NCBI RefSeq assembly: GCF_014696675.1
Contig: NZ_JACJQN010000001.1
Location: forward strand, 62,001-126,000
Source of the DNA: Phormidium tenue FACHB-1052
Lineage (GTDB): Bacteria; Cyanobacteriota; Cyanobacteriia; Phormidesmidales; Phormidesmidaceae
Direction of reading: 5' to 3'
DNA length: 64,000 bases
A model generated the notes under the pieces. It was not told where the DNA came from. It searched no databases and saw nothing but the letters and a program-made list of their open reading frames with translations. Position numbers and translations under genes: made by a program. Positions 1 through 64,000 of the stretch are shown in pieces (the first letter of the stretch is position 1; each line of letters starts with the position of its first letter).

Positions 1-458
1 CGGTGAATGAACCGTACCACCGGAATAATTTCGCGCAGAAAATATTTGACCTGGGCCTCAGTCAGCCGCCCCGCCCGCCGCACCTCCTGGGCCAGGGTTT
101 CGCCATGCACGTACTCCTGCACCAGGTAAAACTCGCCCCCAGTAGTGAAGTAGTCGAGCAGCTGCGGAATCTGGGAGTGACTACCCAAACTGGCCAGCGC
201 CCGAGCCTCACGGCGAAACCGTACCTTGGCCCGCTCTAGCGACAGCTCGCTGCCCGCCTTGGGGCAGAGCTGCTTAATCACGCAGTAGGGCTCCCCCGGC
301 AGAGTGGCGTTTTGAGCCAGGTAGGTGACGCCAAAGCCGCCCTGACCCAGCTTTTTAAGCACGCGGTAGCGATCGCGAAACAACCGATGCGACTGGTAGT
401 AGTGGCGAATTTCAGAATTGGCTGCCCGGTCGAGGGGTTGGCCCGGTGAATTGACCAT
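1..458 (-). CDS. Serine/threonine protein kinase, N-terminal part (cut by window edge)
   Basis: This is the first ~152 residues of a Hanks-type Ser/Thr protein kinase, which phosphorylates protein substrates in signalling. The glycine-rich ATP loop reads LGQGGFGVTYLAQ (about residues 37-49). The invariant lysine lies in VIKQL, and an RFRREARAL helix with the conserved Glu follows. The hinge reads LVQEYVHGETL, and the sequence runs out at VVRFIH, just before the HRD catalytic loop. The ATG at 458-456 gives a short N-terminal extension before the kinase fold, as in other cyanobacterial kinases of this type. The catalytic loop, activation segment and any C-terminal sensor or repeat domain lie outside the window, so the signal cannot be named. 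The call as a kinase is firm; the substrate is unknown. Confidence 0.9.
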   Translation of the reverse strand, partial: MVNSPGQPLDRAANSEIRHYYQSHRLFRDRYRVLKKLGQGGFGVTYLAQNATLPGEPYCVIKQLCPKAGSELSLERAKVRFRREARALASLGSHSQIPQLLDYFTTGGEFYLVQEYVHGETLAQEVRRAGRLTEAQVKYFLREIIPVVRFIH

Positions 459-926
459 ATTTGTTTGTCCTGGCCTCAAAAGAGGGGAAGATGCCTGTTT
501 CCCAGTTTAATAATGAGCCAACCGGGCTATGGCTCTAGAGCAGTTAAAAATGCGCAGGAACACAAAACGCGAGTACATTCAAAGCTAACCGCAGTGCAGC
601 ATTATCCACCACCTTAGCAATTCTCCCAACAATACTTAGAAACTTAAGATTGAAGTGGCAGCAATACTACATTCGTAGCGACGATTAGCCATTAGGGTAT
701 CACGACGGGCCTGCTCTACTCAGCTATAGATCTTATCTCTATCCAGAGGCGGATTTTTTCTCCGGAAGAAATTTGGTTCTCGCTCTAACGTGGCGATTGT
801 TAGAACGTTTTTGGTGCATCATCCCCTAGATAGCATCCTCCAAAGTGGTCTTGCCACAACCCTTAGAGCGATCGCAGAGGCCTGACAACGCCGATGCCAA
901 TCTCGTGCCGGGTTTGTTAACTCTTC
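459..926. other. Intergenic region with no gene recognised
   Basis: These 468 bases separate the kinase start from the end of the HerA-like gene, both on the minus strand. I see no convincing reading frame on either strand. A weak inverted repeat (TCTAAC...GTTAGA near 784-803) is followed on the plus strand by a short T-run. No plus-strand gene lies upstream of it, so I do not call it a terminator. The kinase promoter is presumably here. Confidence 0.5.
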
Positions 927-2660
927 CTAAAACCCTAGATCGGCGCGGGCCATCTCTGAGGCTTTAAACACCACCTCATCGGGCAGCTCTTCCCAGGCGG
1001 TGGCCCCCACCTGAGTATAAAAAGTGCTGTCGTAGGGGCGGGTGCGCACGACCACAGGCATGGGCACCGCATGGCCTAGCACCAGTGCCTGCTGCTTGGA
1101 GTCGAGCTTGGCGAGAACCGATCGCAAGCTCTGCCCCCCCGATACGCCGGTAAAGATGGCGTCGATATCTTTCTCATCGTTGAGCAGGGCGGTAATGCGG
1201 GTGCCAATCTGCGACATCACCTCGTTATCGATGCCTGAGGGCCGCTGATCGACCACCAGCAGGGTGACGAAGTACTTGCGCATTTCGCGAGCAATGGTGC
1301 CAAAAATCGTCTGCCGCGCCGTGGCCGGGTCGAGAAAGCGGTGGGCCTCTTCGATGGTGATCATGAGCTGGCGGGGCCGGTCTACGACATTCTTGGTCTG
1401 CAAGAAGCGATCGGCCTTTTTGACGTAGCTGGCGTGGATGCGGCGGGCAATCACGTTGGTGGCCAGCATATAGGCCAACATGTTCGACTGGGAGCCAAAC
1501 TCCACCACCACGTGCTTGCCCTCATCGATCGCCGCGAGAATCTGGGTGATGTAGTTGGTGCCGCTGACCGCCTTCATATATTTAATGTCGGCCAGCCGCG
1601 TCAGCTTGCGCTGGAGGGCCATGATCGACGACTTGCTGCCCATCTTGGTCTCGCAGAATTCTTGGATCTCCTCGTTGGTCATGGTCAGCAGGCGGTTGAT
1701 CCAGGCCTTGCCAAACTCATTGCGCAGAATGATCGCGTTCTCCAGGCTGGCCTCCGATAGATTCAGCTCGCCCCGCACCAGGTTCAGGTCTTCCACATCG
1801 ATCTGGTCAAAGCTGATGTAAAGCTCTTGGGCATCGCGCACGCCCCGCCGCTGGGTGGCCTCGGGGTCGAGGGTAAACATCTGCACCTGGCCGGGAAATA
1901 GCTGACGCAGCCCCTTGACGGTGCTGAACTGCTTGCCCTCACTGACCGCCTCCCAGCCGTACTCGGAGTGCATATCGAAAATCAAATTCACCGCCGCCTG
2001 CCGCTGAATCACCCCCGCCAGCAGCAGCCGGGTGAGGAACGATTTGCCCGTGCCCGACTTGCCAAAAATGCCGTTGCTGCGCTCCACAAAGCGATCGAGG
2101 TCTAAGCACACTGGCACTTCCATATCGATGGGCTGACCGATCGCAAAGTTGCGCCGATGGGGGTCATCTTCCCAGCCAAAAATGATGCGAAAGTCGCGAT
2201 CGCTGGCGTCATACACCTGACTAAAGTGCGCCGGAATCGTCTTCACCGGCAGCAGCTCCACCTCAGCACTACTCTGCACCTCCATCGAGCCGTAGGAGCT
2301 ATCAGCCTTTTTCTTCGCCTTCCCCCTACCCCCTACTCCATCACCCCCACCTCCCTCACCCTCCTGCTGCGTAAACATCAGCATCGGCGTCAGGTTGATC
2401 GTGCCATAAGTCCCCGTCCCCGCCAGGACTTCTTGCAGGAAAAGGTTCGACGGCTCCGGCGGATGGGCCAAAATGCGCTGGCTGCCGGTGCCCAGGGTGA
2501 CATCGGTGAGCATGCAGAAAAACTGCGATCGCCGCCCCTGCACCACCAAAAACTTGCCCACCCGCATATCTTCTACCGAGATGTCAGGGTGCAGGCGCAC
2601 CTCTAGCCCCTGGCTCAGCGAACCCTGGATGACTGACCCCAGCGGCTGACTCATCCCCAT
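927..2660 (-). CDS. HerA-like ATP-binding protein (DUF87 family)
   Basis: This is a 577-residue P-loop ATPase of the HerA/FtsK superfamily, hexameric DNA translocases or helicases. An N-terminal HAS-barrel-like segment (about 1-90) precedes the ATPase core. Walker A is GKSGTGKS at residues 200-207, and the Walker B strand is LMITIEEAHRF near residue 420 with a Glu-Glu pair. A downstream LLVVDQRPSGI block matches the sensor/arginine region of HerA proteins. A low-complexity insert of Gly/Glu followed by Lys-rich residues (about 99-119) is encoded by a C-rich heptanucleotide-like run and looks like a repeat expansion. No NurA nuclease gene is adjacent, so a role in end resection is not supported. 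The cyanobacterial family members are mostly uncharacterised. The ATPase assignment is secure; the cellular role is not. Confidence 0.85.
   Translation of the reverse strand: MGMSQPLGSVIQGSLSQGLEVRLHPDISVEDMRVGKFLVVQGRRSQFFCMLTDVTLGTGSQRILAHPPEPSNLFLQEVLAGTGTYGTINLTPMLMFTQQEGEGGGGDGVGGRGKAKKKADSSYGSMEVQSSAEVELLPVKTIPAHFSQVYDASDRDFRIIFGWEDDPHRRNFAIGQPIDMEVPVCLDLDRFVERSNGIFGKSGTGKSFLTRLLLAGVIQRQAAVNLIFDMHSEYGWEAVSEGKQFSTVKGLRQLFPGQVQMFTLDPEATQRRGVRDAQELYISFDQIDVEDLNLVRGELNLSEASLENAIILRNEFGKAWINRLLTMTNEEIQEFCETKMGSKSSIMALQRKLTRLADIKYMKAVSGTNYITQILAAIDEGKHVVVEFGSQSNMLAYMLATNVIARRIHASYVKKADRFLQTKNVVDRPRQLMITIEEAHRFLDPATARQTIFGTIAREMRKYFVTLLVVDQRPSGIDNEVMSQIGTRITALLNDEKDIDAIFTGVSGGQSLRSVLAKLDSKQQALVLGHAVPMPVVVRTRPYDSTFYTQVGATAWEELPDEVVFKASEMARADLGF
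2321..2373 (+). repeat. C-rich heptanucleotide-like run inside the HerA-like gene
   Basis: CCCCCTA occurs twice in tandem and then degenerates into ACTCC/ACCCCC/CCTCCC units. It encodes the Gly/Glu-rich insert of the ATPase. The same heptamer, on the other strand, forms the intergenic array at 13671-13698. It resembles cyanobacterial short tandemly repeated repetitive (STRR) sequence. Confidence 0.55.
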
Positions 2661-2755
2661 GGATAATCCTCTGTGTGAACTTCAGATAGCAGGCTAGCGA
2701 TCGCTCCCTTCAGTTCAGCCAATTTTAATACATTTGTTCTGACTTGCCCAAGCAC

Positions 2756-2801
2756 AAAAAAGAGTTCTGAGCTAACCAATTCGTTAGATAGCTCAGAACT
2801 C
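2756..2801 (-). terminator. Rho-independent terminator of the outer-membrane barrel gene
   Basis: A perfect 13-bp stem (GAGTTCTGAGCTA at 2762-2774 with its complement at 2789-2801) encloses a 14-nt loop. Reading the minus strand, it is followed by six T residues (2761-2756). It lies 45 bp past the stop codon of the barrel gene and upstream of the HerA-like gene, so the two are separate transcripts. Confidence 0.85.
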
Positions 2802-2845
2802 AACCGCTCAATCAAAACCGTTGGCGAGGGGCCTAAACCCAATCG

Positions 2846-3388
2846 CTAAAACTGAATGCCGACGCCGCCCTGCACCGAGACGGCCATGTTGTTGCCCTGA
2901 CGGTAAGCATCGAAGGCAAAAATAGCATTACCAAAAGCGACCAAATTGCTATTGGGGAACAGATGGTCAATACCCGGTTGAATAACAAAAGCTGTCTTGT
3001 CGCCCACGATGGAGGGATCGTCGCCACCGCCGCCGACAAATGAGGCCCCAGCGCCTACGTACACGTCGGTATTCCAGCTCAGCGGCACGTCGTAGGAAAC
3101 AGTTGGCACAAAGGCAAAATCGCCGCCAAAAACAAAGCCCTGGGCCCGCAGCGAAACCGGGTACTGCAACAGCCGGTAGCGGCCCGAGATCACACCCTGC
3201 ACGCCGCCGCCTTGGCCTGTAGCTGCGTCGCTGGTCAAGCCGAGACCGGCCCCAATGCCGACATAGCTCCCGTAGGCGACCTGGGCCTCGGCGGCCTCTG
3301 GGGCGATCGCCGCACCCGTAGCGGTGGCAGCTACTGCTAGCAGAGCAGCCCCTGCCGTACGCCCCATCCAACGCCCTAAGCTTTTCAT
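2846..3388 (-). CDS. Small secreted or outer-membrane beta-barrel protein
   Basis: This is a 180-residue exported protein. A signal peptide (MKSLGRWMGRTAG, then an Ala-rich hydrophobic run) ends in an AEA-QVAYG cleavage-like site near residue 35. The mature part is rich in Gly, aromatic and alternating hydrophobic residues (YVGIGAGLGL, VYVGAGASFVGG) and ends in VSVQGGVGIQF with a terminal Phe. This is typical of an eight-stranded outer-membrane porin-like barrel. The ATG at 3388 was chosen because GAGGAG lies a few bases upstream and a signal peptide begins exactly there; the frame stays open farther upstream without supporting features. A strong terminator follows. The specific substrate or role is unknown. 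Confidence 0.75.
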   Translation of the reverse strand: MKSLGRWMGRTAGAALLAVAATATGAAIAPEAAEAQVAYGSYVGIGAGLGLTSDAATGQGGGVQGVISGRYRLLQYPVSLRAQGFVFGGDFAFVPTVSYDVPLSWNTDVYVGAGASFVGGGGDDPSIVGDKTAFVIQPGIDHLFPNSNLVAFGNAIFAFDAYRQGNNMAVSVQGGVGIQF

Positions 3389-3700
3389 GGAGTTACTCCT
3401 CAACCCTTCAAACGATTTTGTGTTGGCTGACTGTGCGGGCTTACCGATGCCGACCTGAACCCATCGCTGTAGGGCGATTTTGGCCCTGATACCCCTTAGT
3501 CTGCCGATAAGCTTACTGCATGGCTCAGATTTCGACACACTGAATTTTTCCAGTCGGTAAGATCGTGGGGGAGGATTTGAGGCGAGGGTTAGAGGTTTCC
3601 GCGAGAGCAGCAGCACATCGACGAAAAGGGCATATCCATCTACCGCAGCGATTGTCTGACAATCAAGTCTATATAGCTTAAGTAAAGGAACCAACGGAAA

Positions 3701-3735
3701 GCCTCAGACTCAATGGCAGACGGGTATTCTGAGGC
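3701..3735. promoter_or_regulatory. Inverted repeat upstream of the coiled-coil gene
   Basis: GCCTCAGA (3701-3708) and TCTGAGGC (3728-3735) form a perfect 8-bp inverted repeat with a 19-nt spacer, 32 bp before the start of the next gene. The left arm with its flank, AAAGCCTCAGA, occurs again upstream of the XRE regulator gene at 19992-20002. It could be an operator or just a hairpin. Confidence 0.4.
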
Positions 3736-3767
3736 TAAATCAGCTAACAACCAACGCCGCGATCGCC

Positions 3768-4511
3768 GTGATGAACGATTCTAAAGTCCTCTTTGACTAC
3801 TGGCATAGCAAGGTACGCCTTAAAAACCTGAGCATCGTCTCTTCCCCTGGCCATATTGAAACTCCCCGCCTGCGCCACGATTGCACCAACTACGACACCC
3901 TCCGCGCCAGCCGCGAAGTCGCGTTGCTAGAAGAGCCAGAACGTAGTCGGGTCATTGCTGTCATCAAGTACCAGTGCACAGCTCAGGTGCTCCAACGGCG
4001 GGCAGGCTTTCTCAACAGCCACATTGCAGAACTCCAGAGCGAAGTTCAAGACCTCGCCCATACCAAGGGCAAGTTTCAAAAGATCATTCAAGCGCTACAG
4101 GAAATTATCTTCGGCAAGGATCAAGATATTCAGGCGCTGCAAAATCGCATCTCTATTCTGGAGACAGAAAACGAGACCTTGAAAGCTGAGACTGAGCAGG
4201 CCAAAGCTTACAGCGAGCTTCTCCAAGAGTTTGAGACCCTCAAGAAAGAATTTGAGAAAGTTGCTAAGCGCAAGCAGGAACTTGCCAAAAATAATCAGAG
4301 TCTTGGCGGTCGAGTAAGTCACACTAACCGCTTCCGGAACGAGCGCGATGCAGCACGGGCAGCGGCAGAAGAGCTGCGCCAAAAGCTGGCCCAGGTTACA
4401 GACCATAACCAGCAGCTCCTTAGCGAAAATGAGGCGCTAACGTCAGAACTATCTCAGCTCCGCAAGCAGACCAAGCTAGGCATTGTAGAAGTTCGCCGCC
4501 ATGGGAATTAA
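3768..4511 (+). CDS. Coiled-coil protein of unknown function
   Basis: I do not recognise this 247-residue protein. The first ~85 residues are mixed and could be a small globular region. From about residue 90 to the end it is almost continuously helical and charged, with Leu/Ile heptads (LQSEVQDLAHTKGKFQKI, LETENETLKAETEQAKA, LLQEFETLKKEFEKVAKRK), which predicts a long coiled coil. There is no signal peptide or membrane segment. The frame opens with GTG at 3768 followed directly by ATG at 3771, and either may be the start. The last 11 bases overlap the next gene (start at 4501), so the two are probably translationally coupled and act together. Base composition matches the surroundings. Confidence 0.75.
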   Translation: MMNDSKVLFDYWHSKVRLKNLSIVSSPGHIETPRLRHDCTNYDTLRASREVALLEEPERSRVIAVIKYQCTAQVLQRRAGFLNSHIAELQSEVQDLAHTKGKFQKIIQALQEIIFGKDQDIQALQNRISILETENETLKAETEQAKAYSELLQEFETLKKEFEKVAKRKQELAKNNQSLGGRVSHTNRFRNERDAARAAAEELRQKLAQVTDHNQQLLSENEALTSELSQLRKQTKLGIVEVRRHGN

Positions 4512-5070
4512 CGACTTAAAGGCTAGAGCCTACGAGCTAGCCGGAGTAACCACTACCCAGCAGCTCAAAGCTAAATACACGGCGATTGCTCAGCTCAACC
4601 TTCGCCTCAAAGCCTCTTGGCAAGAGGCGATCGTTATTCTAGAAACGAACCCGGTCAGCGATGGCAACCTCGCCAAAACCATCGCCAATCTAAAGGCCGA
4701 GGTTTATGCGCTAGCTCAGGTCACCACAACTCAGCAGCTCAAAACCAAGTACGAACCCCTAAGGGCACTCAACTTCAGCTTCAAAGCGTCTTGGGAAAAG
4801 GCTCTTACCCTCTTAGCCGATCACACACAAGACTTTCAATCCTGGCTGGCCAACCCACCCGAAGAGTACAAAGCCCTGTTTGCCGAGATTGAAACAGTTT
4901 CCGATAGCTTTGACTCCAAGCTGGGGAAGACCAAACAGCTGGGGCAAGAAGCTCGGGCAATGGCCATCAGCCTTGAACACCTAGCTGAGGAGGCCCAAGA
5001 GGATGCAGAGCAGCTACGGCAAGAGGCCGAGATAGCCTACCAGGCCGCTCAACAGGCCAATCTCAACTAG
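4501..5070 (+). CDS. Unknown protein with an internally duplicated domain, paired with the coiled-coil gene
   Basis: This 189-residue protein contains two clear copies of a ~40-residue module. Copy 1 (about residues 4-46) has YELAGVTTTQQLKAKY and LKASWQEAIVIL. Copy 2 (about 63-105) has YALAQVTTTQQLKTKY and FKASWEKALTLL. The pattern LK-x-AY-x-LA-x-VTTTQQLK-x-KY ... N-x-x-x-KASW-x-x-A is helical with a conserved Trp. The C-terminal ~60 residues are a charged Ala/Glu-rich helix (EAQEDAEQLRQEAEIAYQAA) able to form a coiled coil. The start overlaps the end of the previous coiled-coil gene by 11 bp, and the stop lies 13 bp from the convergent ppc stop. The VTTTQQLK repeats suggest a small helical binding module, but no family was recognised. 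Confidence 0.75.
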   Translation: MGINDLKARAYELAGVTTTQQLKAKYTAIAQLNLRLKASWQEAIVILETNPVSDGNLAKTIANLKAEVYALAQVTTTQQLKTKYEPLRALNFSFKASWEKALTLLADHTQDFQSWLANPPEEYKALFAEIETVSDSFDSKLGKTKQLGQEARAMAISLEHLAEEAQEDAEQLRQEAEIAYQAAQQANLN

Positions 5071-5083
5071 CCAAACTCCAAAA

Positions 5084-8000
5084 TCAACCTGTGTTCCGCA
5101 TCCCCGCCGCGATGCCGTTGATGGTAAGCAGTGCGCCGCGCAATAACTCGCCTTGGCTGTAGCGCGATCGAATCACCCCCGTTGCCGCCTGATCTTTATA
5201 CTGGCGCAGGCGTTTCAGCAGGGCCACCTGCAAAAAGCCCAGGGGCACAATGGTGCCATTGCGCAGGTAGACCGATCGCTGCAAATCGGGGTCGCCATCG
5301 AGCAGGCGATCGCAGTCGGTAATCCGCAGCACCATATCCCGAGTCAGGTAAAACTCCTGGGAAATGGTGTCGAACAACGCCAAAAACCGCTCTTTATCTT
5401 CGGGGGTGGTGAGTTCGCGCACGTAGTGCTCAGCAATTTGCAGATCGACCTTGGCCAGAGTCATCTCAACCTTTGAGATCACCATCTTGAAGAAAGGCCA
5501 CTTGCTGTAGAAGTAGCGCAGCACCTTAAGGTGTTCCTCCGGTGCTTCGTCCACAAACTCTTGCAGGGCCGTGCCCACCCCGTACCAAGAGGGCAGCAAA
5601 AACCGGGCCTGGGTCCAGCTAAACACCCAGGGAATCGCCCGCAGGCTGCCGAGGTCTTTTTTGCCGCCTCGGCGCGAGGGGCGCGAGCTGATCTGGAGCT
5701 GGCTAATCTCTTGAATGGGGGTGACCTGGTGGAAGAAGTTGACCAGGTCAGGCTGTTCGTAGATTAGCTGGCGGTAGTGGCTGCGGGAGCGGGTGGCCAG
5801 CTCCTCCATAGTCTCATTCCAGGGCTGAATGTCATCGACGCTGTTGCTCAGCAGGCTGGCCTGAATGACGGCGGTGGTCACTGTCTCTAGGTTGTAGAGA
5901 GCCAGGTCTGAGAGGTTGTACTTAGAGGCCAGCACCTCGCCCTGCTCGGTAATTTTGATCCGGCCTTTGATGCTGCGGCCCGGCTGGGCCAAAATCGCCT
6001 CGTAGGCGGGGCCGCCGCCGCGCCCCACTGAGCCGCCGCGCCCGTGGAAGATGCGCAGGGAAACGCCGTAGCGATCGGCGGTGGTCTGGAGCGCCTGCTG
6101 GGCCTTGTGAATTTCCCAGTTGCTGCTGAGAAAGCCGGAGTCTTTATTGCTGTCGGAATAGCCCAGCATCACCTCTTGCAGAGGCACCGCCCGCGGCGTG
6201 GCCACGCTGCCGGGGCCTTCGTCGGCGGGCTGGTTGGCCTGACCTTCTAGCAGGTTGCGATACAGCGGCAACTGAAACAGCTCCTCCATCACCGCCGGGG
6301 CGCGCTGGAGGTCTTCGACAGTTTCAAACAGGGGCACCGGCTGCAGGCTGCTGAGCTCGGCGCTGGGGTCGTAGAGGCCCGCCTCCTTGGCCAGCAGCAG
6401 CACCTCTAGCAGGTCACTGACGGTGTGGCTCATGCTGATCACATAGCTGCCACAGATGTCGGGGCCAAACTCCTGGTGGAGCTGGCGCACCATGTGCAGA
6501 GTAGCGATGGTCTCGCGGGTTTTGTCGGAGAAGGGCAGCTCGCGCGGGGTAAGGGGGCGGCGGGTGGTGAGTTCGCTGACTAGCCAAGCAATTTTGTCGG
6601 CCTCAGGCAGCTCGCTGTAGGGCTGGGGCAACACTTGCAGGTACTCGGCGATCTCGTCGAGGGCGTCGGAGTGGCGTGTGCTCTCTTGCCGCAGGTCAAG
6701 CTGAGCCAGGTTGAAGCCAAAGATTTCGACCTGGCAGATCAGGGTGTTGAGGTCTTGGCAGTTGAGGCCAGTGGCTTCTAAGTTGCGCTGAATCAGCCGC
6801 AGCTCAGCCAAAAACTCGTGGCCGTAGCGGTAGATGGGCAAGCCGCTGGGGTCGTTGGAGTGGTCGGCGAAGGGGTCGCTCTGGTATAGGCGCTGGCTGC
6901 GATCGCAAGTATTCTTCAGCCGCTGCTTGATGTAGGCCAGCTTGAGACGGTAGGGCTCTTGACGATAGCGAATCGCTAGCTCGTCATAGATGTCGGCCAT
7001 TTTGACCTGGTCTTGCTCCAGCGATTCGAGCAGCTCGGGCAGCACCTCGCTCCAGTGGAGGGAGAGGCTGAGCAGCTCGACGAGGCGATCGATGGAGGCC
7101 ATGTACTTGGTCAGCACCAGGTTGCGCTGGTAGCAGGCGGTCTTCCAGGTGACTTCGGGGGTGACGGAGGGGTTGCCGTCGCGATCGGCCCCCACCCAGG
7201 AGCCAAACCGGCAAAAGCGGTGGCGGGGCGGGTCAAGCTCGGGGAATGTGGTGGCGATCGCCCGCTCAAACCGCTGGTAGAGCTGGGGCAGCGCATCAAA
7301 CAGCACTACGTTGAAGTAGTGCAGGGTGTAGTCGACCTCGTCGAGCACCGAGGGCTTAAACTGGTGCAGCTCGTCGGTGCGCCACCAGAGGCGAATTTCT
7401 TCGGTGAGCTGTTCTTTGAGTTCTTCGATTTCCCAGGAGGAAGCCAGACCTAGGGTTTGGGCGCTTTCTTCGGCCTGATCCATCTGGCGCAAAATGCTGG
7501 CGATCCGCCGCTGCTTGTCGCGGATGGTGTGGCGCACAATTTCGGTGGGGTGGGCGGTAAACACCAGCCGCACGTCCAGCTGATCGATCAAGTTTTGGAT
7601 CACCTGGGGTGGCACGTTCAGCCGCTTGAGGGTGGGGAACAGCCAGTGGAAGGTACCCGCCTCTTTGCGGCTGCTGGGGGGGTCGGCGATGCTGCGAGTC
7701 AACAGGTCGGCCTGGAAAAGGTTGCTCGACTCGCTGTCGCTGACAGTGTTGCCAAAAATCGACTGGCCGATGCGCTGGGCCAGTTCTGAGGTTTCGTAGG
7801 CGGCCCGATACTGCTGCTGCTGATCGCGCTGCTCGTAGTGCTGTTCGACGATGTTAATCAGCTGAAAGTAGAGGGCAAAGGCCCTCGAGGCGCGAATGGC
7901 GTCTTCGAGGTCGAGGGCCTCGACCACCTCAACCACGGCTTTGACCCGCGCCTCGGCGGCGGTGGGGGCCTGCCCCTCGGGGGAGCACATGCGCCGCAGC

Positions 8001-8197
8001 TGCTGGAGCAGCTTTAAGAGTTCAGGGCCACAGGCATGCTCCAGAACGTTTTCCCACAGGTCTTCGACCACGCGCAGCCGGTGGCGCAGCAGCAAATCTT
8101 GCCAGGAGGACTGATCATCCACCGCTGCGGGCAGGCTAGCCGGGTCAGTCTGAGCTGCGGGCCGGGCATCCCCGGAGGAGTGGAGCGTTGAACTCAT
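5084..8197 (-). CDS. ppc: Phosphoenolpyruvate carboxylase
   Basis: PEPC adds bicarbonate to phosphoenolpyruvate to give oxaloacetate, refilling the TCA branches and supplying carbon for amino acids. At 1037 residues it matches cyanobacterial PEPC, which has a longer N-terminus than the enteric enzyme. The catalytic His is in TAHPTE (His216). Other family blocks are present: [39 protein letters not shown] with LLPSWYG, and the conserved C-terminal [10 protein letters not shown]. The ATG at 8197 starts a Ser/Thr/Ala-rich N-terminal tail. The gene stands alone, convergent with the unknown pair at 3768-5070. Confidence 0.98.
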
Positions 8198-8375
8198 GGG
8201 TATGACAGCAGAGAGAACGGGGATATCGCAAAGATTCTATAGGATTACCCTGACCGGAAGAAGTTTATCTAGATGAACAAATTGAAAACATTAGCCATTA
8301 ATCAGTCCTGGTCAAAGCCGTCAACCCTTCTTCTGGCAGGGCTTTCAGAAAAGAGAGAACCCTTGCCAAAACAAC

Positions 8376-8609
8376 CTAAACCTCAGGTGCAGGGGCCGCA
8401 AGATCGGGCGCAACCGGCGGCATGTGCAAGTTGGGTAGGCGATCGCCCGCAAACAGCTGCTCACTGACCAGACCTAGCTGGGTGAGCCCATCGGCTAGGG
8501 CACGGGTGAGCACAATACCGAGCAGCACCGGGGGCACCAGCAGACCCACCGCCACCTCGGCAGACAGGCGGTTAACTGGAGCGGAATCAGAAGGGGGCGA
8601 CGAGGTCAT
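8376..8609 (-). CDS. Small hypothetical protein with one membrane segment
   Basis: This 77-residue protein has one hydrophobic helix (AVGLLVPPVLLGIVLTRALA, about residues 19-38), preceded by a short polar N-terminus and followed by a Pro-rich tail (LPNLHMPPVAPDLAAPAP). The reading frame is typical of a one-pass membrane peptide, but no family was identified. The ATG at 8609 has no clear ribosome-binding site. It lies upstream of ppc on the same strand (178 bp between) and may share its regulation. The region is otherwise gene-free, and I regard it as probable rather than certain. Confidence 0.5.
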   Translation of the reverse strand: MTSSPPSDSAPVNRLSAEVAVGLLVPPVLLGIVLTRALADGLTQLGLVSEQLFAGDRLPNLHMPPVAPDLAAPAPEV

Positions 8610-9002
8610 AGGATAATCACAAGTTGGGGCACAAAGAAGAGTGAACCTAGGGCCATGGCCGACGCTGGAAGCACCACTGGAAGGGTCTCGGGGAGCGATC
8701 GCCTAGCCATACCGTCGGTGCAATTGATCACTAATATAGTAGACAAGGAGCCTTGCACCTGACCAGGTGGCCTTGGCCAGGGCATTCCTATGATCTCTGT
8801 ATTGTCGAGCAAGTAGGATGGGGCGAGTAGGATAGAGTCAATGGCTGGGCGCGACCTGGGCTGGCCCAGTTTTGAAATTGCCCCAAAAGAAATCGGCTGA
8901 ATGGCGCTGGAGTTGGTATAAATTAAACCGACTGCGCCACGGCCAGGCGTTGTCTCACAATTCGGGAGTGTGGCCCTAGCCTAGCCGTTACCCTGACCCC
9001 CT
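8610..9002. promoter_or_regulatory. Divergent intergenic region with an imperfect hairpin before the SGNH gene
   Basis: This ~390-base region lies between the small membrane protein (minus) and the large SGNH-like gene (plus). At 8902-8939 a dyad combines TGGCGC/GCGCCA with an inner AGTTGGT/ACCGACT stem around the AT-rich core ATAAATTA. This could be a promoter or operator for the plus-strand operon. A short frame on the minus strand (8606-8812) was judged unconvincing. Confidence 0.35.
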
Positions 9003-12000
9003 ATGCCTGTGTCTTTATCCAACCCCACCCTTAGCCCCAATTCCCCAGCAGACACCGTGCTGGGCTGGCTGAAGCAGGCCATGGGGTTGCCCACGGCGGA
9101 GCTGCACATCAAGCTGCGGGGCAACATTCTCCACGTGCTCTGCGAGACCCCATCGGCGCTAGATCAGTCGGCGGTGCTGCTCAAGCTGGTGCGATCGCTG
9201 ATCGAAGGCGGCGACGACCTAGTGCGCCAGCACTACCCCCAGGTGTATCAGCTCTACGTTTATAGCAGGCTAGAGGGCAACCCCACCCCCGGCTGGACAG
9301 CCCCGATCTATCTCAACCGGCTAGAGCGCCACCTGGCCCAGCTAGTGCTCGAAAACCAGGACGAGGCCGATATCAAGGCCACCCAGTCGCTGCTGGAGAA
9401 ATATAACCAGGGCCAGTCGGCCCGGGGAGTCGAGGGCGGCAGCGGGGCGATCGTGATGTCGAACCTGAGCCTGGCCCGCAAGGGCGACCCCGAGGCGATC
9501 GCCTGGTACCTGAGCGAGACCCTCAGCAGCCTGGATGTCGGCGTGTGGGTCAGCATTAAGGCCATCCCCGGCACCGCCCACCTGCACCGGATGGCAATTC
9601 CGGTTGGGCTGGCATCGCGCATCGCTGGCGACGATAGCGACACCACGGCAGATGACCCGGCAGGCACCGATACGACTATCTCGCGGCTATGGATTCTCTG
9701 CGAGGCCACCTACAGCCCCGACCCCTCGCTGATTGCCCGACCCACGGCAGAACGGCTGCGGCAGCTTCAGCTCACCCAATTTAAGGATGCGGTGCTGCTG
9801 CTTCAGGTGCGAGGCGAAACCAAGCCCGACTGGAGCCTGCGCATTGACCTCACCCCGCCCGAGGAAATGCTGCGGGAGTGGGGCCGCTGGGGCGATACCG
9901 ATGCGATCGCCCGCTTACTTTCAGCGGCGGTGGCCAGCTGGCACCTAGGCATCACCGCCGAACTTACCAACGGCACCCTGCACCTGATCTGCTCACCCCA
10001 GAGCGGCGACCACGACACTCAGCAGGCCGAGGGGCTAGCCGCCCAGGAGGCCGTGCTCGAAGCCCTGACGACGCCCCTCAACGACCTCGCTCCCCAAGGC
10101 ATTCCTCGAGCGGTGATCTATGGCCAGGCTGGAGCCAACGCCACCCCCGCCTGGGTGCACTACCTCGACCTGCCCGCCGCCGAGCACAGCGCCCTGGCCG
10201 ATACCCCCGAGTATCTGGGCCAGACCGGCGACCTGCCCGCGATCGCCTTTCTGCTCACCCGGCTGCTCAACCCCAGCCTCGACGACCGCCTGGCCACCGG
10301 TGGCCAGCGGGTGCAGCTGCTGCGCCGCGACGGGCTGCTGCACGTCATGGTCGATGGCCCGGTGGCCCCCCGCCGCCGCCTGGTAGCCCCGCCCATCAAC
10401 GACTATCTGCTGTCTCTTAGCCCCATGGGCATCGAGGGGGTGCGAATTTACGGGCGGCGATCGGGGCAGTCGCAGCCCGCCTGGACCTTTGGCCAAGACT
10501 TTTTGGCCCGTCGCCGCCTGGTGCCCGAGGCCACCCCCGAGTTCACCGCCTCCGACTCCTACGTCAACGAGCTGCTGGTGCGGCCCGACGGCCCGGTCAC
10601 CACCGCTGAACTTGAAGCCGAGCTAGAGGAGGACGTTGCCCTCAGCCAATGGATGCAGGACGTGCTCACCCAGGGACGCCACTTGCTGCTGCGATCGCAG
10701 CTGCTAACCAGCGCCACCCCCGACCGGGGCGATGGCGTCGAGAGCCTAGATGACCTGGGCCGCTCCGACGGGTTCAAGATTGCCGTGGTGTGGGCGGCGG
10801 TAGGCATCCTTGTCGCCCTTCAAGTGGACTGGTTGCTGGGGCAGATTATTACCCCGCCGAGCCAGCAGGCCAAGGCCGAAGCCATCGCTCCCCCCCTGAC
10901 CGAACCTTCTGAGCCTAGCGACCCCCTGGCAGAAGATCTGGCCGAGCTTGACTGGCCCGGTTCTCAAAGCAGCGACAACGGCTGGGGCGAGGGGGGCTTT
11001 ACCAGCGATTCCAACGGCGACACTGCTGGGGCACAAGACCTCGACACCAGCCCCAGCCAGCCCATCGTCGCCATCGATGACCTGGTCGAGCAAGCGTCGT
11101 TCGCCAGCTTCAACAGCGACCAGATGAACGAAAAGCTGGCCCTCTACTATCAGCACCTAGAGCAGTCTGGCCCCCCCGACGTGATGATTGTCGGCAGCTC
11201 CCGCGCTCTGCGGGGGGTTGACCCCGCAGCCCTGCGCCAGGAGCTGGCCACTATCGGTTACGAGAATGTCAGCATCTTCAACTTTGGCATTAACGGGGCC
11301 ACGGCCCAGGTGGTGGATCTGGTGATTCGCCAGGTGCTCGAACCCGACCAGCTGCCCCAGCTGATTATCTGGGCCGACGGGGCGCGGGCCTTTAACAGCG
11401 GGCGGGTCGATGCTACCTACAATGCCATTGCGGCCTCCCCCGGCTACCGCGAGGTGGTCAGCCGCCGCGGCGAAGCCACCGAGGTTGTCGCCGACCCCGC
11501 TGACCCCGCCGCCCCAGGTAGCCCCAAAACTCCCACCGGGTCGTTGCCCAACAGCTACGCCGCGATGGATGAGTGGCTCAGCGGTCGGCTGGCTACGGTT
11601 TCAGCGGTGTATGCCGATCGCGATCGCCTCAAGGGCTGGTTTCAGCAGCGGCTGATGGTTGCCACCCCCACCCCCACCGGCTCTAGCGAAGAAGCCCTCG
11701 ATGCCGCCATGCCCGAGGGCAGTACCATCGACTTCGACGGCTTCTTGGCCCTCTCGGTGCGGTTTAACCCGGCCACCTACTACCAGGACTTTGCCCGGGT
11801 TTCGGGCCGCTACGACGGCGACTATGACAGCTTTCGCCTCGAGGGCCAGCAGGTCGAAGCCTTTGCCAATCTGCTCAGCTTTACCCAAGAGCAAGACATT
11901 CCCATCGTGTTCATCAACACCCCCCTCACCGATGAATACCTCGACGACTATCGGCGCGATGCCGAGGCCGAGTTCTTGCAGCACATGCTCAAGCTCTCCA

Positions 12001-12185
12001 CCACCGAAACCGGGTTTCTCTTCCGCGACTTTGCCCAGCTCTGGCCCGATCGCTACGACTATTTTTCCGATCCCAGCCACCTGAACCGCTACGGCGCGTA
12101 CCAGGTCTCTAGCCAGCTGGGCCAAGACCCGCTAATTGCCTGGCCCCGTCCCGCCGCTCCCCCTGCTCCCCCCGCCCTGCCATGA
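9003..12185 (+). CDS. Membrane-anchored SGNH/DUF1574-like protein with four N-terminal repeats
   Basis: This large protein (1060 residues) sits upstream of, and overlaps, an MBOAT acyltransferase. Residues ~15-530 contain four degenerate repeats of ~110-120 residues. Each has a pattern like AIA-x-LL ... LHV/LHLIC ... VxIYG ... P-x-W followed by a short strand (for example GIEGVRIYGRRSGQSQPAW). A single membrane helix (IAVVWAAVGILVALQVDWLL) lies near residue 595. The C-terminal ~330 residues look SGNH-hydrolase-like: MIVGSSRALRGVDP near 730 supplies a GSS nucleophile block, followed by FNFGINGATAQ and, near the end, FSDPSHLNRYGA with an Asp-x-x-His pair. The layout resembles AlgX/AlgJ-type partners that transfer acetyl groups to polysaccharides. 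The DUF1574 name is from memory and tentative. The N-terminal repeats are unexplained. Confidence 0.75.
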   Translation: MPVSLSNPTLSPNSPADTVLGWLKQAMGLPTAELHIKLRGNILHVLCETPSALDQSAVLLKLVRSLIEGGDDLVRQHYPQVYQLYVYSRLEGNPTPGWTAPIYLNRLERHLAQLVLENQDEADIKATQSLLEKYNQGQSARGVEGGSGAIVMSNLSLARKGDPEAIAWYLSETLSSLDVGVWVSIKAIPGTAHLHRMAIPVGLASRIAGDDSDTTADDPAGTDTTISRLWILCEATYSPDPSLIARPTAERLRQLQLTQFKDAVLLLQVRGETKPDWSLRIDLTPPEEMLREWGRWGDTDAIARLLSAAVASWHLGITAELTNGTLHLICSPQSGDHDTQQAEGLAAQEAVLEALTTPLNDLAPQGIPRAVIYGQAGANATPAWVHYLDLPAAEHSALADTPEYLGQTGDLPAIAFLLTRLLNPSLDDRLATGGQRVQLLRRDGLLHVMVDGPVAPRRRLVAPPINDYLLSLSPMGIEGVRIYGRRSGQSQPAWTFGQDFLARRRLVPEATPEFTASDSYVNELLVRPDGPVTTAELEAELEEDVALSQWMQDVLTQGRHLLLRSQLLTSATPDRGDGVESLDDLGRSDGFKIAVVWAAVGILVALQVDWLLGQIITPPSQQAKAEAIAPPLTEPSEPSDPLAEDLAELDWPGSQSSDNGWGEGGFTSDSNGDTAGAQDLDTSPSQPIVAIDDLVEQASFASFNSDQMNEKLALYYQHLEQSGPPDVMIVGSSRALRGVDPAALRQELATIGYENVSIFNFGINGATAQVVDLVIRQVLEPDQLPQLIIWADGARAFNSGRVDATYNAIAASPGYREVVSRRGEATEVVADPADPAAPGSPKTPTGSLPNSYAAMDEWLSGRLATVSAVYADRDRLKGWFQQRLMVATPTPTGSSEEALDAAMPEGSTIDFDGFLALSVRFNPATYYQDFARVSGRYDGDYDSFRLEGQQVEAFANLLSFTQEQDIPIVFINTPLTDEYLDDYRRDAEAEFLQHMLKLSTTETGFLFRDFAQLWPDRYDYFSDPSHLNRYGAYQVSSQLGQDPLIAWPRPAAPPAPPALP

Positions 12186-13663
12186 CCCTGCCCTCCCTGG
12201 TCTACGCCCTGTTTTTGCTCAGCGTCGTCGGCGTGTTTTGGACGCTGGAATCATTGCAAGCGCGGCTGTGGCTGCTGGTGGTGGCCAGCCTGATCTTCTA
12301 CGCCTCGATTCAGGTACAGTATCTGCTGCTAATGGTGGCGCTGCTGATCGTGACGTTTTTGGTTGGCAATGCGATCGCCGCCCCCCTCGACTGGCGCATC
12401 CCCAACCCCCGCTGGCAACTGGCTGAACGGGGCTGGAACCAGCGCCGCACTCAGCTGCTGTGGCTGGGCGTGGGCCTCAACGTGGCGCTGCTGCTGGGGT
12501 TTAAGTATGGCGAAGGGCTGTTTCGCTGGCTGGGGATTGAGCTGGGCAGCGCCCCCGACGACACCCTCACCCGCATTATCATGCCCCTGGGGCTGAGCTT
12601 CTTTGTCTTTGAGTGCATCGCCTACCTGGTGGATGTGTATCGGGGGTCGCCAGCGGCGCTCAACTTCTCTGACTTTGCCGCCTACAAGCTCTACTTCCCG
12701 AAGCTCATCTCTGGCCCCATCACCCGGTTTCACCCCTTTATCGACCAGGTCGAGCAGCAAAAGCCGCCGGGCCTCAACACCGCCGTTGAGGGGCTATGGC
12801 TGATCGCCTACGGGGCGATGAAAAAGCTGCTGATTGCCGACCACATTGCCATTTTGGTCAACCTCAGCTTTGACAACCTGGAGCGGGCGGGCAGCGCCGA
12901 CATCTGGCTGGCCACCTTTGCCTACGGCCTTCAGCTCTACCTCGACTTCAGCGCCTATGTGAACATTGCCCGAGGCAGCGCCCTGCTGATGGGCATTAAC
13001 CTCCCCCAAAACTTTGACGCCCCCTACTTCACCACCAGTCTGGCCGACTTTTGGCGACGCTGGCACATTACCCTGGGCGACTGGCTGCGCAACTACCTCT
13101 ACTTTCCCCTGGGAGGGTCGCGGCGGGGGGTGGTGCGCACCTGCATTAACCTAATGGCGGTAATGCTGATTGCGGGGGTCTGGCACGGCAACAACTGGGG
13201 TTTTCTCATCTGGGGTGCCATTCACGGGGCGGGGCTGGTGGTGCATCGCCTCACCCAGTCGTGGGGCAAAGCGGTGCCCAAACTCAAAGCGTTTTGGGGC
13301 ACGCTGCCGGGGACAGGGCTGGGCTGGCTGCTCACTCAGGGGCTGGTGTTCTTTAGCTGGCTGTTCTTTCGGCTGCCCGAGCCCGATCGCTACACCCTGG
13401 CCCTGCAACGGCTCTGGGGCACGCCGTCAGATGCGCAGTTTAGTCAGCTGGTCTACCTGGAGTCGCTGGGCTTTACCTTTACGCAACTGCTGCTGCTGCT
13501 CTGCGGGGTGGTGGGGCTGATGGCGGGGGCCTATGTGATCAAGCGAGGGCTAAAGCTAGAGCTGAGCTGGCCGGTGAAGCTGCTGCTGGTGCCGTTGTTT
13601 AGCGTGATGGCCTGGCTGTTGGCTCCGGCGGAGACGTTGCCGTATATTTATTTCGACTTCTAA
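12182..13663 (+). CDS. MBOAT family O-acyltransferase (AlgI-like)
   Basis: This is a 493-residue integral membrane protein of the membrane-bound O-acyltransferase family. In the AlgI/DltB branch these proteins move acyl groups across the membrane for attachment to exported glycans or teichoic acids. About ten hydrophobic segments are visible. Family blocks include LGLSFFVFECIAYLVDVYRG, YKLYFPKLISGPITRF, LYLDFSAYVNIARG, FWRRWHITLGDWLRNYLYFPLGG and GVWHGNNWGFLIWGAIHGAGL; the His in the last is the usual catalytic residue. The ATG overlaps the stop of the SGNH-like gene by 4 bp (ATGA), indicating translational coupling and a joint role. Exopolysaccharide O-acetylation is the likeliest function, by inference from AlgI/AlgJ/AlgX pairs. 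Confidence 0.92.
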   Translation: MTLPSLVYALFLLSVVGVFWTLESLQARLWLLVVASLIFYASIQVQYLLLMVALLIVTFLVGNAIAAPLDWRIPNPRWQLAERGWNQRRTQLLWLGVGLNVALLLGFKYGEGLFRWLGIELGSAPDDTLTRIIMPLGLSFFVFECIAYLVDVYRGSPAALNFSDFAAYKLYFPKLISGPITRFHPFIDQVEQQKPPGLNTAVEGLWLIAYGAMKKLLIADHIAILVNLSFDNLERAGSADIWLATFAYGLQLYLDFSAYVNIARGSALLMGINLPQNFDAPYFTTSLADFWRRWHITLGDWLRNYLYFPLGGSRRGVVRTCINLMAVMLIAGVWHGNNWGFLIWGAIHGAGLVVHRLTQSWGKAVPKLKAFWGTLPGTGLGWLLTQGLVFFSWLFFRLPEPDRYTLALQRLWGTPSDAQFSQLVYLESLGFTFTQLLLLLCGVVGLMAGAYVIKRGLKLELSWPVKLLLVPLFSVMAWLLAPAETLPYIYFDF

Positions 13664-13670
13664 ATGGGTG

Positions 13671-13698
13671 GGGAGTAGGGAGTTGGGGGTAGGGGGTA
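13671..13698 (+). repeat. Heptanucleotide tandem repeat (STRR-like)
   Basis: Four consecutive heptamers, GGGAGTA, GGGAGTT, GGGGGTA and GGGGGTA, lie just after the MBOAT stop codon. This matches the style of cyanobacterial short tandemly repeated repetitive sequences. The same heptamer occurs inverted in the HerA-like coding region at about 2321-2340. Confidence 0.7.
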
Positions 13699-13755
13699 GA
13701 GTTAACGCTGCTTGCTGGGGGTTGAGTGGAGCGGTGAGCGTCCTGCCTAGAGCTT

Positions 13756-14313
13756 ATGGAATTACCAGATGAGCAGCCAGTTTTGTATACGGCGCGGTTG
13801 GTGTTGCGACCGTTTGGGCTGGCGGATGTGGCGGCGGTGGTGGCGCTGGCGGGCGATCGCGCTGTTGCTGAATACACCCTCTCGATTCCCCACCCCTACA
13901 GCGAGGCCGATGCGGAGGAGTGGATTAACCAGCGGCCAGCGGCTTGGGCAGAGAAGAAAGCCATTAACTACGCTGTTGTGCTGCCTGACGGCGATCTCTG
14001 CGGTTCGGTGGGGTTGGGCTTATACCCGGCCTACAACATGGCAGAGCTGGGCTATTGGATAGGAAAGCCTTACTGGGGTCAGGGCTATGCAACGGAAGCC
14101 GGGGCCGCTGTTGTGGATTTTGGGTTTAGCACGCTGGGGCTGAACCGCATTAATGCCATACGTTTTGGCGACAACCCTGCCTCGGGCCGGGTGCTGGAAA
14201 AGCTGGGCCTGGTGCAGGAGGGCTATCGGCGGCGGCAAACGCCGAAGTGGGGCGTGTATCGCGATGTGGTTCTCTACGGTCTGCTGCGCGAGGATTGGGA
14301 AGTAGGAGGTTGA
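13756..14313 (+). CDS. GNAT family N-acetyltransferase (RimJ/RimL-like)
   Basis: This 185-residue enzyme of the GNAT fold, RimJ/RimL branch, is expected to move an acetyl group from acetyl-CoA to an amine. It opens with TARLVLRPFGLADVAAVVAL. It carries the core WAEKKAINYAVVLPDGDLCGSVGLGL, the GYWIGKPYWGQGYATEA acetyl-CoA loop (Q/RxxGxG/A type), and the RINAIRFGDNPASGRVLEKLG block, in which Asn and the ExxG element are typical. The C-terminus YRDVVLYGLLREDW is normal for the family. Its stop is followed after 1 bp by the DUF2442 gene, so the two are probably co-transcribed. The substrate is unknown. Confidence 0.9.
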   Translation: MELPDEQPVLYTARLVLRPFGLADVAAVVALAGDRAVAEYTLSIPHPYSEADAEEWINQRPAAWAEKKAINYAVVLPDGDLCGSVGLGLYPAYNMAELGYWIGKPYWGQGYATEAGAAVVDFGFSTLGLNRINAIRFGDNPASGRVLEKLGLVQEGYRRRQTPKWGVYRDVVLYGLLREDWEVGG

Positions 14314-14314
14314 G

Positions 14315-14572
14315 GTGTCGCCAAAAGTCATCAAGGTAGAAGCGCTGGGAAACAGCAGGCTGCGCTTGTTTTTTGACAATGGCGAAATCAGGTTTTTTGA
14401 TGTCTCGCCTTATCTAAGCAAAGGAATCTTCAAAGAGTTACAGGCTCCTCACTACTTTGAGCAGGTAAAGCCGTTTTTTGGGGGCGTGCAGTGGCCCAAT
14501 GAGCAAGACTTTAGCCCAGATACGCTGTTTTTAGAAAGCACTTTCGAAAGCATTTGGGATGTTGCTGAATAA
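14315..14572 (+). CDS. DUF2442 domain protein
   Basis: This 85-residue protein matches the DUF2442 pattern: an N-terminal strand pair (KVIKVEALGNSRLRLFFDNG), FDVSPYLSKGIFKELQ, then YFEQVKPFFGGVQWPNEQDFSPDTLF. The start is GTG at 14315, with AGTAGGAGG about 7 bases upstream overlapping the end of the acetyltransferase gene. DUF2442 proteins often sit next to DUF4160 partners and have been discussed as toxin-antitoxin-like. Here the neighbour is a GNAT enzyme and no DUF4160 gene is visible. The family call is good; the function is open. Confidence 0.85.
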   Translation: MSPKVIKVEALGNSRLRLFFDNGEIRFFDVSPYLSKGIFKELQAPHYFEQVKPFFGGVQWPNEQDFSPDTLFLESTFESIWDVAE

Positions 14573-14632
14573 CAACTAGCGACATCCCAAATGTTCCATC
14601 CATACAGCCGGAGTCGAGGTTTAATGATGCCC

Positions 14633-15106
14633 TTACATGGCGGCTTCGATCGCGGCTTTTTTGCGGGGCTGACGCTCGAAGCGCTGGCCGAGGTCTTCGA
14701 CCATGGCGTCGAGGCCGCTGCCGTCGCCGTGGGCTTTGGCGTGGCGGTAGACCTGAAGGGCGGCGGTAAAGGCGTCGCTGCCGACGGCGGCGAGGGTGTC
14801 GTCGAGGTCGGCTTGGAGCTGGGCGATCGCCATGGCCAGAGGGTAAATGGTCTCAAACAAATGCACGTCGCGCTGGAGTTCGGCGATGTCGAAGGAGCGG
14901 GGCAAAAAGTCGGGGTGTTGAACGGCAATATCGAGGGCTTTTTGCACGAAGGCGCGGCTTTTGTCGCCCATTTTGGGCATAGATTTTTTGACTTTTGGGG
15001 CCACATCGACGATGAAGGGGAGATTGTCGCGAATGGCGGCGATCGCGCTCATGATTTCGTCGCGGGCTTGTGGGGAAAGGGTGGCGCTGATGTAGTTGCT
15101 GGTCAT
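14633..15106 (-). CDS. Hypothetical helical protein
   Basis: This 157-residue protein was not recognised. It is soluble and predominantly alpha-helical, with regular amphipathic stretches (ARDEIMSAIAAIRDNLPFIV, AMAIAQLQADLDDTLAAV, LDAMVEDLGQRFERQPRKK) and a basic C-terminus. There is no signal peptide or membrane segment. The ATG at 15106 is preferred over a TTG six codons upstream because GAGAGG lies ahead of it. It is convergent with the DUF2442 gene and follows the small antitoxin-like gene on the same strand (120 bp gap). It is not a PIN-domain or RelE-like protein by eye, so it is not an obvious toxin partner. Confidence 0.65.
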   Translation of the reverse strand: MTSNYISATLSPQARDEIMSAIAAIRDNLPFIVDVAPKVKKSMPKMGDKSRAFVQKALDIAVQHPDFLPRSFDIAELQRDVHLFETIYPLAMAIAQLQADLDDTLAAVGSDAFTAALQVYRHAKAHGDGSGLDAMVEDLGQRFERQPRKKAAIEAAM

Positions 15107-15226
15107 AAGGTAGGTGCCTCTCAAGATGGTTTTCTCAAGATTCCCAGCCGTAAATACAAAATCTTTATGAAGATTGAATTTTATTTGCGCACCTGCTCCT
15201 ACAGCTGACCTGTGGCACTTAAGAAC

Positions 15227-15436
15227 TTACAAAATTTTGCTGAGGATGTCGGGGGTTAGCCCATTGGCCTGGGCTTGAGCTTGCATGTCGCGAATAATGT
15301 CATCGAGGGAGCGGCGCTTCATGGTTTGCTTGAACCAGCTATTGAGAAGCTGCTGGATCTTAAGCTGCTCGGCGGGAGCGGCTTCGCGGTAGGCTTTGGC
15401 AACGTCTCGATCGACTTGGATGGCAATGGTTTCCAT
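15227..15436 (-). CDS. Antitoxin-like small protein (ribbon-helix-helix type), no toxin seen
   Basis: This 69-residue protein begins METIAIQVDRDVAKAYREA, a beta-strand plus helix start typical of ribbon-helix-helix antitoxins. It continues with a helical region and the cyanobacterial-style tail LDDIIRDMQAQAQANGLTPD. In other cyanobacteria such proteins usually precede a PIN or RelE-type toxin. The next gene downstream on the same strand (14633-15106) does not resemble either, so this looks like an orphan antitoxin or a pair with a novel partner. DNA binding is inferred from the fold pattern only. Confidence 0.7.
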   Translation of the reverse strand: METIAIQVDRDVAKAYREAAPAEQLKIQQLLNSWFKQTMKRRSLDDIIRDMQAQAQANGLTPDILSKIL

Positions 15437-15546
15437 GGCTGTGACCGAGAAAAAGAGCGGTTTGGATATATCAATTTGGCGCTATACGCATGGTAGTACA
15501 GCTACAAAGTAGATAGGTTGCCGTCTGCGGCACAGAGAAACTAGAT

Positions 15547-15765
15547 CTAGGCCGCATTGGGTGCAATCAACTGGGCATAGAGGGGTTTTTCTTTGGAGAG
15601 TTTGCTGACGCTGAGTACAGAAAAACCCAGGATGTTGCCCTGGTCATCTACCCGTTCCATGATGGCGTCGTGGTCGGTTTCGCGCAGGTAGCCGGGGGCA
15701 TCTGAGAAGAGCACTTCGAGGAAGTCGGCTTCGGGGTCAAACCAGATTTTTACAGATTGGGCCAT
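15547..15765 (-). CDS. DUF2283 family protein, probable antitoxin
   Basis: This 72-residue protein has the DUF2283 signature: VKIWFDPEADFLEVLFSDA, then DHDAIMERVDDQGNILGFSVLSVSKL. The start at 15765 was chosen because it gives the normal length for the family. It lies inside the end of the upstream gene (16-bp overlap), a typical arrangement for toxin-antitoxin pairs in which the toxin gene comes first. The last residues (LYAQLIAPNAA) are non-conserved. Function is inferred from family and context. Confidence 0.8.
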   Translation of the reverse strand: MAQSVKIWFDPEADFLEVLFSDAPGYLRETDHDAIMERVDDQGNILGFSVLSVSKLSKEKPLYAQLIAPNAA

Positions 15766-16061
15766 AGTTGCTCTCCCTGTTTGAGTTTGTCGGTCAAATA
15801 GGCGGTGATGACAAAGGCATCGTTGTCTAGATATTTCACGACGACGCAGAGCCATTTGTCGCCGACGATAGTACTTTCGCGATAACGATAGTAGAGGTGG
15901 ACAGCGTCATCGGTGTTAGAGACCCTGACGACCTCTGGGTTAGAGAGGGCTTCTTGGATCGCTGTTTCCATACTAGCCATTTCAGGGTGCTCAAGAATGT
16001 GAGCTAACCTTTCGTCAGTTAACCGAATCTGGCGACCTTGGTAATCGACAAGAATTTGCAC
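15750..16061 (-). CDS. DUF4258-like small protein, probable toxin partner
   Basis: This 103-residue protein starts MQILVDYQGRQIRLTDERLAH and carries ILEHPEM, EALSNPEVVRVS, then VHLYYRYRE and WLCVVVKYLDNDAFVITAYLTD. This arrangement is seen in DUF4258/PBECR-like RelE-fold proteins: the ILEHPE helix, a conserved Pro-Glu-Val, then a strand pair ending in FVITAYLT. It overlaps the DUF2283 gene by 16 bp, so the two form one operon. A ribonuclease-type toxin is plausible but not shown, and a housekeeping role cannot be excluded. Confidence 0.75.
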   Translation of the reverse strand: MQILVDYQGRQIRLTDERLAHILEHPEMASMETAIQEALSNPEVVRVSNTDDAVHLYYRYRESTIVGDKWLCVVVKYLDNDAFVITAYLTDKLKQGEQLWPNL

Positions 16062-16186
16062 AGCGAGTTGATGCTTTGGAGATCTTCCCTAGCGTAGGGT
16101 GCATCGCCGCTATGGAATAGGGGTTAGCCTGGCGGGGAAAGACTGGATGCACCGCTTGCGTTACGGGGAAACTCGATATGGGTGGG

Positions 16187-18901
16187 CTATTGTGTCGGAT
16201 CCCAGGGGCCGATCGCAGGTTCGCCGCGCTGTTCTTTGGCGGCTACCTCTAGGTTGAGGGCGAGGAGTTTTTCGAGGAGGTCGTCGGTGGGGTCAAAGCC
16301 GTAGGCTTGCAGCACCAGGGCGTCGAGCTGTTTGTGGAGTTTGTAGAGCTGGCTGACGGGTTCGTGGAAGTAGGCGTTGTAGAGTTTGGTAATGCCCCAC
16401 TGTTTTTGCTGCATTTGGTCGCTGCGGTATTGGTGCAGTTCGATCGCTTTAGTGCGGATTTGCTGAATAGTTTTGGCGCTGGGGGCCTGCGGAAACGGGA
16501 AGGTTTCAAAGCAGGTGCGTGGAGTATAACGAGTATCTCCCTTTAAAGTTGAACTTTGAGCACTTACCCACAAACGATGCATAGAAGATGACAAAATGCC
16601 AAAGATATAAAAATCCTCTGAAGCTACTACCTTAGTTGTATTACCTGGCAACCAAAACAAGGGACAGGGTATGAATATGGCCCATTTTGAAACTTCTGAA
16701 ACCGCAAAAAATTCAGATAAGTTTTCAACAGCAAGTCTCATGGCGGGTCTAACCTTCTCAAACCTCCACCAGGTCACTTGGAGTGCTTGATTTCTATTCT
16801 TGCTTCTCTCTGGTTTTACGACTTGCTTGACATGCTCAAATGGCTCCTTATAAAGAGAGGCATCCTCTAAGGACATTTCACCAAAATCTATAATCCATCT
16901 GTCGGGAGTGCCGTTTACATTCTCCGTTACTTTTGAGCCTGTTAAATAAAGCTTAAGAACATCAGAGTTTTTGGAATTTATTTTTTTCCATTTTTCTGCT
17001 GTATCACTATCAATAACAAAGCCGGATCCGGTAGGTTGTATTCCAACAAAGCTGTAGCCAGAGTTATTTGCTAATAAGCTTGCATAGGATACGTCAACAC
17101 TTGACTTTAGTGATGAACTAATGTATCTAACTGGCATGTTGTCAAGAAAATTTTGCTCGGACTCTTGCTTGTTCCAATTCACAATGCTGACATGGACTTT
17201 TGCTTGGCCAGACCAAGGCTGTGTTGAAATGGCCTCATGGATATGGCCTCCATTCTGGACAACATAGTCAAGCGCTGCAATTCGGCTTTTGCCTTGACTA
17301 ACTGAGTTTGTTCCAACTAGGCCTACTCTGCTATTTTCTTGAATATGGTCATGAGCTAAGCGAAACCAGTAAGCGCAAAAATCTACTGAATCCTTTACGT
17401 CTGGAAATTTCTGGAAAACGCGATCTATATATTCATCACCTATTGCAAGTCGCATGTACTTTCCACCCAAGAAAGGGGGATTCCCGATGATCGCATCCGC
17501 CTTGGGCCACTCGGTAAACAGAGCATCTTGGCAGACAATATTCTTATCTAGCGTATCTAACGGCAGGGCGGGTTCATAGTCTTGCAACCCCAGGCGATCG
17601 ATCGCCACCTTTCGCGCAATCATCAGCGTTACCCGTGCCAGCTCCACCGCAAACGGGTTGTTGTCGATGCCATAAAATTGCAGCGGCGTCACAAAGCCCA
17701 TTTGAATTTGAGCACGGGGCGACTTGCGGCGGCTAGCGATTTTATCTAGCAGCGTTTGCTCAATTTGCTTTAGCTCTTGGTAAGCAATGTAGAGAAAGTT
17801 GCCCGACCCACAGGCCGGGTCTAGCACCCGGTAGGTTTGCAGCTCTAGCTGTAGCGCCTCTAGCTCAGGAATCGTGTTTGCCTGGTCAATGCGCTCTTCC
17901 CAATAGCGTGAGATAGTGGGCCGCACAATTTTCATAATGTCGGCCTCGGCAGTGTAGTGAATGCCGTGGGCATGGCGCGTTTTAGCATCGATCGCCGACT
18001 CAAAAATGCTGCCAAAGATAGCCGGGCGCACCTTGCTCCAATTCTCCAGCGCCGCCACCTCCAGCAGCTTTAGCTCTGGGTGCGTTAGGTCAATAGGGTC
18101 AATATGGGCAAACAGGCCACCGTTAAAATAATCGACCCCCTTAAATCGCCCAGCGGGGGTAATGCCAGGGGCATTCATAGCGCTAAACAGGTTGCCCAGC
18201 ACATCGTAGCTGCTCTCGCCCCCCAGACAGTCTTGCACCGACTGCACAAACAGACTGTCAGGCAGCAGGGCGCGGTCTTCGGCAAACATAGCCAGCACGC
18301 TTTGCAGCACAAACCGCTGGGCCACCATATCCGGCTGGTCAAAATCTCCCTGGCGGGTAAGGCGATCGCGCAGCATGGCATACAGCTCGCCCATACGTCC
18401 GGCGGCTTTTTCGGTGACTTCTACCTGGTTGTTGCCAAACACCGACTTGCGCACAGTGACTTCCATAAAGCCAAAGACAGCAGTGCGATCGGGCAAATCG
18501 GCTAGAGCTACGGTATCAATCGGCGTATCGATCTGAGTGTCGAAGTCGTAGACCCAAAACTCATCAAAATTGCACAGCAGCACATAGCGGGGGCGATCGG
18601 GCACCGCCCGCTGCCAGTAGTCAAAGGCTTGAGAGTAGTGCTTGCTGAGGTCGGCCCCGCGCTTTTTCATCTCGATTAGCACGCGGGGCTTCCAGACCAG
18701 GTCGGCGTAGCCGGTTTTGCCCTTTTTGCTGCCCTTAGCAATGCGCTCTTCGTAGACTGCGCCCGCTTCTACGGCCCCCTCATGACCAAAGGCACGAAAG
18801 AACTTGTCGAGAAAGATCTGCGACTCGCCTTTTTCGTCGCCCTTGAGGTGTGCTTGCACAAACTGGGCGAACTCTTGCAGGCGCTGAGCAGTGGTGGACA
18901 T
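16187..18901 (-). CDS. MmeI-like single-chain restriction-modification enzyme (Type IIL/IIG)
   Basis: This 904-residue protein combines nuclease, adenine methyltransferase and DNA recognition in one chain, close in length to MmeI. Residues 65-79 (YADLVWKPRVLIEMK) supply Asp67-x9-Glu77-x-Lys79, a PD-(D/E)xK nuclease centre with the same spacing as in MmeI. A helical linker follows. SAM motif I is DPACGSGNFL at 361-370, and the catalytic motif IV is NPPF at 474-477, so it should make N6-methyladenine. From about residue 480 to 800 the DNA is visibly more AT-rich (about 16,520-17,480), the part expected to hold the target recognition domain. The ATG at 18901 was preferred over an upstream TTG because the family N-terminus begins there. 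No separate methylase or specificity gene is nearby, consistent with a stand-alone enzyme defending against foreign DNA. Confidence 0.9.
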   Translation of the reverse strand: MSTTAQRLQEFAQFVQAHLKGDEKGESQIFLDKFFRAFGHEGAVEAGAVYEERIAKGSKKGKTGYADLVWKPRVLIEMKKRGADLSKHYSQAFDYWQRAVPDRPRYVLLCNFDEFWVYDFDTQIDTPIDTVALADLPDRTAVFGFMEVTVRKSVFGNNQVEVTEKAAGRMGELYAMLRDRLTRQGDFDQPDMVAQRFVLQSVLAMFAEDRALLPDSLFVQSVQDCLGGESSYDVLGNLFSAMNAPGITPAGRFKGVDYFNGGLFAHIDPIDLTHPELKLLEVAALENWSKVRPAIFGSIFESAIDAKTRHAHGIHYTAEADIMKIVRPTISRYWEERIDQANTIPELEALQLELQTYRVLDPACGSGNFLYIAYQELKQIEQTLLDKIASRRKSPRAQIQMGFVTPLQFYGIDNNPFAVELARVTLMIARKVAIDRLGLQDYEPALPLDTLDKNIVCQDALFTEWPKADAIIGNPPFLGGKYMRLAIGDEYIDRVFQKFPDVKDSVDFCAYWFRLAHDHIQENSRVGLVGTNSVSQGKSRIAALDYVVQNGGHIHEAISTQPWSGQAKVHVSIVNWNKQESEQNFLDNMPVRYISSSLKSSVDVSYASLLANNSGYSFVGIQPTGSGFVIDSDTAEKWKKINSKNSDVLKLYLTGSKVTENVNGTPDRWIIDFGEMSLEDASLYKEPFEHVKQVVKPERSKNRNQALQVTWWRFEKVRPAMRLAVENLSEFFAVSEVSKWAIFIPCPLFWLPGNTTKVVASEDFYIFGILSSSMHRLWVSAQSSTLKGDTRYTPRTCFETFPFPQAPSAKTIQQIRTKAIELHQYRSDQMQQKQWGITKLYNAYFHEPVSQLYKLHKQLDALVLQAYGFDPTDDLLEKLLALNLEVAAKEQRGEPAIGPWDPTQ

Positions 18902-19235
18902 GGGAGAGCTACGACCTTGGCAATGATCAGCGGAACAGGGGGTATTTTCTTTCCTCAAACCTTAGCCATAGATCCCGGATGCCTTTGGGTTTTGACCAAA
19001 ACCTTAACGATGCATGAAACCAGACGGCTAGTGCTCTCTCAAGTCTAGGTTTGCAAGTTGGGTGGCGCGCCAGCAGAACCCAACAAGGCTAACTCGATCT
19101 TGCCAAACTGCTGGGGCGGTAGAGCAGTCAGAGTTTGCAGCAGCTTGGCGCGGTCTATCAAAGCCATGAACCAGCTAGCAAAGGGCAGTCGTCACAATCT
19201 TATCCTCTGCCTTCAGCTTCAGAATGCGAGATTCC

Positions 19236-19424
19236 GAGGGATTTACTCCAGGTTTCGAGTAATTTTCTCGGCACGCCAAGTAGTTTTCTCCAACTGTCGG
19301 GCTGTGTGCCCGAAGCGCTGAGTAATTCTCTCGGCACGCCGAGTGATCTGCTCGAGACTCCGAGTAATTTTCTTGGAATGTCGAGTAATTTACTCGAAAG
19401 GCTGAGTCCTTTTGGTGAAACGTC
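19236..19424. repeat. Degenerate 21-bp tandem repeat array, about nine copies
   Basis: Nine head-to-tail 21-bp units start at 19236, 19257, 19278, 19299, 19320, 19341, 19362, 19383 and 19404. The best copies begin GAGTAATTTTCTCGGCACGCC, and each carries a small dyad GAGT-AATTT-(A)CTC. Several copies are diverged (the unit at 19299 is the most different). Any open frame through the array gives a heptapeptide repeat on both strands. Confidence 0.75.
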
Positions 19425-19521
19425 TTAAAAGCCGACCGTAGGATGAGCATCGCCAGCCCTGTCAAGGTAGCCCGAAAACAGAGGTTTTAGCCCGTCGAAC
19501 TCACCGAAAGCTTGATTATGT

Positions 19522-19696
19522 GTAGGGTGCGTTCCCGGCCTCAGACTAACTCGGCAAGGGGGCAGTACGCTTTGCCCTGGCCGTAACGCACCATGGGCGT
19601 CAAGCGAGACACTTGATACAGTGAGCGGTGCATTGCGGCCCAAAGTCAGAATCTGTGAGGCTTTGCGCGGACTGGTGGGCCGAGAATGCACCCTAC
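19522..19696. mobile_element. MITE-like element with 17-bp imperfect terminal inverted repeats
   Basis: GTAGGGTGCGTTCCCGG (19522-19538) and CCGAGAATGCACCCTAC (19680-19696) are inverted copies matching at 15 of 17 positions, bounding 175 bp. An inner pair, AACGCACC near 19585 and GGTGCATT near 19627, gives a second level of dyad symmetry. No transposase is encoded, and no clear target duplication is visible. Miniature elements with GTAGGGTGC ends are common in cyanobacteria. Confidence 0.5.
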
Positions 19697-19720
19697 GCGT
19701 GGAGCAGACTGCCATCGCGC

Positions 19721-19966
19721 TTACCTAGCCGAAAAATTGTCTGGAATATCTTCAAGTCGCTCAATTCCCAGCTCTTGACCAAGGGCTTTGAGCTGGGCAA
19801 GGCTCAACTTCGCCTCAGTCTTGCCAGCAATCCAGCGCTGGTAAGTGGAGCGGGGTATGCCACAGCGAACCGCCAACTCATCTTGAGTCAGTTTGGTGCG
19901 CTCTAGCCTCAAGACCTCTATGGGGGAGAGCTTTGATTCTGCTGGTAGGGCGCTTTCTTCAGCCAT
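19721..19966 (-). CDS. XRE family transcriptional regulator
   Basis: This 81-residue protein is a single helix-turn-helix of the XRE/Cro class: LRLERTKLTQDELAVRCG, then IPRSTYQRWIAGKTEAKLSLAQL as the recognition-helix region, and LKALGQELGIERLEDIPDNF. There is no effector domain. Palindromic GCCTCA/TGAGGC sites lie just upstream (19992-20036) and are plausible operators for autoregulation. The AAAGCCTCAGA part recurs before the coiled-coil gene at 3768. It could regulate the neighbouring restriction enzyme as a controller protein, but the 800-bp repeat-rich gap weakens that idea. Confidence 0.85.
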   Translation of the reverse strand: MAEESALPAESKLSPIEVLRLERTKLTQDELAVRCGIPRSTYQRWIAGKTEAKLSLAQLKALGQELGIERLEDIPDNFSAR

Positions 19967-19991
19967 TGGTTAACAGTAGAGGTCTCAAATC

Positions 19992-20036
19992 AAAGCCTCA
20001 GATTGACATATTCAAAATAAAGCCTCAAAATGAGGC
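19992..20036. promoter_or_regulatory. Candidate operator of the XRE gene
   Basis: Two direct copies of AAAGCCTCA lie at 19992-20000 and 20019-20027, 27 bp apart. The second is part of the palindrome GCCTCA-AAA-TGAGGC (20022-20036). They begin 26 bp upstream of the XRE start codon, where autorepression would act. Binding is inferred. Confidence 0.5.
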
Positions 20037-20188
20037 ATGAGTTTCCAGGGAAGGCTGCATCGCATTCTGCGTGTCCTTCTCCTGGCTGTCGTGCCCCATT
20101 CTACCGTTACCCATCATGTTCTTTTGCCATCTGCGATCGCGGGGGCTAGTTTTTGCTGGCCGTGGGGTCGCTGAAACGCTGTGGCTGG

Positions 20189-20211
20189 GTGGTGGGCAGT
20201 GCCCACCCTAC
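20189..20211. repeat. Left copy of a 23-bp inverted repeat pair
   Basis: The sequence GGTGGGCAGTGCCCACC is itself a palindrome and ends in CTAC. A perfect inverted copy of 23 bp lies at 20565-20587, so the two flank the small gene at 20241-20522. Confidence 0.7.
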
Positions 20212-20240
20212 GCTTCGTTCTGCTGTTGAGGACTTTCTAA

Positions 20241-20522
20241 ATGTTGCAAGCTCAATCTTTTTTGCCGTCCTACATCCAGGGAACGGCACAGACGCCGCTG
20301 CCGACAATTCCTATAGCTATGGTGCCGCACCGCCGCCTGCGGCACTACCTGGTCGGCTCTCCCGACGACACCCAGCACGCCATCGATCGCCTGCACCTGC
20401 TCGGCTACCTAGAGCGCGTCAGCTGGAGCCATGCGATCGACATCCCCGCTAACGGCCTGATCATTCGCCCCGATGCTGGCGATGTGTTGCGCTACAGCCA
20501 GCGCGATCGGGTGACGGGGTGA
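20241..20522 (+). CDS. Small hypothetical protein flanked by inverted repeats
   Basis: This 93-residue protein was not assigned to a named family. The central region MVPHRRLRHYLVGSPDDTQ, followed by AIDRLHLLGYLERVSWSH, looks like a compact, conserved basic domain that could bind nucleic acid, and GLIIRPDAGDVLRYSQRDR closes the protein. The composition is typical of the host. The gene lies between two perfect inverted copies of a 23-bp palindromic repeat (20189-20211 and 20565-20587), so it might have been moved as a unit or simply lie between repeat insertions. Confidence 0.65.
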   Translation: MLQAQSFLPSYIQGTAQTPLPTIPIAMVPHRRLRHYLVGSPDDTQHAIDRLHLLGYLERVSWSHAIDIPANGLIIRPDAGDVLRYSQRDRVTG

Positions 20523-20564
20523 TGGGGTGATCAAGTGATAGGGCAAGCAGCCCTGCATCCAGAG

Positions 20565-20587
20565 GTAGGGTGGGCACTGCCCACCAC
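20565..20587. repeat. Right copy of the 23-bp inverted repeat pair
   Basis: GTAGGGTGGGCACTGCCCAC with three further matching bases is the exact reverse complement of 20189-20211. It lies between the small hypothetical gene and the end of the pseudouridine synthase gene. Confidence 0.7.
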
Positions 20588-20618
20588 TAGGTAAACTGCT
20601 TCCTCAAAGCCGCCGCAG

Positions 20619-22331
20619 CTAAAACGGCACAGCGGAGTTTAGAAGAACTACATCCTGGCTGTGGGGATGGGCAAATTGTAGCGATTGGGCATGGAGGTGC
20701 AGACGCTGCCCCGGTTCGCTGTAGCCATAGAGGCGATCGCCCCAAATCGGCGCATTCAGCCCCTGGGCCGCATGCACCCGCAGCTGGTGAGTGCGCCCCG
20801 TCAGCGGGTAAAAAGCAATTCGCGTCAGCACTCCCTCTCGGCCCAGCACCTCAAACTTGGTTTGGCTGGGTTTACCGTGCTGCCAATTCACCTGCTGCCG
20901 GGGCCGCTGCGTAGGGTCACCCCACAGCGGCAGGTCAATGATCCCCGACGATTCAAAGACGTGACCCACCGCGATCGCCTGGTAGGTTTTCTGCACCTGG
21001 CGATGCTCAAACTGCTGGCCGAGCTGGCGGTGGGTTTCGGCATCGAGCGCCAGCAACAGCACCCCAGAGGTGTCTTGGTCGAGCCGATGCACGGGTTGCA
21101 AGAACGCTCCCTCGGGTAGGGTCAGGCGCAGGCGGGTAAGCACGCTATCTTGGCGATCGCGGTAGCGACCCGGCACCGACAGCAGCCCCGCCGGTTTATC
21201 CACCGCAATCATCCACGGGTCTTGGTATAGAACGGGAATCCCCAACTCTGGTTGAATGTCCCCAGCTTGTGAGGGTTGTAGGGGCGCAGCATGCTGCGCC
21301 CCTACGGGGAGTTTGGCTGCGCCCAACACCTGGGCCGACAATCCTGACAATAGAAACCCCATAATCGGCTGACAGCGCTCGGCGCAGGCCCTATAAAATT
21401 CACCCGGCTGCTTGTCGCCCTGGGGCGCTCCCCACCAAAACTCAGCCATCGCCAGGGGCACCAGGCCATGCTGAGCCGCCGCGTGCAGCAGCTTAGGGGC
21501 ACAGCAGTCGCCCGTACCGGTGGGCAGATTGCCCTGGGCCGCTAAGTTCTGGATAGCCAAAGATTCGCCCGCAAAGTTGGTGAGGGTATAGGCGGCGTGC
21601 ATCTCAGCCTGGAGCTGGCGGGATAGGGCGCGACGCTGCTGCCTGAGGGCAGCGATTTCCGTATCAGCAGATTGGATAGTGACTTCTAGAGGGGCAAGGC
21701 GATCGCCCCATCGCTGCTTAAACTGCCGCAGCTCGGCCTTATCGCCCCGGCTCTCTTGCTCCAGAGCTGCTAGAGCTTCCGCAAGTGCATCTCCGGTGAG
21801 GTTGCTAGCCAAGGTTTGGCGCTGAAGGTCGCGGGCTTGTTTGCGATCGCGGTGCCTCTGGTTCAACACCTGGCGAGCCTCGGCCTGCTCCTCCTGCAAC
21901 CGACCGTAGGTCTCCCGCTCTGGCAACCGCTGCAATACCAACAGGCGGTCTTTAATCGCCTCCAGCGCATTGAGAGTACGTGCCTCTTGCAGCGCCACCT
22001 CATCCCTTCCTGGTATCGGCGGCACCCAACCGGGCACCCGCTCTCGCCCCTGCCACAGCCCCGAAAACGCCTTGAGCACCCCGGTTTGTCCCTCGGGTGA
22101 CTGCACCACCAGCACCCCAAACATCTTGCCCTCGATGGCGTAAACATCGCCGAGCTGGGTCATGAGGGATTGGGCGATCGCCCGAGCCATTGCTGTGCGG
22201 GGCAATCGGTAGTGCTGCCCCGTGCGAGGGCAGTAGCCCTGGTAGTAGTAATCAGCCAACCCTAGATCAGGCAGCCGCACCCCACCTAAAAAGGCATCGA
22301 GGGTATGAAAAGGTAGGTCAGGCACGGCCAA
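20619..22331 (-). CDS. RluA family RNA pseudouridine synthase with long N-terminal extension
   Basis: This 570-residue enzyme converts uridines in structured RNA to pseudouridine. The RluA catalytic domain occupies the C-terminal ~200 residues. Its opening IPVLYQDPWMIAVDKPAGLLSVPGR is followed by the catalytic HRLDQDTSGVLLLALD (active Asp), then TGRTHQLRVHAA and GDRLYGY. The N-terminal ~370 residues are not needed for the family: they contain a region with YYYQGYCPRTGQHYRLPRTA, a charged coiled coil (about 130-250), and GTGDCCAPKLLHAAAQHGL plus AEFWWGAPQGDKQPGEFY. The frame begins with TTG (22331); a GTG six bases downstream is an alternative. A 28-bp perfect palindrome lies inside the gene. 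The target RNA is unknown. Confidence 0.88.
   Translation of the reverse strand: MAVPDLPFHTLDAFLGGVRLPDLGLADYYYQGYCPRTGQHYRLPRTAMARAIAQSLMTQLGDVYAIEGKMFGVLVVQSPEGQTGVLKAFSGLWQGRERVPGWVPPIPGRDEVALQEARTLNALEAIKDRLLVLQRLPERETYGRLQEEQAEARQVLNQRHRDRKQARDLQRQTLASNLTGDALAEALAALEQESRGDKAELRQFKQRWGDRLAPLEVTIQSADTEIAALRQQRRALSRQLQAEMHAAYTLTNFAGESLAIQNLAAQGNLPTGTGDCCAPKLLHAAAQHGLVPLAMAEFWWGAPQGDKQPGEFYRACAERCQPIMGFLLSGLSAQVLGAAKLPVGAQHAAPLQPSQAGDIQPELGIPVLYQDPWMIAVDKPAGLLSVPGRYRDRQDSVLTRLRLTLPEGAFLQPVHRLDQDTSGVLLLALDAETHRQLGQQFEHRQVQKTYQAIAVGHVFESSGIIDLPLWGDPTQRPRQQVNWQHGKPSQTKFEVLGREGVLTRIAFYPLTGRTHQLRVHAAQGLNAPIWGDRLYGYSEPGQRLHLHAQSLQFAHPHSQDVVLLNSAVPF
21278..21305. repeat. 28-bp perfect palindrome within the pseudouridine synthase gene
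   Basis: GTAGGGGCGCAGCA followed directly by its exact reverse complement makes a 28-bp palindrome at 21278-21305. It encodes VGAQHAAPLQ in the linker ahead of the RluA domain. Such palindromes occur as dispersed repeats in cyanobacteria; here one sits inside a coding region without breaking the frame. Confidence 0.75.
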
Positions 22332-22510
22332 AGAAGTCTCTAATCCTTCTGACTATAGGGCCTTCACCCAGCGCCATGATTTCCGTCTAAGTAGAGAGCA
22401 AGATCTATCTAAGAGGAGATTGGGAATCAAATTGGCGCTGATAAAGTTACGGTGCGTGATGCTTCGCTTGGGCATCGCCCCCTACCTTCGCCTAAAAAAG
22501 ATTATTCCCC

Positions 22511-24346
22511 ATGAGATCAGACCTCAAAGTTGGAGCCATTCTCCAAGCCGATGGACAGTGCCATTTTACACTTTGGGGGCCTGAGCTAGACTCTGTCGAG
22601 CTGCGGCTTCTCTCACCTAAAAAAGCCTCCTTTCCTATGCAGAAAAGTGAGGAAGGCTATTGGACAATTTCGGTTGATGACGTCGCCGAAGACACCCAGT
22701 ATCAATACTGCATAAACGAAGCCGATGTGCGGCCCGATCCAGCTTCGTTTTATCAGCCCGAAGGGGTGCATGGCCCCTCGGCAGTGGTCGATCTCAATAC
22801 TTACGAATGGGGCGACGAGGCCTGGAAAAATATTCCCTGGTCAGACTACGTTATCTATGAAATGCATGTCGGCACCTTTACCGCCGAAGGCACCTTTGAC
22901 TCTGCGATCGCTCAGCTAGCCGACCTCAAAGCCCTGGGCATTACCGCCGTTGAAATTTTGCCGGTGGCGCAGTTTCCCGGCGAGCGCAACTGGGGCTACG
23001 ACGGCGTGTTCCCTTACGCCACGCAAAACTCCTACGGCGGCCCCAACGGGCTCAAGCGCCTGGTCGATGCCTGCCACCAAGAAGGCTTGGCGGTGATTCT
23101 CGATGTGGTCTACAACCACCTGGGGCCAGAGGGCAACTACACCGGCAGCTACGGCCCCTATACCACCGACAAATACAACACCCCCTGGGGCAACGCCATC
23201 AACTTTGACGACACCTGGTCGGATGGGGTGCGCCACTACTGCATTCAAAATGCGCTCTACTGGCTGCGCGAGTTTCACATCGACGGGCTGCGGCTCGACG
23301 CGATTCACGCCATCTACGACTTTAGCGCCAAGCACCTGCTGGCCGAGATGGCCGAGGCCGTGGCCCAGCTGTCTGAGCAGGTGGGCAAGCCGCTGTACGT
23401 CACCGCCGAAAGCGACCTCAACGACACCCGCATCATTCGCCCTGCCGAGCAGGGGGGCTTTGCCCTGCGCGCCCAGTGGAGCGACGATTTTCACCACGCG
23501 TTGCACACCATGATTACCGGCGAACGCTACGGCTATTACCAAGACTTTGGCACCTGCGAAGCCCTGGCGACAGCCATCCGCGATCGCTTTGTCTATAGCG
23601 GCACCTACTCACCCTTTCGGCATCGGCGGCACGGCAACTCTGCCACCGATTTGCCCTCCGATCAATTCATTGTCTGTGCCCAAAACCACGACCAAATTGG
23701 TAATGCCAAAGGCTGCGATCGCCTCTCTAAACTCGTGCCTTTTGATGCCTTGAAACTAACGGCAGGAGTGCTGCTGACCTCACCCTACATCCCCCTGATT
23801 TTTATGGGCGAAGAATACGGTGAAGAAGCCCCCTTTAACTACTTCATTGACCACAGCGATCCCGATTTAATTGAGGCCGTCTATGAGGGGCGCAAACGCG
23901 AATTTAAAGAAGCCCACGGCTTTGGTGAACCCGCCCCCGCCCACGAGGTGGCCACCTACGAAGCGTCAAAATTGAACTGGCACCTGCGCGGCGAAGGCAA
24001 GCACAAAACGCTGTTGAACTACTACCAACGCCTGCTAGAGCTGCGGCGACAGCTCAAGCTCAATGCGCCCTCCTATTCCAAAGATATGGAGATTAGCAGC
24101 GACGAAGACACTAAGGTGATTGTCTACCGTCGGGCAATTGAAAGTGGGCAACTACTCTGCCTGATGAACTTCAACCAGGGTGTCAGCGTCATCGACCTGG
24201 CCCCGCCCCAGCAGCCCTGGGTGCTGACCTTTGACTCCGCCACCGCTGAGTGGGCTGGGCCAGGATCATCTCTCCCTGAAAAAATCACCGAAGCCCAGTC
24301 CTTAGAAATGCCCCCGCTTGGGTTTGCTCTCTACACAACTATGTAG
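22511..24346 (+). CDS. treZ: Malto-oligosyltrehalose trehalohydrolase
   Basis: TreZ releases free trehalose from the maltooligosyl-trehalose made by TreY. The 611-residue GH13 enzyme has an N-terminal carbohydrate-binding sandwich (HFTLWGPELDSVELRLL), then the barrel. Family sequences visible are YEMHVGTFTAEGTFDSAIAQ, GYDGVFPYA, VILDVVYNHLGPEGNY, GLRLDAIHAIYD (nucleophile Asp, about residue 263), VTAESDLND (acid-base Glu) and CAQNHDQIGN (third Asp). The order with treY immediately downstream (45-117 bp gap depending on start) supports a common transcript. Trehalose serves as a compatible solute and protectant in drought-tolerant cyanobacteria. No treX or treS gene is present in this window. 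Confidence 0.96.
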   Translation: MRSDLKVGAILQADGQCHFTLWGPELDSVELRLLSPKKASFPMQKSEEGYWTISVDDVAEDTQYQYCINEADVRPDPASFYQPEGVHGPSAVVDLNTYEWGDEAWKNIPWSDYVIYEMHVGTFTAEGTFDSAIAQLADLKALGITAVEILPVAQFPGERNWGYDGVFPYATQNSYGGPNGLKRLVDACHQEGLAVILDVVYNHLGPEGNYTGSYGPYTTDKYNTPWGNAINFDDTWSDGVRHYCIQNALYWLREFHIDGLRLDAIHAIYDFSAKHLLAEMAEAVAQLSEQVGKPLYVTAESDLNDTRIIRPAEQGGFALRAQWSDDFHHALHTMITGERYGYYQDFGTCEALATAIRDRFVYSGTYSPFRHRRHGNSATDLPSDQFIVCAQNHDQIGNAKGCDRLSKLVPFDALKLTAGVLLTSPYIPLIFMGEEYGEEAPFNYFIDHSDPDLIEAVYEGRKREFKEAHGFGEPAPAHEVATYEASKLNWHLRGEGKHKTLLNYYQRLLELRRQLKLNAPSYSKDMEISSDEDTKVIVYRRAIESGQLLCLMNFNQGVSVIDLAPPQQPWVLTFDSATAEWAGPGSSLPEKITEAQSLEMPPLGFALYTTM

Positions 24347-24462
24347 GAACGGTTGACTCTCTAGGCGCTCTGGGTTATACCAAGGCCAGCTTGAGAGTAG
24401 GCCCCAACGTCAATGCCGGCCTGGCACAGATTATTTCATCGTTCATCCTTTCTGAGTTCGCC

Positions 24463-27285
24463 ATGCGTATTCCTATCGCGACCTACCGGCTTCAGTTCAA
24501 CCCAGATTTTGGGTTTGCTGCGGCCCAAGATATTGTGGAATATCTCAAAAACCTTGGGGTTTCAGATGTCTACGCCTCGCCGATTTTCAAGGCGCGAAAG
24601 GGCAGTACCCACGGCTACGACGTGGTTGACCCCACCCAGCTCAACCCCGAGCTGGGGGGCGAAGCGGGGTTCCAGCCGCTGATCGATACGGTGCACCACC
24701 ACGGGCTGGGCTGGCTGCAAGACATTGTGCCCAACCACATGGCCTATGACGGCCAAAACCCCTACCTCATGGACATCATGGAGTACGGCCCCGACTCAGA
24801 ATATTTCAACTTCTTCGACATTGAGTGGGAAGGGCCAGAGGAACTGGGGGGTCGGGTCTTAGCCCCCATGCTGGGCGATTTTTACGATCGCTGCCTAGAG
24901 CGGGGCGAGATTCAGCTCAGCTACGACGAAACTGGGCTGAGCGTCAACTACTACGGCCTGCGGTTTCCGGTGCGCATCGAATCCTATGGGCGGTTTTTGA
25001 GCTATCAGTCGGGGCGGCTAGCGCAGCAGCTCGACACCAGCGATCGCACCTTCGTTAAAATTTCCGGCATTCTCTACCTGGTCAAAAATGCGATCGTCGA
25101 TCTCAAAGGCCGGGAGTATCGCGACCAGGCCCAGTTCGCCAAAGGTCTGCTGTGGGATGTTTACCAGGAGAGCGACGCCGTCCGCGAGTTCATTGACCAA
25201 AACCTGGTGATCTTTAACGGCACCCCCGACCAGCCCAGCAGCTTTGACCTGCTCGACGAGCTGCTGTCAGAGCAGTTCTACCGGCTGTCGTTTTGGAAGG
25301 TGGGGGCTGAGGAACTCAACTATCGCCGCTTTTTCACCGTCAACGAGCTGATCTGCCTCAAAATCGACAACGAAGAGGTCTTCGAGCAGACCCACGACCT
25401 GATCTGTAAGTTAGTCAAAACCGGCGATTTTACCGGCGTCAGAATCGACCACATCGACGGGCTTTACGACCCCACCCGCTACCTGGAGCGGCTGCGCGAA
25501 AGGCTGGGCGACACCTACATCGTCATCGAAAAAATTCTCGAAGACGAAGAAACCCTGCCCAGTGAATGGCCGATTCAGGGCACCTCGGGCTACGACTCGC
25601 TGATTCAGCTCAACGGCGTGTTTTGCCAACAAGACAACCAAGACGCCTTTACCCACATCTACCAGCAGCTGACCGGCGAAACCACCCCCTACCCCGACCT
25701 GGTGGCCGCCAAAAAGCGGCTGATTGCCGAGACCAACCTGGTCGGCGACATCAACAACCTGGCCCGGTTTCTCAAGCGCGTCTGTCAGCAATATCGCTAC
25801 GGACGCGACCTCACCCTCTACGGCCTGCGCACCGCGATCGAAGAGGTGCTGATTGCCTTTCCGATCTACTGCACCTACGTCAACCAGGAGAAGATCTCCG
25901 AGCGCGACCTGGCCTACGTGCAGGAGGCGATCGAGGCCGCCCGCAAGCGCATTCCTCAGCTAATCAACGAGCTGAATTTAATCGAACGGTTCCTATCGCT
26001 CAACTTTGAAGGCTCATTGCCCGAGGAAGAAAAGGCCCAGTGGCTGCATTTCGTCATGCGCCTACAGCAGTTTACCGGCCCGCTGATGGCCAAAGGCCTA
26101 GAAGACACCCTGTTCTACGGCTACAACCGCTTTATCAGCCTGAATGAGGTGGGCGGCACGCCGGGACACTTTGGCCTCTCTATGCGGCAGTTTCACCAGC
26201 GGCAGCAGCAGCGACAGCACCAATGGCCCCACGCCATGAACGCCAGCTCGACCCACGATACCAAGCGCAGCGAAGACGTACGCGCTCGGCTCAACGTGCT
26301 CTCTGAGCTGCCGAACGACTGGCAGACGGCGGTTAACCTGTGGCGCAGCCTCAACGGCAGCCACAAAACTGTGGTGCGCGACCAGGTGGTGCCCGACGCC
26401 AACGACGAATATTTCCTCTACCAAACCCTGGTGGGGGCGTTTCCGTTTGACGAGAGCGAGCTGCCCAGCTTTAGCGATCGCGTCGCCGACTATGTAGTCA
26501 AAGCCGTGCGCGAGGCCAAGGTGCACACCGCCTGGCTGCGTCCCGATGCCGACTACGAAGAGGGCTATGTGGCCTTTGCCCGCGCCATTTTGACCCCCGG
26601 CGACAAAAACAACTTTCTGCCAGAGTTTCGCAAGTTTCAGCAGCGCATTGCCGACTACGGCATCTACAACTCGCTCTCCCAGGTGGTGCTCAAACTGGCG
26701 CTACCGGGAGTGCCCGACCTCTACCAGGGCCAAGAACTGTGGGACTTTAGCCTGGTTGACCCCGACAACCGCCGCCCGGTGGACTACGACCGGCGGCGTC
26801 ACTGGCTCAACGAGTTGCAGCAGTGGGCCGAGGGCGATCGCGCTGCCCTGCTCAAAAACCTGCTGGAATATCGCCAGGATGGCCGCATTAAACTGTGGGT
26901 CACCCATCGCGGGCTGGCCGCGCGGCAGGCCTACTCCGAGCTGTTTGAGCGGGGCGACTACCAACCGCTATTTGCCCGTGGCGATGCCGAAGATCACATT
27001 TTGGCTTTTGCCCGCCAGTGGGGCAATCAGTGGGTGGTGGCGATCGCCCCCCGCTTTCTCACCAGCCGCATCGAACCTGGCGAATACCCGATCGGCAAAG
27101 TTTGGGGCGACACCACCCTGGCCCTGCCCAGCGGCGTTCAGCATTGGCAAAACTGGATCACGGGCGCATCAGTGACGACCACCGAAGATGCCGCCCTATC
27201 AGATCTGTTGGCCACCTTCCCAGTCGCTATCTTGGTGGGCACAGCAGCCGACCAGCCAACCCCAGAGGCCGCCGCTGAACCCTAA
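24463..27285 (+). CDS. treY: Malto-oligosyltrehalose synthase
   Basis: TreY isomerises the reducing end of a malto-oligosaccharide to an alpha,alpha-1,1 linkage, the first step of the TreY-TreZ pathway. The protein is 940 residues from the ATG at 24463. This start is preferred over an upstream frame start because MRIPIATYRLQFNPDFGF is the conserved family N-terminus. Diagnostic blocks are DVYASPIFKARKGSTHGYDV, LQDIVPNHMAYD, GVRIDHIDGLYDP (nucleophile), YIVIEKILEDEE (acid-base Glu) and NASSTHDTKRSEDVRARL. The C-terminus carries VPDLYQGQELWDFSLVDPDN. An alpha-amylase lies 5 kb away, so starch or glycogen breakdown and trehalose synthesis sit close together. Confidence 0.97.
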   Translation: MRIPIATYRLQFNPDFGFAAAQDIVEYLKNLGVSDVYASPIFKARKGSTHGYDVVDPTQLNPELGGEAGFQPLIDTVHHHGLGWLQDIVPNHMAYDGQNPYLMDIMEYGPDSEYFNFFDIEWEGPEELGGRVLAPMLGDFYDRCLERGEIQLSYDETGLSVNYYGLRFPVRIESYGRFLSYQSGRLAQQLDTSDRTFVKISGILYLVKNAIVDLKGREYRDQAQFAKGLLWDVYQESDAVREFIDQNLVIFNGTPDQPSSFDLLDELLSEQFYRLSFWKVGAEELNYRRFFTVNELICLKIDNEEVFEQTHDLICKLVKTGDFTGVRIDHIDGLYDPTRYLERLRERLGDTYIVIEKILEDEETLPSEWPIQGTSGYDSLIQLNGVFCQQDNQDAFTHIYQQLTGETTPYPDLVAAKKRLIAETNLVGDINNLARFLKRVCQQYRYGRDLTLYGLRTAIEEVLIAFPIYCTYVNQEKISERDLAYVQEAIEAARKRIPQLINELNLIERFLSLNFEGSLPEEEKAQWLHFVMRLQQFTGPLMAKGLEDTLFYGYNRFISLNEVGGTPGHFGLSMRQFHQRQQQRQHQWPHAMNASSTHDTKRSEDVRARLNVLSELPNDWQTAVNLWRSLNGSHKTVVRDQVVPDANDEYFLYQTLVGAFPFDESELPSFSDRVADYVVKAVREAKVHTAWLRPDADYEEGYVAFARAILTPGDKNNFLPEFRKFQQRIADYGIYNSLSQVVLKLALPGVPDLYQGQELWDFSLVDPDNRRPVDYDRRRHWLNELQQWAEGDRAALLKNLLEYRQDGRIKLWVTHRGLAARQAYSELFERGDYQPLFARGDAEDHILAFARQWGNQWVVAIAPRFLTSRIEPGEYPIGKVWGDTTLALPSGVQHWQNWITGASVTTTEDAALSDLLATFPVAILVGTAADQPTPEAAAEP

Positions 27286-27295
27286 GAAGGAGGTT

Positions 27296-27325
27296 GCATT
27301 AGCCCCCTTTGTGGGGGGCTAATGC
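27296..27325 (+). terminator. Hairpin after the treZ-treY pair
   Basis: GCATTAGCCCCC (27296-27307) pairs with GGGGGCTAATGC (27314-27325) in a 12-bp GC-rich stem starting 11 bp past the treY stop. There is no T-run after it, so it may stabilise the 3' end rather than terminate by itself. Confidence 0.6.
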
Positions 27326-27409
27326 GATCGCCCCACCCACTGTCTCCCCGCAGAAGGATGGCAAAGTCAGGCCTCTTGCCTAAGCTAAAGGCGTTGCACA
27401 GGAGTCACT

Positions 27410-27793
27410 ATGGGCGTTCGCAAGCGGATATTTATACTGAGTTCTGCGATCGGCGCTGGTATTGTCACGATCGCCATTGGGTTAATTCTTTGGAGCACGA
27501 CCCTATCCCCAGCCAGCCAGGCCAAGGGCGTCGAGGTTGAGCCAGCACCCATTCAGCTCGAACAGGCTGCTAACCAAGCAGAAAACCTCTCAGAAAATGT
27601 CTACGGTGGGCTTGACACTACCAAGAAGATCAGTGGCAAGACTGAACCCCGCAACCAAGCTATCGAGCGTGGCCGAGACGCCGCTAGCCAAAAAATGAAG
27701 GAATTGGGCGATCGCGCCCGTCAAGCAGAGGAATCTGGAGAAGATGTGCTATCTGCTACCGACAAGCGAGTGCTCAAGCACATCTCAGAGTAA
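27410..27793 (+). CDS. Hypothetical membrane-anchored protein
   Basis: This 127-residue protein has an N-terminal membrane anchor or uncleaved signal (KRIFILSSAIGAGIVTIAIGL, about residues 5-26) followed by a soluble, charged helical region (NQAENLSENVYGGLDTTKK, ERGRDAASQKMKELGDRAR, ESGEDVLSATDKRVLKH). The ATG at 27410 has AGGAG five bases upstream. The tail resembles LEA-like, Ala/Lys/Glu-rich helices, although it is short. It lies 124 bp after treY on the same strand and might be expressed with stress-protection genes. No named family was recognised. Confidence 0.7.
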   Translation: MGVRKRIFILSSAIGAGIVTIAIGLILWSTTLSPASQAKGVEVEPAPIQLEQAANQAENLSENVYGGLDTTKKISGKTEPRNQAIERGRDAASQKMKELGDRARQAEESGEDVLSATDKRVLKHISE

Positions 27794-27876
27794 GTTTAGC
27801 AAACCCATTGAACTGACATTCGGCAGGGGCTTTGTTTATCAAAGCTGAATTGATTGAGCGATCGCGCATTTCAGCC

Positions 27877-28509
27877 TTAGTCACTCGCCATCTGTCGTGG
27901 TGCTACAGCGCGACAGGGGTTACCGTAACAGATTTGCCCTGACGGCAACGACTTCAATACGCTGCTGCGTGCTCCCACTACGCTATTGGCCCCCACCGTT
28001 ACTCCAGGGGCCACAAAGCAGTCGGTCGCCACCCAAGCACCATTTTCAATGTTCACTGGCGCAACTATCAAGCCAAAATGAGGGTCGTGAATATCGTGGC
28101 TGCCGGTGCAGAGGTAGCTCTTTTGTGAGATTACGCAGTGCTGGCCAACAGTGATCTGAGCCAGACTGTAGAGCACCACGTTATCCCCGATCCAGCTATG
28201 GTCGCCGATGCTCACGTTCCAGGGATAGGTGAACCGAGCGGTGGGGCGAATCACCACACCTCGGCCAACGGTGGCCCCAAACCGGCGCAGCAGCCAGCGC
28301 CTCGGCCCGTGGGAGGCATGGGGCGTAAGGGGAAAGACCACCGCCTGCAACAGCCACCACATCAGAATGACGACCTTCGATCGCCCTGGTTTGTACCACG
28401 ACTGGTCGTAGGCATCGAGCCGCACCCAGGGGCGTTTCCCGCCGGGATCGCTTCGCGAATCGCCACTGCTATCCAAAGGGCTGGAATTTAAATCAGGGGG
28501 AACCGTCAT
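27877..28509 (-). CDS. WcaF-like hexapeptide-repeat acetyltransferase
   Basis: This 210-residue acetyltransferase has a left-handed beta-helix. It has the WcaF/colanic-acid opening PWVRLDAYDQSWYKPGRSK. Hexapeptide turns follow (GRGVVIRPTARFTYPWNVSI, DHSWIGDNVVLYSLAQITVG), then QKSYLCTGSHDIHDPHFGLI, where the His is a catalytic candidate, and VATDCFVAPGVTVGANSVVGA near the C-terminus. It probably O-acetylates a surface-polysaccharide sugar using acetyl-CoA in the cytoplasm. It forms a minus-strand cluster with the two glycosyltransferases upstream (28532 and 29544), all likely part of one exopolysaccharide locus. Confidence 0.88.
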   Translation of the reverse strand: MTVPPDLNSSPLDSSGDSRSDPGGKRPWVRLDAYDQSWYKPGRSKVVILMWWLLQAVVFPLTPHASHGPRRWLLRRFGATVGRGVVIRPTARFTYPWNVSIGDHSWIGDNVVLYSLAQITVGQHCVISQKSYLCTGSHDIHDPHFGLIVAPVNIENGAWVATDCFVAPGVTVGANSVVGARSSVLKSLPSGQICYGNPCRAVAPRQMASD

Positions 28510-28531
28510 GGGCAGCCGCCATCAAGAGGTC

Positions 28532-29494
28532 TTAAGGGGCTGATTCTACCGAAATAATCGATGATTGAACCGCTGGCTGAGGCAGGGGCGCAGTTTCTTT
28601 AGGAGTGACATTGAGCTGCCCACCAAACCGCCGCAGCTCAAACAGTTTTACCCCAATCTGATACTCATACTGGCTCAGCAGTCGCCCATAGATATAGCCC
28701 GCCCGCCCGTCTAAAAAGCCTAGCCGCAACACATAGAACAGAACAAACCGCAGCATCGGTTTAAAGGGCAGTCGCACCCAGATTTTCTTGAGAAATCGCT
28801 TGCGCTGCACCGCATCGCCAAACAAATTTGCGCCGATGGTGCCGCCGTCGCCCATGCCGGTGAGCAGGTTGTAGTAGACCTGGGCCTCCCAGTTGGAGTA
28901 GCGGTTGTGGCGAGCTAGCCAGTGATACAAATCGCGAAAGTCTTCGTGGAGCATGTCCTGCTTCAGGTAGCCGACGGCCCCCTCGATCATCACGTGCTCG
29001 TGCACTTCGTTGTCGCCCGTGTTGGGAATGTCGGCGGTTTGCAGGTTTTCGTAGCGGCCTTTTTGGTGGCGAAACAGGCGCAGGTTCCAGTCGGGGTATT
29101 TGCCACCGTGGCGAATCCAGGTGCCAAGAAAAAATACCCGACGGTTGAGGTAGTAGCCGTCAAACTCGGCCCGCTGAATGGCGATCGCAATTTCGTCCCA
29201 CAGTTCTGGGGTAATGCGCTCGTCGCAGTCGACAATCAGCACCCACTCGTGGCTAAAGGGCAAGTTGTCTAAGGCCCAGTTTTTCTTTTTGGGCCAGTGG
29301 CCGTTGAAGTCAAACTGCACCACCTTGGCTCCAGCAGCGGTGGCGATCGCGATGCTGCGATCGCTGCTATTTGAATCCACCACAAAAATCTCTGCCGCCC
29401 GCTCTAGGCTGGCCAGACAGGCGGGCAGATTTTGCTCCTCATCCTTAGCCGGAATCAGCACAGAGATGGGGACTTTAGGGGTCGTCTTAGCCAT
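28532..29494 (-). CDS. Glycosyltransferase family 2 (WaaE/KdtX-like)
   Basis: This 320-residue GT-A fold glycosyltransferase transfers a sugar from a nucleotide donor during cell-surface glycan assembly. Visible blocks are ISVLIPAKDEEQNLPACLAS, EIFVVDSNSSDRSIAIA, a WPKKKNWALDN segment and VLIVDCDERITPELW, where the DxD-like Asp-Cys-Asp binds the metal. Aromatic residues such as GYYLNRRVFFLGTWIRHGG and YHWLARHNRYSNWEA follow the WaaE/KdtX pattern. The ATG at 29494 opens directly into the domain; an in-frame ATG four codons upstream is possible. It lies 22 bp from the acetyltransferase start, so they are probably co-transcribed. Confidence 0.9.
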   Translation of the reverse strand: MAKTTPKVPISVLIPAKDEEQNLPACLASLERAAEIFVVDSNSSDRSIAIATAAGAKVVQFDFNGHWPKKKNWALDNLPFSHEWVLIVDCDERITPELWDEIAIAIQRAEFDGYYLNRRVFFLGTWIRHGGKYPDWNLRLFRHQKGRYENLQTADIPNTGDNEVHEHVMIEGAVGYLKQDMLHEDFRDLYHWLARHNRYSNWEAQVYYNLLTGMGDGGTIGANLFGDAVQRKRFLKKIWVRLPFKPMLRFVLFYVLRLGFLDGRAGYIYGRLLSQYEYQIGVKLFELRRFGGQLNVTPKETAPLPQPAVQSSIISVESAP

Positions 29495-29543
29495 GGTGAA
29501 TTCCATTACACGAAGGATTTACTCAACAAACGCCGGGCGGTGC

Positions 29544-30485
29544 TTAGGGGCAGACCTTCGCCCTAGGACGAGGCCATAGGTGGCGCAGACCGCTGACCAC
29601 GTAGGCCAACTGCCCGTAGGCATAGACCAAATTTTCAAACCGCAGCGCTGGATCAGACCAGTAGCGCCCGGCCTTAACCACCCCCCGCAGCAAACACAGG
29701 CTCCGCACCCGCACCCGTTCCAGGGTCAGGGTGTGGCTGAGCTGCTCGCGGTAGCATTCGCTGATGCCCTGCCACCAGCTGCGGCGCAAAAACCAGCCCC
29801 GACGCAGCCGTTCAGGAGCCACGTTGTGGGCCACCTGTGCCTGGGGCACAAACAAAACCTCATGCCCAGCGGCCAGGGCTAGCTGAGTCAGGTGCAGTTC
29901 TTCGTTGGAGAGCAGGTTTTTGCCTACTCGACCAAGCTGCGGGTCAAAGCCACCCACAGCCTCTAGAAAGCTTTTTTTGACCCCGTAGTTGAGCCCTCGG
30001 GGAGTTTGACCGGGGTTAGTGATCAGTCGCGTCGTCGTGCCCAAATCGTAGGCCCCTAGGCTCTCAGACAGCGTGGACGACAGCCAGCGAGGCGGAGTCA
30101 TATCCTGCGGCCAGATCAGGCTGACGTAGCCACCCGCGATCGCCGCTTTGGGATGCTGCTCAAAGGCTTCCGCTAGGGCGACCAGCCAGTGGGGAGAGGC
30201 TTCGGCATCGTCGTCGAGGTAGGCGAGAATAGTGCCACGGGCGATCGCCGCACCCCGGTTGCGCGCTGCCGATAGCCCCAGGGTGCTCTCATAGACATAG
30301 GTCAACGCCGGATGGGGTAGGTAGGTTTCGACTACGGCCTTGGTGTCATCCGTCGAGGCGTTGTCCACCACAATAATTTCGTAGGCGGCGTAGGTTTGCG
30401 CCAGCAGGCTGGCGATCGCTGCCCCTAGGTAGCGAGCCCGGTTGTGGGTACAAATAATGGCTGAAATTAGGGGCTGAGTCATCAT
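29544..30485 (-). CDS. Glycosyltransferase family 2
   Basis: This is a second GT2 enzyme (313 residues from the ATG at 30485). The donor-binding opening ISAIICTHNRARYLGAAIAS is followed by IIVVDNASTDDTKAV and ILAYLDDDAEASPHWL (DDD metal-binding motif). YGVKKSFLEAVGGFDPQLGR and NEELHLTQLALAAGHEV, an ED-like acceptor region, come next. The C-terminal part (RRGWFLRRSWWQGISECY) is basic and aromatic, suggesting membrane association. It leads the three-gene glycan cluster on the minus strand. Donor and acceptor are unknown. GTG and second ATG starts lie within three codons. Confidence 0.88.
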   Translation of the reverse strand: MMTQPLISAIICTHNRARYLGAAIASLLAQTYAAYEIIVVDNASTDDTKAVVETYLPHPALTYVYESTLGLSAARNRGAAIARGTILAYLDDDAEASPHWLVALAEAFEQHPKAAIAGGYVSLIWPQDMTPPRWLSSTLSESLGAYDLGTTTRLITNPGQTPRGLNYGVKKSFLEAVGGFDPQLGRVGKNLLSNEELHLTQLALAAGHEVLFVPQAQVAHNVAPERLRRGWFLRRSWWQGISECYREQLSHTLTLERVRVRSLCLLRGVVKAGRYWSDPALRFENLVYAYGQLAYVVSGLRHLWPRPRAKVCP

Positions 30486-30640
30486 CAACACTATTGCCGT
30501 AGGGCTGCCAAACTAATATCTCCCGCCCTGTCCAAACGCCACAATGGGCAGCCTAGAACCGCGCTGATTCTAAACTGCCCATTTCAGTCTATAGACTACC
30601 GAAGCCCCCCGTCTGTGATGCGACGGACACCGGCAACCGG

Positions 30641-31723
30641 CTACTGGCGGTAGCTAGGGTGGGGTTGGTAGTAGACCTTCGCCCCTTGATCCGCCACATA
30701 GTGACAGGCCCAGAACGATCGGGCAAAGCTTTTCCACACCGGCTCATCAGAGCGACGGTAATAATCGCCCAAAATTGGCTTAATGGCCTCTGTTGCCGTC
30801 TTCAGGTGATAGTGGGGAATGCCCAAGAAAATGTGGTGGGCCACATGGGTGCCAATGTTGTGGTGAATGGGGTTGATAAACCCATAGTCGCGGTCAATGG
30901 TCGACAGCGCCCCCTTGAGAAAGTACCACTCGTCCCCTCGATACCAGGGAATATCGGGCTCGGTGTGGTGCAAGAACGTCACTAGATCAAGCCACACGAT
31001 AAATACTAAGTAGGGAGCGATATAGTAAGTCGCCAAAAACAATAGCCCCTGGGTTAACCCTACCCAGGCCAAAAACACGACCATGGCCGACCAGCACAGC
31101 GTGCTCACCAACACGTCACGCCGCTCAGAGGGGCGAAACAGCGGACTGTTGGGCATGAAGTGAGAGCCACTGCGCCCCGACGACCGAAAGAACAGATAGA
31201 ACGGATAGGCAAACAATGCTCCATAGAAACGCACCATCTTTTGCGCTTTGGGCATCGCTTGATAGGTCGACTCATCTATTGGGTACCAACTTTCGTCAGT
31301 GTCGAGGTTGCCTGTGTTGGCGTGATGGGTGCGGTGACTAATGCGCCAGCCGTGGTAAGGCACCAGAATAGGCGTGTGGGATAGGTGACCAACCAAGTTG
31401 TTCAGCCACTTGTAGCGCGAAAACGAGCCGTGGCCGCAGTCGTGACCGACCACAAAAAGAGCCCAGAACATGGTGCCCTGAGCCAGCCAAAATACCGGGA
31501 AAAACAGCCAAGAATTGACTGCGTGGGCAACGGCGTACAGCGCCGCAATAATCCCCAAATCCAAGAAGAGGTAGGCCAGCGACTTAATTACGGAAGACTG
31601 AAAACAATGGGTCGGAATCGCCGCTTTGAGATCTTGAAGGGTAAAGTCTAGCTCCTGAGCTGAGCGAACGTAGGCCGAAAATTCTGCGTCTGTAGCTCCG
31701 GTCGGAGCACGATCTACTTGCAC
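30641..31723 (-). CDS. desB: Omega-3 (delta-15) acyl-lipid desaturase
   Basis: This 360-residue membrane enzyme puts a double bond at the omega-3 position of lipid-bound fatty acids, using ferredoxin electrons, and is normally cold-induced. The three His boxes are HDCGH at 94-98, HRTHH at 130-134 and HVAHH near 297, binding the di-iron centre. The surrounding sequence (FVVGHDCGHGSFS, YHGWRISHRTHHANTG, NPIHHNIGTHVAHH) fits DesB better than DesA (omega-6) as I know the families. Hydrophobic stretches near 48-92 and 200-245 span the membrane. The start is GTG (31723). The distinction between DesB and DesA would be settled by a tree. Confidence 0.9.
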   Translation of the reverse strand: MQVDRAPTGATDAEFSAYVRSAQELDFTLQDLKAAIPTHCFQSSVIKSLAYLFLDLGIIAALYAVAHAVNSWLFFPVFWLAQGTMFWALFVVGHDCGHGSFSRYKWLNNLVGHLSHTPILVPYHGWRISHRTHHANTGNLDTDESWYPIDESTYQAMPKAQKMVRFYGALFAYPFYLFFRSSGRSGSHFMPNSPLFRPSERRDVLVSTLCWSAMVVFLAWVGLTQGLLFLATYYIAPYLVFIVWLDLVTFLHHTEPDIPWYRGDEWYFLKGALSTIDRDYGFINPIHHNIGTHVAHHIFLGIPHYHLKTATEAIKPILGDYYRRSDEPVWKSFARSFWACHYVADQGAKVYYQPHPSYRQ

Positions 31724-32013
31724 GAAAGTACCAATTTAACCATAGAGACGAACGCCCAGCTGCTTCCAAAAAAATGAGCGGGCGTTACACAGCTTAACTT
31801 TTCGCGGCATAAAATTCTATCCCGCGATGGCGAAGCATAGTCAGTAAGTTAAAGCAACCTTTTGGGTTAACCGAAGAAAAAATGGTTGGCGAGAGTCCTG
31901 AGCCTATCTGTTGGGACTACCGATGGGCGCTATCAGTGCGATCGCGCATCCCGTGCTGTGGTTCTTAGGGTTTTTAGGAGGGGCGATCGCCCCTCTCAAA
32001 CCAGCAGCAGTCT

Positions 32014-33654
32014 TTAGAGAGAGCTCAGCACAGGGTGCTCCTCTACCCACACCGACACCGACCCACCATTGCAGCGAAACTCAGCCCATCCATCGCCATT
32101 GGTAGTGATAGTTTGAGAAACATGCCCAGTCAAGTCGTAGAACGTGGTGTTGGGCTTGCCCACCTCCATCCATTTGGTGCCCTCTGACCCGTTGCTCAGC
32201 AGCACCGCCATAGCATGGGGGTGGGTCTCAGAGCCAAGGCGCGTCCAGCCCACCACATTGGGATGGTCAAAATAGTCGTACTGGGGGCCATAGGCAAAGT
32301 GCTTGCGGCCAATCAGTAGCCGATCCAAAATCTCCCGATGGGAGTCCATCCAAATTTCGTATTCGTTGCCATCGCGACCCTTATCTACATAGTGAGCACC
32401 GTAATAGTCGCAGTAGAAAATACAGGGATAGCCATCCTGGCGCAGCAAAATCAGCGCGTAGGCCAGGGGCTTGAACCAGGCCTCAACCACCGACTCCAGG
32501 GCTTGCAGGGGCTGGGTATCGTGATTTTCGACCAGGGTGACAGCCAGCAGCGGCATCTCTTTAACCACGGTGTTGTCAAAGATGGTGCGCAGGTCGTAGC
32601 TGTTGCCGGCCCTACTGGCTTTATAAAAGTTGTGGTGTAGCGGCGCGTCAAATAAGTCGAGTTGCCCGCCAGAGTTGCCGGCATACCAGCTCAGCGCTCC
32701 CATGTCATAGGTCCAATATTCACCCACACAAAATAGATCGCGCTGGGCATAGTTTTCCAAGTGGGCCAGCCAATCCACGAAGAAGTCACCGCAGATGTGT
32801 TTGATAGCGTCTACGCGAAACCCGTCTACCCCAATGTGGTCGAGCATCCACTCGCCCCAGTACTTCAACTCGCCGCTCACCTCAGGATGCTCGATATCCA
32901 GATCACAGCCCATCAGGTAGTCAAAGCTGCCGAGTTCCCAGCTCACCTTGTCTTCAAAGGACTTACCTTCAACCAGCCATACGGCTTTGTAGTTGGGTTC
33001 ATAGCTGTTGTAGTCAACGCCGTCAAAGTGATACCAATGCCACTTCATGCTCGAGTACTTATCGCCCCGCCCAGGAAAGGTAAACCCTGTCCACGATTTG
33101 ATCTTGCGCATATCTCCCAGGGCACGGTGGCGATTACCCGGATCCATCGGAATCGCGTTAAATTCCTCTTCACTATCAGCTGCCATTTTATGGTTGAACA
33201 CCACATCGGCGTAGATGTTAATCCCTAAATCGCGACAGGCTTTGACCGCCGCAACATACTCATCCTTAGTGCCATACTTCGTCCGCACTGTGCCCTGTTG
33301 GTCAAATTCCCCCAGGTCAAACAGGTCATAGACTCCATAGCCGACATCGTAACCCCCGCCAATGCCTTTGTAAGCAGGCGGCAGCCATAGGGCGGTAATG
33401 CCAGCATTGGCGAGGGCCTCAGCCTCATCCTTGACTCGATTCCAGTGGCTACCGTCGGCGGCAGTATACCAGTGAAAGTACTGCATCATGGTGCCGTTAA
33501 ACTCCCCTTGCCTGCGCCGACTCCGCAATGCATCGGCGTTAGCCTCCAGCCATTCCTGTAGAGACGCTTTAGCAGTTGCCGATCCTTCGGGGGTAGTGGG
33601 CTTAGAGCCGATCGCCTTAAACGTATCCTTGAGCTGCCGAAAGGGATTAGACAT
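32014..33654 (-). CDS. Alpha-amylase, GH13 family, cytoplasmic type
   Basis: This ~546-residue alpha-amylase hydrolyses internal alpha-1,4 links of glucans. There is no signal peptide, so it acts on intracellular polyglucan. Family blocks: GTMMQYFHWYTAADGSHW, ITALWLPPAYKGIGGGYDVGYG, INIYADVVFNHKM, GVDGFRVDAIKHI (nucleophile Asp), DLFCVGEYWTYD (acid-base Glu) and TLVENHDTQPLQAL (third Asp). These match the liquefying, GH13_5-type bacterial amylases. The ATG at 33654 was chosen because MSNPFRQLKDTF is a plausible N-terminus; a GTG nine codons upstream is possible. The N-terminal ~50 residues precede the catalytic domain. It may feed malto-oligosaccharides to TreY. Confidence 0.95.
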   Translation of the reverse strand: MSNPFRQLKDTFKAIGSKPTTPEGSATAKASLQEWLEANADALRSRRRQGEFNGTMMQYFHWYTAADGSHWNRVKDEAEALANAGITALWLPPAYKGIGGGYDVGYGVYDLFDLGEFDQQGTVRTKYGTKDEYVAAVKACRDLGINIYADVVFNHKMAADSEEEFNAIPMDPGNRHRALGDMRKIKSWTGFTFPGRGDKYSSMKWHWYHFDGVDYNSYEPNYKAVWLVEGKSFEDKVSWELGSFDYLMGCDLDIEHPEVSGELKYWGEWMLDHIGVDGFRVDAIKHICGDFFVDWLAHLENYAQRDLFCVGEYWTYDMGALSWYAGNSGGQLDLFDAPLHHNFYKASRAGNSYDLRTIFDNTVVKEMPLLAVTLVENHDTQPLQALESVVEAWFKPLAYALILLRQDGYPCIFYCDYYGAHYVDKGRDGNEYEIWMDSHREILDRLLIGRKHFAYGPQYDYFDHPNVVGWTRLGSETHPHAMAVLLSNGSEGTKWMEVGKPNTTFYDLTGHVSQTITTNGDGWAEFRCNGGSVSVWVEEHPVLSSL

Positions 33655-33830
33655 AGCGCCCCCAGGGGAATGATTTTCCACCAGAATAGGAGTAAAGTCT
33701 AAAAATTTGATAAAGCTAAGCTAAACTCCAGAAAAATCGGTTTCCCTAATCAAATTATTAGGATCTCGCCCTACTGCCCCTTAACCTCCACACGAATTAA
33801 GGCGCATGAGTTTTGGATATCACGACATTT

Positions 33831-34868
33831 CTAGCCAAAAACCAGAAGCCACAGCGGAACAGTAAGCAGCAAACCGCCTGTAGATAGAGCAATGCTGGCT
33901 GCCGCCAGTTCTCGGTCAAGGTCGTACTCTTCGGCCAAAATCAGTCCAGCAAACGCGCTCGGCATTCCTGACATCAGCACCAGCACTAGCACCGCATCCC
34001 TGGGCAGCCCTGCGCCCAAAGTCACAGCCCCGACGATCGCAGGCAGCACCAGCACCTTGAGAATTGCTGGCACCAGCGCTGGCTGTAGACTACTCCACCC
34101 CTGTAGCTGGCTCAGCCGCAAACCCATCAGCACCAGCGCCACCGGAATCACCAGCCACACTGACTGATGCAACGCATCGTCAATCAGGGGCGGCCAGGCC
34201 CAAACCTGGGAGACTGAGCCTAATCCAAAAGCCCACAGCGAGGGCACAGTCACCATGTCACGCAACTGCTGCCAACGCGACTGAGCGTGGGCACCACGTC
34301 CAAACCAGCTGGCTATAAACACTCCTAGTCCAAAGGTGCCAACCACGTTTTGGGTCACGCTGTAGAACACAGCCCAGCCTAGGTAAGGACCACTGACCAG
34401 AGTAGGCACAATGGCTAGCCCAACAAACCCCGTATTGCCGAGCATAGCGGCCAGCACAAAGCTGCCCTGGCGAGGCTTATCGGCCCAGGTCATCGTGCCG
34501 GTGTCGGGCCACAGAGACAGATCCACGGCCTGCGGGGAGAGCAGCTCTGGCCCTAAGGCAACCCCTACGTCAGTGGCGGCGGCCTCAACTGAGATGGGAG
34601 CGGTTAGCGATCGCACCACAGCCAGCCCCGCCAACCCGAGCCCCAGCCCCAGCCCCAGCGACACAACGGTATACAGCGGTGCTAGCCCCGTATCTTCTGC
34701 GAAGTGGGTCTGACGCGCCAGGGCAAAAATTTCGAGGGGAATGCCCACCCAGTACAACCCTCGCCCCACCAATCGCGGTAACGCCGCTGGCAAAAATCGG
34801 CCCAGCCCAGCCCCTAGTCCTACCCAAATAACCAGCGGGAGATAGGCTTGAATCAGAGAATCACGCAT
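33831..34868 (-). CDS. AEC family transporter
   Basis: This 345-residue membrane protein of the auxin efflux carrier family has about ten hydrophobic segments and the characteristic split arrangement. It opens with YLPLVIWVGLGAGLGRFLP, a conserved middle GNTGFVGLAIVPTLVSG (the unwound crossover helix with Gly/Asn) follows, and a late VLVLMSGMPSAFAGLILAEEY block matches the second crossover. Members export organic anions such as malate or other small molecules; the substrate here is unknown. It stands alone on the minus strand. Confidence 0.88.
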   Translation of the reverse strand: MRDSLIQAYLPLVIWVGLGAGLGRFLPAALPRLVGRGLYWVGIPLEIFALARQTHFAEDTGLAPLYTVVSLGLGLGLGLAGLAVVRSLTAPISVEAAATDVGVALGPELLSPQAVDLSLWPDTGTMTWADKPRQGSFVLAAMLGNTGFVGLAIVPTLVSGPYLGWAVFYSVTQNVVGTFGLGVFIASWFGRGAHAQSRWQQLRDMVTVPSLWAFGLGSVSQVWAWPPLIDDALHQSVWLVIPVALVLMGLRLSQLQGWSSLQPALVPAILKVLVLPAIVGAVTLGAGLPRDAVLVLVLMSGMPSAFAGLILAEEYDLDRELAAASIALSTGGLLLTVPLWLLVFG

Positions 34869-35512
34869 TTTGGCAGTTCGCTATGGCACTTACCCCACTC
34901 AGTAGTCTACGGAGTTTTGGTCACGTTGGCACTGATTTAGTGCGATCGCAGCTTCAGCCGTAGACACAACTTCAATGCCAACCACCGCTCGCTCAACATG
35001 TTTTCAAATACTGTCATTGATCCATTAGATCTTAGTTTCTTACCTACCTTAAAAAAGGCTGAAGTGACCCTATGAGAGACCTTTAGGCGACAACTTAATT
35101 CTAAAAATACCAACGAAACACAATCAATTACAACACCAAGATGGGCTTAAAGTATAAAAAAATCAGCTTCTTCGGAAATTATACGGACGAGTTTCAATAC
35201 TATTAATCTTGGCCTCACAAAACTGTATCAATCCCGTAAAAACAGGCTAAAAAACCGAGTGTCAGCTAGTTTTTTTGGTTTGATGGTATCAGGTGGTTCA
35301 ATCTGCGCTGCTGCTGCCTAGCAACAGGCAGCGGCTTCAGCCGAAAGCCACCTCATCGTCATCAATAGGGTTTGCATCACCGCTACCGACTGTAGAATCA
35401 TCCTCCACAGCCCATCATGCTGCGATGCCCCTGCCAGCCCTCAGCAGGACAACCACCCTAGCCCCCAGTCTCCTTTGATGACTCCTTTCATACTTAGTTA
35501 GGGAGTACACAT
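34869..35512. promoter_or_regulatory. Divergent intergenic region, AT-rich in the middle
   Basis: These ~640 bases lie between the AEC transporter (minus) and the small regulator-like gene (plus). The 35,020-35,250 part is notably AT-rich. Around 35,244-35,275 an A-rich run and a T-run flank short inverted segments. A CGGCTTCAGCCG hairpin lies near 35330. I saw no convincing gene; promoters for both neighbours are expected here. Confidence 0.45.
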
Positions 35513-35791
35513 TTGACTATGGCTACGTCTGCACCCCGTCCGCCGGTTGAGCCTCAGGTTGGCGTTTATGAGTGCGCCATCACTCTCAAGTTTCGTATTT
35601 TAGAAGAAAGCCACGTCATGGCCGATCGTGAGCACCTACTGGAACAGCTAATCGATGCCTTTTCCTACGGCAGCGACGAGTTTGTAGAGCAGCTCGACGC
35701 CCAAGTAGAGGTTGCCGAGGTCGCCGAACTCCAGGCATCGCCACTGATGCGGCGGCAGCTCATTCGGCTGCGCAACTTACCCTCAGCCTGA
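35513..35791 (+). CDS. Small conserved cyanobacterial protein, possibly Npun_R1517/asr1734-like
   Basis: This 92-residue protein has a central block VYECAITLKFRILEESHVMA, then DREHLLEQLIDAFSYGSDEFVEQLDAQVEV and the conserved end SPLMRRQLIRLRNL. From memory this matches the short cyanobacterial family annotated as a heterocyst-differentiation-linked regulator (asr1734, Npun_R1517), which also exists in organisms without heterocysts. That match is a recollection and not certain. AGGGAG lies 7 bases before the TTG at 35513 and 13 before the ATG at 35519, so a TTG start is plausible. It is not close to any operon. Confidence 0.65.
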   Translation: MTMATSAPRPPVEPQVGVYECAITLKFRILEESHVMADREHLLEQLIDAFSYGSDEFVEQLDAQVEVAEVAELQASPLMRRQLIRLRNLPSA

Positions 35792-35938
35792 AGCATAGAC
35801 CTCCCAGTTTAGCGAGCTTCAGGGGGCAAACAAAACGACCTAGTTCCCTCAGGGCTCTCAGCCCCGTATATTGATTAATAGGCCAGGGTAGAACCCGGTA
35901 AGTTCCCTCTGGCTCAGTCATTGCTGTAGCTGAGGCCT

Positions 35939-36679
35939 ATGAAGAATTACCCCTGCCAACGAATGCATAGCCGCTGGATTCAGGACTGCTGGAGCGCGCT
36001 CTTGGGCCTAGTTTTACCCCTGTTTTTAGTGTTGGGGTTATTCCCTGAGCCTGCTGAGGCCGTAGCCGTCTTCCAAGTTCCCACTGTAGCGGCGGGCGAG
36101 TCTACCTGGGTGGTTGACGAAGCCAACATCATTAGCCGCATCAATGAAAACAAAATCTCGAGCCGTTTCAGCGATCTAGCAGCCGCAACCGGCAACGAGG
36201 TGCGCCTTGTCACCATCCACCACTTTGACTACGGCGATACTATTCAAAGTTTTACCGATAAGCTATTTGAGCGCTGGTACTCCACCCCAGAAGAGCAAGC
36301 TAACCAAACCTTGCTAGTTCTCGACGAAGTTACCAAAACCGTGGGCATTCGTGTTGGCGATCAGGCTGCGACCCTGCTCACCGATGACATCGCCACTAGC
36401 GTCGCCCAGGAAACTGTGCTGTTTCCCCTGTTGGAGGGCGACAAATACAACCAGTCGTTTTTGGCCGCCAGCGATCGCCTCGGGGCCGTACTAGGCGGCC
36501 AAACAGATCCCGGCCCGCCCAACTTCGACGACTCCTTTGACAGCGAAAGCACCTTCGCCTCCGCCGAAGAAACTGCCGAAAACCGCGGCAATAGCACAGT
36601 GGTTCTGATCGTTTTGCTAGTGTTAGCTACCGTCATTCCGATGGCAACCTATTTTTGGTACGTTGGATTCGGCAACTAA
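35939..36679 (+). CDS. psb32: TPM domain protein, Psb32-like
   Basis: This 246-residue protein begins with an export signal (about 1-42, ending PAEAVAVFQ). A TPM domain follows: WVVDEANIISRINENKIS, EVRLVTIHHFDYGDTIQSF, LLVLDEVTKTVGIRVGDQAATLL. The chain ends in a C-terminal membrane helix (VVLIVLLVLATVIPMATYFW). This architecture matches cyanobacterial Psb32, a lumenal thylakoid-anchored factor that helps photosystem II repair. An acidic linker (about 185-215) joins domain and anchor. The ATG at 35939 gives the expected signal. The gene is single, with no photosystem genes next to it. Confidence 0.85.
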   Translation: MKNYPCQRMHSRWIQDCWSALLGLVLPLFLVLGLFPEPAEAVAVFQVPTVAAGESTWVVDEANIISRINENKISSRFSDLAAATGNEVRLVTIHHFDYGDTIQSFTDKLFERWYSTPEEQANQTLLVLDEVTKTVGIRVGDQAATLLTDDIATSVAQETVLFPLLEGDKYNQSFLAASDRLGAVLGGQTDPGPPNFDDSFDSESTFASAEETAENRGNSTVVLIVLLVLATVIPMATYFWYVGFGN

Positions 36680-36865
36680 ATCTAGACAACACTTGCTTCA
36701 CACCCATAAATTCTTCAAAGCCTCAAGGTCAAGATAGGCAAGCGATTTGAGTTGTCGCTCCGGCCATATCGGATAGTCTCAATGGTTGACCTAACAACAC
36801 GTTCTCAATCCCATGAGACTTGCTTTAGGCCCAAGTTTAGGTCTGCGGAAAAATCTGAATTAACC

Positions 36866-36902
36866 GGTTTTGATTTTAGAACGCTGTTCTAAAATCAAAA
36901 CC
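36866..36902. terminator. AT-rich 17-bp perfect hairpin between convergent genes
   Basis: GGTTTTGATTTTAGAAC (36866-36882) pairs perfectly with 36886-36902 around a 3-nt loop. It lies 187 bp after psb32 and 11 bp before the stop of the deacetylase fusion on the other strand, where a two-way terminator is needed. No long T-run follows, so the function is inferred. Confidence 0.55.
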
Positions 36903-36912
36903 TCAATGCGTT

Positions 36913-38817
36913 CTATCGCTTAATGGTAGTCGGGTTTTCTTCATCGATCACCAAAGGACAGGGACTACCATCGTTGGCTTCGGGAGGCACCAGTCCGAGC
37001 AGGTGAGGTACCGGGCGCGGAGTATAGCCTACGAGAGAATCTCCCTGATAGGCCAGCGAGGTGCTGGCTCCAGAGTCAAGCATGACGGCATCACGCAGAC
37101 CGGCCTGGTGCAGCAGTTCACCTAGCTGTACCGAATCCACCATGGTGTGGGTCACGCCAACCACCGGCTGCCCGGCGGTATTGATCCCCCAAAATGCCCG
37201 ATGGCGACGGGCATCGTAGTCAAACAGAGTGCCAAAACTGCTAGCCGGCTGGGGCAAACCATCCTTAACTAGCCAGCCAGCCGCCACAAAGGCATCGGTT
37301 ACCCCAGGAAGCTCCTGGGCCAAACCTGCCAGCGTATTGTGACGAGTAGCGTCAAAGGGCACAAACTGAACTTCGTTAGGAGCAATTAGCACTAGAGGGC
37401 GGCCATTGAGCTTAGGCGTTTCCCCTGGATAGCCCGGCACAAACTGCCGCGTGCTTTGGCTCAAAACCGGACCGATCATGACGTTGGAGTCTAGGTACTT
37501 AAGGGAGAAAAAGCCCCCGTCAACCGCTCCGGCAACGTTGCTGCCCGCTAGCATCTCGGGCAATTGGTAACGACTGTTGGCGTGGATAGTAACCGGCTGC
37601 CCACCGCTAATTAACGAAAACGATTGATCCTCCTGATCGATCGTTTGCACAGCGACGGGAGTAGCAAAATTAAACGCGGAATCGGCGACGACGGGCATCA
37701 CCCCAGCCGCAGTAGGGCCACCCCAAGCCACCTCCAGCAGCGCCTGAAGATTGGATTGACCAAACCGCTCGATGGTCAGCAGGGACTCTGAGGCTCCAGC
37801 AAATTTTTCGTCACTCTCTCGCATCGTAAACCCGGCTAGATAACCGGCATCGGCTACGGCCTGGGCAACCCGCTCATCGTAGTGCCCAGTAGGATAGCTA
37901 AAGTACTGGATAGGGATACCCAGTTGGGCCTCTAACTGCTGCTTCGACTCAACCACTTCGTAGGCTAACTCTTCATCGCTGAGGGTTCGCAAATCAGGGG
38001 GGTGGGTCACACTATGGGATGCAATGGTTATTAAAGGGTCAGCGGCCATGGTCTTGAGCTGATCCCAGGTAAGGGTTGAGCGCCCAGCGACGGTGCCGTC
38101 TACCTTACCGGGGAAGACGAAAAAGGTGGCCGGTACTTGATACTTTTGCAGCAGCGGATAAACATGTTCGTAATGGCCTGCATAGCCATCATCAAAGGTA
38201 ATCAGCACCGGTTTTTCGGGCAGGGCCACACCGGTACGCAAGTGCTGAACTAGCTGATCGGGGCTGATTGGCGTTAGGCCATTATCTAATATGGTTTTTA
38301 GGTGAGACTCAAAATCTGCGGGGGTAAGGTCAAAAAATACCTCCGGTGGCTCGAGGACATCGTGGTACATCAACACTGGAACCCGAGCTTCGGCTGCTAG
38401 GGGATGGATACTGGGCCAAGGTGCAGCCCCTAGCTGGGCGATCGCCTCAGCAGCCCGGGTTACGGCAGTGCTAGGGCTAGAACCATGAAAGAGGCTTTCG
38501 CCCGCTATAGCGCTACTGACCCCAGCCTGATTTAGATCCACAGGGCGACGGCAAAGCCTCTCACTGCTGACCACGGTAGGAAATGCATCTACTCCAGGGG
38601 CATCGGCTAGAGCCAGAAAACCTGCATTGAGGGGCTGGGGCTGGTCGAGGGCCGCAGGGGCGGCCAGCCCCACGCCACCAATGCTCATTAAGCCGGTACT
38701 AAGAGCGCCAGCCAAAGGTACTGCGGCCCCCAGCAAAAATGCTCCCGACCCGAACGTAATCAGTGTTCGCACTTTAGACGGCTTAGCACCGTCTGTCTTT
38801 TTTTCGCCCTTGACCAT
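36913..38817 (-). CDS. Polysaccharide deacetylase fused to a phosphodiester glycosidase (NAGPA-like) domain
   Basis: This is a 634-residue two-domain envelope enzyme. An N-terminal membrane anchor (about 17-50) is followed by a NodB-type deacetylase: VPVLMYHDVLEPP, then VLITFDDGY (metal Asp pair), IASHSVTHPPDL (His-x3-His) and QYFSYPTGHYDERV. From about residue 420 a NAGPA-like phosphodiester-glycosidase region runs through AGAVDGGFFSLKYL, VGVTHTMVDSVQLGELLHQAG and AVMLDSGASTSLAYQGD. The ATG at 38817 has GGGGAG seven bases upstream. The deacetylase should remove acetyl groups from an N-acetyl sugar polymer. The second domain may cut or remodel a sugar phosphodiester. Fusing both in one chain is not an arrangement I know well. 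Confidence 0.82.
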   Translation of the reverse strand: MVKGEKKTDGAKPSKVRTLITFGSGAFLLGAAVPLAGALSTGLMSIGGVGLAAPAALDQPQPLNAGFLALADAPGVDAFPTVVSSERLCRRPVDLNQAGVSSAIAGESLFHGSSPSTAVTRAAEAIAQLGAAPWPSIHPLAAEARVPVLMYHDVLEPPEVFFDLTPADFESHLKTILDNGLTPISPDQLVQHLRTGVALPEKPVLITFDDGYAGHYEHVYPLLQKYQVPATFFVFPGKVDGTVAGRSTLTWDQLKTMAADPLITIASHSVTHPPDLRTLSDEELAYEVVESKQQLEAQLGIPIQYFSYPTGHYDERVAQAVADAGYLAGFTMRESDEKFAGASESLLTIERFGQSNLQALLEVAWGGPTAAGVMPVVADSAFNFATPVAVQTIDQEDQSFSLISGGQPVTIHANSRYQLPEMLAGSNVAGAVDGGFFSLKYLDSNVMIGPVLSQSTRQFVPGYPGETPKLNGRPLVLIAPNEVQFVPFDATRHNTLAGLAQELPGVTDAFVAAGWLVKDGLPQPASSFGTLFDYDARRHRAFWGINTAGQPVVGVTHTMVDSVQLGELLHQAGLRDAVMLDSGASTSLAYQGDSLVGYTPRPVPHLLGLVPPEANDGSPCPLVIDEENPTTIKR

Positions 38818-39014
38818 TCCGCCACTCCCCACCAAGTTAGGCCCCGCCTAAGACCCATTACATATTACTGGGCAATGTCGACTTTGTTCGCCCAGAGTAT
38901 GCCGCATTTCGGTTAAAGAGCTGTTAATTTAAGTCGGTCAAAGATCGGTGGTCAGAGGGCGCGATCGCGCCAGCCTCGTCTTACTATGAAACAAGCCCGC
39001 TATTGCAAGTCCTC

Positions 39015-39923
39015 ATGACCGTCACCATCGCCTACCTAGGGCCTGAGGGCACCTACACCCAGCTTGCGGCTTTAGCCTATAGCCTTAACTTAGAGCAGCA
39101 TGACAGCAGCCTGCCGGTTAACCTATTAGCCTTTCCAAGCATCCCTAAAGCCATGCAGGCCACTGCTGAAGGCATGACGACTCTGACTATTGTGCCGGTT
39201 GAAAATTCTACCGAAGGGGGAGTTACTACCACCCTAGATACGCTTTGGCAGCTTCAGCAGCTCAAAATTCACCACGCCGTAGTCATGCCCATTCGCCACG
39301 GCTTGCTATCTCAAGCGACTTGCCTCAGCGCCATAGAGGCAGTTTTTTCCCATCCCCAGGCGCTGTCTCAGTGTCAGCGGTGGCTCGAGCACAACCTGCC
39401 TCAGGCAAACCTGGTTGCCACCCGTTCTACCACAGAAGCCCTCGACCACTTAACCGATAACAGTACAGTAGCCGCCATTTCTTCTGAATGGGCAGCCCAG
39501 CTCTACAACCTGCCGATCCTGGTTCACAACATCAACGACCATTCTGACAATTGCACAAAGTTTTGGGTGCTTAAGGACGACAAAAGAGAAGAAAATCCGG
39601 TCAAAGGCCGCTACACCTCTCTCGCCTTTAGCCTGCCGGTGAACAGTCCTGGGGCTCTGCTCAAACCGCTAGACGTATTTGCTCGCTCCGGCATCAATCT
39701 CAGCCGCATTGAGTCGCGCCCTACCAAGCGATCGCTGGGAGAATACCTATTCTTTGTCGATTTAGAGACTGATGCTCATAGTCAAACAGGACAGCAGGCC
39801 CTTAACGAGCTTTTGGACTGTACCGAATCCTTAGTTAATTTTGGCACCTATGACGTGGTCACCGCAGACCCTAGCCTAGCCGCCGCCAAGGCTAGAACTC
39901 AATCTACTCAAGCACTTCCTTAA
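39015..39923 (+). CDS. pheA: Prephenate dehydratase
   Basis: This enzyme makes phenylpyruvate from prephenate in phenylalanine synthesis. The 302-residue monofunctional form lacks chorismate mutase. The dehydratase half has TIAYLGPEGTYTQLAALA, IVPVENSTEGGVTTTLDTL and HNINDHSDNCTKFWVL (TRF-like region replaced by TKF). The C-terminal ACT domain has SLAFSLPVNSPGALLKPLD and the ESRP motif in SRIESRPTKRSLGEYLFF, used for Phe feedback. The ATG at 39015 was chosen over a TTG 4 codons upstream. Its end overlaps the end of the convergent LON gene by 20 bp. Confidence 0.95.
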   Translation: MTVTIAYLGPEGTYTQLAALAYSLNLEQHDSSLPVNLLAFPSIPKAMQATAEGMTTLTIVPVENSTEGGVTTTLDTLWQLQQLKIHHAVVMPIRHGLLSQATCLSAIEAVFSHPQALSQCQRWLEHNLPQANLVATRSTTEALDHLTDNSTVAAISSEWAAQLYNLPILVHNINDHSDNCTKFWVLKDDKREENPVKGRYTSLAFSLPVNSPGALLKPLDVFARSGINLSRIESRPTKRSLGEYLFFVDLETDAHSQTGQQALNELLDCTESLVNFGTYDVVTADPSLAAAKARTQSTQALP

Positions 39924-40545
39924 GAGCAGTACGAGCTGCCAGGTGATTGCGAGTGGAGGTTAAAATCTCAGCCTCACGTTCTAGCCTCACGCTGGTGTCA
40001 TCCATTTCAAGCAGGGCTTGCTGCTCAAGGGCCACCCCGTGCAGGTTACTAGCTACCCAATACGACAGTTCAATGGGAATATCGGGGATGTTATCAGGCA
40101 GATCAATCTCCTGATTGGTCAGCTTAGCTGATAAATGAACCACGTCCCGCAGCAGTTGATCCACGTCGGAGGCCAGCGGGCTGAGATCCTGACTAGTGGG
40201 TTTATCTTCGACCCATTCTACTAGCCCAACTCGATAGGGCTTATCGCGCACGTAACTCAAAACCCGAAACCGCTGCTGGCCTAGGGTAAGAATTTTAAGG
40301 CGATCATCAGGCAATCGTTGGTAGTGAAGAATTTCAGCGCAACACCCTACATTTGCTGGCTGTCCCGTAGCAGGGTCGAGCATCAGCACGCCAAAGCGGC
40401 GATCGCTCTGGAGAACGGTGTTCATCATGATCCGGTAACGGGGCTCAAACACGTGAAGCGGCAGATGTCTCCCCGGGAATAAAACCAGCTCAGGTAACGG
40501 AAAAAGCGGTAGTTCTCGCACAGATATGGACTCGGAGAATGACAT
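39904..40545 (-). CDS. LON peptidase substrate-binding domain protein
   Basis: This 213-residue protein contains only the N-terminal substrate-binding domain of Lon proteases, with no ATPase or protease part: RELPLFPLPELVLFPGRHLP, LHVFEPRYRIMM, RRFGVLMLDPATGQ and GCCAEILHYQRLPDDRLKIL. The ATG at 40545 has AAGAGG six bases upstream. Stand-alone LON-domain proteins occur in all cyanobacteria, and their role is unclear. It is tail-to-tail with pheA (20-bp overlap of coding ends). Confidence 0.9.
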   Translation of the reverse strand: MSFSESISVRELPLFPLPELVLFPGRHLPLHVFEPRYRIMMNTVLQSDRRFGVLMLDPATGQPANVGCCAEILHYQRLPDDRLKILTLGQQRFRVLSYVRDKPYRVGLVEWVEDKPTSQDLSPLASDVDQLLRDVVHLSAKLTNQEIDLPDNIPDIPIELSYWVASNLHGVALEQQALLEMDDTSVRLEREAEILTSTRNHLAARTALKEVLE

Positions 40546-40701
40546 TATCGCCTCTTGCGAATTCAAGCAAACCGCACTCTGGCACGGCACTGTAACACTT
40601 GTTTACATAGGGGTATTCTAACCCAACTCCCCAGCTAAATGCTGCGGCTTAGGGCATAGTCTTTGATTAGCTCAATCCAACTAACAAAAATTAATCAACG
40701 C

Positions 40702-40736
40702 AAAAAACCCGCCAAATATCAAACATTTAGCGGGTT
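40702..40736 (-). terminator. Rho-independent terminator of the str operon
   Basis: Reading the minus strand, a 12-bp stem (AACCCGCTAAAT with ATTTGGCGGGTT, one G-U pair) and a 7-nt loop are followed by six T residues. It lies just after rpsJ, ending the rpsL-rpsG-fusA-tuf-rpsJ transcript. Confidence 0.9.
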
Positions 40737-40750
40737 CGGCAGATAAGGAC

Positions 40751-41068
40751 TTAGAGCTTGACTTCGATATCAACCCCAGCAGGCAGATCCAGTTTCATCA
40801 AAGCATCAATAGTTTTAGAAGAAGGCTGGTAAATATCGATAATTCTGCGATGGGTACGGCTTTCAAAATGCTCTCGTGAGTCTTTATCTACGTGGGGAGA
40901 ACGAAGGACGCAATAAATACGTCGCTTAGTCGGCAAAGGGATAGGGCCAATAGCTGTGGCGTTAGTACGGTTGGCGGTATCCACAATTTTTTCGCAGGAA
41001 GTGTCGAGCAGTCTGCGATCAAAGGCTTTGAGACGAATGCGAATTTTTTGTTGCTGAATAGTAGCCAT
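40751..41068 (-). CDS. rpsJ: 30S ribosomal protein S10
   Basis: S10 (105 residues) sits in the head of the small subunit and also takes part in transcription antitermination. The family blocks [58 protein letters not shown] and the C-terminal [11 protein letters not shown] are all present. It is the last gene of the str operon, as in other cyanobacteria, separated from tuf by 110 bp that include a hairpin. Confidence 0.98.
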
Positions 41069-41113
41069 AGGTTTTAGAAGAATGGGTTGTCAAGGTACAG
41101 CGGCAAAAGCTTT

Positions 41114-41156
41114 GGAAACGAAAGGCAGGAGCAAACCTTGGAGGCTTACTCCTGCC
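41114..41156 (-). terminator. Hairpin between tuf and rpsJ
   Basis: Reading the minus strand, GGCAGGAG extends through AGTAAGCC into a 16-bp stem (two G-U pairs) with a 5-nt loop, followed by TTTCGTTT. It starts 23 bp past the tuf stop and may terminate or process part of the transcript before rpsJ. Confidence 0.6.
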
Positions 41157-41178
41157 CTTAGTACAGTAGACGAGAAGA

Positions 41179-42408
<1,230 letters not shown>

Positions 42409-42431
42409 TTACGTTACGTGTCCTTTCCTTT

Positions 42432-44507
42432 CTAAGCGTTCCCAGTGTTTTTAGAGATAATGGCCTCAGCCACGTTTCGAGGAACCTCGCCATAGTGGCT
42501 AAACTCCATCGAAAAAATGCCCCGACCCTGCGTTTTAGAGCGGATGTCGGTAGCATAACCAAACATCTCAGCTAGGGGAACATGGGCTGTAACCTTTGCA
42601 ACATCAACCTCTGTTCCCATACCCTCGATCTGGCCACGGCGGGAGTTTAAATCTCCCATGACGTCACCCAGAAAATCTTCTGGAACTTCAACCTCGACCT
42701 TCATGATCGGCTCTAGAAGGACGGGAGACGCCTGCATGACGGCTTCCTTCATCGCCATTGACCCGGCAATTTTAAAGGCCATCTCTGATGAGTCTACATC
42801 GTGGTAAGACCCATCGACCAGAGTAACCTTTAAATCAATCACGGGGTACCCAGCTAGGATACCAGATTCGCAGGCTTCTTTCATGCCCTGTTCAGCTGGG
42901 GAAACATATTCTTTAGGAATCGTTCCCCCAACGATTTTAGACACAAACTCAAAACCACTGCTTTCTTCAGAGGGTTCTACCTCAACCACCACGTGACCAT
43001 ACTGGCCTTTACCGCCGCTCTGACGAATAAACTTGCCTTCAGCTCTTGTAGCCTTGCGAATGGTTTCTCGGTAGGCCACCTGGGGAGCACCAATATTGGC
43101 TTCCACCTTAAACTCCCGCAGCATGCGGTCAACCAGAATATCAAGGTGCAGCTCACCCATGCCAGCGATCACGGTCTGGTTAGTCTCTGGGTTAGTGCTG
43201 ACTCGAAAAGTGGGGTCTTCCTCCGATAGGGATTGCAGAGCCTTGGACAGCTTATCCATGTCTTGCTTGGTTTTGGGCTCTACCGCTACGGAGATAACCG
43301 GCTCGGGCACGAAGAGCGATTCCAGCACAATGGGATCCGCAGGGTCGCAAATGGTGTCACCAGTAAAGGTTTCTTTGAGTCCAATGGCAGCCCCCAGATC
43401 CCCGGCTCGTAATTCGTCAACTTCGATGCGATCGTCGGCTTTCAATACGATGAGGCGAGAAATTCGCTCTTTTTTGTCTTTGGTGGCGTTGTAAATATAG
43501 CTGCCCTTTTTGAGCACCCCAGAGTAGACCCGCACAAAGGTGAGGCGTCCGTAGGGATCGGCCATGATCTTAAACGCCAGGGCGGCTAGAGGCGCATCGT
43601 CGTTGGCAGGCCGCTCACCCAGTTCACCGTTGGGCAAATGCCCCTGAATCGGCGGCACCTCAATGGGAGAAGGTAGATAATCCACAACCGCGTCTAACAG
43701 CAGCTGCACCCCTTTGTTTTTGAAGGCAGAGCCACACAGAACCGGTACGATAGTGCCTTGAATTGTGCCCTTGCGCAGGGCAGTGGCAATTTCGGCTGAA
43801 GACAGCAGTTGCCCTTCAAAGTATTTTTCCATGAGGGCGTCGTCGGTCTCAGCCACCGCTTCAACTAGCTTGGCTCGATACTCCTCCGCCACATCTTGGA
43901 CATCGGCTGGTATCTCGGTATCGTCAAAGCTTTGACCTAGATCGTCGTGATAGATGCGCGCGCGCATAGCAACCAAATCGACAACGCCCTGGAAGTCACC
44001 CTCAGCCCCAACGGGAATCTGAATCGGTACAGCATTTGCCCCTAAGCGATCGCGCAACTGACCGCACACTTTTAAGAAATCGGCTCCGGTGCGATCCATC
44101 TTGTTGACAAAGGCGATGCGAGGAACGCTATAGCGATTGGCTTGACGCCAAACGGTTTCTGATTGGGGCTGCACCCCTCCCACCGAATCAAATACAGCAA
44201 TTACCCCGTCCAAGACGCGCATAGAACGCTCGACTTCAATGGTGAAGTCGACGTGACCAGGGGTGTCGATGATATTGATTTGGTGGTCTCGCCAGCTAGT
44301 AGTGATGGCCGCAGCCGTGATGGTGATCCCCCGTTCCCGCTCTTGCTCCATCCAGTCGGTAACGGCGGTACCTTCGTGAACCTCACCAATTTTGTGCACC
44401 ATGCCTGAGTAGAACAGGATGCGCTCTGTGGTGGTGGTTTTACCAGCATCAATGTGTGCGGCAATCCCAATGTTTCTTACCCGCTCTAGGGGCGTTGTCC
44501 GTACCAC
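42432..44507 (-). CDS. fusA: Elongation factor G
   Basis: EF-G (691 residues) drives ribosomal translocation using GTP. Visible motifs are [20 protein letters not shown] (G1), [15 protein letters not shown] (G2), [20 protein letters not shown] (G3) and [10 protein letters not shown] (G4). Domain IV and V sequences [36 protein letters not shown], and [11 protein letters not shown] near the end are normal. The start is GTG at 44507 with GGAGGAGG upstream. It is the main copy, within the str operon. Confidence 0.99.
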
Positions 44508-44633
44508 AGCTCCCTCCTCCTTGCTCTATAGCCGATCGCTTCGGCAAACCCGAACAAACAAATTTATTCTAGGAAATAGAAACAGCGATCGCCAATTGAG
44601 CAGAAGCTCTACAACCACAATCACCGTTTCAAC

Positions 44634-45104
44634 TTAGTACCGGTAGTGAGCAAAGGCCTTGTTCGCTTCTGCCATCCGGTGAGTCTCTTCACGCTTGCGG
44701 ACTGCACCGCCCGTCTCGTTGGCCGCATCCATCAGTTCATTGGCCAGCTTGATAGCCATCGACTTGCCGGGGCGCTGGCGAGCGAACTGGGTCAACCAGC
44801 GCAACGCCAGGGCAACACTGCGCTCAGAGCGAACTTCCATGGGCACTTGATAGGTAGCACCGCCCACGCGACGGGCTTTTACCTCAACCAGAGGAGAAGC
44901 ATTACGCACGGCCCGTTCAAAAACATCCAAGGGATCACCGCCACTGCGCTCTTTGATAATCGTGAAGGAGTTGTAGATGATTTTGTCAGCCAGAGACTTT
45001 TTACCGCTGGTCATCAGACGGCGGCTCATCATCGTGATAAGACGGCTGTTGTAGACAGAATCGGGCGGAATTGGGCGCTTTTGAATGACGGTGCGGCGAG
45101 ACAT
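44634..45104 (-). CDS. rpsG: 30S ribosomal protein S7
   Basis: S7 (156 residues) organises the 3' domain of 16S rRNA and lies near the E site. It begins [20 protein letters not shown] and includes [41 protein letters not shown] and a C-terminal [20 protein letters not shown], all family-typical. It is the second gene of the str operon, 188 bp after rpsL and 126 bp before fusA. Confidence 0.99.
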
Positions 45105-45292
45105 GATTCAAGTTCCAGTGATTGAAGGCTAGCTACGCGGACAAAATGAACTCAATGCTTAAGAGTGGCAAACTCTAAAAACTAGGCCAGAGCAGCTCGT
45201 TACTTAAAAACAGCAAGAGCAAAGGGTTTAACTTGCAAACCAATGCATCCGACTGCGAAAGTTCTCGGCTGACCCAGCACTCTTGCCTATTT

Positions 45293-45667
45293 TTACGATT
45301 TAGGACGCTTGGCCCCGTACTTAGAACGCCCCTGACGGCGATCTTTTACGCCAGCGGTGTCAAGGGTGCCACGGATGATGTGGTAACGAACACCAGGGAG
45401 ATCCTTAACCCGGCCACCACGAATCATGACTACGGAGTGTTCCTGAAGGTTGTGGCCAATGCCGGGGATGTAAGCGGTGACCTCAAACCCAGAGGTTAAG
45501 CGCACCCTAGCCACTTTCCGCAGAGCCGAGTTGGGCTTCTTAGGAGTGGTTGTATACACACGGGTACAAACCCCCCGACGCTGCGGACAGCTCTTTAGGG
45601 CAGGAGATTTGGTCTTTTTGTCGGCTTTTTGGCGCTCACTCCGGATGAGTTGCTGAATCGTGGGCAT
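45293..45667 (-). CDS. rpsL: 30S ribosomal protein S12
   Basis: S12 (124 residues) lines the decoding centre. Family blocks are [40 protein letters not shown] with the Lys at the streptomycin-sensitivity position, [20 protein letters not shown] and [19 protein letters not shown]. It heads the operon; the promoter should be within the 130 bp upstream. Confidence 0.99.
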
Positions 45668-45798
45668 AGGACGCTTTTGCTGCTACGGCTGATAAGACTC
45701 AAGTTTTCACAAGATCTAATGCTACCACTCTGAAGAAGCTTTGGTCAAACGCCACAATCTACAGCTTGGAGCGTTGCTCGCTTGAGGTATTTAGATTG

Positions 45799-46197
45799 CT
45801 AGGGCGTTGGCAAATGAGCGGCGGTGCAGTCTTGAGTGACCGGAGTGTCAGCACTTAAGGCAAAGGCATTGCCACAGCCGCAAGTGCGCTGGGCCAAAGG
45901 ATTGACAAAGCGAAACCCGCCACCCATCAAGTCTTCGGCGTAGTCAATGGTAAGGTCTTGGACTAAATCCACTTGGTCGATGGGCACTGCAAGGCTGATA
46001 TCGCCGCAGGTTAGGGTCACCAGCGATCGCTGGGAGGCAATGTCAGCAGTCAGGCGGTAGGTCCAGTCGGCGCAGCCGCCTGGCTCAAGGGCAAGGTAGA
46101 TCTGAAACAACTGAGACGAAGAGTCGGCTCCGTGGGCAGCATGCCGACGCAGCAGTCGTTTGAGTTCTTGGGCAGCAGCAGGACGAATTTGAACCAT
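45799..46197 (-). CDS. A-type iron-sulfur carrier protein (IscA/SufA-like)
   Basis: This 132-residue protein of the HesB/IscA family binds and passes on Fe-S clusters. The domain has VQIRPAAAQELKRLLRR, LEPGGCADWTYRLT with the first Cys, DLTIDYAEDLMGGGFRFVNP, and TCGCGNAF with the Cys-Gly-Cys pair, so all three ligands are present. The C-terminal tail (ALSADTPVTQDCTAAHLPTP) extends beyond the usual end. The ATG at 46197 fits the family start. It is downstream of the str operon on the same strand. Confidence 0.88.
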   Translation of the reverse strand: MVQIRPAAAQELKRLLRRHAAHGADSSSQLFQIYLALEPGGCADWTYRLTADIASQRSLVTLTCGDISLAVPIDQVDLVQDLTIDYAEDLMGGGFRFVNPLAQRTCGCGNAFALSADTPVTQDCTAAHLPTP

Positions 46198-46289
46198 GGG
46201 AACTTGGCAGTAACGGTCAAAAAACGGCGATAATGCTGAGCTTAGCATCACCGCCGTTTTCACCGGGCTGGATTTAGCCACACAATAAC

Positions 46290-46709
46290 CTAGAGATTTT
46301 CGGCCCTTGAATAGTCGTCCTGAAAACGAACAATATCGTCTTCGCCTAGGTACTCGCCATTTTGAACTTCGATCAGCACCAGGGGAATAACGCCAACATT
46401 CTCTAGACGGTGCTGGGTGCAGGGCGGTACGTAGGTAGACTGGTTGGTAGACAGAAGAATTTCGTTTGCGCCGCAAACCACTTTGGCGGTGCCAGATACC
46501 ACAATCCAGTGCTCACTACGATGGTGGTGCATCTGTAGGCTAAGGCGGTGCCCAGGTTTGACTTCAATTCGCTTAATTTTGTAGCCTCGGCCCTCTTCGA
46601 GCACGGTATAAGAACCCCAGGGACGCAGCCCAGTTTCGGCAATTTCTTGGCCATTGCTGGTGGCCAGGGCCAACGCGGTGGGCTGAATCGACTCTTGTAG
46701 TTTTGGCAT
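46290..46709 (-). CDS. Cupin protein of the mannose-6-phosphate isomerase type II family
   Basis: This 139-residue protein is a cupin barrel resembling the C-terminal part of bifunctional mannose-1-phosphate guanylyltransferase/isomerase: RPWGSYTVLEEGRGYKIKRI, VKPGHRLSLQMHHHRSEHW (metal His cluster), VVSGTAKVVCGANEILLSTN, TYVPPCTQHRLENVGVIPLV and IEVQNGEYLGEDDIVRFQD. The guanylyltransferase half is missing, so this is a stand-alone isomerase-like cupin that supplies mannose-6-phosphate for nucleotide sugars or plays another role. The ATG at 46709 has AGGAG ten bases upstream. Confidence 0.88.
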   Translation of the reverse strand: MPKLQESIQPTALALATSNGQEIAETGLRPWGSYTVLEEGRGYKIKRIEVKPGHRLSLQMHHHRSEHWIVVSGTAKVVCGANEILLSTNQSTYVPPCTQHRLENVGVIPLVLIEVQNGEYLGEDDIVRFQDDYSRAENL

Positions 46710-46916
46710 GCCGAATAATTCTCCTAGAACCTGAATGTATAAGACTGTGGCGGGATCAGCGACGTGGGAAAACCGCTTTTTCCTATGGTGCCCATTACGA
46801 TTAGACTTTTGTTTTGGCCCAAGAGTTTCAAATGCACAAGACTCGGGCGAGGTTTTCAGGCAATAGTCTAACAAGCGCACACTGGCAGAGCGGAGCAACT
46901 GGGCAGGGCAGGACAC

Positions 46917-46962
46917 AAAAACACAAATTCTTTATACCTACTTTGAGGTTTTAAAGAATTTG
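46917..46962 (-). terminator. Hairpin after the second phosphodiester glycosidase gene
   Basis: Reading the minus strand, CAAATTCTTTA and TAAAGAATTTG form an 11-bp stem with a 17-nt loop, followed by GTGTTTTTG. It begins 33 bp past the stop of the gene ending at 46995. It is AT-rich, so weaker than the others. Confidence 0.55.
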
Positions 46963-46994
46963 GGGCAGGGGCTAAGGCGCTGCAACCCCAAAAG

Positions 46995-48821
46995 CTACGG
47001 AAAAAACAATCCGATGCCGTTGTTGACCCTAGCTGCTGTGCGGGGGGAGCGATTGATGAGCCGACCGCCTAAATAGAGGCTGGCGGAGCTACCGCCGTCT
47101 AGATTGAGGGCGTTGGTGCTACCCAGCTGAAGCATGATTTGAGCCAGCTGATCGAGGGTAGGGCCTGGGCCTTGGGGGCTATTGTGGACGGCGACCAGCA
47201 GAATTTCGCCGGTGGCGGTGAGGCCGATGGCGCTGCGGGGGGCTGCCTGAGTGCCAAAGGCCGCGCTGAACTGCTCTAGCTGGGCATTGAGCACAAGGGC
47301 GCGATCGCGGATCAGCAACGGCCCACCACCAATTAAGTTGGGAAAGGGAGCCATCGTCGCGGGTAGGAGATCAGACGCGATGGTAACCCGCTGCCCCGGT
47401 GGCATGGCTTGGGCAGCGGTAGCGTAGGATCGCAGGGCCAGTAGATAGCCGTTGGGGGGGATTGAAATTCCTCCAGGGCCAATGGTGGCCGCAGGCTGCT
47501 GGGCCGTAACCACGTCATCTACCACCGTAACCACGGTTTCGCTTTCGATCACAGGACGGTAGGTTGCCCCCCAGGCAGGGGTGTAGAGGCCGATGCCTGC
47601 TTGCACATAGCCGCTGTTGATCGCCAGCACTGGATAGGTTTGACCGCTAGCAGTAGTAAGAGTCTGCTGTAGAGCCAGTCGCTCCATACGCACCTGGCCC
47701 TGGTCGTTCCACCCCACCACGCCACGGCTGAGGATGGGGCCTGAGATCCAGGTGTTGTTGGCCCTTACGGCCCCGAGGGGATATTGGTTATTACGGTTAA
47801 AGAACCCGGCGTTGATGGCAGCGGCGGCCTGCCACCTTTGGGCAATGGTCGTCAACGGAGCGGTGCCCGTCGCCGTGGTGGGATCAGTCCAAATGGGTCG
47901 CAGGCTAGTCTGGGTCGGGTCAATTTGTAAGTAATAGACGGGAAACGGCTGACCGGCGACGGAGACATAGCGCTGCTGCCAGCGCAATCCAGGAGCCCAA
48001 GCAATGCTGTGGAGCTGAAGGTGGTCGGCACGAATATCGATCGCGATCTGGTGAGGATTGACCTGGGTGACTAGACGGGGCGGGTAACTGGTGCTGGCCT
48101 GGAGGCGGATGCCGCCATTTGTGGGAGAAACGGTCAACGCTCCTAGATAAGATCCGGCGGGGGCGGCGATCGCATCCTCAATCACCCGGTTGTCAGCGGT
48201 AGCTCCCAAAGTGAGGGTCAGGGCATCGGCACTGTCGGCCAAGGCAGCGGGCACTGGGCCTGACAGGTCTACAATTAAGCGCTCACCGCCAGGTTGAGCA
48301 ATGCGTCGCAGCCCTACCACCTGGGCCGGAGCAGTGGTAATCTGCAACGTGCCCGCCTGGGGCTGCACCTGCCAGCCATAGCGGGTAGCCAGGGGCATGA
48401 TGTCAAGAAACCGATAGCCGCCCTGAACCCAGGCGGAGAGTTCCACAGGGCTGCCAGGCTCGGTAAACCACTGCACGGGCTGCCGACTGGGGTCACTATT
48501 GTTGAGTAGGGTGGCCCCTAGGTACGCAGTCAAGCCGTAGTCGGCCAGGCCAATTTGACCATTGGCCATTATCCAGGGAACGGTAACGGGATTGCCGTTG
48601 ATAGTCAAGGTTTGGCCTTGGGCGACAGGGGCCACAGCAGCACCGGCTATGGCTGTCTCAGCCGTTGGCGAGGCAGGGGGAACCGCTAGAATAGGAGCGG
48701 GGGCGATCGCTGCCACAGCACTCAGACCCAGCCAGCCAATCCAGCCTCCCACCACCCAGCGGTGCCCCAGGCAAAAGCGAGAACGTAAGGTCAAGGTCGG
48801 CCATTTAACCATAGAAACCAT
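46995..48821 (-). CDS. Exported phosphodiester glycosidase (NAGPA-like) family protein
   Basis: This 608-residue exported protein has an N-terminal signal or anchor (GWIGWLGLSAVAAIAPAPILA, about residues 28-48). Residues ~70-270 are beta-rich with copper-amine-oxidase/AMIN-like strands (TLTINGNPVTVPWIMANGQ, ITTAPAQVVGLRRIAQPGGE). The C-terminal ~330 residues are NAGPA-like: AAINAGFFNRNNQYPLGAV, RSAIGLTATGEILLVAVHN and a catalytic NALNLDGGSSASLYLGG near the end. It probably works in the periplasm on a sugar phosphodiester. A second protein with this domain lies at 36913-38817. It is divergent from gltS. Confidence 0.85.
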   Translation of the reverse strand: MVSMVKWPTLTLRSRFCLGHRWVVGGWIGWLGLSAVAAIAPAPILAVPPASPTAETAIAGAAVAPVAQGQTLTINGNPVTVPWIMANGQIGLADYGLTAYLGATLLNNSDPSRQPVQWFTEPGSPVELSAWVQGGYRFLDIMPLATRYGWQVQPQAGTLQITTAPAQVVGLRRIAQPGGERLIVDLSGPVPAALADSADALTLTLGATADNRVIEDAIAAPAGSYLGALTVSPTNGGIRLQASTSYPPRLVTQVNPHQIAIDIRADHLQLHSIAWAPGLRWQQRYVSVAGQPFPVYYLQIDPTQTSLRPIWTDPTTATGTAPLTTIAQRWQAAAAINAGFFNRNNQYPLGAVRANNTWISGPILSRGVVGWNDQGQVRMERLALQQTLTTASGQTYPVLAINSGYVQAGIGLYTPAWGATYRPVIESETVVTVVDDVVTAQQPAATIGPGGISIPPNGYLLALRSYATAAQAMPPGQRVTIASDLLPATMAPFPNLIGGGPLLIRDRALVLNAQLEQFSAAFGTQAAPRSAIGLTATGEILLVAVHNSPQGPGPTLDQLAQIMLQLGSTNALNLDGGSSASLYLGGRLINRSPRTAARVNNGIGLFFP

Positions 48822-49279
48822 CGCGGTATAGGGTCTAATGCTGACGGGGCAAAGCGAAGAATTACGAGGCCATCAAATGCTGTCTGTGGAGGATTTTGAA
48901 GCAATCGCTACCGTTACTGCCGCTTAATTCTAAGAAGCTGTGTCTACATGCTATGACTAAGGTTTGTAAACTACTGATAAAGTCTGTAAATTACAAATCA
49001 AGCACTAAGTGCACTAATGCTTTATGACTAGGGCCATTCCCCCTAGTTCCCTCCATAGACCGAGATAATTGACCAAGTTGCAGGCACTGCCCCTAAGCCT
49101 GCCCGGGGTTGATTGAATCACTTGAAATCAGGCACTTAATTCTGGCCTGTTTTCTGGACACGACCTGCGCTTCGATTTAGAGGCTCTGCCGTCTTGCTGT
49201 GGGATGTGTGCTGTTAGGCTAGTTCTCCCAGCCAAATCCGTTGCTCTGCTTTTACCACACCTTCGTTGTTTCCTATTCC
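48822..49279. promoter_or_regulatory. Divergent promoter region upstream of Fd-GOGAT
   Basis: These 458 bases lie between the exported glycosidase (minus) and the glutamate synthase (plus). TTTGTAA (48963-48969) and TTACAAA (48991-48997) form an inverted repeat of 7 bp with 21 bp between, and AAGCACTAAGTGCACTAATG follows. I looked for the NtcA palindrome GTA-N8-TAC and did not find a perfect one. Regulation by nitrogen is likely but not shown. Confidence 0.45.
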
Positions 49280-52200
49280 ATGGGACGTACACCTGTGAAT
49301 CACCCCTACCAACCTCGGCAGCACACCCGTTCTGAATGGCCAAATTGGGGGCCAAAGTCGCTAGTCGAAGAACGTGATGCTTGTGGCGTGGGCTTTTTGG
49401 CCGATCGCCAGAACCGCGCCAGCCACGATTTAGTGGCTAAAGCCCTAGCGGCCCTCGACTGCATGGAGCACCGGGGCGGCTGCTGCGCCGACCAGGATTC
49501 TGGCGACGGGGCCGGGGTGATGACGGCCATTCCATGGGCGGTGCTCGATCGCTGGGCAGAGGAGCAGGGGTATGGGTCGCTAGAGAGCGATCGCACCGGC
49601 GTAGCGATGATCTTTCTGCCCAACCACAGTGAGACGGCGGCCTTTGTGCGCGACACCTTTAACCAGGTGGTCAGAGAGGAAGGACTGAGCGTGGTGGGAT
49701 GGCGCTCGGTGCCTGTCAATCCTGACGTGCTGGGGCCTTTGGCAAAGCAGTACCAACCACGCATTGAGCAGTTGGTGATCGCCTCAGCCGCAGAGACCGG
49801 CGACGATCTGGAGCGTCGGCTTTACCTAGTGCGTCGTCAGGTGCTGCATCTGGTGGCCAAGGCAGCCATCAATTCTGACCAGCTAGGGGCGGCTTCTGTA
49901 GCCGATCTGAAAGAGTTCTATGTGTGCTCCTGCTCCTGCCGCACGATTGTCTACAAGGGCATGGTGCGATCGGCGGTGCTAACAGCCTTTTATGACGACC
50001 TCCGCGATCCCGACTACATTAGCTCGTTTGCTGTGTATCACCGTCGGTTTAGCACCAATACGATGCCTAAGTGGCCCCTGGCCCACCCCATGCGGCTGCT
50101 GGGTCACAACGGTGAAATCAATACCCTGGTGGGCAACATCAATTGGATGGTGGCGCGCCAGGCCGATCTCCACCATCCGGTGTGGGGCGATCGCGTAGAT
50201 CTGCTCAAGCCCATTGTCAACGCCGAGAACAGCGACTCCGCTAACCTCGACAACGTTATGGAGTTACTGGTGCGATCGGGCCGTTCACCTCAAGAAGCCC
50301 TGATGATGATGGTGCCCGAGGCCTACAACAACCAGCCCGAGCTAGACGCCTATCCCGAAATCATCGATTTCTACGACTACTACAGCGGCCTGCAAGAGCC
50401 CTGGGATGGCCCAGCGCTAGTTGTCTTTAGTGACGGCACTCAGGTGGGAGCCACCCTCGATCGCAACGGCCTGCGTCCGGCCCGCTACATCGTCACCAAA
50501 GACGATTTGCTGATGGTGTCGTCGGAGGCAGGCGTGCTCGATGTAGCCCCCGCAGACATCGTAGAAAAGGGTCGTCTTGGCCCCGGCCAGATGATTGCAG
50601 TCGATCTACAGAGTCAGGAAATTCTCAAAAATTGGGCCATTAAGCAGCGGGTGGCCACTCGGCACCCCTACGGCCAGTGGCTGAAGGACAACCGAGCCGA
50701 GATCCAGCCTCAGCTATTTACGGAGGCGACCCTCTACCCCGCCGCCGATCTGTTGCCTCAGCAGAGCGCCTTTGGCTACACCGTCGAAGACGTCGACATG
50801 ATCATTCAGGACATGGCAGCCCAGGGTAAAGAACCCACCTTCTGCATGGGCGACGATACGCCCCACGCCGTGCTGTCAGAGAAGCCCCACCTGCTCTACG
50901 ACTACTTTAAGCAGCGCTTTGCCCAGGTCACCAACCCGGCCATTGACCCTCTGCGCGAGCGATTGGTGATGTCACTGACTACCCAGCTTGGTGCCCAGGG
51001 CAACCTGCTGGATGAGCAGCCCGAGTACGCCCACTTGCTCAAGCTGGAAAGCCCGGTGATCAATGAGGTGGAGCTAGAGCAAATTCACGGGTCGGGCTTT
51101 GCCACCGCCACCCTATCTACGCTGTACGCTACTGCGGATGGCCCAATGGGTTTGGCAAAGGCGGTGGCAGCGTTGTGCGATCGCGCCGACGCCGCCGTTA
51201 AAGCCGGTAAGACAATTGTGGTGCTGAGCGATCGCGTTGACGCCCAGGGCAACCCGACCCCTCTCAGTGCCGAGGTCAGCTACATTCCTCCCCTACTGGC
51301 GGTGGGCGCGGTGCATCACCACCTGATTCGCGGCGGGTTGCGCATGCGGGCCTCCCTGGTGGTCGATACGGCCCAATGTTGGAGCACCCACCACTTTGCC
51401 TGCCTAATTGGCTATGGGGCCAGCGCCGTGTGCCCCTACCTAGCGCTAGAGTCGGTGCGCCACTGGTGGGCCGACAGCCGCACCCAAAAGCTGATGGAAA
51501 CGGGCAAGCTGTCGGTGATCACCCTCAACGGTGCCCAGGACAACTACCGCAAGGCGGTGGATGCGGGCCTGCTGAAAATTCTTTCGAAGATGGGTATCTC
51601 GCTAATTACCAGCTATCGAGGGGCGCAGATTTTCGAGGCCATCGGCATCGGCCCCGACTTGCTGGATCTAGCCTTCCGGGGCACCACCTCTCGATTGGGG
51701 GGGCTTTCTGTCATAGATTTGGCCCAAGAGACGATTCAATTCCACCAGCGGGCCTTTCCTGAGCTATCGGCCAAGCGCCTGCAAAATATGGGCTTTGTGC
51801 AATCGCGACCCAGCGGGGAATACCACATGAACAACCCCGCCATGAGCAAACTGCTGCACAAGGCGGTAGCCGATCGCCAGTACGACCACTACGAGCTATA
51901 CCGCGCCCAGCTCGAAAATCGCCCGCTCAGCGCCCTGCGGGATTTGCTGGAATTTGAGAGCGATCGCCAGCCCATTGCCATCGACCAAGTAGAGTCGGCA
52001 GAGGCGATTATGCGCCGCTTCTGCACCGGGGGCATGTCCCTGGGAGCGCTGTCGCGTGAGGCCCACGAAGTGTTGGCGGTGGCGATGAACCGCATCGGCG
52101 GCAAGTCAAACTCTGGCGAAGGGGGCGAAGACCCGGTGCGCTTTAAGGTGCTCGCCGATGTCGATGCTGAGGGCAACTCGCCCACCTTCCCCCACCTGCG

Positions 52201-53977
52201 GGGGCTCAAGAATGGCGACACCGCCAGTTCTGCCATCAAGCAGGTGGCCTCAGGGCGCTTTGGGGTCACCCCCGAATACCTGATGCACGCCGACCAGATT
52301 GAGATCAAACTGGCCCAGGGGGCCAAGCCCGGCGAGGGAGGTCAGCTACCCGGCAAAAAGGTGAGCCCCTACATCGCCATGCTGCGCCGCTCAAAGCCTG
52401 GGGTAGCGCTGATCTCACCGCCTCCCCACCACGACATCTACTCTATTGAAGACCTGGCCCAGCTAATTTTTGACCTGCACCAGATCAACCCTAAGGCCGG
52501 AGTATCGGTGAAGCTGGTGTCTGAAGTGGGCATCGGCACTATCGCCGCCGGGGTCGCCAAGGCCAACGCCGACGTGATTCAGGTGTCGGGTCATGACGGG
52601 GGCACCGGAGCCTCGCCCCTCAGCTCGATTAAGCACGCCGGGGTGCCCTGGGAACTGGGCCTCACCGAGGTACACAAGGTGCTGATGGACAACGAGCTGC
52701 GCGATCGCGTCACCCTGCGCGTCGATGGCGGCCTCAAAACCGGGTGGGATGTTGTCATGGGTGCCCTAATGGGAGCCGAAGAATTTGGCTTTGGCTCTAT
52801 CGCCATGATCGCCGAGGGCTGCATTATGGCGCGGGTCTGCCACACCAACAACTGTCCAGTGGGGGTCGCTACCCAAAAAGAAGAGCTGCGCCAGCGGTTT
52901 ACCGGCGTGCCTGAGCACGTGGTGAATTTCTTCTTCTACATTGCCGAAGAGGTGCGATCGCTGCTGGCTCGCTTGGGCTACAGCTCCCTGATTGACATTG
53001 TGGGCCGGGCCGATCTGCTCCGGCCCCGCACAGATGTCTCCCTGGCTAAAACCAATGCCCTCGATCTCACCACCCTGATGGATCTGCCCGACGGGCGGGG
53101 CGATCGCACCTGGCTAAACCACCCAGCCGTCCACAGCAATGGCCCGGTGCTCGACGACGACATGCTGGCCGATGCTGATATTCAGCACGCTATTCAGAAC
53201 CAGGGCACGGTGACCAAAACCTATAGCGTGGCCACCACCGATCGCACGATTGGGGCTCGGGTTGCTGGAGCGATCGCCGAAAAGTACGGCAACAGCGGGT
53301 TTGAAGGACAGCTCAACCTCAACTTTGAGGGCAGCGCCGGTCAGAGTTTTGGGGCGTTTAACCTACCCGGTATGACCCTAACCCTCGTGGGCGAGTCTAA
53401 TGACTACGTCGGCAAGGGTATGCACGGCGGCGAAATTGTCATCAAGCCCCCCGCTGGCATTACCTACGATCCCGCGACCAACGTGATTGTTGGCAACACC
53501 TGCCTGTACGGGGCTACCGGCGGTACCCTTTATGCCTTGGGCACCGCTGGCGAACGCTTTGCCGTGCGCAACTCCAAAGGGCAAGCGGTGATTGAGGGCG
53601 CTGGAGATCACTGCTGTGAATACATGACTGGTGGTGTAGTTGTTGTGCTTGGGCCGGTGGGCCGTAACGTAGGGGCCGGCATGACCGGCGGCCTAGCCTA
53701 CTTCCTAGACGAAACCGGCGGTTTTCCAGTGCGAGTCAACCCCGAAATTGTCAACGTTCAGCGGGTCATTACCCCTGCGGGGAAAGCCCAGCTCAAAATG
53801 CTAATTGAGGCTCACCTAGCTCACACCGGCAGCCCTAAGGCTAAGGCCGTTTTAGACAACTGGAACGACTACTTGCCTCAGTTCTGGCAGGTGGTACCGC
53901 CCTCGGAGGCTGATACTCCAGAAGCCAACCCTGATACGGCTGAGGCCGAAAAGGTTCTCAGTCCCAGTCAGTCGTAG
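49280..53977 (+). CDS. gltS: Ferredoxin-dependent glutamate synthase
   Basis: Fd-GOGAT makes two glutamates from 2-oxoglutarate and glutamine using reduced ferredoxin; with glutamine synthetase it assimilates ammonium. The 1565-residue protein has an N-terminal propeptide and the nucleophile Cys35 in [12 protein letters not shown]. The central and FMN-binding parts include [20 protein letters not shown] and [20 protein letters not shown], and the cluster cysteines lie in [16 protein letters not shown]. The stretch [20 protein letters not shown] is the loop that is inserted in ferredoxin enzymes and short in NADPH-type GltB. No gltD follows. Both support the ferredoxin type. The ATG at 49280 fits the propeptide. 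In some genomes the same gene is called glsF. Confidence 0.95.
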
Positions 53978-53982
53978 TGCCA

Positions 53983-54026
53983 AGCGTGAACCGACATCGG
54001 GGGTGTTGCTGATGTCGGTTCACGCT
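53983..54026 (+). terminator. Hairpin after the glutamate synthase gene
   Basis: AGCGTGAACCGACATC (53983-53998) pairs perfectly with 54011-54026 around a 12-nt loop, starting 5 bp after the stop. No T-run follows. It probably ends or stabilises the transcript. Confidence 0.65.
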
Positions 54027-54278
54027 CAACCGCACGCGCGCATCCCTCTGCTCTGGCCACATTAAAATAGGGGCCAGTCCTGGTATCGCTTTGTGTTAAG
54101 GTAGATCTCTAGTTTTGGCATGTCGTGGGTAACGAATGCCGGTGCGGGCAGATTGTCCGGCTTGAGATTTTGATTGGCCTCAAGGCCTGCTTAAGCCTGA
54201 GATCAGGGTTATATCCCTGCTGTAGGTGCCGTGTCCTTGTTTACTGATCTCGTCTGCCCTGTTGTCTGAGGTTATTGA

Positions 54279-54458
54279 ATGTCTAAGCGTCGCAACCCGA
54301 AAAAAGAAAAAGCATTACGCAACCAGGCCTATGCCCGCAAGTTCCGCAAGAAGCGGACGGGTAATCAGCGCTTCTTCCGCCGCAACAACACTGGCGCAAC
54401 GGATGAGGACAACACCGAAGACAAAGAGAATAGCGAATACTCTAATAACAACGCCTAG
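54279..54458 (+). CDS. Very small basic protein of unknown function
   Basis: This 59-residue frame starts at ATG 54279 and stops at TAG 54456-54458. The N-terminal half is strongly basic (MSKRRNPKKEKALRNQAYAR, KFRKKRTGNQRFFRRNN) and the C-terminal tail is acidic and Asn-rich (DEDNTEDKENSEYSNNN). This bipartite charge pattern suits a nucleic-acid or ribosome-associated peptide. It is preceded by a ~250-base leader with hairpins, including GGCC-TCAA-GGCC and CAGGG-TTATAT-CCCTG. It is too short for many gene finders. I do not know its function; the coding call rests on composition and position between two genes. Confidence 0.65.
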   Translation: MSKRRNPKKEKALRNQAYARKFRKKRTGNQRFFRRNNTGATDEDNTEDKENSEYSNNNA

Positions 54459-54465
54459 AGCTGCG

Positions 54466-55527
54466 CTATCTCAACACTGTGGCAATTAGCTGCGCGGCTT
54501 GACGGCCTGAGGCGATCGCGCCCTCAACATTTCCTCCGCTGCACCAGTCACCGCAACCCACTAGCGTTGCCACCGCTGGAGAAGACAGCACCGGAGAGCC
54601 TAGGGGCTGGCGCACAAAACCGTAGCGCCAGCGGTGAACCTGCATCCAGGTTGGGGAACTGAGCCAAGACGCCAAACTCTTTGCCGTAGCAGCGAGTAGC
54701 TCCTGGCCAACCGACTCTAGATCAGAGCGATCGATGTTGCTGGCCGCGAAAGCCGCACTGCTGTGCATTACCACCACCAGCTCTTGAGGGTCGGTACGTT
54801 TGCCGCTGTCTAAAGCAACCCAGCGCAAGATCGGGTGTTTGTTGCCAACTATCATCCAGCCGTTCTGAGAGGTTTGAGCCGGAAGACTGGCAGATTGATC
54901 AGGGCTATACCCAGCCATGGTGGTGATGACGGCTTCAAACTCTACGTTCTGAAGCTGGTGTCTGAGGTTGGCCAGGCCTTCGTGTTGAAGAGCAGCCCTA
55001 TCCATCAGAGTGGCGGCTTGTGGGGCAGGAGTCGCTACAACCACAGCCTTAGCTTCGATTGAGCTAGGTTGTTCCTGGCGATCGCCGCTCAAAGTCACTC
55101 CTTCAATTCGCCAGCCCTGGGGTAGCGGAGTTAGCGCTGTAGCGCGCCAGTGGTGATGAATAGTGAGCCCTAGAGCCAAAGCTTTGGCAACAGCGCTCAT
55201 GCCCTGGGGCGCTATATAAAATGTTTCTGGCGACATTGCCTTGAGGGAACCGGCGGCCTCCAGGGTAAACGTCTCTGGCTCCCAGGGCTGTAGGACACCA
55301 GCTTCTAGGAGTGTGGGCAAGCAACTGAGCGTGGAGTCAGAAAAAGGCTGTAGATACCGACAACCATGATCTATGGTCGTAACACCACGGCGGCGAGTGG
55401 CTAAGCGCCCCCCAAGCCCGCGAGACTTATCGACCACTATCACCCGGTGTCCGCCTTGCTGAAGCTGACGGGCTGCTGTCAGGCCGCTAATACCCGCTCC
55501 GATGACCACTACATCTTCCATACCCAT
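54466..55527 (-). CDS. FAD-dependent amine oxidase-like oxidoreductase (renalase-like)
   Basis: This ~353-residue flavoprotein has an N-terminal Rossmann FAD-binding motif, VVVIGAGISGLTAARQLQQG, then VIVVDKSRGLGGRLATRR, both diagnostic. The GCRYLQPFSDS and AVVVATPAPQAATLM blocks follow, and the C-terminal LVGCGDWCSGGNVEGAIAS is the second FAD-contact element. It resembles bacterial renalase-like amine oxidases. The substrate is unknown; cyanobacterial relatives are uncharacterised. ATG codons at 55527 and 55521 are both possible starts. It is convergent with the tiny basic protein. Confidence 0.85.
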   Translation of the reverse strand: MGMEDVVVIGAGISGLTAARQLQQGGHRVIVVDKSRGLGGRLATRRRGVTTIDHGCRYLQPFSDSTLSCLPTLLEAGVLQPWEPETFTLEAAGSLKAMSPETFYIAPQGMSAVAKALALGLTIHHHWRATALTPLPQGWRIEGVTLSGDRQEQPSSIEAKAVVVATPAPQAATLMDRAALQHEGLANLRHQLQNVEFEAVITTMAGYSPDQSASLPAQTSQNGWMIVGNKHPILRWVALDSGKRTDPQELVVVMHSSAAFAASNIDRSDLESVGQELLAATAKSLASWLSSPTWMQVHRWRYGFVRQPLGSPVLSSPAVATLVGCGDWCSGGNVEGAIASGRQAAQLIATVLR

Positions 55528-55621
55528 TTCTGCCAAATTTTGGTGTGTAGCCGTTGCTCAACATCCTATCTTGGGGAATTGTGTAAAAATGTAAGACAGT
55601 TTTTAAATATGGTGATGCCCA

Positions 55622-56470
55622 GTGGATGAGCTGAGGTCTGCCCTGGAGCTAGCAACAGACGAAGAACTTGAGGCCCTAACAGAAATGTTGTTTCGGCCAC
55701 GCTTTAACCCACTAGATTACCTGCAAAAAGCCGACCCACTGACGGTACAAAGCGGTTCGCGGCAGCAGTGGCTCGATCGCCTAGAACAGCGCTTTCGGTT
55801 TTTGGCGGCGGATGGGCTGACGGTGATCAACGGCCAGAGCCAGCGAGTCAGCTATCGCCAGGCGCTGATTCAGATTTGCCATTACCTCAAGGTGCCTTAC
55901 TTGTCCGCTTGGTCTACCGACGATTTAGAGGCAGAGGTGTTCTTGCACCTGCTACGCAGCAATCTCAAGAAGCTGCCAAAAGCAGAGCGCGATCGCCTAC
56001 AGCAATCGATTCAAACATCTTTACAGGGGTCAGCCCAGTTTCAATCCTTACCCCTAGCCTTGCAGGCTAACCCTTTAAGTCTATTGGCCAAGGGCAGTAG
56101 TGCCGTGGCAATTAGCACAGTCCTACAGCCTTGGCTGCTTCAGCATATTGCTCAGCAAATGGCTTTCCATGTGGCCCGCTACGAAATAACCCGGCAGGCC
56201 GTGATTAAAGGGGGCGGCACAATGTTGACCCAAGTACACCGGCAGTTTGCTCTACGCATGGCCTCCCGAGGGGTAGCCACTAGTGCCGCTCGTTACAGCG
56301 CTACTCGAGCCGTATTTTCGGTGCTAGGGCCAGCGCTGTGGGGCTGGTTTTTAGCTGATTTGGGCTGGCGAGCGATCGCAACTAACTACGGTCGAGTCAT
56401 TCCTGTCGTGTTTACCCTAGCTCAAATTCGCCTAACCCGCTCTGACGATTGGGACTTAGCTCCAGGATAG
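55622..56470 (+). CDS. YaaW family protein
   Basis: This 282-residue protein is similar to the YaaW/UPF0174 family. It begins MDELRSALELATDEELEALT (GTG start at 55622), with FRPRFNPLDYL and RFRFLAADGLTVI next, then SYRQALIQICHYLKVPY. The C-terminal half has AFHVARYEITRQAVIKGGG and a hydrophobic stretch near residues 225-250 (VFSVLGPALWGWFLADLGW). The function is unknown. It is followed by a J-domain protein on the same strand 48 bp later, so a shared transcript is possible. Confidence 0.78.
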   Translation: MDELRSALELATDEELEALTEMLFRPRFNPLDYLQKADPLTVQSGSRQQWLDRLEQRFRFLAADGLTVINGQSQRVSYRQALIQICHYLKVPYLSAWSTDDLEAEVFLHLLRSNLKKLPKAERDRLQQSIQTSLQGSAQFQSLPLALQANPLSLLAKGSSAVAISTVLQPWLLQHIAQQMAFHVARYEITRQAVIKGGGTMLTQVHRQFALRMASRGVATSAARYSATRAVFSVLGPALWGWFLADLGWRAIATNYGRVIPVVFTLAQIRLTRSDDWDLAPG

Positions 56471-56518
56471 GAGCAAACAACCTATACCTCTTGCTAATTG
56501 CCCTGCCAGTGGGACGCC

Positions 56519-57127
56519 ATGCCTGACGCAAACCCGAGACCCAAAACCCACTACGACCAATTAGGGGTTAAGCCTACTGCTAGCCCTCAACAAATTCGGC
56601 GCGCCTTTCGTGACCTCAGCAAGCTCTACCACCCCGATACCACTGACTTGCCCGCCACCGAGGCAACTGAAAAGTTTCAGCAGCTCAACGAAGCCTACGC
56701 CATTCTCAGCAGCCCCGATCGGCGTTGGACTTATGACCAGAAAGTAGGCTACTCTCGCATATCAGTCATGCAGCCTTTGGAGCCACTAAGTCGTCCAGCA
56801 GCCCTCCAGCGACGAGAGCCTGCCAACATGTATCTCGATCCTACTGATCGCCCTCTATCAGCTGGAGAAATTTTTGCCCTATTTATTTTAGGGATCACCT
56901 TTGTAGCTTGCCTAGCCTTAGTGGTCACCGTCAGCCTGACCCGAGGCGACTATACCGCCAATCTAGAGACATTACCCATGCAGTCCAGCCCTGACATTGA
57001 AGTGATTCCAGATCTACAGTCAGAAGCAGAATTTTCAGCAGGGGATACCTCTCTAAAAGCACCTTCCCTTCCAAAAGCGCTGCCTAGCCCAAGATCCCTG
57101 CCATCTGCACCACCCACCTGGCTGTAG
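56519..57127 (+). CDS. J-domain protein with a C-terminal membrane helix
   Basis: This 202-residue protein has a DnaJ-like domain near the N-terminus: THYDQLGVKPTASPQQIRRA, then LSKLYHPDTTDLPA with the HPD tripeptide that stimulates DnaK ATPase, and FQQLNEAYAILSSPDRRWTY. A membrane helix follows at about 118-142 (IFALFILGITFVACLALVVT) and a Pro/Ser-rich tail ends the chain. It lacks the zinc and Gly/Phe parts of a full DnaJ, so it is a specialised co-chaperone anchored in a membrane. The ATG at 56519 was preferred over a TTG upstream. Confidence 0.87.
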   Translation: MPDANPRPKTHYDQLGVKPTASPQQIRRAFRDLSKLYHPDTTDLPATEATEKFQQLNEAYAILSSPDRRWTYDQKVGYSRISVMQPLEPLSRPAALQRREPANMYLDPTDRPLSAGEIFALFILGITFVACLALVVTVSLTRGDYTANLETLPMQSSPDIEVIPDLQSEAEFSAGDTSLKAPSLPKALPSPRSLPSAPPTWL

Positions 57128-57169
57128 ATACGTATTGCTATTTACTCCTTATTCCTGTGACCCACGGCT

Positions 57170-57442
57170 ATGGCACTTCCCTCCGCAACCACACCTCTCT
57201 ATAACTACCCGCTGCCCGACATCGAAGCTTGGCTACGACAGCAGGGTTGTACCCAAGACAGCGATGCCCCCCACTGTTGGCACGTGATTCGTTCCCGATG
57301 GGAAGCTGAGATTCTACTTGAAACCGACTGCATTGTGGTGCGCTATATCAGTGCCGGGTCAGACAACAAAGACATTCAGCGCGTGTTTAAGTATTCCTTA
57401 AGCCGACAAGATTTGGAAGCGGCTATTTTCTCCGGCCCTTAG
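57170..57442 (+). CDS. DUF3143 domain protein
   Basis: This 90-residue protein matches the cyanobacterial DUF3143 family: PLYNYPLPDIEAWLRQQGC, then HCWHVIRSRWEAEILLETD and VFKYSLSRQDLEAAIFSGP. The family is largely confined to cyanobacteria and plastid-bearing lineages and has no known function. It lies 42 bp after the J-domain gene on the same strand, a pairing that fits an operon. Confidence 0.87.
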   Translation: MALPSATTPLYNYPLPDIEAWLRQQGCTQDSDAPHCWHVIRSRWEAEILLETDCIVVRYISAGSDNKDIQRVFKYSLSRQDLEAAIFSGP

Positions 57443-58466
57443 GAGTAAAATTTACTATTTGGCACATCACATCAGATTATGCTGTCAGCCTAGATAGCAT
57501 AGGCAAGACGAGTTCTAGAAGGTCGTTTTAGAAAATTCGTTCTGCATCATTAGACATTTAATGCTACAGAACAGCCTCTTTTTATAAGGAGATTTGGAAT
57601 TACTTCCCAAAAATAATTTGAAGAATATTGCCCATTTCTAAGGAAAGGGTAAAAGTTTTTAAATCACTTCTACACTTTTTGCCCTAGATAATAAGTTGCC
57701 TCGCCAAGCGCCTTAACCCGATCTAGGTGCAGCCCAAGACCCACCAAATTAGTTTTCATCAAAATAGATCATAAGTGTTGCTGAACAGAAGGCTAAACAG
57801 TTTTCTAGATAACTACTAAAGCTTCTGTTTTTAGTGGGGGTTGCATACTTTTTTTGAGGCGTGCACTTTCATGCTTTCGTCGGTCATTAGATCCTGCACG
57901 GAAAATTGGCTCAATAAACATTAAGAGCAGATCGTGCTTGCATAACCCTGTCGATAAATCGCACTTAGCCGCGATGCTGGCCTGAGAGAAAGAGGTCAGT
58001 CTTGCAACCTAGGGAAGGCTACGTTAAGTATTTTTCGTCACATTTTACTCCAGCTTTATAAAGGCATTTCGTGTATACACATGGCTAAGCCATTGATTGC
58101 CATCAAGCCCATGCCGACATAAGAAGTTTCACAGAAGGCCTATATTTTTTTGAGTGTTATTTACAGGCACTTCACAAAGCTGCCGCAAGATCGTGATTAA
58201 ATTTAGGTTAATAGAAGGCAAAGAGAAGTTATATCCAGATTATGGAAAGCTGTTTAAGGAGGACTTTCGTTCTGTAGAACTTGTCCAGACTGGTCAGCTT
58301 CGTACCCAGTTTTGGTTCCCGTTAATAGGCGCAATGTTGGCGCTGCGGTCTACAAAGCCTCGCATGTGCGCTTCTAGGAAGGCAATTTCTCTCGACAGAC
58401 GTTGGTACGTCTACATTCAAAAAATCTGTCCCAAAAAACATCTTTTACACTTTTTTAGGAGGAGAT
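57443..58466. other. 1-kb AT-rich region without a recognised gene
   Basis: This stretch is visibly lower in GC than the rest of the window and carries many A/T runs (for example TTTTTTGAGGCG near 57850 and TATATTTTTTTGAG near 58145). The longest plus frame (58154-58483) has unusual residue content and looks unlikely to be real. I saw no tRNA, palindrome or repeat that explains it. It could be a decayed gene, a long leader of the next gene, or foreign DNA. Confidence 0.5.
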
Positions 58467-59180
58467 ATGACAGCTTTAAATGAATCTCAAACTGAGATCC
58501 ACCAGAAAAGTAATCAACATAGATACAATATTTGGCTAAACTTTATTGTTGCGCTACTAGCTACCAATCTGCTCAGTATTTATATCGTTACTGATGGCAA
58601 CACTGACTTAGGATTCGTGTTCCAGGAAGATGGTGTTCTTGAGAGCTTAAGCGCCGTCTTCTATTTTTTGGCTGCGGGCATTTTTGCTTTTGGTTTTAAA
58701 GCTAAAACTGCTCCTCTAAGGTTTTGGTGCCTATTTTTTGCGGTTCTGCTATTTATGGTTGGCGGTGAAGAAATTAGCTGGGGCCAGCGCGTCTTCGGCA
58801 TCGCCACTCCGGAGTCTTTAGAATCTGTCAATCTTCAAAATGAGTTCAACATTCATAATATTGATGGAATTCATCAACATGTTCGTATGGTTGGGGTGGC
58901 TTTTGTAGGACTCTTCTGTTTTCTTATTCCCATCTCAAATCGTGTCAGTCAGAAAATGAATCAATTCTACGTCCAATGGGGCGTGCCTCTGTTTCCTCTA
59001 AATATGGCTTGGCTAGTCGTGCTTTCTATACTATTTATGGTTATCCCACGAGCCATCAATTTGCCAGAAATTTTTGTTCTAGATGAAATTGGGGAATTCC
59101 TGCTTTCCTTTGCCTGGATTCCTTTTGCCCTCAATAATTCTTTAGGCGCTCGTTTTAACAGGTTGGAGTACAACCCCTAG
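58467..59180 (+). CDS. Membrane protein of unknown function
   Basis: This 237-residue protein has about six hydrophobic segments (LNFIVALLATNLLSIYIVT, SAVFYFLAAGIFAFGF, FWCLFFAVLLFMVGG, MVGVAFVGLFCFLIP, LNMAWLVVLSILFMVIP and a C-terminal stretch). Between segments 3 and 4 lies a conserved-looking GGEEISWGQRVFGIATPESL followed by LQNEFNIHNIDGIHQHVR. The acidic pair in GGEEISWG and the His-rich loop could be a catalytic or metal site. An ideal AGGAGG lies just before the ATG. The region is more AT-rich than its neighbours, with less biased codon use. No family name was recognised. Confidence 0.8.
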   Translation: MTALNESQTEIHQKSNQHRYNIWLNFIVALLATNLLSIYIVTDGNTDLGFVFQEDGVLESLSAVFYFLAAGIFAFGFKAKTAPLRFWCLFFAVLLFMVGGEEISWGQRVFGIATPESLESVNLQNEFNIHNIDGIHQHVRMVGVAFVGLFCFLIPISNRVSQKMNQFYVQWGVPLFPLNMAWLVVLSILFMVIPRAINLPEIFVLDEIGEFLLSFAWIPFALNNSLGARFNRLEYNP

Positions 59181-59259
59181 ACCCAAAGGTTTTTTCGCTC
59201 CTAAACCCCAAAATCTGCCAGGGTTGAGAGCCTTGTTAGCACCACCGGAATCTCAACTG

Positions 59260-59325
59260 CTCAAATAAAGTAAAGTAGTGTGCGGAACAGCGAACTGTTC
59301 CGCACACTACTTTACTTTATTTGAG
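59260..59325. repeat. Perfect 31-bp inverted repeat with a 4-base loop next to tRNA-Leu
   Basis: The left arm at 59260-59290 (starting CTCAAATAAAGTAAAG and ending GCGGAACAG) is followed by the loop CGAA (59291-59294) and an exact complement at 59295-59325. The 66-bp hairpin is flawless and lies two bases after the 3' end of the minus-strand tRNA-Leu. It has no T-run beyond the stem. It may terminate or cap the tRNA transcript, or be an inserted palindrome. Confidence 0.85.
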
Positions 59326-59327
59326 AA

Positions 59328-59409
59328 TGCGGATGAAAGGACTTGAACCTTCACGTCCGAAGACACTAGAACCTAAATCTAGCGCGTCTACCAATTCCGC
59401 CACATCCGC
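59328..59409 (-). tRNA. tRNA-Leu (anticodon UAG)
   Basis: The minus strand folds as an 82-nt class II tRNA: 7-bp acceptor stem GCGGATG/CATCCGC, D-arm GCGGAATTGGTAGACGC, anticodon stem-loop CTAGA-TTTAGGT-TCTAG giving anticodon UAG, a long variable arm (TGTCTTCGGACG), T-arm GAAGG-TTCAAGT-CCTTT, and discriminator A. The CCA end is not encoded, as usual in many cyanobacterial tRNA genes. It reads CUN leucine codons. Confidence 0.95.
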
Positions 59410-59486
59410 GTTCGGTCATTTAGCATAGCAAACAACGGCGGACTATGGGAACCTTTAAACCCGTTTTTTAAAACTATTTTTTTAGC

Positions 59487-59735
59487 TCAGGCCAAGACGT
59501 ACGAGTTGAGCTGGCTCACCAATTCTGACGGAAGATTGCTGGGACGGTAACTAGCGCCTAATGCCTGCCAGCGCTGAAATACACTGTGGTGGAGAACCGC
59601 ATCCGGAGGAATGTTACGGCGGTGGAGACCTGTCAGTCGCAACAGCCAAGAGATAGGTTCTACGGGGACTAAAGCCGTTGGGTTTGGGCGAATGCTAAGT
59701 GCCTGAGATAATAGCTGCCATCTGTCGCTAGCCAC
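59487..59735 (-). CDS. Small hypothetical protein coupled to rnhB
   Basis: This 82-residue protein starts with GTG at 59735 and overlaps the end of rnhB by 8 bp, with AAAGGG just ahead as a ribosome-binding candidate. It reads WQLLSQALSIRPNPTALVPV, then PISWLLRLTGLHRRNIPPDAV and a tail ending LPSELVSQLNSYVLA. It looks soluble and has no recognisable domain. Since it follows RNase E and RNase HII without a gap, it may act in RNA or DNA maintenance, but this is inference from context. No homologous family was recalled. Confidence 0.6.
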   Translation of the reverse strand: MASDRWQLLSQALSIRPNPTALVPVEPISWLLRLTGLHRRNIPPDAVLHHSVFQRWQALGASYRPSNLPSELVSQLNSYVLA

Positions 59736-60324
59736 ACCCTTTGAAGGAACGGCGGTGCTGGGGCGTGGGGCCTAGCGTTTGCAGAGCTAGGCGATGGGCA
59801 GAGCTGCCATAGCCTTTGTTACGAGCTAGGTGGTAACCGGGATAGCGGCGATCGAGGCGCACAATGAGGCGATCGCGCCATACCTTAGCCAAGATACTGG
59901 CGGCGGCAATCTCGGTGTGAATGCGATCGCCTTGTACCACCGTTTGCTGGGGGCAGGGTAAGTGAGGAATAGGCTGATTGCCGTCAACTAGACAGAGATC
60001 TGGCAGAGTAGACAGGCGACACAATGCCCGATACATCGCTAAAAGACTGGCATGGAGAATATTCAGTCGCTCAATGTCGTGGATGGTGGCTAAGCCCAGG
60101 GCATAGTCTGTGGCCAGCCGCTGGATAGGCTCCACCAAGCTTTCGCGGCGGGCTGCGCTCAGGCGCTTGCTGTCGGTCACCCCTAGCGCCTGAAGCTGCC
60201 CACAGGCCTGCGGCGACAGCACCACCGCCGCTGCTACCACTGGCCCAAATAGACACCCTCGCCCCACCTCATCGACCCCGGCAATCTTAGCCGCCGGGGA
60301 ATGCTCAAAAGTCTCAGGGGTCAA
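59728..60324 (-). CDS. rnhB: Ribonuclease HII
   Basis: This 198-residue endonuclease removes RNA from RNA-DNA hybrids, including single ribonucleotides left in DNA. The active-site start IAGVDEVGRGCLFGPVVAAA gives the Asp-Glu pair; the later Asp in CLVDGNQPIP and EIAAASILAKVWRDRL complete the catalytic set. The start appears to be TTG at 60324, only 3 bp after the RNase E stop, so it is probably translated from the RNase E message. Three genes (RNase E, RNase HII, 82-aa protein) run without gaps. Confidence 0.95.
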   Translation of the reverse strand: MTPETFEHSPAAKIAGVDEVGRGCLFGPVVAAAVVLSPQACGQLQALGVTDSKRLSAARRESLVEPIQRLATDYALGLATIHDIERLNILHASLLAMYRALCRLSTLPDLCLVDGNQPIPHLPCPQQTVVQGDRIHTEIAAASILAKVWRDRLIVRLDRRYPGYHLARNKGYGSSAHRLALQTLGPTPQHRRSFKGCG

Positions 60325-60327
60325 AAC

Positions 60328-62460
60328 CTACTCGTCGCCACCATCACCAGCGGAGGAGGAACGACGGCGGCGGCGACGGCGCACGCTGCTAGACGATTCT
60401 TCTGGCTCAGCTTCGGGGGTGACCTCTACGGGGTTTAGTTGAATAACAGGGGCAGGTTCGATAGTCGGCTCTGGAGTTGAGGCGATCGCGTCAAGAGGCA
60501 TGACCTCAGCTTCCTGGGCTTGAGCACGGGCCGAGCGCGTGCGCACGGTGCGGCTAGGAGACGGCTTGGGCGCTGGGGGCGCTGGTTCAGTCACACCCAC
60601 CAGCGGCACTTCGACAGCAGTCTCTGCCGAAGTTTCCATTGGGGTTAGAGACACAATCTCGGGTGGAGCCTGCCCTGGCAACACCACCGACACCATCACG
60701 TTGCGAGGGTCAGCCACCTCTTGGGTCGACAGCACCATGGGTGAAATTCCCATCATGGCGTAGATACGCTGCTCATCGGGGGTCATTTCGACGGTTACCA
60801 CTTGAGGGGGCACAGCGGACTTCCGATTCCGAGACGGATCGCTTTGTGAATCGGTTCGTCCCCCAGTTCGCCCGCGCCCGCGAGGCACAGCCTTTTCATC
60901 TTCAGGCTTAGGAGATACTAGCGGTGTCAGCGACTCAATCGGCTCTTTAAAGTCAAGCGGAGCCGGCCCACTGTCTTTCACAACAGGCAATTCTTTACCG
61001 TTGCTGCGAGTCGGCAATGGATCGCGGCGGCGACGGCGGCGGTTGTTGCCGCGACCCGATTTGTCTTGATAGCTAGGGTGATTACCCAAATCTAGCTCTT
61101 GCAGGTCAGGACGACTATCAAAGTCGCTCGGATCGCCGGGGGGAAGTGGCGCTAGCTGAGGAGCCGGACTTACCCCAGAGGTCAGAGCGCGAGGGGCAAC
61201 TTCATTGCCATTGTCCATAGGCACCTCACCGGGCAGATGCACCAGATGACCCAAACCACCGCAGGTGGGACAAGGACGCCCAAACAGCTCATAGATATTT
61301 TGACCCTGACGCTTACGGGTTAGCTCTACTAGACCCAGCTCAGACAGTTGCGAAATTTGGGGCCGCGCTTTGTCAGAACGCAGGGCTTTGGTGAAATGTT
61401 CAAGCACTTGCAGCTTGTCACGCCGCGAGTCCATATCGATAAAGTCAACGACGATCACCCCGGCAATATTGCGCAGGCGCAGCTGCCGGGCAATCTCAGC
61501 GGCGGCTTCGCAGTTAGTCCACAGGACAGTTTCGCGAGCAGTGGCAGAGCGCGTAAAAGAGCCAGAGTTGACGTCAACCACCGTCAGCGCTTCGGTGCGC
61601 TCAATAATGATGTAGCCGCCGGAGGGCAAGTCTACCCTCGGCTTGAGAGCCTCGCGAATGGCGGCATTGACTCGAAAATATTCCAGAATGGGAATGCGCT
61701 CGCGGTGGTGGTCGATCAGTACCCCAGCGGGCACTTGGCCATCGCTCCAGTTGGCCAGATGTTGCTTTACCCGCTTCATGCCGGTGCTAGAATCGGTCAC
61801 AATGCGGTTAACTTCAGCGTTGTAGGCGTCGCGCAGCACTCGCTGAATAAAGTCGTCGTCGCGATTGAGCAGAGCCGGAGGACGAGTGCTCAAAGCCTGT
61901 TGCTGAATGCTTTCCCACTGCTTTTGCAGGGTTTCTAGATCTTCAATAATGGCATTTTCGCTAATGCCCTCGGCTTCGGTACGCACCAGCAGCCCCATGC
62001 CCGCCGGTTTGATCAAAATAGCTAAGGCCCGCAGGCGGTTGCGCTCGCTCTCGCTGCGAATGCGCCGTGATAGGTTGACTCCACGCCCTGAGGGCATCAG
62101 GACTAGATATCGCCCCGGCAGGCTGATGTTGCCAGTCAGCCGAGGCCCTTTGTTGCCCGTGGGCTCCTTCATGATCTGCACCAGCACTTTTTGCTGGGGC
62201 ACGACCAACTCGGTAATGGAACCAGCGCTGCGCTTTAGCTTTAGGGGCCCTAGATCCGTGACGTGCATAAAGCCGTTGCGCTCGCTGTCGCCAATATTGA
62301 CGAAGGCAGCATCAATGCCGGGCAGCACGTTTTCTACGGTGCCTAAATAAATATCGCTGACCTGGTGGCTACCGGTAGCCACAATCAACTCTTGAATCTG
62401 ATCTTCAGAAAAAACCGCAGCGATCCGGTTTTGCTCAGCAATAACAATCTGCTTCGGCAT
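60328..62460 (-). CDS. rne: Ribonuclease E
   Basis: RNase E cuts AU-rich single-stranded RNA and starts mRNA decay and rRNA/tRNA processing. It has an S1 domain (DIYLGTVENVLPGIDAAFVN, GFMHVTDLG, about 37-75). The RNase E/G core follows with the catalytic LTVVDVNSGSF and VVDFIDMDSRRDK Asp pair, and a Zn-link CPTCGG (about residue 400). The ~300-residue C-terminal part is disordered and charged and ends in a run of Arg followed by SSSAGDGGDE. An Arg-rich end of this kind recruits polynucleotide phosphorylase in cyanobacteria (known for Anabaena). The long leader with a dyad suggests autoregulation by 5' UTR cutting. The 710 residues match the cyanobacterial type. Confidence 0.96.
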   Translation of the reverse strand: MPKQIVIAEQNRIAAVFSEDQIQELIVATGSHQVSDIYLGTVENVLPGIDAAFVNIGDSERNGFMHVTDLGPLKLKRSAGSITELVVPQQKVLVQIMKEPTGNKGPRLTGNISLPGRYLVLMPSGRGVNLSRRIRSESERNRLRALAILIKPAGMGLLVRTEAEGISENAIIEDLETLQKQWESIQQQALSTRPPALLNRDDDFIQRVLRDAYNAEVNRIVTDSSTGMKRVKQHLANWSDGQVPAGVLIDHHRERIPILEYFRVNAAIREALKPRVDLPSGGYIIIERTEALTVVDVNSGSFTRSATARETVLWTNCEAAAEIARQLRLRNIAGVIVVDFIDMDSRRDKLQVLEHFTKALRSDKARPQISQLSELGLVELTRKRQGQNIYELFGRPCPTCGGLGHLVHLPGEVPMDNGNEVAPRALTSGVSPAPQLAPLPPGDPSDFDSRPDLQELDLGNHPSYQDKSGRGNNRRRRRRDPLPTRSNGKELPVVKDSGPAPLDFKEPIESLTPLVSPKPEDEKAVPRGRGRTGGRTDSQSDPSRNRKSAVPPQVVTVEMTPDEQRIYAMMGISPMVLSTQEVADPRNVMVSVVLPGQAPPEIVSLTPMETSAETAVEVPLVGVTEPAPPAPKPSPSRTVRTRSARAQAQEAEVMPLDAIASTPEPTIEPAPVIQLNPVEVTPEAEPEESSSSVRRRRRRRSSSAGDGGDE

Positions 62461-63023
62461 CCAAATTCCTCATACGACGCTCACCAGGGAGAATAAAGTC
62501 TGCTTTTCCCGCCCTGAGAGGGTGATTTGGCCATTCACCAGCCACGTCAACACCGCTACTGAGCGATCGGAAAACTCGTTTGCAAAGGTTTTGCAATAGA
62601 ATTCATTGCGACATCGCAATAAACCCTGCTTCCTAAGGGCATGCACAGATTCCCTAACTCGCTGGGCGACTCTAAGAATTCTTGTTCGTACTGGATCTCG
62701 TTTGCGCTAGATCTGCTTGGGATAAACCGCACAAGCTGAACAAAAACTCTAACAGAAGCACTTAGCGCTAAGGTTGTGTAGCTGCTTAAGACACTTGCTA
62801 TGCACCTTTGCTCAGGTACATTAGCTCCTGCTGAGTGCATTATAGCGCCAAGCAGCCGCAGCAACACGATGTTGCGTATCTTTCTACCACAGGTGGAGCA
62901 AATTTGCACCTGTGATATTGAACGTGGCTTGCAATATTGCACTGAGACCCGCAACAAAAAGGGCGGGGCGATCGCGGCCCTAACTGTGCCCGCGATCGCC
63001 CCGCCCTCTAGGCTTTAAGTTGA
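62461..63023 (-). promoter_or_regulatory. Long leader of the RNase E gene with nested dyad
   Basis: The 563 bases between RNase J and RNase E hold no convincing gene. At 62888-62914 CACAGGTG and CACCTGTG form an inverted repeat with an inner GCAAATTTGC palindrome (62898-62907). Long 5' leaders controlling rne through RNase E cutting are known in bacteria; whether this one works that way is inference. GAGG lies seven bases before the ATG. Confidence 0.5.
62956..63006 (-). terminator. Rho-independent terminator of the RNase J gene
   Basis: Reading the minus strand, a 16-bp GC-rich stem (62991-63006 with 62961-62976, containing HIP1 GCGATCGC) and a 14-nt loop are followed by five T residues (62960-62956). 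It lies 17 bp past the stop of the RNase J gene and separates it from the RNase E transcript. Confidence 0.88.
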
Positions 63024-64000
63024 TTAGGAAGCCGAAGCCGCCGTAGTCCGAGTCCGGGTGCGGCGCTCGGTGACTACGCTTTGAGGCGCAGGCTGGGGTT
63101 CGACCTCAACCTTAGGTGGCGATTTTTTCTGGGCCTTAGGCTCAGCCTTAGGTCTGGGGTCAGATTGGGTCTGGGTCTGAGGCTGCACCACAGTCGCCAC
63201 ACCAGAGCCCTGAATAAGCAAGATCAGCATGGGATCGCGCTTATCAAACTCACGCCGCACCAAGCGACGAAGGTCTTGGTCGAGGGCAGCTTTGAGTGCA
63301 TCTAGGTCAAGGGCAGACTTGCCGTTGCCGTTAGACACTACCAGCTCTGCGCCACGACTTGAGAGCACCTGGGTGATCACCTGCTTCACCTGGCCCTGCA
63401 AGCGTTCTTGGGAGATTGACTGAGCCACCCCGCGAATTTGCACGGTGGGGTCGGCTACTAGTTTGCCGTTGCTGCCCACAGTGGCCGCAATAGTAACTAG
63501 GCCATCTTCAGCTAGCTGCTGCCGTTCCTTAAGCACATCGCGGCCCACTACCCCAACGCGGGAAGCATCAACCAACTCAATGCCCGAGGGCACCTGACCA
63601 GCAATGCGAATGCCTGCGGGGTTAACTTCAACGATGTCGCCATTGTTGATGATCACCATATTCTCAGCGGGTACACCCATGCTTTGGGCGGTTTGAGAGT
63701 GCTTCACTAGCATGCGGTGCTCACCGTGCACGGGCAAAAAATATTTGGGCCGGGTGAGAGCTAGCATCAGCTTCTGGTCTTCCTGGGCACCGTGGCCCGA
63801 GACGTGAATGCCTTTGTCTTTGCCGTAGACCACGGTGGCCCCGCGCATCATCAGCTTGTCGATAGTGTTGACCACCGAAATGGTGTTGCCAGGAATGGGG
63901 TTGGCAGAAAACACGACGGTATCGCCTTGCTTAATCTTGATCTGCCGGTGGGAGTCTTCGGCGATGCGAGTAAGGGCCGCTAGCGGTTCGCCCTGGGAGC
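63024..64000 (-). CDS. rnj: Ribonuclease J, C-terminal part (cut by window edge)
   Basis: The visible 324 residues are the C-terminal part of a metallo-beta-lactamase RNase J, a 5'-3' exo- and endoribonuclease. The frame enters at SQGEPLAALTRIAEDSH and includes VVFSANPIPGNTISVVNTID, then HVSGHGAQEDQKLMLALTRP with the conserved SGH metal/active residues and FLPVHGEHRML. The C-terminal domain and a Gln/Pro/Lys-rich tail finish in TERRTRTRTTAASAS. The N-terminal His-x-His-x-Asp-His metal site lies outside the window. It is followed by RNase E on the same strand, both involved in RNA decay. Confidence 0.95.
   Translation of the reverse strand, partial: SQGEPLAALTRIAEDSHRQIKIKQGDTVVFSANPIPGNTISVVNTIDKLMMRGATVVYGKDKGIHVSGHGAQEDQKLMLALTRPKYFLPVHGEHRMLVKHSQTAQSMGVPAENMVIINNGDIVEVNPAGIRIAGQVPSGIELVDASRVGVVGRDVLKERQQLAEDGLVTIAATVGSNGKLVADPTVQIRGVAQSISQERLQGQVKQVITQVLSSRGAELVVSNGNGKSALDLDALKAALDQDLRRLVRREFDKRDPMLILLIQGSGVATVVQPQTQTQSDPRPKAEPKAQKKSPPKVEVEPQPAPQSVVTERRTRTRTTAASAS

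What the first reader, a model, noticed from the sequence alone, without database searches (positions are those of the whole stretch)
19236..19424. Nine-copy 21-bp tandem array with a dyad in each unit
The units keep an exact 21-bp period while drifting in sequence, and most keep GAGT...CTC dyad symmetry. The period is two helical turns, so the dyads face the same side of the DNA. This suits a cooperative protein-binding array (an iteron-like or operator array) better than random slippage. Because 21 is a multiple of 3, it also yields heptapeptide repeats in open frames on both strands, which may cause false gene calls. It sits beside a restriction enzyme and an XRE gene.
Basis: partly seen in the sequence, partly recalled or inferred. 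Interest (0 to 1): 0.6.

Follow-up and report, generated by a model that had tools for sequence, protein, structure and literature searches.

The report
Repeat array before swappable immunity genes
A short stretch of DNA made of nine 21-letter mirror-image repeats is real and does not look like protein-coding DNA; in related cyanobacteria it stays in place in front of immunity genes that differ from strain to strain, most likely as a landing strip for an unknown DNA-binding protein.

Summary
The array is real: nine 21-bp units at 19233-19421. A second, 18-unit array lies in the same genome before an aminopeptidase gene. In Nodosilinea-type relatives 164 of 169 unit spacings are exactly 21 bp. 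Between orthologous arrays the dyad core (GAG, TTT, CTC) changes less than other columns and than flanking DNA; differences show no codon periodicity, each frame meets stops in some array, and no consistent compensatory change was seen. So it looks like a constrained, non-coding element.

The setting is the main finding. Of 14 orthologous copies of this locus 13 carry the array; all 12 with a readable left side have a conflict gene beyond it (type IIG RM, TIR, NB-ARC or trypsin-NB-ARC types). The one empty site lacks both. Array plus an adjacent box of about 38 bp stay while gene and XRE allele are exchanged. Three XRE classes with different sequences upstream of them share one array consensus, so XRE is a poor candidate binder.

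Best reading: a cooperative protein-binding upstream element (0.42). Rivals: minisatellite, recombination joint, leader RNA. Similar arrays elsewhere in cyanobacteria mostly lie between other genes (13 of 16 sampled).

The parts
19233..19421 (+). Nine-unit 21-bp dyad array (genus consensus of a unit about GCCGAGTAATTTTCTCGAAAC)
19195..19232 (+). Box on the gene side of the array (caatcttatcctctgccttcagcttcagaatgcgagat); its last 24-38 bp recur beside site-A arrays that have different genes
   Evidence: a pattern from it gives 12 places in 26 genus genomes, 10 directly beside an array (nine at site A, one at L209); the window's own box is too diverged to match it
19417..19432 (+). Right edge GAAACGTCTTAAAAGC after the last unit, similar in other site-A alleles
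   Evidence: read by eye
16187..18958 (-). Exchangeable conflict gene in this strain: MmeI-like type IIG restriction-methylase; the array lies on its 5' side
19721..19966 (-). Small XRE/HTH_3 gene, class I of three allelic classes
20022..20036 (.). GCCTCATTTTGAGGC dyad upstream of the class I XRE gene, unlike the array unit; not found intact in the three other class I alleles
20241..20522 (+). Conserved 93-aa gene used to find site A in other genomes
20619..22331 (-). RNA pseudouridine synthase, right flank of site A in many of the strains
13756..14313 (+). 185-aa gene whose 76%-identical relative lies beside XRE at the empty site of genome G011

Best explanation
The array is a non-coding, selected cis-element made of tandem DNA dyads. 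Half-sites (CGAG / CTCG in the consensus) alternate in orientation every 10-11 bp, so they lie on one face of the helix, one per turn. I infer that a dimeric DNA-binding protein, not yet identified and probably not the adjacent XRE, fills the array cooperatively and controls (probably restrains) transcription of the gene on the box side. At this locus the array and the box form the constant upstream module of a slot in which whole conflict genes are exchanged. Shown: spacing, constraint on the core, lack of coding signal, constant array with exchanged flanks, one empty site. Inferred: protein binding, cooperativity, the sign of the regulation.
For: 164 of 169 spacings exactly 21 bp. Orthologous units: core columns 85/726 differences against 172/660 elsewhere, p=7e-12; in the two closest disjoint pairs 5/154 against 20/140 (p=0.0007) and against one flank of each pair 118/1397 (p=0.018). 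Differences not 3-periodic. In the 12 pairs of unlike alleles with a short gene-side match, homology stops 24-57 bp from the array, within or just beyond the box. Array kept when both gene and XRE class differ: L062 and L068 align over 11 units. Empty site G011 lacks array and conflict gene together. The same layout in other lineages: array 5' of MmeI RM (L116; L172, the same locus as L312), NACHT (L213, L295, L299), TIR (L167).
Against: No binding or transcription data. Site B has the same kind of array before a core aminopeptidase gene. Outside Nodosilinea 13 of 16 sampled arrays have no NLR or RM gene as neighbour, and several lie between co-directional housekeeping genes. A homologous RM gene in the same genus (G010) has no array on its 5' side. 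Not all gene-side breaks fall at the box: window and L211, with unlike genes, share 145 bp, and L068 and L070, with like genes, share 528 bp that stop 142 and 169 bp short of the array. Unit alignment between distant orthologs is uncertain. The last base of the second half-site is G in only 83 of 172 distinct units. No known regulator with this motif was identified.
Confidence: 0.42

Rival explanations
1. A member of a dispersed intergenic minisatellite (REP-like) family, spread by slippage and copying, without function here.
For: 20 of 242 class genomes have pattern matches, some of them single chance-like pairs; G509, G467 and G554 have several arrays each, mostly between ordinary genes. Copy number varies from 3 to 18 units. 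Arrays in several cyanobacteria have a 7-bp sub-period that suggests slippage origin.
Against: In the two closest disjoint pairs core columns diverge less than one flank of each pair. Only two arrays in the window's genome. Position kept in 13 site-A copies. Few indels.
Confidence: 0.24
2. Recombination joint: the array and its conserved edges are the shared homology by which different conflict genes and XRE alleles are exchanged; it has no regulatory role of its own.
For: In 12 unlike pairs homology on the gene side ends 24-57 bp from the array, and on the XRE side it often ends near the array's other edge; XRE class is shuffled against gene type (L061/L071, L064/L066, L068/L070). L209 carries gene, array and about 190-230 bp of right flank in another setting.
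Against: Does not explain the column-specific constraint on the dyad core or the site B array, whose flanking genes are the same in the four genomes seen. Any exchange of one flank leaves a junction somewhere; no excess over chance was measured, and two pairs break elsewhere.
Confidence: 0.18
3. The array is transcribed with the conflict gene and acts as a leader RNA with a row of short hairpins.
For: It lies on the 5' side of the gene; in L062 and L069 a start codon is 51 bp from the box-side edge of the array, and the ORF coordinates give the same for L209. Transitions that keep a G-U pair on the gene strand outnumber the mirror set, 49 to 27 in the Nodosilinea set and 37 to 24 in the mixed set. 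In the mixed-phyla set inner pairs 9-11 (p=0.0005) and 7-13 (p=0.027) covary.
Against: Within-array permutation: of 16 pairs in the Nodosilinea set two reach p<0.05 (8-12, 0.029; 16 with column 4 of the next unit, 0.041); the three GAG/CTC pairs within a unit do not; none of 9 pairs does in 13 further arrays. The G-U excess is uneven: T15>C (20 cases) against A5>G (3), but G4>A (17) against C16>T (19); many T15>C cases look like one inherited unit. No Rfam match above its family's gathering score.
Confidence: 0.1
4. Operator array of the adjacent XRE protein.
For: An XRE gene of one of three classes lies beside the array in the site-A copies examined.
Against: Three XRE classes share one array consensus; class III differs strongly in the presumed recognition helix, classes I and II in two of its residues (position judged by eye). 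Classes II and III each have their own dyad upstream, class I a dyad in the window only. XRE without array in G011; array without XRE beside it in L209 and at site B.
Confidence: 0.04
5. Coding sequence of a heptapeptide-repeat protein.
For: Open frames on both strands in the window; one reverse frame is stop-free in 10 of 16 arrays of the Nodosilinea set.
Against: No frame open in all 16; no 3-periodicity of differences; phase shifts of 1 bp in two arrays; no Pfam match.
Confidence: 0.02

Closest known systems
Operator or iteron arrays (tandem sites for cooperative DNA-binding proteins; recalled)
   Same: Short dyads at a fixed spacing of whole helical turns, upstream of a gene, variable copy number
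   Different: No cognate protein known; adjacent XRE unlikely as binder; a role at a replication origin was not examined; units drift strongly
REP/BIME/REPIN palindromic repeats (PMC3116915 and PMC3733652: search listings with start of abstract only)
   Same: Intergenic, palindromic, repeated elements; dispersed in some cyanobacterial genomes
   Different: Head-to-tail arrays of strict 21-bp period, two per genome in the window's strain, at kept positions in the genus
STRR heptanucleotide repeats of cyanobacteria (recalled)
   Same: Arrays in genus g181 and in L213 show 7-bp sub-periodicity
   Different: Nodosilinea arrays show none (lag 7 identity 0.23, composition 0.255) and keep a dyad
NTP-dependent conflict genes of multicellular prokaryotes (PMC7159879: passages only)
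   Same: Modular conflict genes with TIR, trypsin-like and STAND-type parts, as at this locus
   Different: The terms 'intergenic', 'tandem repeat' and 'operator' do not occur in its main text; a constant array upstream is not described in the passages seen

Membership tests
Operator/iteron array | Fixed spacing compatible with the DNA helix | tested here: met
   164 of 169 gaps under 70 bp are 21 bp
Operator/iteron array | Site letters conserved by selection | tested here: met
   Core 85/726 vs other 172/660 differences; core below one flank of each of two pairs, p=0.018
Operator/iteron array | A cognate protein binds the units | not testable with these tools
   No binding data; XRE made unlikely
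Operator/iteron array | Effect on transcription or replication | not testable with these tools
   No expression data held
REP/REPIN family | Many dispersed intergenic copies per genome | tested here: not met
   Two arrays in the window's genome; several per genome in G509, G467 and G554
REP/REPIN family | Linked RAYT transposase | not tested
   A transposase-like protein was recognised by eye near L209 only
Structured RNA repeat | Compensatory changes in stems | tested here: inconclusive
   None at the GAG/CTC pairs within a unit; scattered low p elsewhere
Coding heptapeptide repeat | Open frame and codon periodicity kept in relatives | tested here: not met
STRR heptanucleotide repeats | 7-bp period | tested here: not met
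   Lag 7 identity 0.23 in the Nodosilinea set

The most novel reading that the evidence does not exclude
Array plus box are a genetic socket: a portable control module under which unrelated immunity genes (restriction, TIR, NLR-type) can be plugged in and immediately come under one shared regulator, so that a strain can change its immunity gene without evolving new control.
Probability: 0.22. Interest if true: 0.75.

Novelty: new variant of a known kind. Interest (0 to 1): 0.52.

Why it matters
How bacteria acquire new immunity genes without harming themselves before control evolves is, to my knowledge, an open question. A constant upstream element that stays while the immunity gene is exchanged gives a concrete, testable case, with one empty site and at least four clearly different gene architectures for comparison. 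Paper searches for such arrays showed none in their listed titles and abstract starts; they cover only the open-access library.

Tried and rejected
Coding: rejected. XRE operator: judged unlikely. Compensatory base pairs on two possible axes: mostly negative. The single window unit with GGGC..GCCC looked like compensation but is one case. Rfam: two matches far below their families' gathering scores. Plasmids with array 2 and phages with the window array: no match. Viral contigs: three two-unit matches only, not followed. Promoter and terminator scan: about chance level.

Immune association as a general rule: weakened, 3 of 16 sampled arrays outside Nodosilinea. The sample was picked by eye from a capped list: 19 places listed, plus one stretch of G333; 16 of the 20 had a lag-21 score of 30 or more. 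Two Uma2 neighbours (L297, L298), named putative restriction endonuclease by Pfam, and a CHAT gene 930 bp away (L303) were not counted; several neighbours had no Pfam match. The binomial values (0.011 for two or more, 0.0009 for three or more) assume about 1% background per array from 14-36 raw NB-ARC plus NACHT matches per genome (overlaps counted twice, gene number assumed) and were made after seeing the data.

RM homologs: of 30 fetched loci four have a 21-bp repeat on the 5' side: L214 (the window itself), L233 (no dyad), L234 and L237 (arrays on both sides); three others (L222, L226, L243) are cut by contig ends on that side. Arrays in Ralstonia, Rhodanobacter, Bacteroidales and Peribacillus were found with a pattern that fixed GAG..CTC and the spacing, so their likeness is partly by selection.

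Full report
Observation. The array is nine 21-bp units at 19233-19421. Over 168-bp windows it is the strongest repeat of the 64 kb for lags 10-59. Exact GAG-N7-CTC stands in five of nine units.

A second array. The same genome has an 18-unit array about 59 kb away (G000:C1:22108-22485, L012:3109-3486), 180 bp before a M1 aminopeptidase gene with HEAT repeats. All 12 matches of the sequence model R1 in this genome fall in these two arrays. In the genus 16 of 26 genomes have R1 matches, in the family 18 of 63 genomes in 3 of 14 genera.

Period. In 23 arrays (Nodosilinea type and one relative) 164 of 169 spacings under 70 bp are 21; the others are 18, 20, 22, 42 and 42; one array (L212) gave only a gap of 105 and does not count. 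In 386 genomes of the phylum, a strict pattern with a free gap of 0-30 matched 2 genomes at four places, all at spacing 21 or 42, and not the window's own genome; the reversed control matched other repeats in three genomes.

Constraint. Nine disjoint pairs of orthologous arrays gave 66 aligned units. Columns 3-7, 10-12 and 14-16 differ in 85 of 726 cells, the rest in 172 of 660 (p=7e-12). The core was chosen after seeing the consensus, and distant pairs may hold misaligned units; the two closest disjoint pairs (L062/L069, L064/L066) still give 5/154 against 20/140 (p=0.0007), and 5/154 against 118/1397 in flanking DNA (p=0.018). The flanks used are the right side of L062/L069 and the left side of L064/L066, the latter partly coding; the left side of L062/L069 (89.3% identity) was not used. 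Non-core columns change faster than these flanks (p=0.029). Differences by codon position, added up by hand, are 97, 82, 78 (chi-square p=0.31). No frame is free of stops in all 16 arrays tested; the best reverse frame is open in 10.

RNA test. Shuffling partners within arrays shows no excess at the three GAG/CTC pairs within a unit. Two of 16 tested pairs reach p<0.05 in the Nodosilinea set: 8-12 (0.029; 0.006 at site B alone) and 16 with column 4 of the next unit (0.041). Two inner pairs do so in the mixed set (0.0005, 0.027), none of nine in 13 further arrays. Transitions compatible with G-U on the gene strand exceed the mirror set 49 to 27 (37 to 24 in the mixed set), but unevenly over columns, and many cases look inherited.

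Locus. Using the 93-aa gene at 20241 as anchor, 14 copies with 73% identity or more occur in 13 genomes. Thirteen carry the array, of 3 to 13 units; L208 and L211 have only three, the last of L211 weak. One (L067) is cut by its contig end. The other twelve have on the box side, same strand as XRE, a conflict gene: type IIG RM (window), TIR-NB-ARC-TPR (L061, L071), TIR-NB-ARC (L064, reading frame interrupted), TIR (L066; the ORF beyond it was not scanned), TIR with a separate NB-ARC-TPR (L208), NB-ARC (L063), NB-ARC-TPR (L062, L069), trypsin-NB-ARC-TPR (L068, L070), AAA/NB-ARC (L211). A short gene stands between array and NB-ARC gene in L062, L068, L069 and L070. The fourteenth copy, G011, has XRE close to a 76%-identical relative of the 185-aa gene at 13756 of the window, with neither array nor conflict gene between, and G011 has no R1 match. 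So about 5 kb of the window, other genes included, is missing there.

Mosaic. In 12 pairs of unlike alleles the gene-side match ends 24-57 bp from the array; this remainder is the box, in the longest cases with a few bases more. Other unlike pairs gave no such match at E 1e-4 and were compared by eye. Exceptions: window and L211 share 145 bp; L063 shares about 135 bp, away from the array, with four TIR alleles. Pairs with like genes share about 700 bp, except L068/L070, whose 528 shared bp stop 142 and 169 bp short of the array. The box pattern occurs 12 times in 26 genomes, 10 of them directly beside an array: nine at site A and one at L209; three site-A alleles with a readable box side (window, L063, L068) are too diverged to match. 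XRE classes I, II and III (31-95% identity to the window's) occur with different gene types. Class III differs strongly in the presumed recognition helix, I and II in two residues. Upstream, class III genes have CTAGACACATTGTCTAG (5 of 5), class II a TGACGT..ACGTCA dyad (4 of 4), class I a dyad in the window only (1 of 4). L209 in G013 has an NB-ARC gene, array and about 190-230 bp of right flank without XRE; whether it is a moved or a rearranged site A is open.

Elsewhere. With site A that is seven of seven adjacent loci, a count made after the fact; it leaves out L237 (arrays on both sides of an RM gene) and L130 (another ORF between). L072 has a CHAT gene with the array on its 3' side, the exception if CHAT is counted. 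In a sample not chosen by genes, 3 of 16 arrays have NACHT or MmeI neighbours; most others lie between housekeeping genes. So the family is wider than immunity loci.

Mechanism. CGAG and CTCG half-sites alternate every 11 and 10 bp (read from the consensus), one per helical turn on one face. With the constraint and the lack of coding or clear RNA signal, a cooperative DNA-binding protein is the simplest reading; binding and the sign of regulation are inference.

Noticed in passing
window 20241-20522: The 93-aa protein belongs to a small-protein family with up to 16 matches per genome in the genus.
   Followed up: partly
L012:3038-3065 (site B): A palindrome (GATTGACATTGCTTAAGCAATGTCAATC, perfect in L059 and L060, one mismatch in L012 and L058) lies between the second array and the aminopeptidase gene.
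   Followed up: no
L299-L306, L312, L213: 21-bp arrays with a 7-bp sub-period (pooled identity at lags 7 and 14 of 0.43 in genus g181), a higher-order repeat of heptads absent in Nodosilinea.
   Followed up: partly
L233, about 4640-4850: Upstream of another MmeI-like RM gene: a 21-bp repeat of quite different sequence without the GAG..CTC dyad.
   Followed up: no
L121, L162, L177, L179: Ralstonia and relatives carry GCCGAGCTTTTTGCTC-like arrays 13-34 bp after an 899-aa gene; in L121, the one scanned, it is a pyruvate dehydrogenase E1 gene.
   Followed up: no
upstream of XRE genes at site A: Class III XRE genes have CTAGACACATTGTCTAG, class II a TGACGT..ACGTCA dyad: likely their own operators.
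   Followed up: partly
   Followed up: partly
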